Of a stretch of DNA of 34,847 nucleotides, positions 1 through 34,847 are shown in pieces (positions within the stretch are counted from its first letter, which is position 1; every line of letters starts with the position of its first letter). Location of the stretch: NCBI GenBank assembly GCA_946548715.1, contig CAMNPZ010000009.1, positions 1 through 34,847 on the forward strand. Direction: 5' to 3'. This DNA comes from an uncultured Candidatus Saccharibacteria bacterium. GTDB lineage: Bacteria > Patescibacteriota > Saccharimonadia > Saccharimonadales > Saccharimonadaceae. A model generated the notes under the pieces. It saw only the letters and a list, made by a program, of their open reading frames with translations. It was not told where the DNA came from and did not search any database. The position numbers were made by a program, and so were the translations under genes.

Positions 1-2
1 CC

Positions 3-3000
3 TCTACTAACCTTTATCTTAATGGTGACTCTACTAAAACCGCAGCCTACACTGCCGTAGATGGTACATCAGCATTAGATAGTACTAATAATACTAACAA
101 ATGGGGTTACACTCTCACTAACAATGCTACGTCTTCTACTGTCTTCTCTCCACTCTCTACTACTGCATCCAGTATCAGAACTATCTCTCAAACTACCAAT
201 GTAACTTCAGAAACCATTCCTATCTACTATGGTATCAAGACTGACAATACAGTAGATCCAGGTACCTATAGCATGGGTAATAATGGCACCATTACTTATT
301 ACCTCACCATGAACCCACTATGTAACATAGTAGACATCGCCTATGATGGTAACAATGCTGACGAGGGAACTATGGGTGCAGCAGGTACTGGCGTTATTCA
401 TACTGGCGTAAAGGATGGTAATAAAGTAAACTTAATCGCTTCTAACTTTAGTAGAGACGGTTACGGCTTTGCTGGTTGGAGTCTAGACAAAGATGCCGGA
501 ACAAAGCTCTTAGATAATGACAATACCAACAACCCAATCGTCTATGGTCCACAAGAATCCGTTACCCTACCAGAAGGCTTCATAGACAATGACACAGATA
601 ATGATGGTATCGTCAAGCTCTATGCTGTCTGGTTACAAAGCCAAGGTAATCTCCAAGGCTGGGCCGGTTGTGCCAACCTAGACACTACCACCTACGACTC
701 TACCACCGGAGCCCTAGACCTCACTAAAAACTCCGTCACCGCCTTAACCGATATGCGCGACCACGACACCTATGCCGTAGCCAGGCTCGCCGATGGCAAT
801 TGTTGGATGATTGAGAATTTACGCCTAGAAGCCGAAGACACCAGAACTCCAGAGAAACAAGCCCTCGCTCAAGGTTACGGTACATCTACTACTTACGGTA
901 ACTTCTCAGGTCTAGCTGATGCAGAATCCGCCAACTTCTCTTATTCTGCTATCGCAAATAGTCTATACTATAGCGGCACTCAGGAAGGTACTGCCAGCAT
1001 AGATATCGGTACATACGACTACTACCCAGCCTATCGTATACCACGTTATAATAACCTCAATACTCCAGCAAATGCTAATGATAGACCACAGAACCCCACT
1101 AGCAACACATTCACTAGCGACAACACAACTGCAGGTATGTATAGCTATGGCAACTACTACACTTGGCACGCAGCTATAGCAGATACTACTTATTATTCCA
1201 GTGGTGACCATAATACCACTTCCATTTGCCCAACTGGCTGGCAGTTGCCACTAGGCAATACCAGTACTGGTGATATAGAACAAGGCGCAGCCGATGCAGC
1301 AAACAAAGTCGGAGGGTTCTCTTACTTAGACAGAATAATGGGTGGTACAGGAGTGGGCCAACGCTCAGCATCGGCTTCTCTACGTTGGCGTACATTCCCA
1401 AATAACTTCCTCTACTCCGGCAGTTTCGTTTCATCGTCAACGGGCGGTAGAGGGGAGCGCGGCTACTATTGGTCGTCTACTGTGAACAGTGACCGCTATT
1501 CGTACCGCCTGCAGCTGGATAGTTCCAGCGTGTCCCCAGGTAGCGGTGACTACAATAAGTACGACGGCTACAGTATTAGGTGTACAGTTCCAAGCAATCT
1601 CTATGCCATCCATTTTGATGCGAACACTACCGATACGGTCACTGGTACCATGGCTAATCAAGCCATTGCAGTAGATGAGGCTACACAATTGAATAGTAAT
1701 TCATTCCAGCGTCCCGCCACTTCTAGCGCCGCCTACCGCTTCGTCAAATGGAACACTGAACCGGATGGTTCTGGCACTGACTATGCGGATGGTGCCTCGG
1801 TTACTAATCTAACCACTATCGGTCAAACCATCACTCTTTACGCTCAATGGGAACAAGTTACACCAATGACGGTAGACTTTAACGCCAATGGCCTATCCTT
1901 TAGCGATTCCTCTACGACCAACACAGTCTATTATGCTAACTATGATTCTATAAAAGCACTCACTAAATACTCCCATACTCCCAACATAGACGATAGTGGT
2001 AATCAAAACGGCAATTATCCCAATAACGCCAATCTAAACGAAGTCATCACTATTCCAGGTGCTTCCAAACTCCACATCGCACTTACCTACGAAGGCGAAT
2101 CTACCGGCTATGACTGGGTCAGCTTCTGGGAAGGGAACTATCCCAGCTATACCGCAGGCAGTAATTACAGTACTGGTGTTAAATGGACCGGTACTGGCAG
2201 TACCAATGGTAAGTACGGTGGTACTACTAAAACTACTCTAGAAGGCGACATCAATGGTGATACTGTAACCTTCGCCTTCAAATCCGATGGCGGTGGTGTT
2301 GGTGGTGGCTATGGCTACTATGCTGTCATTACAGGTCTAGACTCTAATGGTGATACCATGATTGGTCCAGTCTGCTCCCGCTCACTCATCACCGGCGACT
2401 ATAAAACACCCGTTATTGATTCTCTTCGTACCTTCTACGGCTGGAGCGAAAACCAATCTGCCACTACTGCAGATTACGCCACTGCCGACAAAGTTCTCAA
2501 CAATCTCCCAGGGAACAATGGTGAAACCAAAACTCTCTACGCTATCTGGAAAAACAACCTAACTATTAATTACGATGCCAATGGTGGTACGGGTACTACA
2601 GCCAGCCAGACCGTAGCTGCAGGAGAAACAATTACATTGAAGAGCAATAGCTTTACTGCGCCCGCAAATACAGCATTTAGAGGCTGGAACACAGAGCCAG
2701 ATGGCACTGGTACTTCCTACTCTGCTTATACTACCTTTACCGCTCCTAACAGTGTTGCCTATAATGATTCGCTTACTCTTTACGCTCAATGGATCCCCCA
2801 ATACACTATTACCTACGTGAATAATTGTCAGACTTATGCCAGTGCTAACACCAACTGTACAACAACTGCCTCAAACCGTACCAGCAAACAAAAGATTAAT
2901 CTAACCAACGACCCCAGCACTGGCACTGAAACCGGCACCCTCGCTGCCTACAACGAATGGACTCTCACTGGCTGGAAGATTACTGGTTGGAACACTAGCG

Positions 3001-4346
3001 CCGACGGCACCGGTACGGAATACGGAGTCAGTAGCACGTACACCGTCCCAGCAGGCTCCAGTGTAGGCAGTGGCATCACTCTCTATGCTCACTGGGTCCC
3101 AATCTATACTGTCCAATATGATGGTAATGGTTCTGACAATGACGATACTGGTATGGGTTCTACTAACACATCTACCGGCATTAAGACCGTAGCTCATACT
3201 AACGTAGCTGAAGGCGATACTTTTGATCTCTTCGCCTCTAACTTCAAGCGCGCAGGCTACGGTTTTGTAGGCTGGAGTACAGACTCTAATGCTTGGGACA
3301 AACTCACGGATAACGATACAACCAATGATGCCAAAATCTGGGGGCCAAATGAAGTTATTACTGCACCGCCCTATAACGGTACGCCCATTACTACCCTTTA
3401 TGCCATCTGGGCTCCAGCTGAAACAGATGATGGTAGCCCCGTATATCTACAAAACTGGACCGGCTGTTCCGCTATGACTGCTACCACTTATGATACTGCT
3501 ACTGGTAAGCTCACCGTAGCTAAGAATAGTATTACCGCATTAACTGACCAACGTGATGGCAATGTCTATACTATCGCGAAACTCGCTGATGAGAACTGCT
3601 GGATGGTGGAGAACTTACGTTTAGATGATTCTTCGGAACTTTCTACCACTAATACCAATATCAAGAGTACTAATTCTACTTTGCCTATTACCAATGTTTC
3701 CAATGACGATAGTTCGCTCGCTATTAAATCCAACTATCTCTCCGCTACTTCTAGTAGCTGGTGTGAAAGCTCATATCCTACATGTTACAACCAATCCATG
3801 TTAAACACTAATAATACAGTGACGAACATCACTCCATCTCAAACCCAAACGATCACTTTCACTTCGACCAATGATCATGCTAGCTTCAATAATGCCATTT
3901 ATAGTTATGGTAATTACTACAACTGGTATTCGGCTACTGCAGGATACGGCACCGATAGCACACCTACCACCAGTATTCCGACAGATGGCGATCTTTGTCC
4001 AGCTGGTTGGAAACTACCATACGGCAATACTGGAACTTCCGGAACTAATATCGGAAATACTAAAGGTGGTTTTTATTACCTAGCGAATCGGATGAGTGCT
4101 ACAAGCAGTAACCAAATAAACTCTAATAAGTTTCGTAGGTTCCCCAATAACTTTGTTTACTCTGGGAATTGGGTTGGCAATGATAACAATAATAGGGGCT
4201 ACCGCGGGATGTACTGGTCCGCCTCTTCTAAGGATGGTGGTAATAACGTTTACATTCTGCTCTTAGGTGTATCCGATTTAACTCCAGGTAGCGATTATGA
4301 TTCTAAGGATACTGGCTATTCGGTCCGTTGCTTGATAGGGAGCTAG
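3..4346 (+). CDS. Large secreted surface protein, 5'-truncated by the window edge (Listeria-Bacteroides repeats, two FISUMP domains)
   Basis: The frame is open from base 3, well upstream of the first ATG at 273, so the gene begins outside the window; about 1447 codons are visible. Order of modules (nt): InlB-B/Listeria-Bacteroides-type repeat with FAGWS...LYAVW (about 330-620); FISUMP (Fib_succ_major) domain 1 with NCWMIENLRL, CPTGWQLP, YYWSS and YSIRC (645-1600); another repeat ending LYAQWE (1606-1852); a CUB-like segment with YDWVSFWEG (about 2040-2340); three more GWNT/LYAQW-type repeats (2564-3410); FISUMP domain 2 with NCWMVENLRL, CPAGWKLP, MYWSAS and YSVRC (3430-4343). FISUMP domains occur in adhesin-like extracellular proteins; the ligand is unknown. 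No LPxTG or C-terminal membrane anchor is present, so retention must use the unseen N-terminus. The repeats are Thr/Ser/Asn-rich. The FISUMP tails carry TCG/AGC/GTG/CTG codons unlike the rest of the gene. Confidence 0.85.
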   Translation, partial: STNLYLNGDSTKTAAYTAVDGTSALDSTNNTNKWGYTLTNNATSSTVFSPLSTTASSIRTISQTTNVTSETIPIYYGIKTDNTVDPGTYSMGNNGTITYYLTMNPLCNIVDIAYDGNNADEGTMGAAGTGVIHTGVKDGNKVNLIASNFSRDGYGFAGWSLDKDAGTKLLDNDNTNNPIVYGPQESVTLPEGFIDNDTDNDGIVKLYAVWLQSQGNLQGWAGCANLDTTTYDSTTGALDLTKNSVTALTDMRDHDTYAVARLADGNCWMIENLRLEAEDTRTPEKQALAQGYGTSTTYGNFSGLADAESANFSYSAIANSLYYSGTQEGTASIDIGTYDYYPAYRIPRYNNLNTPANANDRPQNPTSNTFTSDNTTAGMYSYGNYYTWHAAIADTTYYSSGDHNTTSICPTGWQLPLGNTSTGDIEQGAADAANKVGGFSYLDRIMGGTGVGQRSASASLRWRTFPNNFLYSGSFVSSSTGGRGERGYYWSSTVNSDRYSYRLQLDSSSVSPGSGDYNKYDGYSIRCTVPSNLYAIHFDANTTDTVTGTMANQAIAVDEATQLNSNSFQRPATSSAAYRFVKWNTEPDGSGTDYADGASVTNLTTIGQTITLYAQWEQVTPMTVDFNANGLSFSDSSTTNTVYYANYDSIKALTKYSHTPNIDDSGNQNGNYPNNANLNEVITIPGASKLHIALTYEGESTGYDWVSFWEGNYPSYTAGSNYSTGVKWTGTGSTNGKYGGTTKTTLEGDINGDTVTFAFKSDGGGVGGGYGYYAVITGLDSNGDTMIGPVCSRSLITGDYKTPVIDSLRTFYGWSENQSATTADYATADKVLNNLPGNNGETKTLYAIWKNNLTINYDANGGTGTTASQTVAAGETITLKSNSFTAPANTAFRGWNTEPDGTGTSYSAYTTFTAPNSVAYNDSLTLYAQWIPQYTITYVNNCQTYASANTNCTTTASNRTSKQKINLTNDPSTGTETGTLAAYNEWTLTGWKITGWNTSADGTGTEYGVSSTYTVPAGSSVGSGITLYAHWVPIYTVQYDGNGSDNDDTGMGSTNTSTGIKTVAHTNVAEGDTFDLFASNFKRAGYGFVGWSTDSNAWDKLTDNDTTNDAKIWGPNEVITAPPYNGTPITTLYAIWAPAETDDGSPVYLQNWTGCSAMTATTYDTATGKLTVAKNSITALTDQRDGNVYTIAKLADENCWMVENLRLDDSSELSTTNTNIKSTNSTLPITNVSNDDSSLAIKSNYLSATSSSWCESSYPTCYNQSMLNTNNTVTNITPSQTQTITFTSTNDHASFNNAIYSYGNYYNWYSATAGYGTDSTPTTSIPTDGDLCPAGWKLPYGNTGTSGTNIGNTKGGFYYLANRMSATSSNQINSNKFRRFPNNFVYSGNWVGNDNNNRGYRGMYWSASSKDGGNNVYILLLGVSDLTPGSDYDSKDTGYSVRCLIGS

Positions 4347-4410
4347 CCCTGCTAGCCGGCCATACACGTTGTCCCAGCAGATTGGAATACCTCATAAGTA
4401 ATTTCTACTA

Positions 4411-4443
4411 CCTCCCCGCGGTCGCCTTAGCGACCCGGAGAGG
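4411..4443 (+). other. GC-rich hairpin downstream of the surface gene
   Basis: GGTCGC and GCGACC pair around a CTTA loop, extended outwards by CCTC/GAGG and CCG/CGG with one bulge. It lies about 65 nt after the surface-gene stop, which itself overlaps a GCTAGC-CCT-GCTAGC snap-back (4341-4355). No U-run follows, so it is not a classical terminator; it may protect the mRNA 3' end. Confidence 0.5.
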
Positions 4444-4460
4444 CAGTGACACCTAGATAA

Positions 4461-4504
4461 TCTATTCCGAATTTTCCGTACATCACACGTTTCTTCGGAA
4501 TAGA
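4461..4504. repeat. Left palindrome of a matched pair flanking the orphan toxin gene
   Basis: TCTATTCCGAA (4461-4471) and its exact reverse complement TTCGGAATAGA (4494-4504) enclose 22 nt. The same 11-bp arms recur at 5177-5219 with a 21-nt loop that begins alike (TTTTCCGTAC versus TTTCCCGCAC). The two copies bracket the nuclease gene. Confidence 0.7.
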
Positions 4505-4556
4505 CTCGTTTAATAGGGGGTTGAATAAGACTCTCATCCGTGATAGGATTACTGGC

Positions 4557-4997
4557 ATGGCGAAGCAAAAAAGACCCAAAATCAAAAAGACTGAATTAGT
4601 CATTCCGAAAAACGGCAGACGTGGACGAGCGAAGTATAATGGGACAGAGCCATTGCCTCATGAGAAAAAGACAATTAGACATTTAACTAAATATGGCTTA
4701 GATATCGAAACAATTATCCCATCCAATATTCCAGGTTCCCGCAATCCCGATATTCTAATGATGGGAACTTTTTGGGAAATGAAGGGGCCAGTTGGTGCTA
4801 ACGAGAACACTATCAAGAACAGGTTTAAGAAGGCTAAAAGACAAGCTGACGGCAGGGCTATCTTTGACTTGAGAAACATCAGCTCTGATTCTATAGATGC
4901 AGAAAATATTATTATTGACCTGTTTGTAACTACTAGAGGTATGCACCGCATAATAATCATAGAAAAGAGCGGTAAAGTTATAGACATCACGAAATAA
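4557..4997 (+). CDS. Stand-alone CdiA-CT-like nuclease (CdiA_C tRNase family), candidate toxin
   Basis: The 146-aa product resembles the CdiA C-terminal nuclease domain that ends contact-dependent inhibition proteins: LPHEKKTIRHL, NPDILM, FWEMKGP and FKKAKRQADG give an E...D...ExK active-site pattern of the PD-(D/E)xK type. Family members usually cleave tRNA. The frame extends to a TTG at 4521, but that codon directly abuts a G-run. The ATG at 4557 has AGGA eight bases upstream and is preferred. The N-terminus is Lys/Arg-rich (KQKRPKIKK). No delivery domain, signal peptide or adjacent immunity gene is visible. The gene sits just after a giant surface protein and between two palindromes, suggesting a mobile or exchangeable toxin cassette. 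An alternative is a phage-related or housekeeping nuclease. Confidence 0.7.
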   Translation: MAKQKRPKIKKTELVIPKNGRRGRAKYNGTEPLPHEKKTIRHLTKYGLDIETIIPSNIPGSRNPDILMMGTFWEMKGPVGANENTIKNRFKKAKRQADGRAIFDLRNISSDSIDAENIIIDLFVTTRGMHRIIIIEKSGKVIDITK

Positions 4998-5009
4998 CTA
5001 TGCTATAAT
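4981..5009 (+). promoter_or_regulatory. Strong sigma70-type promoter inside the 3' end of the nuclease gene
   Basis: TAGACA (4981-4986), a 17-bp spacer, then TATAAT (5004-5009) preceded by TG in the extended -10 position. Predicted start is near 5016, immediately before a terminator hairpin, so the transcript would be only about 50 nt. Confidence 0.6.
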
Positions 5010-5015
5010 CAAAGT

Positions 5016-5068
5016 ACTGAAAGGGCGACCTAGTTCTGAACTGAGCTAGGCCAAGCCCTTTCTTTTTT
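5016..5068 (+). ncRNA. Candidate ~53-nt small RNA ending in an intrinsic terminator
   Basis: GAAAGGGC (5019-5026) pairs with GCCCTTTC (5055-5062); an inner CCTAG/CTAGG stem closes the loop; six T follow (5063-5068). The hairpin can terminate the nuclease gene. Because a near-consensus promoter fires just before it, it may also be an independent short RNA. No Rfam family recognised. Confidence 0.4.
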
Positions 5069-5101
5069 GTCTAGCTAAAGTTCACTCCTAGCGAATCATG
5101 T

Positions 5102-5156
5102 GACTGGTTTGAAATCGTGAAAGACCAGAAATCTCATGATTTTCGCGATTCCAGTC
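5102..5156. other. Imperfect hairpin between the toxin cassette and ftsZ
   Basis: GACTGG...CCAGTC close an outer stem, with AAATCGTGAAA facing TTTCGCGATT inside. There is no U-tail. An overlapping AATCATG/CATGATT pair (5095-5141) offers an alternative fold. Function unknown. Confidence 0.45.
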
Positions 5157-5176
5157 TTACCTCAGGTCTAAGAGAA

Positions 5177-5219
5177 TCTATTCCGAATTTCCCGCACTTA
5201 TATTTTTTTTCGGAATAGA
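5177..5219. repeat. Right palindrome of the pair flanking the orphan toxin gene
   Basis: TCTATTCCGAA (5177-5187) and TTCGGAATAGA (5209-5219), the same arms as at 4461-4504, in a 43-nt unit ending 20 bp before the ftsZ -35 box. No clear target-site duplication is seen outside the pair. Confidence 0.7.
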
Positions 5220-5238
5220 ATTACCCAAAATAAACCCC

Positions 5239-5267
5239 TTGATAAAACCCAAAATCAGGTGTATACT
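5239..5267 (+). promoter_or_regulatory. ftsZ promoter
   Basis: TTGATA (5239-5244), 17-bp spacer, TATACT (5262-5267). Predicted start about 5274, leaving a leader of about 19 nt with GAGG six bases before the ftsZ ATG. Confidence 0.7.
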
Positions 5268-5292
5268 AGTAATAAATTAAGCGAGGTATATT

Positions 5293-6450
5293 ATGCCAGA
5301 AGTTAAACCAACAGAGGTGGAAAGTAAAGCAAGTATTAAAGTAGTAGGTGTAGGTGGCGCCGGTGGTTCAGCAGTGGAGCGCATGAAGGAAGTCGGTCTT
5401 TCTGGCGTAGAATTCGTTGCGATTAACACTGATGCCCAGGCGTTACATCATTCACCAGCCGATGTCAAGGTCCACATCGGTAAAGGTCTCGGTGCCGGTG
5501 GCGATCCCGAGAAGGGTCGCGAAGCCGCCGAGGAAGGCAGGGAAGCCATCGAGAAGGCACTCGATGGTGCCGACATGGTCTTCATCACGCTCGGTGCCGG
5601 TGGTGGTACTGGGTCTGGTGCTGGTCCGATTGTTGCCGAGGAAGCCCGCAAGAAGGATATCCTCACTGTCGGTGTTGCGACCAAGCCGTTTACATTTGAA
5701 GGTGCCCGCCGCAAGGCTAATGCCGATGTCGCTATTGACAAGCTCGCCCGTCAGGTCGACGCCCTTATCACTATCCCGAATGACAGATTACTCCAGACCA
5801 TCGACCCTCGCACCCCACTCCTAGAGACCTTCAAAATCGCCGACGATGTCCTCCGTCAAGGCGTCCAGGGCATTTCCGAGCTTATCACTGAGCATTCACT
5901 TATCAACCTCGACTTCGCCGATGTTAAAGCCATCATGAAGAACGCCGGCTCCGCCCTCATGGGTATCGGCCGTGCCAGCGGTGAGAACCGCGCCGTCATC
6001 GCCGCCCAGCAGGCTGTCGAATCTCCTCTCATCGAAGTCAAAATCGAAGGCGCCCGCGGTGTTCTATTCTCCGTTGCTGGTGGCTACGATATGAGCATGA
6101 GCGAGATTCAAGAAGCCGCCGAAGTCATTACCGGCGCCGTCTCGCCAGATGCGAACATCATCTTTGGTGCCAGCATCCGCCCAGAACTCGAAGATGAAAT
6201 TATCGTCACCGTTGTTGCTACTGGTTTTGATTCCGATTACTATAACGAACCAGCCTCCGAGCAGCCAGTCGAAGACGTCAAGAACGAGACTCCTTCCGCC
6301 GCTCCGAAGGATTTCGCTCTCGAGTCGAAGTCCAACATGTGGGAATCCATCAAGAACGAGCCCACCCCCGAGCCAGAACCAGCCCCTGAGGATGACGATA
6401 TGGATGTTCCGCCTTCTCTTCGCGAGCGTTTCAAGAAACGCAGGAAATAA
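5293..6450 (+). CDS. ftsZ: Cell division protein FtsZ
   Basis: Tubulin-like GTPase that polymerises into the cytoplasmic division ring. The 385-aa product has the N-terminal nucleotide-binding segment VVGVGGAGGSAV, NTDAQAL, the tubulin signature GGGTGSG at residues 103-109, and the T7-loop region INLDFADVKAIM. A Pro/Glu-rich linker (about 320-370) follows, then a conserved basic tail PPSLRERFKKRRK that should bind membrane-tether partners. Length is normal. GAGG precedes the ATG by six bases and a good promoter lies at 5239-5267. No ftsA, ftsQ or mur gene is adjacent; instead nrdR follows after 25 bp with AAGGAGG, suggesting co-transcription. C-ending codons are strongly preferred, as in most core genes here. 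Confidence 0.97.
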   Translation: MPEVKPTEVESKASIKVVGVGGAGGSAVERMKEVGLSGVEFVAINTDAQALHHSPADVKVHIGKGLGAGGDPEKGREAAEEGREAIEKALDGADMVFITLGAGGGTGSGAGPIVAEEARKKDILTVGVATKPFTFEGARRKANADVAIDKLARQVDALITIPNDRLLQTIDPRTPLLETFKIADDVLRQGVQGISELITEHSLINLDFADVKAIMKNAGSALMGIGRASGENRAVIAAQQAVESPLIEVKIEGARGVLFSVAGGYDMSMSEIQEAAEVITGAVSPDANIIFGASIRPELEDEIIVTVVATGFDSDYYNEPASEQPVEDVKNETPSAAPKDFALESKSNMWESIKNEPTPEPEPAPEDDDMDVPPSLRERFKKRRK

Positions 6451-6475
6451 TCACACAAGGAGGCTTTAGGCGCGC

Positions 6476-7009
6476 ATGGATCACGGATATAGAATCGGAG
6501 ATAGCAAAGTCCTAGAGAGCCGCGAGACCGTCGACGGCAAGATGATTCGCCGTCGCCGCGAGTCGCCCGATGGCCGCCGCTTCACCACTTACGAGCGCAT
6601 CGAAATGCCACAACTCACCGTCACCAAGCGTAGCGGCAACAAAGAAATCTACGACCGCGACAAGCTTCTGCTCGCCGTCCGTCGCAGTGTCGGCAAATTC
6701 TTCAACTCCGAACTCGAAATCGAAGACGTCGTCAACCGCGCCACCGATATACTATATTCCTACGGCACCGACCAGATCACCAGTCGCCAAATCGGCGAAG
6801 CCGTCCTCGATGTTCTCGCCGCCGTCAACGAAGTCGCCTATGTCCGCTTCGCCTCTGTCTTCCGTGAATTCAAGACTCTTGAGGATTTCGAGACTATCCT
6901 CAAGGAACAGCGGGATCAACATCGGCGGGTGACGCCGCTGAAGGGGGGCCCCCGCGAGAGCCGAGCGGGGGAAGAAGCGGCGGCAGGACCCGCCGAAGGG
7001 AAACGGTAA
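6476..7009 (+). CDS. nrdR: NrdR-type regulator lacking the zinc-ribbon cysteines, with a palindrome-encoded C-terminal tail
   Basis: NrdR normally represses ribonucleotide reductase genes, using an N-terminal zinc ribbon to bind DNA and an ATP-cone to sense ATP/dATP. The 177-aa product keeps the framework (GDSKVLESR, IRRRRE, RRFTTYERIE) and the ATP-cone (about residues 46-138: LTVTKRSGNKEIYDRDKL...VAYVRFASVFREF). The usual CPxC and CxxC pairs are replaced (MDHGYRIG and ESPDGRRF), and the whole protein contains no cysteine. The last ~28 residues, from about HRRVTPLKGG, are encoded by a 73-nt palindromic repeat (6923-6995) and are not part of the family. AAGGAGG lies 12 bases before the ATG. 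It may still bind DNA through its Arg-rich face or may have lost DNA binding. Confidence 0.85.
   Translation: MDHGYRIGDSKVLESRETVDGKMIRRRRESPDGRRFTTYERIEMPQLTVTKRSGNKEIYDRDKLLLAVRRSVGKFFNSELEIEDVVNRATDILYSYGTDQITSRQIGEAVLDVLAAVNEVAYVRFASVFREFKTLEDFETILKEQRDQHRRVTPLKGGPRESRAGEEAAAGPAEGKR
6923..6995. repeat. In-frame palindromic element, copy in nrdR
   Basis: CGGCGGGT...ACCCGCCG form the outer stem. Inside are GCCGCT/AGCGGC and CCCCCGC/GCGGGGG stems around GAGAGCCGA. The blocks GCGGGTGACGCC and GGCGGCAGGACCCGC are identical to those at 26293-26367 in prmC, while the inner stems differ in sequence but still pair. It encodes the nrdR C-terminal extension; the gene stops 12 bases after the element. 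Confidence 0.8.
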
Positions 7010-7013
7010 CACC

Positions 7014-7268
7014 ATGAGAATTGTATGCATTTATCGAGATAATCAAGACTACACTCGCTCGGTCGACGAGTGGCTTGAGAACATTCGTCGCCAGACCGGC
7101 AGGGAAATCGAAACCATGGATCCCGATCGCAATCCTAGCTTCTGTGAAGCCTACGACGTAGTCGAATACCCCACCATCATGGCGCTAGGGAATAACGGCG
7201 AAGTCCGCGAATCCTGGCGCGGCCGCGACTTGCCACTTATCAACGAAGTATTAGCATATATGGTTTAA
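7014..7268 (+). CDS. Small thioredoxin-fold protein without a CXXC motif
   Basis: The 84-aa product has a thioredoxin-like layout: a first beta strand (RIVCIYRD), a helix, and the characteristic cis-proline strand VVEYPTIMALGNNGE followed by a final helix. The redox-active CXXC is absent; the position after the first strand reads RDNQDY. Cysteines occur only at residue 5 and near residue 44 (FCEAYD). It starts 4 bp after nrdR, so it is translated in the same operon. A link to ribonucleotide reduction is possible from context, but without the dithiol it cannot act as a normal electron donor. It may be a binding or scaffold protein. Confidence 0.55.
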   Translation: MRIVCIYRDNQDYTRSVDEWLENIRRQTGREIETMDPDRNPSFCEAYDVVEYPTIMALGNNGEVRESWRGRDLPLINEVLAYMV

Positions 7269-7275
7269 TTTAGTT

Positions 7276-8076
7276 ATGAAAACACTAGCAAACATCATCG
7301 AAAACATTTGGGTTCAACGCATCTTCTGGTCAATTGTAGTTGTTTTAGTAAGCACCCTCATCTATACGATTATTTCTCGTATCATCACCTCGCGCGAGCA
7401 GCAAAACGCCAAAGTCTTCAGCAACAAGAAAAACCGCACCTTCCTCAGGATGCTCAGAAGCGTCATCAAATATATCCTCATCATCCTAACTACGCTTGTC
7501 GTCCTTCAGATTTTTGGCGTAGACGTTACCTCAATGCTCGCCGGCGTCGGTATCATTGGTATCGTGCTCGGCTTCGCCATTCAAGACGCCTTGAAAGACA
7601 TCATCAAAGGTTTCGACATCATCTCCGATAATTACTACCGCGTCGGCGACATCATCAAATACGGCGACCTCACTGGCAAAGTCATCGCCGTCGGTCTCAA
7701 GACCACCAAGCTCGAAGACATCGCGACCGGCAACACCGTCTCCATCGCGAACCGCAACATCGACCAAGTCGACGTAGTTTCCGGCAATACCTTTATCAAA
7801 GTTCCATTACCCTACGAACTCCCCGTCGCCGAGGCCGAAGCCGTCATCGCTGAGATTGTCAAATCCATTCAGAAGTCACCTAGAATCTCCGAAGCCTCCT
7901 ACCTCGGTCTCACCGAGCTAGCTGATTCCTCTCTCCAATATCTCCTTAAGATAGTCTCCGACCCCGCCGACAAACTCCAAGCCCGCCGCGATGCCTTGCG
8001 CATCATCGTCACCACTCTGGAAACTCACCACATCTCCATTCCCTACACTCAGCTCGACCTTCACAACAAAAAATAG
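7276..8076 (+). CDS. MscS-family mechanosensitive channel
   Basis: A small-conductance mechanosensitive channel subunit that vents solutes on osmotic down-shock. The 266-aa product has three predicted membrane helices (about residues 13-35, 62-85, 88-115). The pore-lining third helix, GVGIIGIVLGFAIQDALK, is followed by the beta-domain (DIIKYGDLTGKVIAVGLKTTKL) and an alpha/beta C-terminal domain. Length is at the short end of the family, near MscS itself. It starts 7 bp after the thioredoxin-fold gene with no clear ribosome binding site, so coupled translation is likely. It closes the ftsZ-nrdR-trx-mscS run; its stop codon forms part of a hairpin that terminates the opposite gene. Confidence 0.9.
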   Translation: MKTLANIIENIWVQRIFWSIVVVLVSTLIYTIISRIITSREQQNAKVFSNKKNRTFLRMLRSVIKYILIILTTLVVLQIFGVDVTSMLAGVGIIGIVLGFAIQDALKDIIKGFDIISDNYYRVGDIIKYGDLTGKVIAVGLKTTKLEDIATGNTVSIANRNIDQVDVVSGNTFIKVPLPYELPVAEAEAVIAEIVKSIQKSPRISEASYLGLTELADSSLQYLLKIVSDPADKLQARRDALRIIVTTLETHHISIPYTQLDLHNKK

Positions 8077-8093
8077 CCCCTCAGGAGGGGCTA
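8074..8093 (-). terminator. Intrinsic terminator of the HD-domain gene
   Basis: TAGCCCCTC and GAGGGGCTA form a perfect 9-bp stem with a 2-nt apex. On the minus strand it is followed by TTTTTTG, so it serves the minus-strand gene; on the plus strand no U-run follows. The mscS stop codon lies in the stem. Confidence 0.85.
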
Positions 8094-8109
8094 TGGGGTG
8101 GGGAATCAA

Positions 8110-8733
8110 TCACTCTAACGTAACATTATGATATCTTGCCATCATTACCAACGTTCGTTTCAGTGCAGTGCGTATCGTATGCATCATATCCGACAGCTCC
8201 GGGTATTCATACTTTGCTTCCTTCAGCACAGGCATCAACAGCTCATGCGTTTCGTGAATGTTTTTCACAATTGCTTCTTCCGACAAAGCCCCTTCGGCAT
8301 CGTTCAGATTTGCATACCTGTCAAACGCCTTGCAAATTACTGCCTCCTTCGAGTCCAGCAATTCGTTAAAATATCGCCGCTTCGTCTCAAGCTTGTCTTC
8401 GCCCTGAAACGGGCGAATCGTCATCAGTTTCACTCCGCGCCTTACCACTTCATTTACCGGCAAAGCCGACAGCGGAATATTGCAATCCTCGCATACATCA
8501 TGTAGTAGTATCGTCGCGATTATCTCATCAGTTGCGCCTTTGCACGCAATCGCATCGCACGCCATCGACAGGGGATGGACAATATACGGCGCACCGCCCT
8601 TGCGGGTCTGCCCGGCATGAGCCTTCCTCGCAAACACCAAAGCCGCGCGGGACTGCTCGAACCCCGGTCCATCCAGTCGCCCCCTGAGATACGTAAACAT
8701 CGTTTGTTCATTCGGTGCATAAACATTAGACAT
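8110..8733 (-). CDS. HD-domain phosphohydrolase, RelA/SpoT hydrolase-like (small alarmone hydrolase candidate)
   Basis: The 207-aa product matches the hydrolase half of RelA/SpoT and Mesh1-type enzymes, which remove pyrophosphate from (p)ppGpp. Metal ligands are in place: H39 in KAHAGQTRKGGAPY, H53 in IVHPLSMA, the HD pair 78-79 in LLHDVCED, and D138 in KAFDRYANLND. The synthetase, TGS and ACT domains are absent, so it is a stand-alone hydrolase. Start: the ATG at 8733 is preceded by AGGAAGG. A TGGTATAAT box lies upstream on the minus strand (8774-8779). The gene is divergent from the LiaF-like gene and convergent with mscS. No synthetase partner is visible. Another HD nucleotide hydrolase activity remains possible. 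Confidence 0.78.
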   Translation of the reverse strand: MSNVYAPNEQTMFTYLRGRLDGPGFEQSRAALVFARKAHAGQTRKGGAPYIVHPLSMACDAIACKGATDEIIATILLHDVCEDCNIPLSALPVNEVVRRGVKLMTIRPFQGEDKLETKRRYFNELLDSKEAVICKAFDRYANLNDAEGALSEEAIVKNIHETHELLMPVLKEAKYEYPELSDMMHTIRTALKRTLVMMARYHNVTLE

Positions 8734-8773
8734 GTTTTCACCACCTTCCTAAAGTACGCCCCACCTTGCCCCG

Positions 8774-8779
8774 ATTATA
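8774..8779 (-). promoter_or_regulatory. Extended -10 for the HD-domain gene
   Basis: On the minus strand TGG-TATAAT, 35-40 bases upstream of the start codon. No convincing -35 is present. Confidence 0.55.
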
Positions 8780-8873
8780 CCATATCTATCAGCTTCTCTG
8801 CGCAACTCGCTAGAAACCCAATCTTCGCCAAACATGAAGCCTTCCATATTGGTACGATTTAGTTCGTTAATGG

Positions 8874-8879
8874 TATAAT
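8874..8879 (+). promoter_or_regulatory. Extended -10 for the LiaF-like gene
   Basis: TGG-TATAAT; predicted start near 8886. AAAGGA lies before the ATG at 8911. Confidence 0.6.
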
Positions 8880-8910
8880 ATACCTAGAACTAAACAAAGG
8901 ACTATTTACC

Positions 8911-9621
8911 ATGAAAAAAGCAAGACCAATCATCTGGGGAGTCGCCATCATGGCACTCGGTATTATTTTCGCCTGTCGCGCCATCGGCTGGTTCGACTTC
9001 GACATTTTCTTCGACGGCTGGTGGACATTATTCATCATCATCCCATCTGTCGTTAGCATCTTCACCGAGAAGGACAAACTCGCCAGCGTCGGCTTCCTGT
9101 CCGCCGGCATCATTCTCCTTCTTGCCGCTCAAAGAGTCATCACCTACGACATGGCCTGGAAAATCATTCTCCCCGTCTTCCTCGTACTAATCGGCCTCGG
9201 CATCATCCTAAGAACCATCTTCCACAGTGACAACGACAAAGAAGTCGAACAAAAAGTCAAAGAAACCGGCGACGGCAAAAGTCTCGACTCCCAAATGGCC
9301 ATCTTCTCCGGTAGCGAACGCACGTACAAAGACGAAACCTTCACCGGCTCCAACCTCGTCGCCGTCTTTGGCGGGGTCGACCTCGACCTCTCCCATGCCA
9401 GATTCACCAAAGACACCGTTATCAAGGCCTTCGCACTCTTTGGTGGCATTGACATCCGAGTCCCCGAAGACGTCATCGTCAAATCCCGCTCCGGCTTTAT
9501 TTTTGGCGGCATCTCCGACGACCGCAAGTCCGACCGCGAAAAAGGCAAACACACCATCTACCTCGACGCCGCTGGCGGCTTCGGCGGCATCTCTATCACC
9601 GACAAATCCACCAAGCACTAA
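8911..9621 (+). CDS. LiaF-like membrane protein (four helices plus LiaF C-terminal beta domain)
   Basis: The 236-aa product has four hydrophobic helices in its N-terminal half (about residues 7-24, 34-51, 60-76, 84-102) as in DUF5668/LiaF-type proteins. A C-terminal soluble domain has repeated glycine turns (VFGGVDLDLSHA, LFGGIDIRVPED, FIFGGISDD, GGFGGISI) typical of the LiaF C-terminal (DUF2154-like) beta-helix. LiaF modulates LiaRS cell-envelope stress sensing in Firmicutes, but no LiaRS-like pair is visible here, so an envelope-stress role is inference. AAAGGA precedes the ATG and an intrinsic terminator follows at 9649-9674, so the gene is probably monocistronic. Confidence 0.75.
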   Translation: MKKARPIIWGVAIMALGIIFACRAIGWFDFDIFFDGWWTLFIIIPSVVSIFTEKDKLASVGFLSAGIILLLAAQRVITYDMAWKIILPVFLVLIGLGIILRTIFHSDNDKEVEQKVKETGDGKSLDSQMAIFSGSERTYKDETFTGSNLVAVFGGVDLDLSHARFTKDTVIKAFALFGGIDIRVPEDVIVKSRSGFIFGGISDDRKSDREKGKHTIYLDAAGGFGGISITDKSTKH

Positions 9622-9648
9622 AGCTTGTGGTTAGCATCCAGTTTCCTC

Positions 9649-9674
9649 GGGAGCACTACATTGCTCCCATTTTT
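9649..9674 (+). terminator. Intrinsic terminator of the LiaF-like gene
   Basis: GGGAGCA (9649-9655) pairs with TGCTCCC (9662-9668), followed by ATTTTT. Confidence 0.85.
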
Positions 9675-9700
9675 ACTCCGCTATTTTTTTGCAATCCCTC

Positions 9701-9729
9701 TTGATATATATATATATATATATTACAAT
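9701..9729 (+). promoter_or_regulatory. Promoter with a TA-dinucleotide spacer, candidate phase-variable switch
   Basis: TTGATA (9701-9706) and TACAAT (9724-9729) are separated by exactly 17 bases, all of them alternating TA. Slippage would change spacing in 2-bp steps and so promoter strength, as in Haemophilus hif fimbrial promoters. A competing extended -10 (TGG-TAAAAT, 9747-9752) lies downstream. It serves the FISUMP gene at 9782. Confidence 0.65.
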
Positions 9730-9781
9730 AAACATAATGATTATGGTAAAATAGCATATAAGAAAGGTCATCAATCATATT

Positions 9782-11347
9782 ATGAAAACAATCCAATCAA
9801 ATATCCTAAACTCTATCAACCTTATTCCATTAGGACTAGTTTCTCTTAGCTTACTTTCTGGTACTATCCTAGTCTCTAGTACTGTCTCCGCCGATGATAC
9901 TTCCGTCGTAGACCAAATCAACATCACCGTTCCAGTCTCCTGTACTATGTCTGGCACTGGTATGCAATCCCATAATGCCAATATTAATAATGGACTATAT
10001 GACCATGATATAGGTTCTACAGTACTTCATGCATTCTGTAATGATAATGAAGGATTCGCTATCTATGCAGCAGGATATACCGGAAATGAAGTAGGAGGAG
10101 CAAATAGTAATAAACTAGTAGGAACAACTGCAAGTAACAATGCAACTATAGAATCCGGTATAGCAACAACTGCTAGTAACCCAGACGTATCTAACTGGGC
10201 TATGAAACTCACTATGACTCAGGATAGTGGAGATACTACAGCTGATAATGCCTTTACCATTGATTCTGCTCCTAACGAGGCACTGCCTAGCCAAGCAGAA
10301 TCCGGTGCTACTCAGGCTCCTTTTTCACAATATCACGTAGTCCCAAATGAATACGTTAAAGTAGCTCATAAGAACTCTGGTACCGACATGACTGAAACTA
10401 CTGGTGGAGTTAAGCTTACTACTACTTATGCCGCTTACATTTCTAAAACTCAAGCTGCCGATACATATTCTGGACAAGTAATTTACGTTCTAGTCCATCC
10501 TGCTGATGCCGCTGCGCCAACCATTCCGAAATCTCTAGATACCGCTACTACTATGCAGGAAGTAACTTACTGTTCCGAAGACCTTCCAGAAGGACAAGTC
10601 TACACATTGACTGATGAACGTGACGGTAACACCTACCATGTAGCTAGACTCAAAGATGGCAACTGCTGGATGCTGGACAATCTAGCCCTTGATCCAACTG
10701 ACCCAACTACTGCGTCCAATATGAATGTATCAAACACTAACGCTACTCAAGAAGCCATCGATAATCTCCTGAATGGCGGCAGTACTATAGCTGGATGGAG
10801 CAGCGTAGCGATAGCTAATGTAGTAGATGATTTCGCTACTAGTTATAATAGTCTTATCCGACCACGAATTAATAATACTAGTAAAGATACTTTCGTCACA
10901 TCTTATGGTCCAACTTCAATTAATGGTCGGGCTAAAGTAGGTATCTATTACAATTTTTGTGCTGCTAGTACTGGCACCTACTGTTATACGAAAGATAGCG
11001 GTGTAGATATACCAGATACAATTATTGATGCTCCGCAAGACATCTGTCCAGCTAACTGGAGAATGCCTACTGGTGGTGACGGAGAATACTATACTCTCTC
11101 TCAAAAGTATGGGAGTAATGCAACAAATACTAATAGCTTACAATACAATTTATCTGTTCCTTTGTCGGGCAGCTATCTCGCTAGCTCGGCGAGCAATCAG
11201 GGTAGCTACGGCTACTGGTGGTCGTCTACTTACTACAATAGTAACGGGATATACTACATGAGCTTGAATTCGACGAATGTATACTCGAACGATAACATCA
11301 ATATCCGTGGTGTTGGAATGTCTATAAGATGCTTGATGGCTGAGTAG
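9782..11347 (+). CDS. Secreted FISUMP-domain surface protein
   Basis: The 521-aa product begins with a signal peptide: a basic N-terminus, a hydrophobic core and a VSA cleavage site near residues 35-37. A Ser/Thr/Asn-rich domain of about 230 residues follows, then a FISUMP (Fib_succ_major) domain from about residue 265. The landmarks are YTLTDERDGNTYHVARL, NCWMLDNLAL, ICPANWRMPTGGDGEY, YGYWWSSTYY and SIRCLMAE at the end. Such domains form lectin-like extracellular modules; the ligand is unknown. No C-terminal anchor is present. The nucleotides around GYWWSSTY are nearly identical to those in domain 1 of the first surface protein (19 of 21), while residues on either side diverge sharply. Regulation is probably through the TA-spacer promoter at 9701-9729. 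AAAGG lies rather far (14 nt) from the ATG. Confidence 0.85.
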   Translation: MKTIQSNILNSINLIPLGLVSLSLLSGTILVSSTVSADDTSVVDQINITVPVSCTMSGTGMQSHNANINNGLYDHDIGSTVLHAFCNDNEGFAIYAAGYTGNEVGGANSNKLVGTTASNNATIESGIATTASNPDVSNWAMKLTMTQDSGDTTADNAFTIDSAPNEALPSQAESGATQAPFSQYHVVPNEYVKVAHKNSGTDMTETTGGVKLTTTYAAYISKTQAADTYSGQVIYVLVHPADAAAPTIPKSLDTATTMQEVTYCSEDLPEGQVYTLTDERDGNTYHVARLKDGNCWMLDNLALDPTDPTTASNMNVSNTNATQEAIDNLLNGGSTIAGWSSVAIANVVDDFATSYNSLIRPRINNTSKDTFVTSYGPTSINGRAKVGIYYNFCAASTGTYCYTKDSGVDIPDTIIDAPQDICPANWRMPTGGDGEYYTLSQKYGSNATNTNSLQYNLSVPLSGSYLASSASNQGSYGYWWSSTYYNSNGIYYMSLNSTNVYSNDNINIRGVGMSIRCLMAE

Positions 11348-11418
11348 TGACTGACGTTTTGCTGCTGCCTGGTTGTTCCGGTGCAGGTTCTTGTTCCCAA
11401 CGCCACCCTTTGGAATAA

Positions 11419-11463
11419 TGCGCCCCGTTCCTGCGAGCCAATGCGAGCAGGAACAAGGGGGCA
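11419..11463. other. Hairpin after the second surface gene
   Basis: GTTCCTGC (11427-11434) pairs with GCAGGAAC (11447-11454), extended by CCCC/GGGG and TGC/GCA. There is no U-run. Bases 11348-11567 hold no gene; this hairpin is the only structure seen there. Confidence 0.5.
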
Positions 11464-11567
11464 TAGAATAGCTTAGACGACACCTCGCAAGCGACATCTA
11501 CGTCACGACATAAGTAAACCAAATCACAGGGGTTGCAATTATGACCATCTTGTAGTAAGGTGCTAAC

Positions 11568-12230
11568 ATGATCGACAAAAAACAACTAGTCAAACAACTC
11601 TTCGCTTCGTCGGGTGCGGAGCCCGAAGCCGAGCCTGCCGGGTTTTTCATGGCCGGACTCCCCGGCTCAGGCAAGACTGAGATTTCGAGAAACCTTATTC
11701 GTGATTCCGGCGTAAAACTCTTTAGAATCGACATGGATGAAATCGCCGAGATGTTACCAGGCTATACGCCTGAGCATGCGGACGAGTTTCGTAAGCCCGC
11801 AACGGCCATCCTCAGCGAATGCTTCAGCTATGCGCTTCACCACGACATTAGCTTCCTAATGGATGGAACATTTGGAAGTACACAGGCGATTCGCAATATC
11901 GAACGAAGCCTCAACCATGGGTTTAGAGTACAAATCGTTTATGCCTTCCAGAATCCGAAAACCGCCTGGCACTTCACTTTGGCACGCGAAAAAATTGAAC
12001 ACCGTGCGATTAGATTTGATGGATTTGTTGAAGTGTATTACAAGACCATCGCCAATATCAAAAAAGCGTGCGAGCTGTTTGAAGGGCAAATTGCAATAGA
12101 TATTGCAATAAAGAATTCAGACAATAAGGTGGGGAAATGGCTTCGAGACGTCTCACCTGACGAGATTGACGACATCATTAAGATGGAATATAATAAAGAT
12201 AAGTTAATTCAATATATCAAAGGAGCATAA
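11568..12230 (+). CDS. Zeta-toxin-family P-loop kinase
   Basis: The 220-aa product has a Walker A motif GLPGSGKT at residues 30-37, FRIDMDEIAEMLPGY after the second strand (D55/D57) and FLMDGTF (D99), followed by a helical C-terminus, as in zeta-toxin/PezT-type kinases. Those phosphorylate UDP-N-acetylglucosamine and block cell-wall synthesis; related P-loop kinases have other substrates. TAAGG precedes the ATG. No epsilon-type antitoxin lies upstream. Instead a 50-codon ORF begins one base after this stop, with AGGAG inside the end of this gene, so the pair forms a translationally coupled unit. Toxin activity is likely by family; a housekeeping kinase role is possible because such genes are common in this phylum. 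Confidence 0.75.
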   Translation: MIDKKQLVKQLFASSGAEPEAEPAGFFMAGLPGSGKTEISRNLIRDSGVKLFRIDMDEIAEMLPGYTPEHADEFRKPATAILSECFSYALHHDISFLMDGTFGSTQAIRNIERSLNHGFRVQIVYAFQNPKTAWHFTLAREKIEHRAIRFDGFVEVYYKTIANIKKACELFEGQIAIDIAIKNSDNKVGKWLRDVSPDEIDDIIKMEYNKDKLIQYIKGA

Positions 12231-12231
12231 A

Positions 12232-12384
12232 ATGGCGCCAGGACAGAACCAAAAAATAACGGCTAAGGATTTAGCATCGCGAAACAAGAGCCCACGAGTG
12301 AAGGCAATCTATGACCTTGCCTTGAAACATGCCTACGAAGACCAGCAGAAGCTCCTCGAGCAAGCCAAAGCACTCCAGAAATAA
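12232..12384 (+). CDS. 50-aa helical protein coupled to the zeta-type kinase, candidate antitoxin
   Basis: ATG at 12232 begins one base after the kinase stop and has AGGAG at 12221-12225. The product starts MAPGQNQKITAKDLASRNKS and continues as amphipathic helix rich in Lys, Ala and Leu (KAIYDLALKHAYEDQQKLL). It is small, charged and helical, as expected for an antitoxin, and no other partner is adjacent, but it is not recognisably epsilon or PezA. The reverse gene order would be unusual. Confidence 0.6.
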   Translation: MAPGQNQKITAKDLASRNKSPRVKAIYDLALKHAYEDQQKLLEQAKALQK

Positions 12385-12428
12385 CTTCTTTACGCAAACG
12401 TCCTCAGCGCAAGCCGCTCGAAACATGG

Positions 12429-12434
12429 TATAAT
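12429..12434 (+). promoter_or_regulatory. ileS extended -10, leaderless
   Basis: TGG-TATAAT ends eight bases before the ileS ATG (12443), predicting a transcript starting at about 12441 with a 5' leader of about 2 nt and no Shine-Dalgarno sequence. Confidence 0.65.
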
Positions 12435-12442
12435 ATATAGAT

Positions 12443-15400
12443 ATGAAATATAGAGCAGGGAGTCGCCGCAAGGCCATTGAATACGAAAAATCACTCACCG
12501 AATGGTGGAAAAAGAATAAAACCTTCGAAAAATCGGTCGAAAACCGACCAATCGATAAATCCTACGTTTTTTATGATGGCCCTCCTTTCATCACCGGCAA
12601 CCCTCACCACGGTACGCTGCTGAGCTCCATCGTGAAGGACGCCGTTCCGCGTTACTGGACCATGAATGGTTACCGCGTCGAACGCCGCTGGGGCTGGGAC
12701 TGTCACGGCCTTCCCGCTGAGAACTTTGTCGAGAAGCAGCTTGGCATCACTGATCGCCGTGACATCGGCACCAAATGGTCCCTCGAGGACTACATCATCA
12801 AAGCTCGCGAATCCATGGTCGCAAACTCCGAGACCTGGCGCGCCACCATCGACCGCGTCGGCCGCTGGGTTGATTTCGACAACTGCTACCGCACCATGAA
12901 CAAAGACTTCATGGAATCCGTCTGGTGGGCTTTCAAGCAGCTCTACGAAGCCGGCAAAATCTACGAAGGCCGCAAAGTTCTCATGTACGATACGAAATTC
13001 GCCACTCCAGTCAGCAAGGCCGAAGTCACCATGGACAACGACGCCTACCAAACCGTCACCGACCCCTCCGCCTACGTCAAGTTCAAGCTAGTAGATGCGG
13101 ATTCAGAATATATGCTAGCTTGGACCACCACGCCCTGGACCTTGATGGCCAACCGTGCCCTCGCCGTCAGCAAAGACTTAGACTACGGCATATATAATAT
13201 CGACGGCGAGCATCTCATCGTCGCCACCAAGCTCGCCGGTAAACTCTTTGGCAAAGATGCCAAACCAGAAAGAACAATTAAAGGCAGCGATCTCGCCGGT
13301 CTCAAATACGAATCTCTGGACGGTACGATTTGCCAAGTCTTCACCGCCGGCTTCGTTGGTGACGAAGAAGGCACCGGCATCGTTCACATCGCTCCCGCTT
13401 ACGGTGAAGACGATTACGAACTCTACAAACAACACGAAGGTGAAATCGATTTCGTCGACACGCTAGACGAGAACGGCTACTATATTGAAGAATACGCCGA
13501 CAAACTCCACGCTCTCGGCGTCCGTGACACCGACGAACATGGCATCCAGATTTGGGCCGGCAACAAATTCATCGCCAAAGTCCTAGAACAGCAGGGAATC
13601 ATTTATAAGATTGAATACATCCAGCACGAATATCCCTTCAACCCACGGAGTAAAGAACGCATCATGTACCGCGCCTTCCCGAGCTGGTTCTTCGACATCG
13701 AAGGCCAGAAGCCCCTCATGCTCGCAGAGAACGAAAACATCAACTGGTTCCCAGCCTATCTCAAACACGGCCGTTTCGCTAAAAACATCGACGCCGCTCC
13801 CGACTGGAACTTATCTCGTGACCGCTTCTGGGCCACTGCCATGCCAGTCTGGAAAGGCGAAAAAACCGGCGCCATCAAGGTCTTCGGCTCCTACAAAGAG
13901 CTCGAGGAGTACTCCGGCAAAACCCTTGACGATTACCATCGTCCATGGGTCGATGAAATTGAATTCGATGCATATGTGATAGATGGACCGGCGAAGTCGG
14001 AAGATGGTTTTTCGCGACCTTCCGCGACTAACGAGGAGCGGGGGAGCGAAGTGTCCCCCGTAACGACGGGCGGACACGAGCGTGTCGAGAAAAAATCATC
14101 TTCGACTTCGGGCGGCACTCTAGACCATTTCGTTCGTATTGAAAAGGTTCTCGACTGCTGGTTCGAATCCGGCTCCATGCCTTTCGCTCAGCTTCACTAC
14201 CCATTTGAAAACAAAGAGAAATTCGAGCGTAACTACCCAGCTGATTTCATCGTCGAATACGTCGGCCAAGTTCGCGCTTGGTTCTACTATGTCCACGCTG
14301 TGAACACTGCTCTTGCCGAGATTGGCGCCTTTGGCCCCAAAGCCAAGCAAGGCCACAAGAACGCCTACAAGAACGTCATCACTACCGGCACTCTCGCCGG
14401 CAACGACGGTCGCAAGATGAGCAAATCTCTCGGCAACTTCACCGACCCCAATGTCCTGATGGATCAATATTCTGCCGACGCCCTCCGCTTCCTCCTTTTA
14501 TCCAGCCCAGTCCTCTCCGGCGAAGACTTCGCCCTTCTCGACAAAGACGTCTCCGATGTCCACCGCAAGTTATCGATGCTCTGGAATGTCTACGACTTCT
14601 TCACAACCTATGCCGAAGTTGAAAATCTAGATTCAGATGAGCTCGACCAAGTTGCTCGGATTAAGAACCCGCTAGACAGATGGATTATCCTCCGCGTTCA
14701 TCAGCTTCGCGACGAAATCACCGAAGGCATGGAGGAATACAATATCCCGAAGGCCCTTCAGGGCGTGTTACCTTATATTGACGACCTATCGAACTGGTAC
14801 GTCCGCCGTTCTCGCCGCCGCTTCAGCAAAAACCCCGACCGCGAAGACAAGCTTTCCGCCTTCTCTACCCTCTATTCGGTACTTAAGCTCACCGCTATCC
14901 TACTCGCTCCGTTTACTCCATTCCTCTCCGAGGAGCTCTATCAGAAACTCACTGGCAAAGACGAATCCGTCCACCTCTTGGACTGGCCCGGTGAACTCAA
15001 GCCCTCAGCCACAGAAACCGTCCTCACCGAAATGTCTCGCACTCGCCAGATCATCACCGATGCTCTAGCCCTCCGCATGCAGAAATCCGACACCGAGGAC
15101 CAAATCAAAATCCGCCAGCCACTATCGCAGCTTACTTATGACGGCGACCAGCTCGACGAATTCTACGAGCAAATCATCGCCGACGAGGTCAACGTCAAAG
15201 CAGTCAAACACGGCGATAAGCTCTTCCTCGATAAGACTCTCACCCCAGAACTCAGGGAAGAAGGCTACGCCCGCGAAATCATCCGTGCCGTCCAAGCCGC
15301 CCGTAAACACGCCGGTCTCCGCCAGGATGACCAAATTAAGCTATCGCTCTCGTGCGACCTCCCCAAAGCCCACGAAGCTCTCATTAAATCCGAAGTTGGT

Positions 15401-15493
15401 GCCACTGACATCGTCAAAACAGGCAACTACGCCCACGACGAAATCGCCAAAATCTCCGGCGACAACGTCACCATCTCCCTAGAGAAGATTTAA
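12443..15493 (+). CDS. ileS: Isoleucyl-tRNA synthetase, eukaryote-like type, with a palindromic in-frame insertion
   Basis: Charges tRNA-Ile with isoleucine in the cytoplasm. The 1016-aa product carries the class I signatures GNPHHGT (residues 52-58, HIGH) and KMSKS (about 658-662). It also has WGWDCHGLPAE, the CP1 editing domain (TTTPWTLMANRALAV, GIVHIAPAYGEDD), VLDCWFESGSMPF, and a C-terminal anticodon-binding domain. YRTMNKDFMESVWWAFKQL and absence of the C-terminal zinc finger fit the eukaryotic/mupirocin-resistant branch. Residues about 516-558, a Ser/Gly/Glu-rich stretch just before VLDCWFESG, have no counterpart in the family and are encoded by a 126-nt palindrome. The start codon sits about 2 nt after the predicted transcription start. 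C-ending codons dominate. Confidence 0.96.
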   Translation: MKYRAGSRRKAIEYEKSLTEWWKKNKTFEKSVENRPIDKSYVFYDGPPFITGNPHHGTLLSSIVKDAVPRYWTMNGYRVERRWGWDCHGLPAENFVEKQLGITDRRDIGTKWSLEDYIIKARESMVANSETWRATIDRVGRWVDFDNCYRTMNKDFMESVWWAFKQLYEAGKIYEGRKVLMYDTKFATPVSKAEVTMDNDAYQTVTDPSAYVKFKLVDADSEYMLAWTTTPWTLMANRALAVSKDLDYGIYNIDGEHLIVATKLAGKLFGKDAKPERTIKGSDLAGLKYESLDGTICQVFTAGFVGDEEGTGIVHIAPAYGEDDYELYKQHEGEIDFVDTLDENGYYIEEYADKLHALGVRDTDEHGIQIWAGNKFIAKVLEQQGIIYKIEYIQHEYPFNPRSKERIMYRAFPSWFFDIEGQKPLMLAENENINWFPAYLKHGRFAKNIDAAPDWNLSRDRFWATAMPVWKGEKTGAIKVFGSYKELEEYSGKTLDDYHRPWVDEIEFDAYVIDGPAKSEDGFSRPSATNEERGSEVSPVTTGGHERVEKKSSSTSGGTLDHFVRIEKVLDCWFESGSMPFAQLHYPFENKEKFERNYPADFIVEYVGQVRAWFYYVHAVNTALAEIGAFGPKAKQGHKNAYKNVITTGTLAGNDGRKMSKSLGNFTDPNVLMDQYSADALRFLLLSSPVLSGEDFALLDKDVSDVHRKLSMLWNVYDFFTTYAEVENLDSDELDQVARIKNPLDRWIILRVHQLRDEITEGMEEYNIPKALQGVLPYIDDLSNWYVRRSRRRFSKNPDREDKLSAFSTLYSVLKLTAILLAPFTPFLSEELYQKLTGKDESVHLLDWPGELKPSATETVLTEMSRTRQIITDALALRMQKSDTEDQIKIRQPLSQLTYDGDQLDEFYEQIIADEVNVKAVKHGDKLFLDKTLTPELREEGYAREIIRAVQAARKHAGLRQDDQIKLSLSCDLPKAHEALIKSEVGATDIVKTGNYAHDEIAKISGDNVTISLEKI
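13990..14115. repeat. In-frame palindromic element inside ileS
   Basis: The outer arms GCGAAGTCG-GAAGATGG-TTTTT and AAAAA-TCATCTTC-GACTTCGGGC pair with few mismatches. Inside are GGGGG/CCCCC, GTCCCCCGT/ACGGGCGGAC alternatives and GACACGAGCGTGTC. The length, 126 nt, is a multiple of three, and the frame stays open. It encodes a flexible Ser/Gly/Glu linker. Confidence 0.7.
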
Positions 15494-15580
15494 TTAACTC
15501 AATTCAAAAAAACATAAAACAAATCAGGCTTGTTGTAAGTTCTGAATGGCTCAGAGTGTAAGCGTCGAATCCAAGTGCAT

Positions 15581-15792
15581 TATATAAATGGATCTAAAAT
15601 CCAGTTTCTCGCGAGCATATGATGAACCCGGTTATTTTTTACAACTTTTCCTCATCCGAGGCGAGTAAAGTTACAGATTTGCGAAGCAAGTCTGATAACT
15701 TGATCGAGACGAGGATTGAGCGAAATGTTGTGGAAAATAACACGGCGTGAAATCATCGCAAGCGAAAACTGGGTTTTAGACATTTTTATATA
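15581..15792. repeat. Large imperfect palindrome (~212 nt) downstream of ileS
   Basis: The left arm starts TATATAAATGGATCTAAAAT and the right arm is its diverged complement ending GGGTTTTAGACATTTTTATA-TA. The two match for about 100 bases with scattered mismatches, and the centre is AAGTTA-CAGATTTGC-GAA-GCAAGTCTGATAACTT. Bases 15738-15765 (GGCGTGAAATCATCGCAAGC at its core) recur with 25 of 28 identities at 22616-22643, marking this as part of a dispersed family. Confidence 0.75.
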
Positions 15793-15844
15793 ATTGTAAC
15801 AGGGGTATATTTGACAAAACCGCAATATTTTAGCATAAACACTA

Positions 15845-15873
15845 TTGACAAAATCAACAAAGTGTGCTACACT
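15845..15873 (+). promoter_or_regulatory. Very strong promoter of the 71-aa gene
   Basis: Perfect TTGACA (15845-15850), 17-bp spacer, extended TGC-TACACT (15868-15873). A second TTGACAAAA 34 bp upstream (15811) may be an extra -35 or an operator half. The leader of about 60 nt is A/C-rich and begins with a GTTAGAA/TTCTAAC hairpin (15882-15908) that could stabilise the mRNA; AAAGGA lies before the ATG. Confidence 0.75.
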
Positions 15874-15940
15874 TAAAACAAGTTAGAAAACAAAACAAAA
15901 ATTCTAACAAATAACAAACACAAACAAAGGAAAACAAACA

Positions 15941-16156
15941 ATGCCACAAACCGAAACCATTAACTTACCAAACAAAGTAATCAAATCTAATTGGAAAGAC
16001 GACATCGATTACGAAGCCTACCAAGATGAGAAAACTTATATCTCGCCAGCCAAAGTTAAAAAAGAAACCATTACCAGAATCAAAAACTCCCCCATCAAAC
16101 TCGCAATTCGCAATATGGTAGATTGGAACAAAATTATCAACAAAACTGCCGCCTAA
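15941..16156 (+). CDS. 71-aa protein of unknown function, probably highly expressed
   Basis: The product begins MPQTETINLPNKVIKSNWKD, has a charged middle (YEAYQDEKTYISPAKVKKET) and ends in a short basic helix (IKNSPIKLAIRNMVDWNK). No signal peptide, membrane segment, cysteine or known motif is seen. The codons are A-rich. It has its own near-consensus promoter, an unstructured leader and AAAGGA before the ATG, pointing to high expression. It is separated from the next gene by a terminator-bounded gene-free region, so it stands alone. I do not recognise the family. Confidence 0.7.
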   Translation: MPQTETINLPNKVIKSNWKDDIDYEAYQDEKTYISPAKVKKETITRIKNSPIKLAIRNMVDWNKIINKTAA

Positions 16157-16330
16157 TTAAAACCACAATTATAATCAAATCATCACAATAATCAAACTCA
16201 ACCGTATAAGCAATAACCCAACCATAGAAAGGAAAAACCAATGTAATACAAACACCTCGCAATAATTATTAATCATGAACAAGGAGATATGCCTATAAGA
16301 TAGACATCTAAGACGGGCTATAAATTACAC
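16157..16330 (+). other. G-poor leader-like region with a start-stop codon pair and a 4-codon ORF
   Basis: Two good ribosome binding sites lead nowhere: GAAAGGA before ATG-TAA (16241-16246), and AAGGAG before ATG CCT ATA AGA TAG (16289-16303). The segment then enters an intrinsic terminator. It may be a translated leader/attenuator, a small RNA, or the decayed 5' end of a second copy of the 71-aa gene. Confidence 0.4.
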
Positions 16331-16359
16331 AAAAAACCGAACACTACGTTCGGTTTTTT
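16331..16359 (+). terminator. Bidirectional intrinsic terminator
   Basis: ACCGAAC and GTTCGGT pair around ACTAC, flanked by AAAAAA on one side and TTTTTT on the other. It ends transcription from the 71-aa gene before the DUF5663 operon. Confidence 0.9.
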
Positions 16360-16377
16360 GTCATAAGCATAAAATCA

Positions 16378-16406
16378 TTGACCAAAAATCTAGCTTATGC
16401 TAAACT
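16378..16406 (+). promoter_or_regulatory. Promoter of the DUF5663-like envelope operon
   Basis: TTGACC (16378-16383), 17-bp spacer, extended TGC-TAAACT (16401-16406). It closely resembles the promoter at 15845 in boxes, spacing and the AAAATC after the -35, suggesting shared control. AGGAAAACATC precedes the ATG at 16448. Confidence 0.7.
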
Positions 16407-16447
16407 GAAAACAGAAAGGTTAATATATCATTAAATAGGAAAACATC

Positions 16448-16780
16448 ATGCAAGATTATCTTCTTGATCGAGAAACTCTGGCCCAGTTTATCGACGAGCT
16501 TATGAAAAAGCGACCAATTCCGGTCGACAATGCTACAGAAATCAATAACTTTAGGGAAGAACAAATGAAAGCCCTAGACGACCATATCTCTGATGCCATC
16601 TTCGGCGGTATGAGCGATGCGCAGCTATCCAGTCTAAACCAACTGCTTGACCAAGAGAAAGATAATCCAGATGTTTTTCGAAACTTCTTCAAGGCGCAAA
16701 ACATCGACATCGACGGGATAGTCGCCGATGCATTTAATTCGTTTAGTACAAATTATTTAACAGGAGGTCACAATGGCTAA
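16448..16780 (+). CDS. DUF5663-like small acidic protein
   Basis: The 110-aa all-helical product includes HISDAIFGGMSDAQLSSLNQ and LLDQEKDNPDVFRNFF, the pattern I associate with DUF5663 proteins of Saccharibacteria and relatives; that assignment is from memory. No signal peptide or membrane helix is present. Its last 8 bases overlap the start of the next gene, and GGAGG for that gene lies inside it, so translation of the two is coupled. It opens a three-gene envelope operon and may be a cytoplasmic partner of the next membrane protein. Confidence 0.6.
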   Translation: MQDYLLDRETLAQFIDELMKKRPIPVDNATEINNFREEQMKALDDHISDAIFGGMSDAQLSSLNQLLDQEKDNPDVFRNFFKAQNIDIDGIVADAFNSFSTNYLTGGHNG

Positions 16781-18620
16781 ATCACCCGATTCATTACCCG
16801 GAAGTAATCCTGAAACCGGACGGCAAAGAGATGATCATCGTAAAATTGGCGGCAAAGTCATAGCGGCCGCCAAAGCCGAAGGAAAAACACCTGAAGCTCC
16901 AGGCAAAACAGCTAGAGAGATTTTCGACCAAATGACTCCAGGTTCAGATGCAGACGAAGCAATTCGGCGAGCTGAGGAGGCCGAGCAAGCGGCACTCCGA
17001 GGGCAAGCAGCTAGAGCGATTTTCGACCAAATGACTCCAGGCCCAGATGCAGACGAAGCGATTCGGCGAGCTGAGGAGGCCGAACAAGCGGCACTCCGAG
17101 GGCAAAAAGCAACACCGAATGCAGAACGAGGTAAAACTCCCGCCGAAACAACCAAAGAAAAAGCCAAAACCAACTCTGCCTTTAAAACAGCAGTCCGTGG
17201 GTTAATAGCTGGCGGAGTAGCCACACTCGCCGCACTTGGTATATTTGGCGCCTATGAGTCTAATAGGAGATTAAACCCAACGCAACCACAGGCAACTGAG
17301 GCAGAAGCTGTTCCTGGCGGCTCATCGGAGGATGACGCTGGTGCCACCGCGGAAGCAGAAAACCAGTCTAGCTTCGAAAGTCTTAATGCTACGCTTAACC
17401 ATTCATTTGAGCAAGATGACAATTTAGGTTGTTATGAAGATGCTAACAAAGTCGACCCAGCCTCAATCGGTAATCCTAGAGCGATAGCCGAAGAACTAGG
17501 CTTAGATTTCGACAATCTTCCTGCCGACCAACGTGGGAAGATTAGTGAATATATCGCTCGTTCGATGAAATACCCAGCAGCTGCGGAAGCTATTACTCAT
17601 GGCTACCCTGGATTCGAGGGGCTAAGCCAACAAGAAGCCGAAGATAGAATTGCTAGCATGTCTCCTGAAGAAAAAGCTAATTTTGACGCATTCCTCGTGA
17701 ACGAATATGCAAATTCTACATATACCTACATGGATGGTAACGGAACAATGGTAAATCATGGTGTCGTAGGCGAACGGGGTGATAGGCATAGCACATCGCG
17801 AGAAGCAGACATGACTGGAAAGAGAATCCTGGTCCGTGAAACAACCCAGCAAGGCGGAGCCAAAGTTACAGATTATATTAAAGATGATTGTAATAACTGG
17901 TTATACACAATCGTCATACGTCCAGATGGACAAACTACCGTTATTACGCCTCCCCCTGCTCCAACTCCAAGCAATCCTAGTAATCCCGATAATCCAAGCA
18001 ATCCCAGCAATCCCGATAATCCCAGCAATCCCGATAATCCCAGCAATCCCGATAATCCCAGCAATCCCGACAAGCCCGATAAACCAGACCAGCCCGCACA
18101 TCCTCCGAAAAATAAAGAAGCCGAAAGGCGGAATGCTGGCGAGCATGTTACTCCAATATCGGTTGATCCAAACGCTGCCAATTCCGAACAGGCTCACGAA
18201 GCGCAGGAAAAAGCCAATCGTGAATCCGTAGACGCTCAAGCCGAAGCTAAACGACAGGCTGCAGCCGAAGCAGAGCGCCAAGCCGCCGCTCAAGCCGAAG
18301 CGGAGCGTCAAGCTGCCGCCGAAGCTGAACAACGTCGTCAGCAAGCCGAAGCAGAGCGCCAAGCCGCCGCTCAAGCCGAAGCAGAGCGCCAAGCCGAAGC
18401 GGAACGTCAAGCCGAAGCTGCACGACAAGCCGCAGAACAAGCTGCCGCCGAAGCCGCACGTCAAGCCGCCGAAGAAGCTCAGCGTCAAGCCGCCGCCGAC
18501 GAAGCTGCAAGGCGGGCACAAGCCGAAGCCGACGCCGCTGCAGCCGCCGCCGCTGAGACTGCCCCGGCCGGCGCAACCGCCGATGACTTTGCCGCTGCAG
18601 CTGATGAAGAAGGTTTTTAA
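16773..18620 (+). CDS. Membrane protein with tandem repeats and a TolA-like Ala/Gln/Glu coiled coil
   Basis: The 615-aa product is modular. Residues 47-112 hold two near-identical 33-residue repeats (AREIFDQMTPGSDADEAIRR). One membrane helix spans about residues 137-158 (AVRGLIAGGVATLAALGIFG). A globular acidic domain of about 220 residues contains GYPGFEGLSQQEAEDRI and ends near NNWLYTIVIRPDGQTTVI. Next is a Pro/Asn/Ser/Asp linker of repeated NPSNPD units. A long Ala-Glu-Gln-Arg heptad-like region (AEAERQAAAQAEAERQ type, about residues 490-600) resembles the TolA stalk. The repeats at 0-50% divergence show recent expansion. With one helix it would expose a long rod; its side of the membrane is not certain. 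Function unknown, probably structural at the cell surface. Confidence 0.75.
   Translation: MAKSPDSLPGSNPETGRQRDDHRKIGGKVIAAAKAEGKTPEAPGKTAREIFDQMTPGSDADEAIRRAEEAEQAALRGQAARAIFDQMTPGPDADEAIRRAEEAEQAALRGQKATPNAERGKTPAETTKEKAKTNSAFKTAVRGLIAGGVATLAALGIFGAYESNRRLNPTQPQATEAEAVPGGSSEDDAGATAEAENQSSFESLNATLNHSFEQDDNLGCYEDANKVDPASIGNPRAIAEELGLDFDNLPADQRGKISEYIARSMKYPAAAEAITHGYPGFEGLSQQEAEDRIASMSPEEKANFDAFLVNEYANSTYTYMDGNGTMVNHGVVGERGDRHSTSREADMTGKRILVRETTQQGGAKVTDYIKDDCNNWLYTIVIRPDGQTTVITPPPAPTPSNPSNPDNPSNPSNPDNPSNPDNPSNPDNPSNPDKPDKPDQPAHPPKNKEAERRNAGEHVTPISVDPNAANSEQAHEAQEKANRESVDAQAEAKRQAAAEAERQAAAQAEAERQAAAEAEQRRQQAEAERQAAAQAEAERQAEAERQAEAARQAAEQAAAEAARQAAEEAQRQAAADEAARRAQAEADAAAAAAAETAPAGATADDFAAAADEEGF
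16911..17108 (+). repeat. Two tandem 99-bp units
   Basis: Units 16911-17009 and 17010-17108 both begin GCTAGAG and end around GGGCAA. They differ at few positions and each encodes 33 residues, indicating recent in-frame duplication. Confidence 0.85.
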
Positions 18621-18646
18621 TTAAAGGGATGGGGAAAGGAAATAAA

Positions 18647-20089
18647 ATGAATAAGGCAATATCAAATCTAATTGGTGGGATAACTATAGCAAGTAGTTTG
18701 GCTATTGCTGGGACTGCTATTGCATGGGGACCAAGTGACCGTCCTACTTATACCAACGCAAAACCAGCCGATTATGCTACATTTAACTCTATCACCGATA
18801 ATGTCGCAGTCGGAGATGAACGCAATTTCGTACGCGTTAGGGAGCTTGGCACCGAAAACACATATTCGGATGAAGTTAAAGTCGAACCAGGTAAAGAATA
18901 TGAAGTATATCTTTACTACCACAATAACGCTGGTTCCGACACTAATGCATCGGGCGTAGGTTTGGCTTTGCAAACCAAAGCCGCCGCCACCTACCCAGCC
19001 AAAGTCACTAAAGGCACAAATGGTACTCTCACCGGCGAAATTACCTGGAGATATATTACCTCGAAAAACGATAGCACAGTCCATGACGGTAAAGTTTGGG
19101 ACGAAGCCACACTTACCACCGATTATGACGAAGTCGTTCTTCGCTATAAACCTGGTTCTGCTACTATTCATAATGACGGCAAGATTAACGGCTCAATTCT
19201 CTCGACCAATCTATTCGCCGAAGGAGGCACCTATATCGGCTATAACTCATTGAATGGGGTTGTTCCAGGTTGCGCTGAATACTCTGGGCATATTACCTAT
19301 ACGCTTGTAGCTGACAAAATAGACTCCACGTTAAGCAAGATGGTATCACTTGATGGCGAAAATTGGGCCAAAGAAGTAACCGCAAAACCAGGGGATTATG
19401 TTACTTATCGTGTTGCTTTCCAGAACACTGGGAACACCACCATGACAAACGTTATCCTTAAGGATACTCATGATGATGGACTAACCTTACGGTCTGGTAG
19501 CACTAAAGTTTTCGATATTAATAATACAGAAGGTAAGCAAATCGATGATATTCTCGACATCAGTGGCTACAACACTGGTGACGCCATACCTAGTGCACTT
19601 GTCCAGGTTACCTACCAAGCGCAAGTTGGACGTGAACAGTCTCTTTGTAACAAAGCTCTCAACAACACCATTACAGCATCTTATAATTCTACCGAGCAAA
19701 AAACTGATACTGCAAGCGTCTTAGTCGCTTGTGATGAGCCAGAGCCAGAAACCCCAGTAGAAGATTGTAAAAACAACCCCAACCTTCCAGGTTGTCAGGA
19801 TTGCACCACTAATCCAGATCTTCCCGAGTGCCAAGAGAAAAACTGCAAAACCAACCCTGAAATGGAAGGTTGCCAAGAGCTCCCGAACACTGGTCCGCTT
19901 GAAATAGTCCTAGCCATTGTCATTATTGCTGGCATCGGTGGAGTCGGCTATTACTTCTACCGCACCAAGAAGACACTCAACAAGGTTAAGAAAACAGCCG
20001 TCGGCAAAGATGAAACTTTAGAACACTCAGAAGCCAACAAGGAGACAGTAAGAGAAAAAGAAAAGGAAGTGGAAGAAAAATCGGAATAG
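18647..20089 (+). CDS. Surface protein with DUF11-type domain and LPNTG motif
   Basis: Start at the second ATG (18647), which has AAAGGA at a proper distance; the ATG at 18629 directly abuts its G-run. The 480-aa product has a signal peptide (GGITIASSLAIAGTAIAWG) and an N-terminal beta domain. A DUF11-like module follows (DSTLSKMVSLDGENW, PGDYVTYRVAFQNTGNTTMTNV, LKDTHDDGLTLR), then a Cys-rich CxxNPxLPxC repeat segment (NNPNLPGCQDCTTNPDLPEC), then LPNTG and a membrane helix (IVLAIVIIAGIGGVGYYFY). Unusually, about 45 charged residues follow the helix, whereas sortase substrates normally end in a few basic residues; it may be an ordinary type I membrane protein. It is the last gene of the operon. 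Its final codons form the left arm of a terminator-like palindrome (20069-20208). Confidence 0.8.
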   Translation: MNKAISNLIGGITIASSLAIAGTAIAWGPSDRPTYTNAKPADYATFNSITDNVAVGDERNFVRVRELGTENTYSDEVKVEPGKEYEVYLYYHNNAGSDTNASGVGLALQTKAAATYPAKVTKGTNGTLTGEITWRYITSKNDSTVHDGKVWDEATLTTDYDEVVLRYKPGSATIHNDGKINGSILSTNLFAEGGTYIGYNSLNGVVPGCAEYSGHITYTLVADKIDSTLSKMVSLDGENWAKEVTAKPGDYVTYRVAFQNTGNTTMTNVILKDTHDDGLTLRSGSTKVFDINNTEGKQIDDILDISGYNTGDAIPSALVQVTYQAQVGREQSLCNKALNNTITASYNSTEQKTDTASVLVACDEPEPETPVEDCKNNPNLPGCQDCTTNPDLPECQEKNCKTNPEMEGCQELPNTGPLEIVLAIVIIAGIGGVGYYFYRTKKTLNKVKKTAVGKDETLEHSEANKETVREKEKEVEEKSE

Positions 20090-20208
20090 TTTGATTCGGG
20101 GGATTTCGGAGCGCGGCAGCGCGAGAGTTAGCGCCGTCCGCCCGTGGCGACGGGCCGGACGGACGCGACCCCGAAGTAAACTATTCGATTTTTCATCTTC
20201 ACTTTTTT
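20069..20208 (+). terminator. Large branched terminator-like palindrome after the LPNTG gene
   Basis: The outer arm begins inside the gene at 20069 (GTGGAAGAAAAATCGG, AATAGTTT, TTCGGGG) and pairs with CCCCGAA, AAACTATT, CGATTTTTC-TCTTCAC (20168-20202). TTTTTT follows. Two inner hairpins lie at the tip: GCGC-GGCA-GCGC and a long CCGTCCG/CGGACGG stem. It ends the envelope operon just before rplU. Confidence 0.75.
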
Positions 20209-20217
20209 ATTATATTA

Positions 20218-20226
20218 TGTTATAAT
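20218..20226 (+). promoter_or_regulatory. rplU promoter (extended -10)
   Basis: TGT-TATAAT with TATAAT at 20221-20226; predicted start near 20233; AAAGGA precedes the ATG at 20252. Confidence 0.65.
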
Positions 20227-20251
20227 AATATGAGTTAAACAAAGGAATAAT

Positions 20252-20560
20252 ATGAAAAAAGCAGTCATTCTGGTTGGCGGGAAACAATATCTCGTCGCAG
20301 AGAAAGAGACCCTACGGGTGGACCTCCTCCCGGCAGGCACCAAAGAGCTCGAACTTGACGCTTTACTTGTTATCGATGGCGACAAAACCACCGTCGGCAC
20401 ACCTATAGTAAAGGGCGTAAAAGTTTCAGCGAAAGTAGTAACGCCCGAAGTAAAGGGTGATAAAATTCGCGTTATTCGCTACAAAGCCAAGAAGCGCGTC
20501 CACAAAGAAACTGGCCACCGCCAGAAATACACCGAACTCGAAATCACCAAAATCGGTTAA
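20252..20560 (+). CDS. rplU: Ribosomal protein bL21
   Basis: The 102-aa product has the L21 features: N-terminal AVILVGGKQYLVAEKETL, a middle VGTPIVKGVKVSAKVV, and the basic C-terminal RYKAKKRVHKETGHRQKY that binds 23S rRNA. Length is normal. AAAGGA lies correctly before the ATG and an extended -10 promoter is just upstream. The usual partner rpmA (bL27) does not follow; a palindrome of about 205 nt does, then parA. Confidence 0.96.
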   Translation: MKKAVILVGGKQYLVAEKETLRVDLLPAGTKELELDALLVIDGDKTTVGTPIVKGVKVSAKVVTPEVKGDKIRVIRYKAKKRVHKETGHRQKYTELEITKIG

Positions 20561-20562
20561 AA

Positions 20563-20767
20563 AAGAAAATAAACTTGGGTGGTTGCAACCTGTTTTTCTG
20601 GCAGCATAAAATGATTTGAAATTTTAACACGTATATTCCTGCCGGCGCCGAGAAAGTTGCCCTTTAGGGCAATCTTTCCCGGACGCCCAGCGTATGACGT
20701 GCTTAAAATTTCAAGTCCCGCTGCCAGAAAAAATAGGTTCAACCAGGACCCAATTTTATTTTCTTTT
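20563..20767. repeat. Large palindromic element between rplU and parA
   Basis: The arms AAGAAAATAAACTTGGGT...CTGGCAGC and GCTGCCAG...ACCCAATTTTATTTTC-TT pair over about 45 bases starting 3 nt after the rplU stop. Next comes an asymmetric internal loop (ATAAAATGA opposite GTCCC), a second stem (TTGAAATTTTAA), and a core GAAAGTTGCCC/GGGCAATCTTTC. The blocks TGGCAGCATAA and AAGTCC-(2 nt)-CTGCCA recur in the element after parB. Confidence 0.8.
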
Positions 20768-20783
20768 TTGCCAATTTTTGTGT

Positions 20784-20789
20784 TATAAT
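20784..20789 (+). promoter_or_regulatory. parA extended -10, nearly leaderless
   Basis: TGT-TATAAT; predicted start near 20796, giving a leader of about 4 nt before the ATG at 20800. Confidence 0.6.
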
Positions 20790-20799
20790 CTTAAGTATT

Positions 20800-21567
20800 A
20801 TGAGTGCGAAGGTAATCTGTGTTACGAATCAGAAAGGCGGCGTAGGCAAGACCACTACGGCAGTCAATCTCTGCTATTATCTTGCAAAAGACAAGTTCAA
20901 AACGTTACTAATCGATTTCGATCCTCAAGGCAACGCCACCTCCGGTCTCAATATTGACAAAACTACCTTGAAAGCCACTATGACCGATGTCATCCTGGGC
21001 CAAGCCGAACTATCCCAGGTCATCACTCCTACGAAATATAAGCGTTACGATATCGCTCCCACCACTCCTGAACTCGCCAATGCCGAAGTTGAAATCACCT
21101 CTGAGCAGAAACGGTTCACGCGTCTTCGGGATGCCGTGCGCACCGTGGCAAACAACTATGACTATATCATCATTGATTTACCGCCATCTCTCAGTCTTCT
21201 CACCGTTAACGGCATGATTGCTAGCAATTATGTTCTTCTCCCAGTCCAAACCGAATTCTACGCCCTAGAAGGCGTCGCACAACTCCTCGAATCCATGAAG
21301 CTTGTCATGAAGCAGGCCAATCCCGGCCTCAGATTACTCGGCGTTCTTGCTACCATGTATGACAAGCGCACCAGCCTATCCGTTCAGGTTTATAACGAAA
21401 TCAAGAAATACTTCAAGCAACTTGCATTTGAAACCACTATTCCGCGCAATGTTCGCGTCGCCGAAGCTCCGTCTCACGGCGTCCCTGTCGGTGCATACGA
21501 TAAATTTAGTAAAGGTGCCAAGGCTTACAAAGCCTTCACCAAAGAATTAGAGGAGAGAACCAAATGA
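20800..21567 (+). CDS. parA: Chromosome-partitioning ATPase ParA (Soj)
   Basis: Deviant Walker A ATPase that moves ParB-bound origin regions over the nucleoid. The 255-aa product has KGGVGKTT at residues 12-19, LIDFDPQGNATSG (Walker A' region), DYIIIDLPPSLSLLT (Walker B) and a C-terminal APSHGVPVGAYDKFSKGAKAY typical of Soj. Length is normal for the small chromosomal type. The ATG follows the -10 by ten bases with no ribosome binding site. It overlaps parB by 4 bases (ATGA), giving a coupled parAB operon. Confidence 0.96.
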   Translation: MSAKVICVTNQKGGVGKTTTAVNLCYYLAKDKFKTLLIDFDPQGNATSGLNIDKTTLKATMTDVILGQAELSQVITPTKYKRYDIAPTTPELANAEVEITSEQKRFTRLRDAVRTVANNYDYIIIDLPPSLSLLTVNGMIASNYVLLPVQTEFYALEGVAQLLESMKLVMKQANPGLRLLGVLATMYDKRTSLSVQVYNEIKKYFKQLAFETTIPRNVRVAEAPSHGVPVGAYDKFSKGAKAYKAFTKELEERTK

Positions 21568-22415
21568 GTAAAGGCCTAGGTCGCGGTTTTGAAAGCCTCA
21601 TTCCTACCGACCTCGTCGATGAGGAATTTGACTTAACCGCCAGCGAAGACAAGAGTTCTAGCGAACTCAAACAAATCAAACTTACCGACATCATCCGTGA
21701 CGAAGAACAGCCGCGCCGTGATTTTAGCGAAGAAGCCATCGAAGCTCTCGCTGCTTCCATTAAAGAGCACGGCGTCTTGCAACCCATCGTTGTCACCAAA
21801 GAAGACGGCAAATACAAAATCGTCGCCGGCGAGCGCCGTTGGCGCGCCAGCAAAATTGCCGGCCTCGACAAAATCCCCGCCATCGTCCGCACCCTCGATT
21901 CGCAGAATCGCCTCGAACTCTCCATCATCGAGAATGCCCAAAGGGAAGACCTCAACGCCATCGAGCTCGCCACTGCCTACGCTAAGCTCAAGAACCAATT
22001 CAATCTCACTGCTGAAGAAATCGGCGTCAAAGTCGGCAAATCCGAACAAAGCGTCAACAACACCATGCGTCTCCTCACCCTCCCCGAAAAGGTCAAAAAA
22101 ACCATGGTCAAAGAACATCTCACCGAAGGCGTCATGCGGCCATTAGTCTCGCGTGACGAGAAGACAATTAATAAAGTTCTCCCCAAAATCATCGAAGAAG
22201 GTTGGACTGCCCGCAAGGTGGAACGCTATTTTGCCATGAACAAACCCAAATCCAGTACCGCCGCCGTCAAGTCCATCATGCAGAAAAAAGACGAAGATGC
22301 TCTCTCAGCCAAATACGACGCCACTGCCCGTATCAACGCCCAATCCCTCACCTTCCGTTGCAAATCCGAAACCGCTTTGAAAGAACTCGTCAATCGCCTA
22401 AAACGAATAGCCTAG
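21564..22415 (+). CDS. parB: Chromosome-partitioning protein ParB (Spo0J), CTPase/parS binder
   Basis: The 283-aa product begins MSKGLGRGFESLIPTD, the ParA-interacting N-terminal motif. It has the ParB/Srx CTP-binding domain (IVTKEDGKYKIVAGERRWRASKIAG with GERRWRA, and IIENAQREDLNAIE), a helix-turn-helix for parS (LTAEEIGVKVGKSEQSVNNTMRLLTLP), and a C-terminal dimerisation region. AGAGAGAACC lies upstream within parA and the ATGA overlap couples the two. The last codons (KRIA and stop) form the outer part of a 38-bp perfect inverted repeat (22398-22608). No parS consensus was noticed in the window. Confidence 0.96.
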   Translation: MSKGLGRGFESLIPTDLVDEEFDLTASEDKSSSELKQIKLTDIIRDEEQPRRDFSEEAIEALAASIKEHGVLQPIVVTKEDGKYKIVAGERRWRASKIAGLDKIPAIVRTLDSQNRLELSIIENAQREDLNAIELATAYAKLKNQFNLTAEEIGVKVGKSEQSVNNTMRLLTLPEKVKKTMVKEHLTEGVMRPLVSRDEKTINKVLPKIIEEGWTARKVERYFAMNKPKSSTAAVKSIMQKKDEDALSAKYDATARINAQSLTFRCKSETALKELVNRLKRIA

Positions 22416-22608
22416 CGAGAGTATTATTTGGCAGCATAATGAGATTTAGACCAGATTTCTAAATTGTAAGTTTTGCAACTCAGCAATGAAAAAATCTCCC
22501 CCAGCCCGAAGGGCGAATAAGGAGATTTTTTCTTGCCCTGTGTTGCAAGTCTTACAATTTAGAAGTCCAAGCTGCCAAATAATACTCTCGCTAGGCTATT
22601 CGTTTTAG
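22398..22608. repeat. Large palindromic element overlapping the parB 3' end
   Basis: The arms 22398-22435 and 22571-22608 are perfect 38-bp complements (CTAAAACGAATAGCCTAG...TTTGGCAGC) and include the parB stop. Inside is an asymmetric loop (ATAATGAGATTTAGACC opposite AAGTCCAA), then TTCTAAATTGTAAG/CTTACAATTTAGAA, TTTTGCAAC/GTTGCAAG, and AAAAAATCTCC/GGAGATTTTTT. It shares TGGCAGCATAA and AAGTCC...CTGCCA with the element after rplU. It lies between convergent parB and lepB and could terminate both. Confidence 0.85.
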
Positions 22609-22676
22609 AACGTCCTAACATGGCGTGAAGTCATCGCAAACGAATCCAAGCTTGCTTTAAAGCTATTAGAACGTCC
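22605..22676. repeat. 11-bp direct repeat enclosing a 50-bp segment with a dispersed motif
   Basis: TTAGAACGTCC occurs at 22605-22615 and 22666-22676; the second copy is the end of lepB. Between them, 22616-22643 matches 15738-15765 in 25 of 28 bases, all differences being transitions. The layout resembles a small insertion with target duplication. Confidence 0.6.
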
Positions 22677-23343
22677 GAATTCTATCAAGCGGGAACAGCC
22701 TTAGTATAACTGGTCCGATAATGCGGCAATAGGGAATTGTGCCAAGCCCATTGCGCGAATCCCACGAGTTCGAACCTTCACGATTATCACCCGATACAAA
22801 TAATTCACCATCCGGCACCACTGTGTCAACTTCACCCGAAGTATGTTCTTTCGGCCCGTCTGTTTCCGAGGTCCTCCACTGTTCATCGTATACAAATCCA
22901 TCTGGATGCTCATCATTATAAATCTTCATCACGCCATCCTTCACGGTAACACGCTCACCCGGAAAAGCAATCACACGCTTAATAATGTACTGATCTTTGA
23001 CATTTGACGGCACCGAACATGTCATCGGATGCTCTACCCCGGCCGCCTTGTATTCGGCCACTTTTGCTTCGTCTTCGTTTAAGAACACGATAATCTGCCC
23101 CCGCTCCGGCACATACTCCGATCCTGTAAAATGTGCCCATGATACTGCAGCTCGGTTCACGATTACGCGGTCATCTCCATGTAAAGTATTCTCCATTGAA
23201 CCCCCAACTACATTATATGATCGATAAATAAACGTGTTTAAAAAAACAGTTCCTAACACTACTGCCACAATAAACCCCGCGAGGCTTAGCAAATCCTTCA
23301 ATAGTGGATGCTTCTGAAAAAACTTCGGTTCCATTCGTTCCAT
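22666..23343 (-). CDS. lepB: Signal peptidase I
   Basis: Membrane-anchored serine protease that removes signal peptides from exported proteins such as the surface proteins here. The frame is open to 23382, but a TGATATAAT box lies at 23351-23356, so translation most likely starts at the ATG at 23343 (or 23334), giving 225 aa. One membrane helix spans about residues 18-38. The catalytic Ser is in GGSMENTL (S49) and the general-base Lys in IIKRVIAFPGERV (K122). Later boxes are VPDGELFVSGDN and SWDSRNGLGTIP. The long 65-residue insert between the catalytic boxes is within the range for the family. The gene is convergent with parB and divergent from the next membrane gene. Confidence 0.95.
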   Translation of the reverse strand: MERMEPKFFQKHPLLKDLLSLAGFIVAVVLGTVFLNTFIYRSYNVVGGSMENTLHGDDRVIVNRAAVSWAHFTGSEYVPERGQIIVFLNEDEAKVAEYKAAGVEHPMTCSVPSNVKDQYIIKRVIAFPGERVTVKDGVMKIYNDEHPDGFVYDEQWRTSETDGPKEHTSGEVDTVVPDGELFVSGDNREGSNSWDSRNGLGTIPYCRIIGPVILRLFPLDRIRTF

Positions 23344-23350
23344 GATATCC

Positions 23351-23356
23351 ATTATA
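23351..23356 (-). promoter_or_regulatory. lepB extended -10, leaderless
   Basis: Minus-strand TGA-TATAAT ending 7 bases before the ATG at 23343; predicted leader about 1 nt. This box decides the start-codon choice. Confidence 0.6.
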
Positions 23357-23440
23357 TCACTATCCGGCCCCATTCGCACCAAAAACCTTGCTTATGCCTA
23401 ACCCGCTCAAGTTTCTTTAAGCTTCTTTTAAATAATCTGA

Positions 23441-23446
23441 TATAAT
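23441..23446 (+). promoter_or_regulatory. Extended -10 of the membrane protein-htrA operon, leaderless
   Basis: TGA-TATAAT ending eight bases before the ATG at 23455; predicted leader about 2 nt. Confidence 0.6.
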
Positions 23447-23454
23447 ATAAGAAT

Positions 23455-24237
23455 ATGGCAGATTACATATTAGCAAGAAAATCCCGCAATATCGCAAGCA
23501 CCATGGTGCATATTTTCCTTAATTTACTCCTAGGCGTTGGCGCGGTTCTCATCACCGTATTATCCAGTAGCCCGGTGTTAGGACTCATCCTCGTTCTACT
23601 TTCCAAATGGCGTGTCTTCGCTGTTCGCTCTCGTTTCTTGCTACTTAATATCAAATCTAACCTCGTCGATATCATTGTTGGTTTCAGTATTGTACTACTT
23701 ACTTATTACGCCGGCGCATCTTTCTTACCGGTTGACTTCATTCTTATGCTAATCTACTCGGTCTGGCTACTCATCATCAAACCACTCTCATCCGAGAATG
23801 CCAACTTGATTCAGTCTCTCATTGCCGTTTTTCTCGGTATTTCTGCCGCATCTATCATGTCAGCCAATCTAGATTCCATCGTCATCACCTTGCTTGCTTT
23901 TCTTATTGGCTATGCTGGCAGTCGTCACGTTCTCTCGCAGACCAACGACAATAATTTCACACTCTCTACTTTGGTTTGTGGTTTAGTCTTCGCCGAAGTC
24001 GCTTGGCTTTGCCATTCGTGGTCTATTATCTACACCTTCGGCAATACTGGTATCCGTATTCCGCAGCTTGCCATTATCTTGACTATTTTCGCCTTTGTCT
24101 ATAATTATGCTCGCCAAAGCATGATCAAATACCAAGACGATTTCCGTTTCAAACACATCATTGGCCCGGTTTTATTTGGCGTTGCCCTTATCGGCATCAT
24201 TGTTTTATGGTTTAGCAACCCAATATTTAATATTTAA
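23455..24237 (+). CDS. Polytopic membrane protein of unknown function
   Basis: The 260-aa product consists almost wholly of hydrophobic helices, about eight (for example FLNLLLGVGAVLITVLS, GLILVLLSKWRVFAVRSR, IVGFSIVLLTYYAGASFL, IVITLLAFLIGYAGSRHVL, IIGPVLFGVALIGIIVLW). The loops are short; KWRVFAVRSRF is a conserved-looking basic loop. No transporter or enzyme motif is recognised. Its stop is followed by 10 bp to the htrA start, and the htrA ribosome binding site (AAAGGAGG) overlaps its stop codon, so the two are co-transcribed. A role linked to envelope quality control is only suggested by that pairing. Confidence 0.8.
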   Translation: MADYILARKSRNIASTMVHIFLNLLLGVGAVLITVLSSSPVLGLILVLLSKWRVFAVRSRFLLLNIKSNLVDIIVGFSIVLLTYYAGASFLPVDFILMLIYSVWLLIIKPLSSENANLIQSLIAVFLGISAASIMSANLDSIVITLLAFLIGYAGSRHVLSQTNDNNFTLSTLVCGLVFAEVAWLCHSWSIIYTFGNTGIRIPQLAIILTIFAFVYNYARQSMIKYQDDFRFKHIIGPVLFGVALIGIIVLWFSNPIFNI

Positions 24238-24247
24238 AGGAGGTAAT

Positions 24248-25501
24248 ATGACAACATCATCAAAGGGTGAAATTTCTGAAGAAAACATTTCGAAACAACC
24301 GACTCAAGCCAAAGCGGCGGAAGGGAACAACTCTGTCGGTTCTTCCACAAAAGAGTCGGAGAAACCCACGAACGCTTCTATGCCGACTACGAACAAACTT
24401 GCGGTTATCTTATCTGTCCTGGCACTAGCCTTTGGTGCCGGCGGTCTCGTACTCGGCTGGCTGGGTTTCGAGAAATCTAACACTCCCATCACTTTCCTAA
24501 GTGGCGGTCAAGATGGCAATTCGGCTAACTTTACCGAAGGCTCCATCGCCGACATCGCTGACAAAGTCTCGAAAAGCGTCGTCTCCATCATCACTTCCAC
24601 CAAAGTTACTAATTTCTTCGGACAAGATTACAATAGCTCCGCGGCCGGTACCGGCATTATCGTGACTAGCGACGGCTACATTCTAACCAACAAGCATGTT
24701 GTTAATGGCGCCACCAAAGTCACCGTCGTGCTCGACGACGGCACTACTTACGAAAACGTTGAGGTGGTGGCTGTGGATCCCATGAACGACATCGCCTTCC
24801 TCAAGATTAAGGATGTAAGCGACCTTACTGCGGCCACACTCGGTGATTCTAAGACTATTAATGTCGGTCAGCAAGTTATCGCCATCGGCAATGCTCTCGG
24901 CGAGTTCCAAAACTCCGTCACTTCCGGTATTGTTTCTGGCACCGGCCGCTCCGTTACTGCCTCTGACGGCTCCGGTTATAACGCCGAAACTCTCTCTGAT
25001 CTCATCCAGACCGATGCCGCCATTAACTCTGGTAACTCGGGTGGCCCGCTCGTCAACGCTGCCGGCGAAGTCATTGGCATCAATACTGCGACTAGTGCCA
25101 GTGCCGAAAACATGGGCTTCGCCATTCCGATTTCCAGCGTCAAAGGCATGCTCGCCCAACTCATCGAGACCGGCAAGGCCAAACGTGCTTATCTTGGCGT
25201 CTACTCTACTGCCATCACCGCCGAATCCGCCAAGCAAAACAATCTTCCAGTCACTAGTGGGGCCTACCTTTATAGTCCGTCAACCTACTCGGCCATCGTC
25301 AAAGGCAGTCCAGCCGACAAAGCTGGCCTCAAAGACAAAGATATCGTCACAGCCGTAAATGGTGTCAAAGTTGGCGCCGCGGGCTCACTCGCTGACCTCA
25401 TCAGCGAATATAAACCAGGTGACACTGTCCAACTCGCCGTCATCCGCGAAGGGAAGGAAATCGCCATCAATGTGACGCTAGAGGGCTACTCCGATAAGTA
25501 A
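24248..25501 (+). CDS. htrA: HtrA/DegP-type serine protease with PDZ domain
   Basis: Envelope quality-control protease. The frame extends upstream to 24161 inside the previous gene, but the ATG at 24248 has AAAGGAGG five bases upstream and is the start, giving 417 aa. The cytoplasmic N-terminus is hydrophilic and low-complexity (1-49), with a membrane anchor at about 50-74 (LAVILSVLALAFGAGGLVLG). The trypsin-like domain carries the triad H150 (LTNKHVVNG), D181 (DPMNDIAFLKI) and S264 (SGNSGGPL). One PDZ domain runs from about residue 320 to the end (VKGSPADKAGLKDKDIVTAVNG). It is membrane-tethered like DegS or Gram-positive HtrA. The gene ends just before a palindromic region shared with convergent prmC. 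Confidence 0.96.
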   Translation: MTTSSKGEISEENISKQPTQAKAAEGNNSVGSSTKESEKPTNASMPTTNKLAVILSVLALAFGAGGLVLGWLGFEKSNTPITFLSGGQDGNSANFTEGSIADIADKVSKSVVSIITSTKVTNFFGQDYNSSAAGTGIIVTSDGYILTNKHVVNGATKVTVVLDDGTTYENVEVVAVDPMNDIAFLKIKDVSDLTAATLGDSKTINVGQQVIAIGNALGEFQNSVTSGIVSGTGRSVTASDGSGYNAETLSDLIQTDAAINSGNSGGPLVNAAGEVIGINTATSASAENMGFAIPISSVKGMLAQLIETGKAKRAYLGVYSTAITAESAKQNNLPVTSGAYLYSPSTYSAIVKGSPADKAGLKDKDIVTAVNGVKVGAAGSLADLISEYKPGDTVQLAVIREGKEIAINVTLEGYSDK

Positions 25502-25523
25502 AACATGGACGGGTGACGGAATC

Positions 25524-25656
25524 TGTTGCATAATTCGCTAGCATGGAGGGACGTTAAGACAAAATCTTTGATTTTGTCGCCGGAGGGGCGGAGCATTGGT
25601 GTATAATCGAAGATTACACCAATGCGAAGCTCCCGAAATGCGCGAATTATGCAACA
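25524..25656. repeat. Branched palindromic element between convergent htrA and prmC
   Basis: TGTTGCATAATTCGC (25524-25538) and GCGAATTATGCAACA (25642-25656) are perfect 15-bp arms. Inside are GACAAAATC-TTT-GATTTTGTC (25558-25578) and GAGCATTGGTGTATAATC-GAA-GATTACACCAATGC. The lead-in GACGGGTGACGG (25509-25520) resembles the GCGGGTGACGCC block of the nrdR/prmC elements. It could end both genes, but no U-run is at the stem base. Confidence 0.7.
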
Positions 25657-25669
25657 ACTCTTCACGAAG

Positions 25670-26389
25670 CTAGTTTGCGAAATAAAGCGCAAACCCTCTA
25701 GTTTTATATAAAGCGAAGTTCCTTTTCTTGGCGTATTCCGCGATTTGTTCGTGTTGGCACGGGTCCGCTTCTAGTATGAGATGCCGAATGCTTCGTTCTG
25801 CCACCTGGTCAATCAGCCGCTTGATTAACGCCAAGCCCCCATCTTCAGCATACAACGCCAAACGCGGTTCTTTCGCTAAGGCCTCCTTGTCGAGCCACTC
25901 CCAGTTTTCATCCACATAGGGCAAATTCGCCACCACGATATCTGGCTGTGCATTTATTCCATCCATCAAATCCGCCCGTACGAACTCTACATCAGCACTC
26001 AGCCTCTTGGCATTCTCACATGCTACCGCCAGCGCTTCTTCGGAAACGTCACTCGCGATTACTCTCGCCTCTGGCAGTTCTAATTTCAAAGTCACCGCGA
26101 TACACCCCGACCCTGTCCCTACATCCAGAATCGTCAAATCCTGCGGCAACACTGCCGCGCTCGGCTTCACCCCCGGCAAATACGGTTTACCCACCAAGTT
26201 CAGCATCATATCAATCATCTGCTCCGTCTCCGGGCGGGGGATTAGTACATCAGGATTAACAACAAACTCTCTACCATAAAAGTCAATAAACCGGGCGGGT
26301 GACGCCATTTTGGGGACCCCATTCGAGCTTGACGAGAATGGGGAAAAAGTGGCGGCAGGACCCGCCCCATCATTATAGACTTCTTTCAT
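25670..26389 (-). CDS. prmC: Release-factor glutamine methyltransferase PrmC, lacking the N-terminal domain
   Basis: PrmC methylates the Gln of the GGQ motif of release factors; its substrate prfA lies immediately upstream. The 239-aa product has [20 protein letters not shown], the SAM-binding [27 protein letters not shown], and [11 protein letters not shown] where most PrmC have NPPY. The helical N-terminal domain of about 70 residues that contacts the release factor is missing. In its place are ~35 residues ([15 protein letters not shown] onward) encoded by a palindromic element (26293-26367). The ATG at 26389 overlaps the prfA end by 17 bases; a later Met (PKMASPARF) could be the functional start. 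It is probably active as a catalytic core, but recognition may be altered. Confidence 0.88.
26293..26367. repeat. In-frame palindromic element, copy in prmC
   Basis: GGGCGGGT and ACCCGCCC are the outer stem. GCCATTTT faces AAAAAGTGGC, and CCCCATTC faces GAATGGGG around GAGCTTGACGA. GCGGGTGACGCC and GGCGGCAGGACCCGC are identical to the nrdR copy (6923-6995). It is translated from the opposite strand relative to that copy. Confidence 0.8.
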
Positions 26390-27404
26390 GCCTGGTGAGT
26401 TCTGTGATTATGTCGTCAATATCCCCATCCATCACCGCTGGAATATTGGAGCGTGAATAATGAATCCGATGGTCAGTCACGCGGTCTTGCGGGAAATTAT
26501 ACGTCCGAATCTTTTCTGAACGATCGCCTGTCCCAATCAAAGACTTTCGTGCTTCCGAAGCGTTTTTGCGTTCCTCTTCTTTCTTCTTTTCGAGCAGCCT
26601 CGTCCGTAACACGTTCATCGCCTTGATTCGGTTCTGCTGCTGACTCCGCTCATCTTGCATTGCCACCACAATCCCTGTCGGCAAATGTGTAATGCGCACC
26701 GCCGAATCAGTTGTGTTCACTCCCTGACCGCCGTGCCCGCCCGATCGGTAAATATCAATCCGCAAATCTTCTTGCTTAATCTCCAAATCCTGTTCCGAAG
26801 CTTCTGGTAATACCGCCACCGTTACAGTGGAAGTATGAATCCGCCCTTGCGATTCTGTCACCGGGACTCGTTGCACGCGGTGCACGCCACCTTCAAACTT
26901 CAGTTGTCCATAGGCATTGTCCCCGGAAATCTTAAATATCACTTCCTTCATCCCACCAGCTTCATTCTGGTTCTCCGAAATCAATTCAAATTTCAACCCG
27001 TGTCGTTCTGCGTATTTGATATACATCCGCTCCAGTTCGCCCGCAAACAGGGAAGCCTCATCGCCACCTGCACCCGCCCGAATTTCTACAATCGCCGGCT
27101 TATCATCTTCCGGGTCGCGTGGAATCAAGAGCTCTTCCAGTCGCGCCTCGGCTGTCGCAATTTCTTGCTTCAGACTCTCTATGTCCTCTCTTGCCATTTC
27201 ACCTAGCTCCGCATCATTTACGAGCGCTTCGGCCTCCATCAAATTGTTTTTTAACTGTTCAATCTTTTGATTTAATTCAACAATTTCTCTTAGCACTACC
27301 GCTCGCTTGCTTTTCGTCGCAAACTCTGCATCCGCGTAGGCCTCCGGCTGCGCCAGAAAATCCTCAATTAGCGATAGCTCCTCTTTAATTTTTTCTAAAT
27401 CCAT
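26373..27404 (-). CDS. prfA: Peptide chain release factor 1
   Basis: Terminates translation at UAA and UAG. Start at the ATG at 27404: the upstream extension of the frame crosses the promoter. The 343-aa product has a coiled-coil N-terminal domain, the codon-recognition tripeptide PVT in [16 protein letters not shown] (PxT type of RF1), and the catalytic GGQ in [36 protein letters not shown] follows. Length is normal. It is leaderless by prediction, with the -10 at 27411-27416. Its 3' end overlaps prmC, giving the common prfA-prmC pair. TGA ends neighbouring genes normally, so no stop reassignment is indicated. Confidence 0.96.
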
Positions 27405-27420
27405 GGTATAATTATACCAT
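27403..27420. promoter_or_regulatory. Palindromic shared -10 for divergent prfA and tRNA-Val
   Basis: ATGGTATAATTATACCAT is a perfect 18-bp palindrome. Read on + it gives TGG-TATAAT (27407-27412) for the tRNA; read on - it gives TGG-TATAAT (27411-27416) for prfA, whose start codon is at the edge of the palindrome. RNA polymerase should be able to occupy only one orientation at a time. Confidence 0.65.
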
Positions 27421-27427
27421 ACCATTT

Positions 27428-27504
27428 GGATCTTTAGCTCAGTTGGCTAGAGCGTACGATTCACATTCGTAAGGTCACTGGTTCGAGCCCAGTAAGATCC
27501 ACCA
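27428..27504 (+). tRNA. tRNA-Val (anticodon CAC), CCA encoded
   Basis: 77 nt: acceptor GGATCTT/AAGATCC, D-arm GCTCAGTTGGCTAGAGC, anticodon stem TACGA/TCGTA with loop TTCACAT (CAC, reads GUG), T-arm ACTGG-TTCGAGC-CCAGT, discriminator A plus CCA. All stems pair. Confidence 0.97.
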
Positions 27505-27510
27505 ATTTTT

Positions 27511-28020
27511 ATGATGAATATTAAGCTTGCCCCACTAACCTTAGAAAACTCAGAATTTACTGAGTTTATTTTGAAGATGCGCTTAGATGATACAAATTAC
27601 GATTTTTATCAAGCGGATGCAGATTTAGAATCAGTAAAAAAATGGATAAGTAAAAATATAGCAAATAGAGATGAGTACTTTATCATCCTGAACGACGAAA
27701 AAATGGTGGGATATTGCGCACTATATAACTATAACCTCGAAAAGAAATCCGCAATGCTCAGTATCGGATTATATGGTGAAGACGCACGCGGAAAAGGCAT
27801 CGGCACGGCGGCAACTAAGCAATTGGTAAAATACGGTTTCGAGAATCGTGGCTTAAAAAGTATTCGACTATTAGTAAGCGAAGGAAACCCAGCCGCAATT
27901 AGAAGCTACGAAAAAGCTGGCTTTTCGAGTTTTGGCACGCAGCCGGCCAACCGTCCATACAATGGACAAATGTTTGATTTACGCCGAATGGCAATTATGA
28001 ATCCAAATTCTTTAGCTTAA
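27511..28020 (+). CDS. GNAT-family N-acetyltransferase (RimJ/RimL-like)
   Basis: The 169-aa product has the acetyl-CoA-binding segment GEDARGKGIGTAATKQLVKYGF, followed by SIRLLVSEGNPAAIRSYEKAGF, the RimJ/RimL-type signature; the acceptor is unknown. The ATG (27511, or 27514) begins only 6 nt after the encoded CCA of tRNA-Val with no promoter or ribosome binding site between, so it is probably co-transcribed and released by tRNA 3' processing as an almost leaderless mRNA. The gene is A/T-rich compared with the core genes. Confidence 0.85.
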   Translation: MMNIKLAPLTLENSEFTEFILKMRLDDTNYDFYQADADLESVKKWISKNIANRDEYFIILNDEKMVGYCALYNYNLEKKSAMLSIGLYGEDARGKGIGTAATKQLVKYGFENRGLKSIRLLVSEGNPAAIRSYEKAGFSSFGTQPANRPYNGQMFDLRRMAIMNPNSLA

Positions 28021-28256
28021 TTGACTTCTTCGCATGCTGTTAAAGCCTGGTTAATTAAGGTCCACCAGCAAATAAAAAAAGACCCGCAGGCTCTTTATTT
28101 TATTTACTGATAGCGTAGCTGGCTCGCCTCGTAAGGGGTTCGAATCGAGCGAGCGTAGCGAGCGACATCCCTACCCCTCATTTCCGAAACGACACCCTAC
28201 AGGATTTTTTTGCAAAGTGAAAAAGCATGATGTCACCCGCAACCGGAAAAATATGA
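28021..28256. other. Gene-free region between GNAT and leuS
   Basis: It contains AAAGACC-CGC-AGGCTCTTT followed by ATTTTATTT (about 28076-28103), a probable terminator with one mismatch. After it comes a GC-rich stem GGCTCGC-CTCG facing CGAG-CGAGC whose loop reads AAGGGGTTCGAAT, like a tRNA T-arm, though no full tRNA can be folded. AGGGG/CCCCT closes a wider loop to about 28179. Confidence 0.5.
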
Positions 28257-28262
28257 TATAAT
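28257..28262 (+). promoter_or_regulatory. leuS extended -10
   Basis: TGA-TATAAT; predicted start near 28269, so the leader to the ATG at 28291 would be about 22 nt and contains GGAG and AGG. Confidence 0.6.
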
Positions 28263-28290
28263 ATAAAAATATTAGATGGAGAATAGGCTC

Positions 28291-30693
28291 ATGATAGAGC
28301 AATATGATGCAAATAAGATTGAAAGAAAATGGCAAAAAATCTGGATTGATAAAAATGCGTTTACAGCAAAGAATGATAGTAAGAAACCAAAGTATTACTA
28401 TTTAATTGAGTTTCCATACCCTTCAGGCGCAGGATTGCACGTCGGACATCTAAGAAGTTATGTGGCACTTGATTCGATGGCAAGGGTAAAGAGAATGCAG
28501 GGTTATAATGTGCTTTATCCGATTGGATGGGATGCTTTTGGTTTACCAGCAGAGCAATACGCTATCAAGAATCATATTTATCCAGCTGACGCAGTAAAAC
28601 AGAACATTGCGACATTTAAAAAGCAGATTAAAACTGTTGGGATATCGTTTGATTGGGATAGAGAGATAAATACTACTGACCCGGAGTATTATAAATGGAC
28701 ACAGTGGCAGTTTTTGCAGTTTTATAAACATAATATGGCTTATAAGGACAAAAAGGAGATTAATTGGTGTCCGAGTTGTAAAATAGGTTTGTCTAATGAA
28801 GAGTCGTCTGGAGGAGTTTGCGAACGTTGTGGCGGTAAAGTTGAGAAAAGGCTGAAAGAGCAATGGATGCTCAGGATGCGCGATTACGCAGAAATTCTGT
28901 TGAAGGGTCTGGACAAGACGGAATTTATTGATCGAGTCAAGAATGCACAGATTGAGTGGATTGGTAGGAGCGAAGGAGCGACTATTGATTTTTCTATTAA
29001 GGGTAGGGATAGTAAGATTACAGTTTTTACAACTCGTCCAGATACGATATTTGGTGCAACTTTTTTGGTAGTTTCGCCGGAGAATAAGTTTATTTTAGAA
29101 AACATTGACGTTGTTACAAATCAAGATGAGGTAAAAAAATACCAAAAGAAGGCAAGTGAAAAGAGTGATATTGAAAGGACTGATGTAACTCTTGAAAAGA
29201 CTGGTGTGATGCTAAATGGTATCGTGGCAATTAATCCAGTTAGCGGAAAGGAAATGCCGATCTATGTGGGCGATTATGTGTTGAATGATTACGGGACTGG
29301 TGCGATTATGGCGGTACCAGCTCATGATGAGCGAGATTATGAATTTGCAAGGAAACATGATTTAGAAATAGTGCCGGTGATTAAGGGAGGGGATATTGAG
29401 AAGAGCGCTTATGAAGGGGACGGTGAGCATATTAATTCTGAGTTTCTTAATGGGTTAAATCAGGCTGATGCAATCGCCAAGATGTTGCAATACTTAGAGG
29501 AGAACCATATTGGTGGTAAGAAGATTAATTATAGACTGCAAGACTGGGTATTTTCGCGTCAGCGGTTCTGGGGTGAGCCAATCCCAATGGTTTACTGTGA
29601 AAAATGTGGTTGGGTACCGGTACCGGAAGATGAATTGCCGGTTAAATTGCCGAAAGTGGCGGCTTATGAACCAACGGATGACGGCGAGAGCCCACTAGCC
29701 CGCATTAAGGATTGGGTGAATACGACTTGTCCAAAATGTGGTGGCGAGGCTAGACGCGAGACTGATACAATGCCAAACTGGGCCGGTTCATCATGGTACT
29801 GGTTGCGTTATATGGACCCGCATAATAAAGAGACGTTTGCTAGTGAGAAGGCAATGAAATATTGGAATATGGTGGATTATTACAATGGTGGGATGGAACA
29901 TGCAGCCCGGCATTTATTGTATGCTAGGTTTTGGAACAACTTTCTTCATAACCAGGGTTTGGTTCCTTTCCCGGAGCCATTTAAGAAACGGGTTGCTCAT
30001 GGGATGATTCTAGGTCCGGATGGACTAAAAATGAGTAAATCAAAGGGTAATGTGATTAATCCTGATAATGTGATTAAAAAAGTTGGAGCAGATGCTTTAC
30101 GTTGCTATGAGATGTTTATTGGTGACTATAAAGAAGATGCGGCTTGGACGGATAATGGCTTGTATGGCTGTAAGCGGTTCTTGGATAAGGTTTGGAATTT
30201 TCAAAATAAGTTGAACGATAGCGATGGTTATACGAAGGAACTTGAGGTGTTGATAAACCAAACTATTAAGAAAGTGACAAAAGATATAAATTCGATGAAG
30301 TATAATACGGCGGTATCGAGTTTGATGATTTTAGCTAATGCCTATGAAAAACAAAAATCGATTACTAGAAAAGATTTTAGAACTTTAATTCATCTTTTAA
30401 ATCCGATTTGTCCACATATAACTGAGGAATTGAATGAAGTATGTAAACTAGGGAAGGCTCTTTATGAGTCTGAGTGGCCAAAATATGATGAGAAAAAGAT
30501 TGAACAGGCAGATAAAAACATTGCCGTACAAGTAAACGGCAAGTTAAGAGGGTTAATCGTGGTGCCGAGCGACCTTTCGGAAAATGAGATAATTACTTTG
30601 GCTAAAGAAGAAGTTAATAAATATTTACTTGGTAAAACTATCAAAAAGACTATCTACGTGCAGGGTAGAATTGTAAATATTGTAGTTGGTTAA
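28291..30693 (+). CDS. leuS: Leucyl-tRNA synthetase
   Basis: Charges tRNA-Leu. Start at 28291 (MIEQYDANKIERKWQKIW), which has GGAG/AGG upstream; an ATG at 28276 is also in frame. The 800-aa product has HVGH at residues 50-53 (HIGH), KMSKS at about 580-584, and zinc-binding CPSC...CERC and CEKC...CPKC modules. It also has the CP1 editing domain (FTTRPDTIFGATFLVV, GTGAIMAVPAHDERD) and WAGSSWYWLRYMDP. It is a bacterial-type single-chain enzyme of slightly short length. Codons end mostly in G, T or A and the + strand is G-rich, opposite to all neighbouring core genes, suggesting recent import or inversion. The stop overlaps the stop of an ABC-ATPase relic on the other strand. Confidence 0.96.
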   Translation: MIEQYDANKIERKWQKIWIDKNAFTAKNDSKKPKYYYLIEFPYPSGAGLHVGHLRSYVALDSMARVKRMQGYNVLYPIGWDAFGLPAEQYAIKNHIYPADAVKQNIATFKKQIKTVGISFDWDREINTTDPEYYKWTQWQFLQFYKHNMAYKDKKEINWCPSCKIGLSNEESSGGVCERCGGKVEKRLKEQWMLRMRDYAEILLKGLDKTEFIDRVKNAQIEWIGRSEGATIDFSIKGRDSKITVFTTRPDTIFGATFLVVSPENKFILENIDVVTNQDEVKKYQKKASEKSDIERTDVTLEKTGVMLNGIVAINPVSGKEMPIYVGDYVLNDYGTGAIMAVPAHDERDYEFARKHDLEIVPVIKGGDIEKSAYEGDGEHINSEFLNGLNQADAIAKMLQYLEENHIGGKKINYRLQDWVFSRQRFWGEPIPMVYCEKCGWVPVPEDELPVKLPKVAAYEPTDDGESPLARIKDWVNTTCPKCGGEARRETDTMPNWAGSSWYWLRYMDPHNKETFASEKAMKYWNMVDYYNGGMEHAARHLLYARFWNNFLHNQGLVPFPEPFKKRVAHGMILGPDGLKMSKSKGNVINPDNVIKKVGADALRCYEMFIGDYKEDAAWTDNGLYGCKRFLDKVWNFQNKLNDSDGYTKELEVLINQTIKKVTKDINSMKYNTAVSSLMILANAYEKQKSITRKDFRTLIHLLNPICPHITEELNEVCKLGKALYESEWPKYDEKKIEQADKNIAVQVNGKLRGLIVVPSDLSENEIITLAKEEVNKYLLGKTIKKTIYVQGRIVNIVVG

Positions 30694-30791
30694 ACTATTT
30701 CTGTGAGTTTCCCATTTTTCATTTTGTAGATTTTGTTGGAGTACTTTTCTACGAAATCATTGTCATGCGATACAATGAGGAGGGTAAACTT
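30690..30791 (-). pseudogene. C-terminal relic of an ABC-type ATPase
   Basis: The minus strand reads KFTLLIVSHDNDFVEKYSNK then IYKMKNGKLTEIV and a stop, the H-loop strand and final beta structure of an ABC ATPase (ABC-F or transporter type). A TGA stop lies four codons before KFT and the rest of the gene is absent. About 34 codons remain. The stop overlaps the leuS stop. Confidence 0.7.
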
Positions 30792-30812
30792 GGCGGTTTG
30801 AATTCAAGAAAC

Positions 30813-30913
30813 TTAGGGTAAAATAATAGTATCCATTTTTGGAGCATTTTTACAACAAAAAACTGCCAAAAACGCAGTTTTTACCACTGTTGAATCATCT
30901 GTTAATACCCTAA
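30813..30913. repeat. 101-bp segment with short terminal inverted repeats and an inner terminator hairpin
   Basis: TTAGGGTA (30813-30820) and TACCCTAA (30906-30913) bound it; inside, AAAAACTGC (30858-30866) and GCAGTTTTT (30874-30882) form a bidirectional terminator. It may be only the terminator of the NUDIX gene, or a MITE-like remnant. Confidence 0.45.
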
Positions 30914-30923
30914 ACAATCAGGT

Positions 30924-31445
30924 CTATGATTTAGCTTCTTTCAAAATCTCCAAGACCCGCTTTTCACGCTCCGCCATCTGCTTTTTAAACGCATCGTCAC
31001 TTTTAAAAACAGAGTTTGCTGCTATAGCTTCTTCGATTGGTACGAATCTTAGAACAAAATCTAGCGCCTTTTCTCCATCATCTAACTCTTGGCTGCCTAT
31101 CTCGTCTTCCACTTTACAAGTGTAGTAGAAATTTTGCTGAATATGAATAGTATCCTTACCAGATTCGTCGCCATTTTGAATCTTTAAGACTTCCCCAAAT
31201 TCTTTGACCGAGTCCGGAATAAGTGTCATACCAGTTTCTTCTTTGATTTCACGAGCTAATGTTTCAAGATGCGTTTCATCACCCTCAATTCCACCACCAG
31301 GAAATTTATAAAAATGGCACTTACGGCTATAAATCATTGCAATATTACCATCATGATCAAAAATAATTCCACGAACCGATGGGCGATAAAACTTTTTTCC
31401 GTTCGGATTATAATCTTTTAAATCAATAGTAAAAAGTTTTCTCAT
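30924..31445 (-). CDS. NUDIX hydrolase
   Basis: The 173-aa product contains the NUDIX box GGGIEGDETHLETLAREIKE followed by ETG, matching Gx5Ex7REUxEExGU, within a RPSVRGIIFDHDGNIAMIYS...FPGG fold. These enzymes hydrolyse nucleoside diphosphate derivatives; the substrate cannot be told. A minus-strand TGA-TACAAT box (31452-31457) lies six bases before the ATG, predicting its own leaderless mRNA in addition to read-through from the CYTH gene 12 bp upstream. The A/T-rich codons suggest accessory status. Confidence 0.9.
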   Translation of the reverse strand: MRKLFTIDLKDYNPNGKKFYRPSVRGIIFDHDGNIAMIYSRKCHFYKFPGGGIEGDETHLETLAREIKEETGMTLIPDSVKEFGEVLKIQNGDESGKDTIHIQQNFYYTCKVEDEIGSQELDDGEKALDFVLRFVPIEEAIAANSVFKSDDAFKKQMAEREKRVLEILKEAKS

Positions 31446-31457
31446 ATCACTATTGTA

Positions 31458-31862
31458 TCATAAGATTCGCTTTGCCCACTTCGGTGGTTTCATGCCAAAC
31501 ATAATCTCTGGCGTGTGCAAATTCACTATATCAGGTTCTACTCCGTAATAGTGTTGATAAGTAGTATCTACCGAACCAAATTTTGCTTGTTCTTTCTCAA
31601 ATCCAAGTTTTTCTGCTGTTTCCCAGACCAATTCTTCGCTTGGTCCTTCTATCTCTATGAAAGTCGGTAACCATGGCCAGGTATCGATGCAAATTTCTAC
31701 TTCGCCGAACTTCCAAATTTCTCGCTTAGTTTCTTGGTGAGCTTTAGTTTTAAGCCCACAGCCCCTCAAAAAGAGAATTGCATCATCATAATCGTTTACT
31801 TCAATATTAACTTCTTTTGTGCCGAGAATAGAATGATCGTCACTGACATTCTTATAAGTCAT
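31458..31862 (-). CDS. CYTH-domain protein, 5'-truncated
   Basis: The product has the later strands of the CYTH (adenylate cyclase CyaB/thiamine triphosphatase) fold: GTKEVNIEVNDYDDA, AHQETKREIWKFGEVEICID, and WPWLPTFIEIEGPSEE. CYTH enzymes act on triphosphates with metal ions bound by acidic strands. The frame stays open to 31916 and the upstream residues YTGEHSFARVRDEGDKIV still match CYTH, but no start codon exists there. The N-terminal ExExK strand that binds metal is missing, and the preceding sequence belongs to another reading frame. The gene is therefore a truncated or frameshifted remnant, translated from the internal ATG if at all. Confidence 0.7.
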   Translation of the reverse strand: MTYKNVSDDHSILGTKEVNIEVNDYDDAILFLRGCGLKTKAHQETKREIWKFGEVEICIDTWPWLPTFIEIEGPSEELVWETAEKLGFEKEQAKFGSVDTTYQHYYGVEPDIVNLHTPEIMFGMKPPKWAKRIL

Positions 31863-31878
31863 AACGATTTTATCACCT

Positions 31879-32187
31879 TCATCTCGAACACGAGCAAAAG
31901 AATGTTCGCCAGTATATTACTTCAACGCCGCCCTTATCGCTACCAGCCCAATACGTAACAACCGGCTCACCAATAAGCTCAATATTGTTCTCTTCGAAAA
32001 TAGTATTATTGTATATTTCGTATGGCGCATTAACATTGAACGCTAAGATGACATAAATAACAGCCGCGATAATCGTGATAGCTCCAGTAATAAGGCGCGA
32101 TTTTTTATTCTTTAGAATAGCAAAAATAATCAATCCTGGCCAAGTCAGAGTTATGCCTCCAAACAGCTTTTCGAAAATCTTCTTCAT
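31879..32187 (-). CDS. Small membrane protein with an abnormal C-terminus
   Basis: The 102-aa product has two hydrophobic helices (TLTWPGLIIFAIL and LITGAITIIAAVIYVILAF) and an extracellular-looking tail. Its last residues (VEVIYWRTFFCSCSR) are read out of frame through the CYTH gene, suggesting a fusion junction or frameshift near 31900-31916. A minus-strand TATAAT (32193-32198) lies five bases before the ATG. The family is not recognised. Confidence 0.5.
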   Translation of the reverse strand: MKKIFEKLFGGITLTWPGLIIFAILKNKKSRLITGAITIIAAVIYVILAFNVNAPYEIYNNTIFEENNIELIGEPVVTYWAGSDKGGVEVIYWRTFFCSCSR

Positions 32188-32239
32188 ATATTATTATAAC
32201 ACTAGTAAAATATACTATTTTGTCATATTTAAATCATGG

Positions 32240-32245
32240 TAAAAT
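32240..32245 (+). promoter_or_regulatory. Extended -10 of the DUF262/DUF1524 gene
   Basis: TGG-TAAAAT; predicted start near 32252; AAAGGAG precedes the ATG at 32278. Confidence 0.5.
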
Positions 32246-32277
32246 AATTACAGTGCAAAGCAATAAAAGGAGCTCAC

Positions 32278-34746
32278 ATGGATGATTTAGTATCACTCCA
32301 AGATTTATTCACAAAAAGACTTTTTAGAATACCAGATTATCAGCGTGGATATTCCTGGACGAATCAACAACTTGCAGAATTCTGGGAGGACATCATTAAC
32401 CTGCCGACAGGTAAAGACCATTATACTGGCATGATTTCTCTCCGTAAACTTAATATTGAGACTTTGGATTCTTGGAATGATGAAAAATGGCTCCTTAGGG
32501 ATTGGGGATATAATGCATATCATGTCGTTGATGGTCAACAACGTCTTACAACTTTCGTCATTCTTATCAATGAACTCGTAAACTTTTACAAAGAATTGCC
32601 AGATAATCACGGTAAAGCCGAGCGGGAAATTTTTGTGAACAGTATACCTTTAAGTACAATTAGAGAAGAATACCTATGCATTATAAAACCAGATTCTTTT
32701 AATCAGCTAAAAACCTATAAATTTGGTTACGAAGTAGATAACCCGAGTTATGAATTCTTTAAGAGCCGTATCCTAGAGGAGACGAATCCAGGTGATATAC
32801 AAGAAACCTTCTATACCCTAAATCTCGAAAATGCCAAAAGGTTCTTCTGGGAGGCTCTCCGCGAGGCGTATAAGAAATACGGAATAGAAGAGATTAATGA
32901 GTTATATATAAAACTTACGCAGAGGCTCAAGTTTAATATCTATAATATCGATGATGATTTCAATGTATTTGTCGCTTTCGAAACAATGAATAATCGCGGC
33001 AAAAAACTGTCTAATTTAGAGTTACTTAAAAACCGTTTAATATATCTTTCGACGCTATTTAATACTGAAGAGGACGTCAAAGCTTCTATTAGGAACAGAA
33101 TCAATGATGCCTGGAAAACAGTCTATGGATTCCTCGGGAAGAATAAAGAAAAAGCATTGAATGATGATGAGTATCTTCAGGCACACTGGATTATTTATTA
33201 TGGATATACGAGACAAGCAAAAAATGACTATGTGACTTTTCTTTTGAATAAGCAGTTCACACAAAAAAGAATACTCGAGAAGATTGAAAACAAGAGCGAG
33301 TTGGAAGAAACAGGGAACGACGAAATCTCACTGGATGGAGATGGCGATAACGAGATCGAAGACACGACTAAACAGGATACCGTAACGGAAGACATGAATA
33401 AGCTAACAATCGGCGATATTGGTAATTATGTCGATAGTATGAAGAAGCTAATTCCGTTCTGGTATTGTATAAATTTTCCTGATAAGTCCAATTTGCCGGA
33501 GGAGATGAAAGCTTGGCTTGACCGCATTAATAGGATTGGTTTCGTATATTTCAAACCACTTACGACGGTAGTTTTAGCAAAAGAGAACATTTTATACGAA
33601 GACAAAATTGAATACTTGAAGCGGGTCGAGCGTTTCATCTTTATGCATTTCCGTCTTGCGGGTGATATGTCTTCATTTCGTAACACGGTGTATTATAAGC
33701 TAGCTCATGATTTGTACCACGACGTCAAAAGCATTAAATATGTCCTAAACGAGCTAGACAAGATTGATGGTGTTGGTGAAAATGGAGTATTAACTATCGA
33801 CGCCGTTATCAATAACATACAAAGACTATTTAGAAACTACAAGGGGTACTATGATTGGTCGATTATTAGGTATTTTCTATATGAGTACGAAACCTATATA
33901 GCGAACGAAAATGAAGCACCAAAAACACTCTACCCCAAAGATATCTTCAGAAAAGACGAAAAAGATAAAGTCTCTATCGAGCATGTGTACCCACAAACTC
34001 CAACTGACGACTATTGGATCAACATTTTTAAAGACTACACTGGTGAGCAAAAAAAGCGTTTTAATGGCACATTGGGTAACTTGTTGCCGCTTTCACTCGC
34101 CATCAACAAGCGTCTTCAAAACAATCCCTTTCCGCAGAAAAGAGAGAGATATAAAGACGGCTCTCATAGCGAAGTTGAAGTCAGTAGATACGAAGACTGG
34201 GGCCCAGAAAGTATTCTTGAACGTGGCAAAAAAATGTTGAACTTCATGGCTGATAGATGGGGTTTCAAGTTCAAGAACGAATATGACATGCTTCGTCTTC
34301 TCGGTCTTGAATTTATGGGCGACGAGCCAGATGGTCCTCCCGATAATGAGGAGGATGATGATTCTACTTACTCCAAAAAGATGCAACGTTCTATTACAGA
34401 AGAGATGATTGAAAAGTCATATGAATTAGCCAAAGAAGTGTACAATTCTAATCTCGAAATGCAAGATGCTGTATCCGTTCTTGAAGATATGGGTATGAAC
34501 ACATCAAGCGCCTGGATGTACTTAGATTGTTTTGGCCACATGATGAATGGCGAATGTTATAAAAGAGACATTTCCAGAATAGCAGTTAATTATTACGTTG
34601 ATAATATCATGAAAGACTTCGGCAAAGAGTACAAACAAAAGGCAATCGAAGCAGTCCGCCAGAATTACCTATACAGAAAAGAAAAAGGATACAACATGCC
34701 TTGGCTCAAAGAGTGGTTAACTGTTCAGGGTGCCCTAGATAACTAG
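32278..34746 (+). CDS. GmrSD-type DUF262/DUF1524 endonuclease, probable anti-phage protein
   Basis: The 822-aa product has an N-terminal DUF262 (ParB-like NTPase) domain with FRIPDYQRGYSW at about residue 17 and VVDGQQRLTTFVIL at about 83, and a C-terminal DUF1524 His-Me nuclease with SIEHVYPQTP (about 567-576) and LGNLLPLSLAINKRL. This is the architecture of fused GmrSD/type IV restriction enzymes, which cut phage DNA carrying modified bases and use NTP through DUF262. A further ~130-residue helical tail (from about ITEEMIEKSYELAKEV) is not part of the core and could sense partners. An acidic insert of about 40 residues (EETGNDEISLDGDGDNEIED) interrupts the middle. No methylase or partner gene is adjacent. 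The A/T-rich composition suggests horizontal gain. Confidence 0.85.
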   Translation: MDDLVSLQDLFTKRLFRIPDYQRGYSWTNQQLAEFWEDIINLPTGKDHYTGMISLRKLNIETLDSWNDEKWLLRDWGYNAYHVVDGQQRLTTFVILINELVNFYKELPDNHGKAEREIFVNSIPLSTIREEYLCIIKPDSFNQLKTYKFGYEVDNPSYEFFKSRILEETNPGDIQETFYTLNLENAKRFFWEALREAYKKYGIEEINELYIKLTQRLKFNIYNIDDDFNVFVAFETMNNRGKKLSNLELLKNRLIYLSTLFNTEEDVKASIRNRINDAWKTVYGFLGKNKEKALNDDEYLQAHWIIYYGYTRQAKNDYVTFLLNKQFTQKRILEKIENKSELEETGNDEISLDGDGDNEIEDTTKQDTVTEDMNKLTIGDIGNYVDSMKKLIPFWYCINFPDKSNLPEEMKAWLDRINRIGFVYFKPLTTVVLAKENILYEDKIEYLKRVERFIFMHFRLAGDMSSFRNTVYYKLAHDLYHDVKSIKYVLNELDKIDGVGENGVLTIDAVINNIQRLFRNYKGYYDWSIIRYFLYEYETYIANENEAPKTLYPKDIFRKDEKDKVSIEHVYPQTPTDDYWINIFKDYTGEQKKRFNGTLGNLLPLSLAINKRLQNNPFPQKRERYKDGSHSEVEVSRYEDWGPESILERGKKMLNFMADRWGFKFKNEYDMLRLLGLEFMGDEPDGPPDNEEDDDSTYSKKMQRSITEEMIEKSYELAKEVYNSNLEMQDAVSVLEDMGMNTSSAWMYLDCFGHMMNGECYKRDISRIAVNYYVDNIMKDFGKEYKQKAIEAVRQNYLYRKEKGYNMPWLKEWLTVQGALDN

Positions 34747-34786
34747 TAGTCATTTTATTGAACTTTATTCTAGACCTGCGTTTTGT

Positions 34787-34847
34787 CTATTTTTCTCCAT
34801 CAACAACCACTCTATATAATTCTTCAAGCTTTGCTCGTTGTTCTTCG
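34787..34847 (-). CDS. 3' end of an unidentified gene, truncated by the window edge
   Basis: On the minus strand the frame reads EEQRAKLEELYRVVVDGEK and TAG at 34787. Only 19 residues are visible, helical and charged; no family can be assigned. It converges on the DUF262/DUF1524 gene with a 40-bp gap. Confidence 0.45.
   Translation of the reverse strand, partial: EEQRAKLEELYRVVVDGEK

Follow-up and report, generated by a model that had tools for sequence, protein, structure and literature searches.

The gene for a secreted FISUMP-family protein is preceded, in the DNA analyzed here, by what appears to be a length-variable promoter module, in which a promoter whose entire spacer is a TA repeat (P1) lies just upstream of a second, basal promoter (P2). 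We put the probability of this reading at roughly 0.7. The window, by which we mean the whole stretch of 34,847 nucleotides that was analyzed, comes from a Candidatus Saccharibacteria genome of 781,578 bp, and the source organism is presumably a tiny parasitic gut bacterium that lives as an epibiont. The features on which the argument depends are the following, where n is the number of two-base units in the tract.

9649-9668, forward strand: terminator-like hairpin of the upstream LiaF-like gene, separating that gene from P1
9689-9694, forward strand: TTGCAA, from sequence and scoring a possible alternative -35, in register only at n = 4
9701-9706, forward strand: -35 of P1, TTGATA, kept in all related copies
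9704-9723, forward strand: (AT)10 tract, of which 9707-9723 is the entire 17-bp spacer; relatives have n = 5, 8, 10 or 12
9724-9729, forward strand: -10 of P1, TACAAT
9733-9745, forward strand: inverted repeat CATAATGATTATG, lying between P1 and P2 and overlapping the TG of P2
9742-9752, forward strand: P2, a putative extended -10 promoter, TATGGTAAAAT
9760-9767, forward strand: Shine-Dalgarno-like AAGAAAGG in the conserved leader, 14 nt 5' of the start codon
9782-11347, forward strand: gene for the secreted FISUMP-domain protein of 521 aa, with a signal-peptide-like N-terminus, PF09603 and more than 20 family matches in the genome

The layout of P1 (full site CTTGATATATATATATATATATATTACAATAAACATAATGATTATGGTAAAATAG) agrees to the base with the sequence-only reading, which had placed TTGATA and TACAAT 17 bp apart with every spacer base inside the TA tract. 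As in phase-variable promoters that depend on spacer length, the tandem repeat sits between the -35 and the -10. The tract is not due to chance: 20-mers of this kind are expected about 1e-5 times or less in a genome of this size, and TATATATATATA occurs at one genome position only, that of P1, which is also the sole TA tract of at least six units in the genome. The value of n = 10 is that of one metagenome assembly. The two hexamers match the consensus at 10 of 12 positions, and a consensus scan of 9500-9900 returned this one pair, against 1.3 expected from shuffled sequence. By itself, therefore, the pair proves nothing; we dropped the promoter call from consensus alone, which is no better than shuffles, and used comparative evidence instead.

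The same promoter leader is present in five further copies from three other related species, with n = 5, 5, 8, 10 and 12, so that there are six copies in four species (n = 5, 5, 8, 10, 10, 12) when the window is included. TTGATA and TACAAT are kept in all six despite divergence of the sequence 5' of the -35 region, and the leader from TACAAT to the ATG is a constant 61 bp, free of indels, with one to four substitutions relative to the window copy. Thus, tract length differs while the flanks stay constant, in a comparison that runs across species and paralogs with one genome per species. UBA3749 alone (L036, L039) has n = 8, 10 and 12, so its spacers measure 13, 17 and 21 bp. One of its copies has the LiaF-like gene (98% identical) as a neighbor, just as in the window, and the tract there is again n = 10, which may reflect selection for that length or a slowly changing tract. 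The terminator-like hairpin is likewise found 5' of four of the five related copies. Scanning viral contigs for the exact leader gave no match, and neither did a plasmid search.

We considered which spacer lengths are favored in this clade. Among 26 non-repeat TTGACA..TATAAT pairs in the fetched clade DNA, the spacer is 17 bp in 14, 16 bp in five and 18 bp in one, and control hexamers show no spacer peak. Of the 40 clade -10s that are paired with TTGACA at 17 bp, 12 have C at position 3 and 39 have A at position 5, so TACAAT is an ordinary -10 and TATATT is not. With clade-derived matrices, the P1 score is 15.7 for n = 10 and drops to 11.7 for n = 9, to 8.7 for n = 11 and to 9.3 for n = 12; these are rough predictions, in which the score for this -35 peaks only at n = 10. 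Thus, the tract in the window, with its 17-bp spacer, has the one length that falls within the optimal 16-18 bp, and its neighbors fall outside. The idea that TATATT inside the tract might serve as a -10 and keep n = 12 on was rejected, this hexamer being weak by the same matrices and the same position 5 preference.

In other members of the family (L043, L196, L247), poly-G occupies the slot between TTGA(C/T)N and TANNAT and is followed by the same ATAATGATTATGNTANNAT segment. The window genome contains one such FISUMP paralog, in which G19 (C5:27285-27303) between TTGACA and TATTAT gives a 26-bp spacer and a promoter predicted to be off, and a close relative of this paralog in UBA3749 (L247) has G10 and a 17-bp spacer. 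Judged from the sequences, the conserved feature is a spacer that can vary in length, not one given repeat.

The poly-G arrangement is not confined to this group. By our own tally, G8-TANNAT occurs 89 times, in 52 of 174 genus genomes, and its reversed control 7 times, and genus poly-G tracts just 5' of a -10 are about 40-fold above expectation. The -10 is part of this search pattern and the -35 provides the independent test: a TTG-type -35 accompanies 64 of the 80 sites examined, at 14-22 bp in 57 of those 64, and with the strict form TTGA[CT]N the distance is 14-22 bp in 70 of 73 such promoters, where we estimate chance at about 2%. Within the order, 28 of 393 genomes contain the pattern TTGAC..G8..TANNAT, with 54 matches altogether, and within the phylum 16 of 380 genomes contain it, with 18 matches; the reversed controls gave 0 in both. 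Poly-G spacers of 16-17 bp looked underrepresented (13 of 73), which was considered as a sign of mostly-off assemblies and set aside; the bins from 15 to 19 are not significantly different by our estimate, and the members are related.

Poly-G promoters with a -35 usually precede surface-protein genes. Those in the genus lie 5' of genes for FISUMP, leucine-rich-repeat, C1 peptidase, pectate-lyase-like adhesive domain and TM2 proteins, and also of some for cytoplasmic proteins, e.g. a GNAT enzyme. A P-x-T-G motif occurs in the last 75 residues of 11 intact poly-G-promoter proteins, followed in 10 of the 11 by a hydrophobic tail resembling a sorting signal. The N-terminus is hydrophobic in 35 of 60, compared with 36% of background ORFs, a background that is itself enriched in secreted family members. 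In other families or genera, we also observed poly-G promoters before proteins that start M(T/P)RLP.PG and hold ILNDYL (L301, L305, L323, L324, L328), and one protein of the ILNDYL type has collagen-like GxxGxx repeats.

The FISUMP product itself had been called secreted by the sequence-only reading, and we find in it both a signal-peptide-like N-terminus and a PF09603 domain, in keeping with the secreted or surface products of known phase-variable promoters. The domain scores 32.0 bits alone, slightly below the cut-off of 33.9, and passes together with its neighbors in the genome search. These features suggest a surface location, and it is secretion and the expansion of the gene family that point to a possible antigenic or adhesive role. 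The family has 26 matches in this genome; it is matched in 35 of 35 other genus members in a first sample, but in 0 of the 24 genomes that represent other families of the order. Gut metagenomes of sheep and goats are the origin of many of the named relatives. An AlphaFold2 model of the protein (pLDDT 75, pTM 0.64) gave no match at E<=0.001 in a fold search of the PDB; the weak matches, from which we claim no function, include fimbrial subunits and a TasA fibre. A profile search of the protein against PDB sequences also gave no match.

Several FISUMP paralogs are cut at contig ends (C5, C7, C12, C16, C21 and C23 of G000); near-identical family members seem to break assembly, and recombination among copies is possible. 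Elsewhere in the window, a gene for a Zeta-toxin-like kinase (PF06414; 11568-12230) lies immediately 3' of the FISUMP gene, a second protein of 1357 aa (273-4346) has weak FISUMP-domain matches, and a 615-aa ORF (16773-18620) contains several 18-36-bp repeat arrays along with a duplication of 99 bp and has no Pfam match.

P2 is the downstream box that had been named beforehand as the alternative start. It fits the clade consensus TATGNTANAAT, an extended -10 without a -35, which is the dominant promoter form in the regions upstream of 801 ORFs; there, TATG-N stands before the TANAAT sites that lack a -35 (T in 69%, G in 63%). Such sites lie 5-9 nt before an ATG in 176 of 476 cases, which implies many leaderless messages and suggests that leaderless mRNAs are widespread in the clade. 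P2 is conserved among the TA copies (as TATGGTAATAT in L042) and is kept in L034:5001, which has no TA promoter. Because it is both conserved and a match to the clade consensus, P2 probably drives transcription as well, and the length of the repeat would then determine how much P1 contributes. The inverted repeat that overlaps P2 is conserved in the TA-type relatives, occurs with small changes in those of the poly-G type, and is a possible operator. By pattern, a P2-like second promoter is found in 5 of 80 poly-G sites, so that, outside this group, most poly-G genes must depend on the repeat-spacer promoter by itself. Two FISUMP genes (L037, L038) have only a repeat-spacer promoter, its -10 ending 23 nt before the ATG.

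The MutS_I domain was found in 0 of 60 genus genomes and in 11 of 14 control genomes, and MutS mismatch repair is apparently absent from the genus. In at least 10 genus genes, (TA)n forms codons inside the signal peptide or immediately ahead of it, where it reads YIYIYI; several of these belong to the FISUMP family and others are other secreted genes. Since one unit gained or lost in such a tract breaks the frame, these tracts may form a second, translational layer of phase variation. The assembled frame is off in three of them (L019, L212, L217) and on in seven (L220, L226, L227, L228, L239, L292, L298).

We suggest that replication slippage within one clone would add or remove 2-bp units of the TA tract upstream of the FISUMP gene, and that it would go unopposed because MutS is absent. 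With n = 10 and a 17-bp spacer, P1 is predicted to be active, so that the assembled state would be the active one; with n = 9 or n = 11, and hence a spacer of 15 or 19 bp, its predicted activity is weak. The fixed P2 would probably supply basal expression. In other words, the repeat would move expression between high and basal levels, and since P2 lies downstream of P1, such modulation is likelier than a strict on/off switch. Length switching here probably takes surface proteins up and down at random, and the cell may benefit from the resulting surface variation. The idea that a change of one unit switches expression thus gains support from the fall in predicted score at n = 9 and n = 11, and is qualified by P2, with which such a change may tune expression instead. 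The wider proposal of a phase-variable promoter is strengthened by the length variation, the poly-G tracts in the same slot, the 17-bp optimum, the absence of MutS and the large secreted family; the conserved P2 counts against it.

P2 also opens the way to a different account, in which the gene is really transcribed from P2, and the TA tract and the hexamers that flank it are a degenerate or auxiliary sequence with little effect on expression. P2 is of the main clade type and persists where the TA promoter has been lost, so P1 may be minor; the leader from P2 would also be compact, at about 23 nt. Against this stand the retention of both P1 hexamers in all six TA copies, although the sequence upstream has diverged, and the repeat-spacer genes that have no such second promoter, among them L037, L038 and most of the other poly-G genes; we consider it unlikely that P2 accounts for the site by itself. 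The tract might instead act as a rheostat on P2, altering its activity through spacing or bending, by DNA shape or a bound regulator, rather than as the spacer of P1. This would fit a tract some 20-40 bp 5' of P2 with the inverted repeat in between, and a comparable rheostat is reported for a repeat at an H. pylori adhesin (PMC4081817). However, poly-G and TA differ greatly in DNA shape and yet occupy exactly the same -35/-10 slot, and we give the rheostat little credence.

The least probable account, to our minds a very improbable one, is that the tract is a neutral microsatellite, grown by functionless slippage at an AT-rich intergenic site in a lineage without mismatch repair. With MutS absent, tracts may grow anywhere, and about half of the sampled long TA tracts of the genus were assigned to neither a promoter nor a coding start. 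In this genome, however, the sole TA tract of at least six units and the sole G tract of at least nine, the G19 above, both lie in -35/-10 spacers of one gene family; the sole other G tract of eight is inside an unrelated gene. Across the genus, moreover, about 31 of some 144 exact G9 tracts lie directly 5' of TANNAT by our own tally, against about 0.5% expected from base composition.

Simple-repeat phase variation is well studied in animal pathogens. In the hif (TA) and porA (poly-G) promoters, repeat length sets the -35/-10 spacing (PMC3899988). A module of variable P1 and basal P2 resembles hifA/hifB of H. influenzae in that a TA repeat forms the -35/-10 spacer before a surface-structure gene (PMC3899988). 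In contrast to the divergent, bidirectional hif arrangement, the window site serves a single gene, with a terminator upstream and a second, fixed promoter downstream; no divergent gene shares the P1 repeat, and its upstream neighbor, the LiaF-like gene, runs on the same strand and is closed by the terminator. The layout is therefore not hif-like, and the likeness to hif drawn earlier from the sequence holds for the anatomy of the TA spacer and fails for the arrangement of genes. The G19 paralog and about 70 genes sampled here resemble porA of N. meningitidis, where a poly-G spacer tunes a surface protein, although porA encodes a Gram-negative porin and the genes here are unrelated ones whose products a Patescibacteria epibiont secretes or anchors in its wall.

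The nearest published case is coding-repeat hypervariation in a Gracilibacterium (BD1-5), where slippage has been invoked for hypervariable repeats in a CPR surface protein (PMC6851277). Those repeats are coding arrays that give tripeptide motifs, and are neither promoter spacers nor frame switches (PMC6851277). In the literature searched, mostly titles and abstracts, we found no report of phase variation in Saccharibacteria or Patescibacteria. Thus, the type of mechanism is known from hif and porA, and its use in an epibiont phylum appears to be new.

We incline, if only slightly, to a broader view in which Patescibacteria, chiefly host-associated Saccharibacteria, have a broad, MutS-less system of contingency loci, in which promoter spacers of TA or poly-G, together with TA tracts that set the reading frame in signal-peptide codons, switch surface and wall-anchored proteins; this would diversify the epibiont surface against the bacterial host, phages or animal immunity. 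If true, this would be directly checkable in long reads from existing metagenomes, and assembled tract lengths should not be taken as fixed. It would also suggest why these genomes hold tens of related secreted proteins. If general in ultra-small epibiotic bacteria, such switching would give them a concrete route to altering their surface proteins while attached to other bacteria.

Follow-up and report, generated by a model that had tools for sequence, protein, structure and literature searches.

We analyzed a stretch of 34,847 nucleotides (the window) from a Saccharibacteria genome and considered the palindrome within its gene for isoleucyl-tRNA synthetase (ileS). Judging from the sequence, this insert is one copy of a mobile family, which we call F1. 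We estimate a probability of roughly two in three that F1 is a small non-autonomous element of ruminant-gut Saccharibacteria whose insertion copies one flank of the target in inverted orientation, likely by fold-back synthesis or template switching.

A palindromic insert in isoleucyl-tRNA synthetase

The ileS gene (12443 to 15493, forward strand) was identified from its open reading frame and a match to NCBIfam TIGR00392, and encodes an isoleucyl-tRNA synthetase (IleRS) of 1016 amino acids. The insert lies at 13990 to 14115 (forward strand), as judged by its fold and its absence from relatives. It comprises a left arm (13990 to 14010), a core, and a right arm (14092 to 14115), all on the forward strand; the arms (GAAGTCGGAAGATGGTTTTTCG and CGAGAAAAAATCATCTTCGACTTC) are specific to this locus and pair with each other. 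The conserved and putatively mobile core is at 14019 to 14083 (forward strand), based on pairwise comparison of cores and on a match to our covariance model R1 (14011 to 14091, 89 bits).

The predicted fold of 13980 to 14125 has a free energy of -73.8 kcal/mol, as compared to -48.0 ± 3.8 kcal/mol for dinucleotide shuffles (z = -6.8), and none of 200 dinucleotide shuffles was as stable. When segments of 126 nt were folded every 63 nt across the 34.8 kb (mean -25.1 kcal/mol, standard deviation 8.5), the insert, at -65.4 kcal/mol, was the lowest of those sampled. The insert contains no stop codons, and the reading frame is open across the whole stretch. The original prediction, of an in-frame 126-nt palindrome within ileS, is borne out by this fold and this open frame.

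Among 110 relatives of IleRS, 96 have a short form of 27 residues (EFDIDGEHFTRIEKVLDCWF) at the position where the protein from the window has 75 residues. Because the short form is so widespread, the insert appears to be recent and not an old protein domain, which agrees with its description as a palindromic protein insert. Conservation of its sequence across distant IleRS would have refuted that description, and was clearly not seen when the IleRS of relatives were aligned. The relatives from named genomes are all from Candidatus Saccharibacteria, except for one that is labelled only as "bacterium," and most are from the guts of ruminants (e.g., sheep, goat, roe deer, yak, and buffalo).

Modeling the insert on a structure had been suggested as a check. 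Residues 519 to 564 of the query IleRS have no counterpart in solved IleRS structures. An AlphaFold model of IleRS (built from 34 sequences) was poor, with a mean pLDDT of 62, and residues 510 to 560 scored about 21 to 30 and had no secondary structure. Much of the catalytic region was also poorly modeled, so the model does not settle whether the insert forms a surface loop. The insert's peptide (SEDGFSRPSATNEER) is a prediction; that it is translated is inferred and has not been proven.

In another genome (L051), we observed the same insert in ileS with exactly 75 nt missing, which is an in-frame partial loss. A different ileS (L039) has a long extra stretch at this site, which we call the 510 site; its sequence resembles a low-molecular-weight phosphatase (FVCNTNIGRSQMAKAIYNKL), and this could reflect the insertion of a domain or a join made during assembly.

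The F1 family

A search with the DNA of the insert found about 25 matching places in the source genome. Model R1, which was built from 16 F1 cores, has about 44 matches (E values of up to 0.1) in this 0.78-Mb genome. The repeated unit is the core only, at about 63 to 67 nt, and it folds into a closing stem with two hairpins. In 6 of the 19 pairs, both sides have changes that preserve the pairing.

R1 has matches in 34 of 36 genomes from the genus; 24 genomes from other families have none. Across 392 sampled genomes of the order, 88 had a match, every one of them in the same family: 77 belong to the source genus, and the other 11, with weaker matches, to three sister genera. No Rfam family matched F1 with an E value of up to 0.1. 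The window contains another, divergent F1-like copy between genes, at 20077 to 20193 (forward strand; inverted repeat I7), which has complementary arms of its own; R1 matches it at 20095 to 20176 with 35 bits.

Some copies are composite. In valS (L005), recX (L007), and the gene for a P-type ATPase (L011), a further palindrome (CGCTGTAGGAGCCGAGC...), the same in all three, interrupts the second hairpin of the F1 core at a shared position. Since the interruption is the same, the composite may have moved as a unit.

The arms are specific to each site

The stems around the F1 core are 20 to 35 nt long, are different at every site, and pair within each copy. For 139 distinct copies, the pairing score of a copy's own left and right arms averaged 27.0, versus 11.2 for arms from other copies, and was above the 99th percentile in 120 cases. 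The outer part of the arms alone (14 to 50 nt) gave a weak signal, with 14 of 139 copies above the 99th percentile, because arm lengths vary.

We also observed identical cores with unrelated arms. Within the source genome, the cores in obgE, argS, polA, and an aminotransferase gene are identical at 63 of 63 nt, and the core from ileS in the window is identical (65 of 65 nt) to the core at a different site, the 735 site of ileS, in another species (L054). Over 65 pairs of copies from different sites, the similarity of left arms to each other was 11.9, as compared to a background of 11.3 and to 26.0 for the pairing of arms within a copy.

Arms are matched within a copy even if the site is held constant. 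Within one site, we compared the pairing of each arm with its own partner to its pairing with the partner from another species. The scores were 26.8 versus 12.7 for obgE (n = 15), 25.6 versus 12.6 for the 735 site of ileS (n = 14), and 24.7 versus 12.5 for rlmD (n = 20), each with p of about 5e-5, and 26.9 versus 14.1 for the 222 site of ileS (n = 7, p = 1.5e-4). To form these groups, we used a short right-flank motif; a few of the copies may instead belong to a neighboring site.

Such matching might arise slowly after insertion, if template switching at quasi-palindromes lengthened a short starting repeat and corrected it. Both bacteria and yeast provide documented examples of this process (PMC8604942, PMC8794818), which would fit with the covariation of arms between species at one site, which is seen in both directions. 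However, full-length arms are already present in the youngest copies, those with cores that share at least 98% identity with a copy at another place (median score of 28, versus 27 for old copies), and we consider it less likely than not that the arms arose this way. Because identical cores carry unrelated arms and the youngest copies are already fully armed, we infer from these comparisons that the core is the moving unit, that the arms arise during insertion or shortly afterward, and that they later stay matched. Because old copies have arms that are just as good, homogenization or selection also acts later, and how much this later process contributes cannot be separated from the initial copying. 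Mismatches within the arms are slightly more often G·U than A·C (105 to 74), which may hint at some selection on the arms at the RNA level.

Alternatively, F1 could be an ordinary palindromic element of the Rickettsia type (RPE) or a miniature inverted-repeat element (MITE), with its own terminal inverted repeats and with arms that have merely diverged. The size, the palindromy, the in-frame position in conserved genes, and the presence between genes would all fit, and there is a weak consensus (TTTCGAG...) adjoining the F1 core. But arms that flank identical cores of 63 to 65 nt are no more similar than background, and an arm in obgE copies the host's own codons (see below). These results strongly disfavor diverged terminal repeats, and we regard this explanation as improbable.

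Evidence that one flank is copied in inverted orientation

Evidence for the origin of an arm is from obgE. Here, the right arm of the insert codes for a conserved segment, LIADL. Among the 23 filled genes, about 13 have a left arm, immediately after VVYK, that reverse-complements this segment, and we observed that this copy matches each genome's own synonymous codons for LIADL. The other filled genes do not show this copy. Left arms scored 18.1 against the reverse complement of their own LIADL segment and 11.4 ± 0.7 when swapped (0 of 5000 shuffles). The obgE genes without an insert scored 7.7 and have no inverted copy of the LIADL codons.

If the element instead targeted the tips of preexisting inverted repeats, then empty sites should contain such repeats. 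Some do hold short natural inverted repeats (GATTC..GAATA at the 222 site of ileS, and another in rlmD), but obgE without an insert lacks one (mean score of 7.7 versus 18.1), which leaves this idea with only a small chance of being correct.

At other sites, the direction of copying is less certain. In rlmD of the source genome, the right arm also looks native. At the 735 site of ileS, by eye, the left arm seems to be copied from the right in two copies (L079 and L057), and the right arm from the left in three others (L069, L071, and L078). At the 510 site of ileS, the loop varies, so this site does not reveal the native arm. We also considered polA, but its linker is variable, so it could not be used. 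No pair of closely related strains with and without one given insert was found; the empty sites are from other species of the genus. Since empty and filled sites are from different species, the age and the direction of each insertion are inferred. There was also no clean pair of empty and filled sites for identifying a direct target-site duplication; what obgE shows is an inverted copy of the flank.

F1 is inserted in frame within conserved genes

Of the 30 best F1 copies in the source genome, we observed that 23 are in frame within long open reading frames; the other 7 are intergenic. The host genes, as named by NCBIfam, include ileS, valS, tsaE-tsaB, recX, ruvX-mltG, topA, the gene for a P-type ATPase, typA, femX, gyrA, rlmD, obgE, argS, polA, and an aminotransferase gene. 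Copies of the core are read in each of the three sense phases and also antisense, so they encode unrelated peptides (RPSATNEERGSEVSPVTT, VRDNGSEIASEPRNDGRE, and SRPSLRGSSLTRSPLVA). Among 131 copies with enough flanking sequence, a sample that is skewed toward ileS, obgE, and rlmD, 109 have a reading frame that is open for at least 40 codons on either side, and all sense phases are represented. It is hardly credible that the inserts are skipped by translational bypassing, as for mitochondrial byps, or spliced out, with the peptide never made: the hairpins are very stable, but skipping would lift the constraint on frame, yet these 109 copies are in frame without stops, and the length missing in L051 is divisible by three.

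We also considered whether the core has been selected for open frames, which is not supported: 3.91 of 6 were open, as compared to 3.79 ± 0.08 in shuffles. Given its composition, the core does not have unusually few stops, so the in-frame placement reflects the purging of bad insertions.

Other palindromes and repeats

The original prediction grouped nrdR and prmC with ileS as core genes with palindromic inserts. These inserts are present (GGCGGGTGACGCC...GGCGGCAGGACCCGCC), at the C-terminal end of NrdR (6922 to 6996) and near the N terminus of PrmC (26298 to 26367), but they belong to a second family, F2, and not to the family of the ileS insert. F2 has six matches in the source genome, some of them weak. 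The 510 site of ileS contains F1 in the window, L051, and L062, and contains F2 in L022/L078, L047/L059, and L066; the inner stems of the F2 relatives in L022, L047, and L066 covary. Several families fill the same hot spots in many species, namely, ileS at about residue 222, ileS at about residue 735, obgE, and rlmD. One obgE (L171) resembles an F1 copy reduced by deletion, and two sequences at the 222 site of ileS (L060 and L053) look like footprints of lost copies.

The window also contains a nested palindrome at 22398 to 22608, which starts at the very end of the open reading frame at 21564 to 22415. Its outer arms are perfectly matched (38 of 38 nt), its inner arms are 30 nt, and its predicted free energy is -130 kcal/mol (z = -18.8); perhaps it is another family, nested. 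Two more intergenic palindromes, at 15579 to 15794 and 20548 to 20780, have long matched arms around a core. In the source genome, obgE (L161) and topA (L009) share a repeated peptide insert (LGARPAGPS...RAAGATPR..LRTPFD), which suggests one more coding repeat family. Finally, the protein at 17946 to 18600 has 9-nt tandem repeats (NPSNPD) followed by repeats that are rich in Ala, Glu, and Arg and resemble coiled coils.

A proposed mechanism

The inverted copy of a flank beside the core argues for insertion with an inverted copy of the target, with fold-back synthesis or template switching as the most likely means. We propose that the structured core of about 63 to 67 nt moves and that, on insertion, one flank of the target would be copied as its reverse complement to the opposite side; the copying could start from either side. 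The core would thereby sit at the tip of a stem that is built from host sequence. The likely route, at replication or repair, would be either self-primed (fold-back) synthesis or a switch of template by the polymerase on the hairpin. In fold-back synthesis, the 3' end of the inserted strand would fold on the core hairpin and copy its own flank. The same process, or selection, might later maintain the match between the arms. This polymerase mechanism is inferred, and it has precedents: template switching makes reverse-complement copies and homogenizes arms, including in coding genes (PMC8794818, PMC8604942). Within genes, only copies that are in frame and free of stops would survive, and these would be translated as surface linkers and decay through in-frame deletion. 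Their near-neutrality is also an inference.

Our search for enzymes, which covered only Y1_Tnp and RVT_1, did not identify a mobilizing enzyme. Y1_Tnp domains were absent from the source genome and from 23 other genomes of the genus, while control genomes were positive. Reverse transcriptase (RVT_1) is present in some members of the genus and was not found in the source genome, so it is not needed for recent copies unless it was lost or missed (the genome is 95.6% complete).

More tentatively, F1 might represent a class of mobile elements with inverted, rather than direct, target duplication, in which a core without arms is pasted by fold-back copying and each copy builds its stem from the host gene; we lean slightly against assuming this. 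As far as we know, the spread of palindromic elements through the genes of reduced genomes has remained unexplained since 2000, when RPEs were reportedly described by Ogata et al. In scores of genomes of this genus, the same sites are empty, carry partial deletions, or contain different cores. Because each copy records its making, as inverted host codons, the mechanism of insertion can be tested from sequence alone. In a single bacterium, selfish DNA has repeatedly lengthened aminoacyl-tRNA synthetases, gyrase, DNA polymerase I, and GTPases; read in whichever frame is open, it would supply essential proteins of Patescibacteria with new linkers.

Comparison with known systems

Among the papers that we searched, none was relevant to palindromic elements in Saccharibacteria or Patescibacteria. 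REP sequences, which are associated with RAYT (Y1) transposases, are small structured hairpin units that are present in many copies and are mainly extragenic. F1 is likewise a small structured hairpin with many copies, but neither the source genome nor 23 others of the genus contain Y1_Tnp. Unlike MITEs, F1 lacks conserved terminal inverted repeats across copies, and unlike the byp bypass elements, it is constrained in frame, with copies that are in frame without stops.

Mitochondrial genes of nematomorphs contain long coding inverted repeats whose arms are matched even though both of them code (PMC6649704). F1 shares these matched coding arms; however, the nematomorph palindromes are native protein sequence without a mobile core, whereas F1 has a repeated core at the tip. 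Template switches at quasi-palindromes (PMC8794818, PMC8604942) resemble F1 in forming reverse-complement copies and in homogenizing arms in coding DNA. They do not involve a mobile element, whereas in F1 the switching appears to be coupled to the insertion of a repeated core.

Among known kinds of element, RPEs come closest to F1. They are palindromes of 100 to 150 bp, in several families, and are found both between genes and in frame within conserved genes of a reduced, host-dependent bacterium (PMC2229807, PMC10969869). They are described as having their own terminal inverted repeats (12 bp in the table of PMC2229807) and as encoding a conserved peptide. F1 is similar in being about 100 to 150 bp, palindromic, repeated across the genome, and located in frame within conserved genes as well as between genes. 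It differs in that its arms are from the target and are not shared between copies (11.9 versus a background of 11.3), in that its core is read in all sense phases and antisense, and in the phylum of its host. Overall, without a comparison to RPE sequences, we file F1 as an RPE-like variant and not as a member, because its terminal repeats are not shared between copies.
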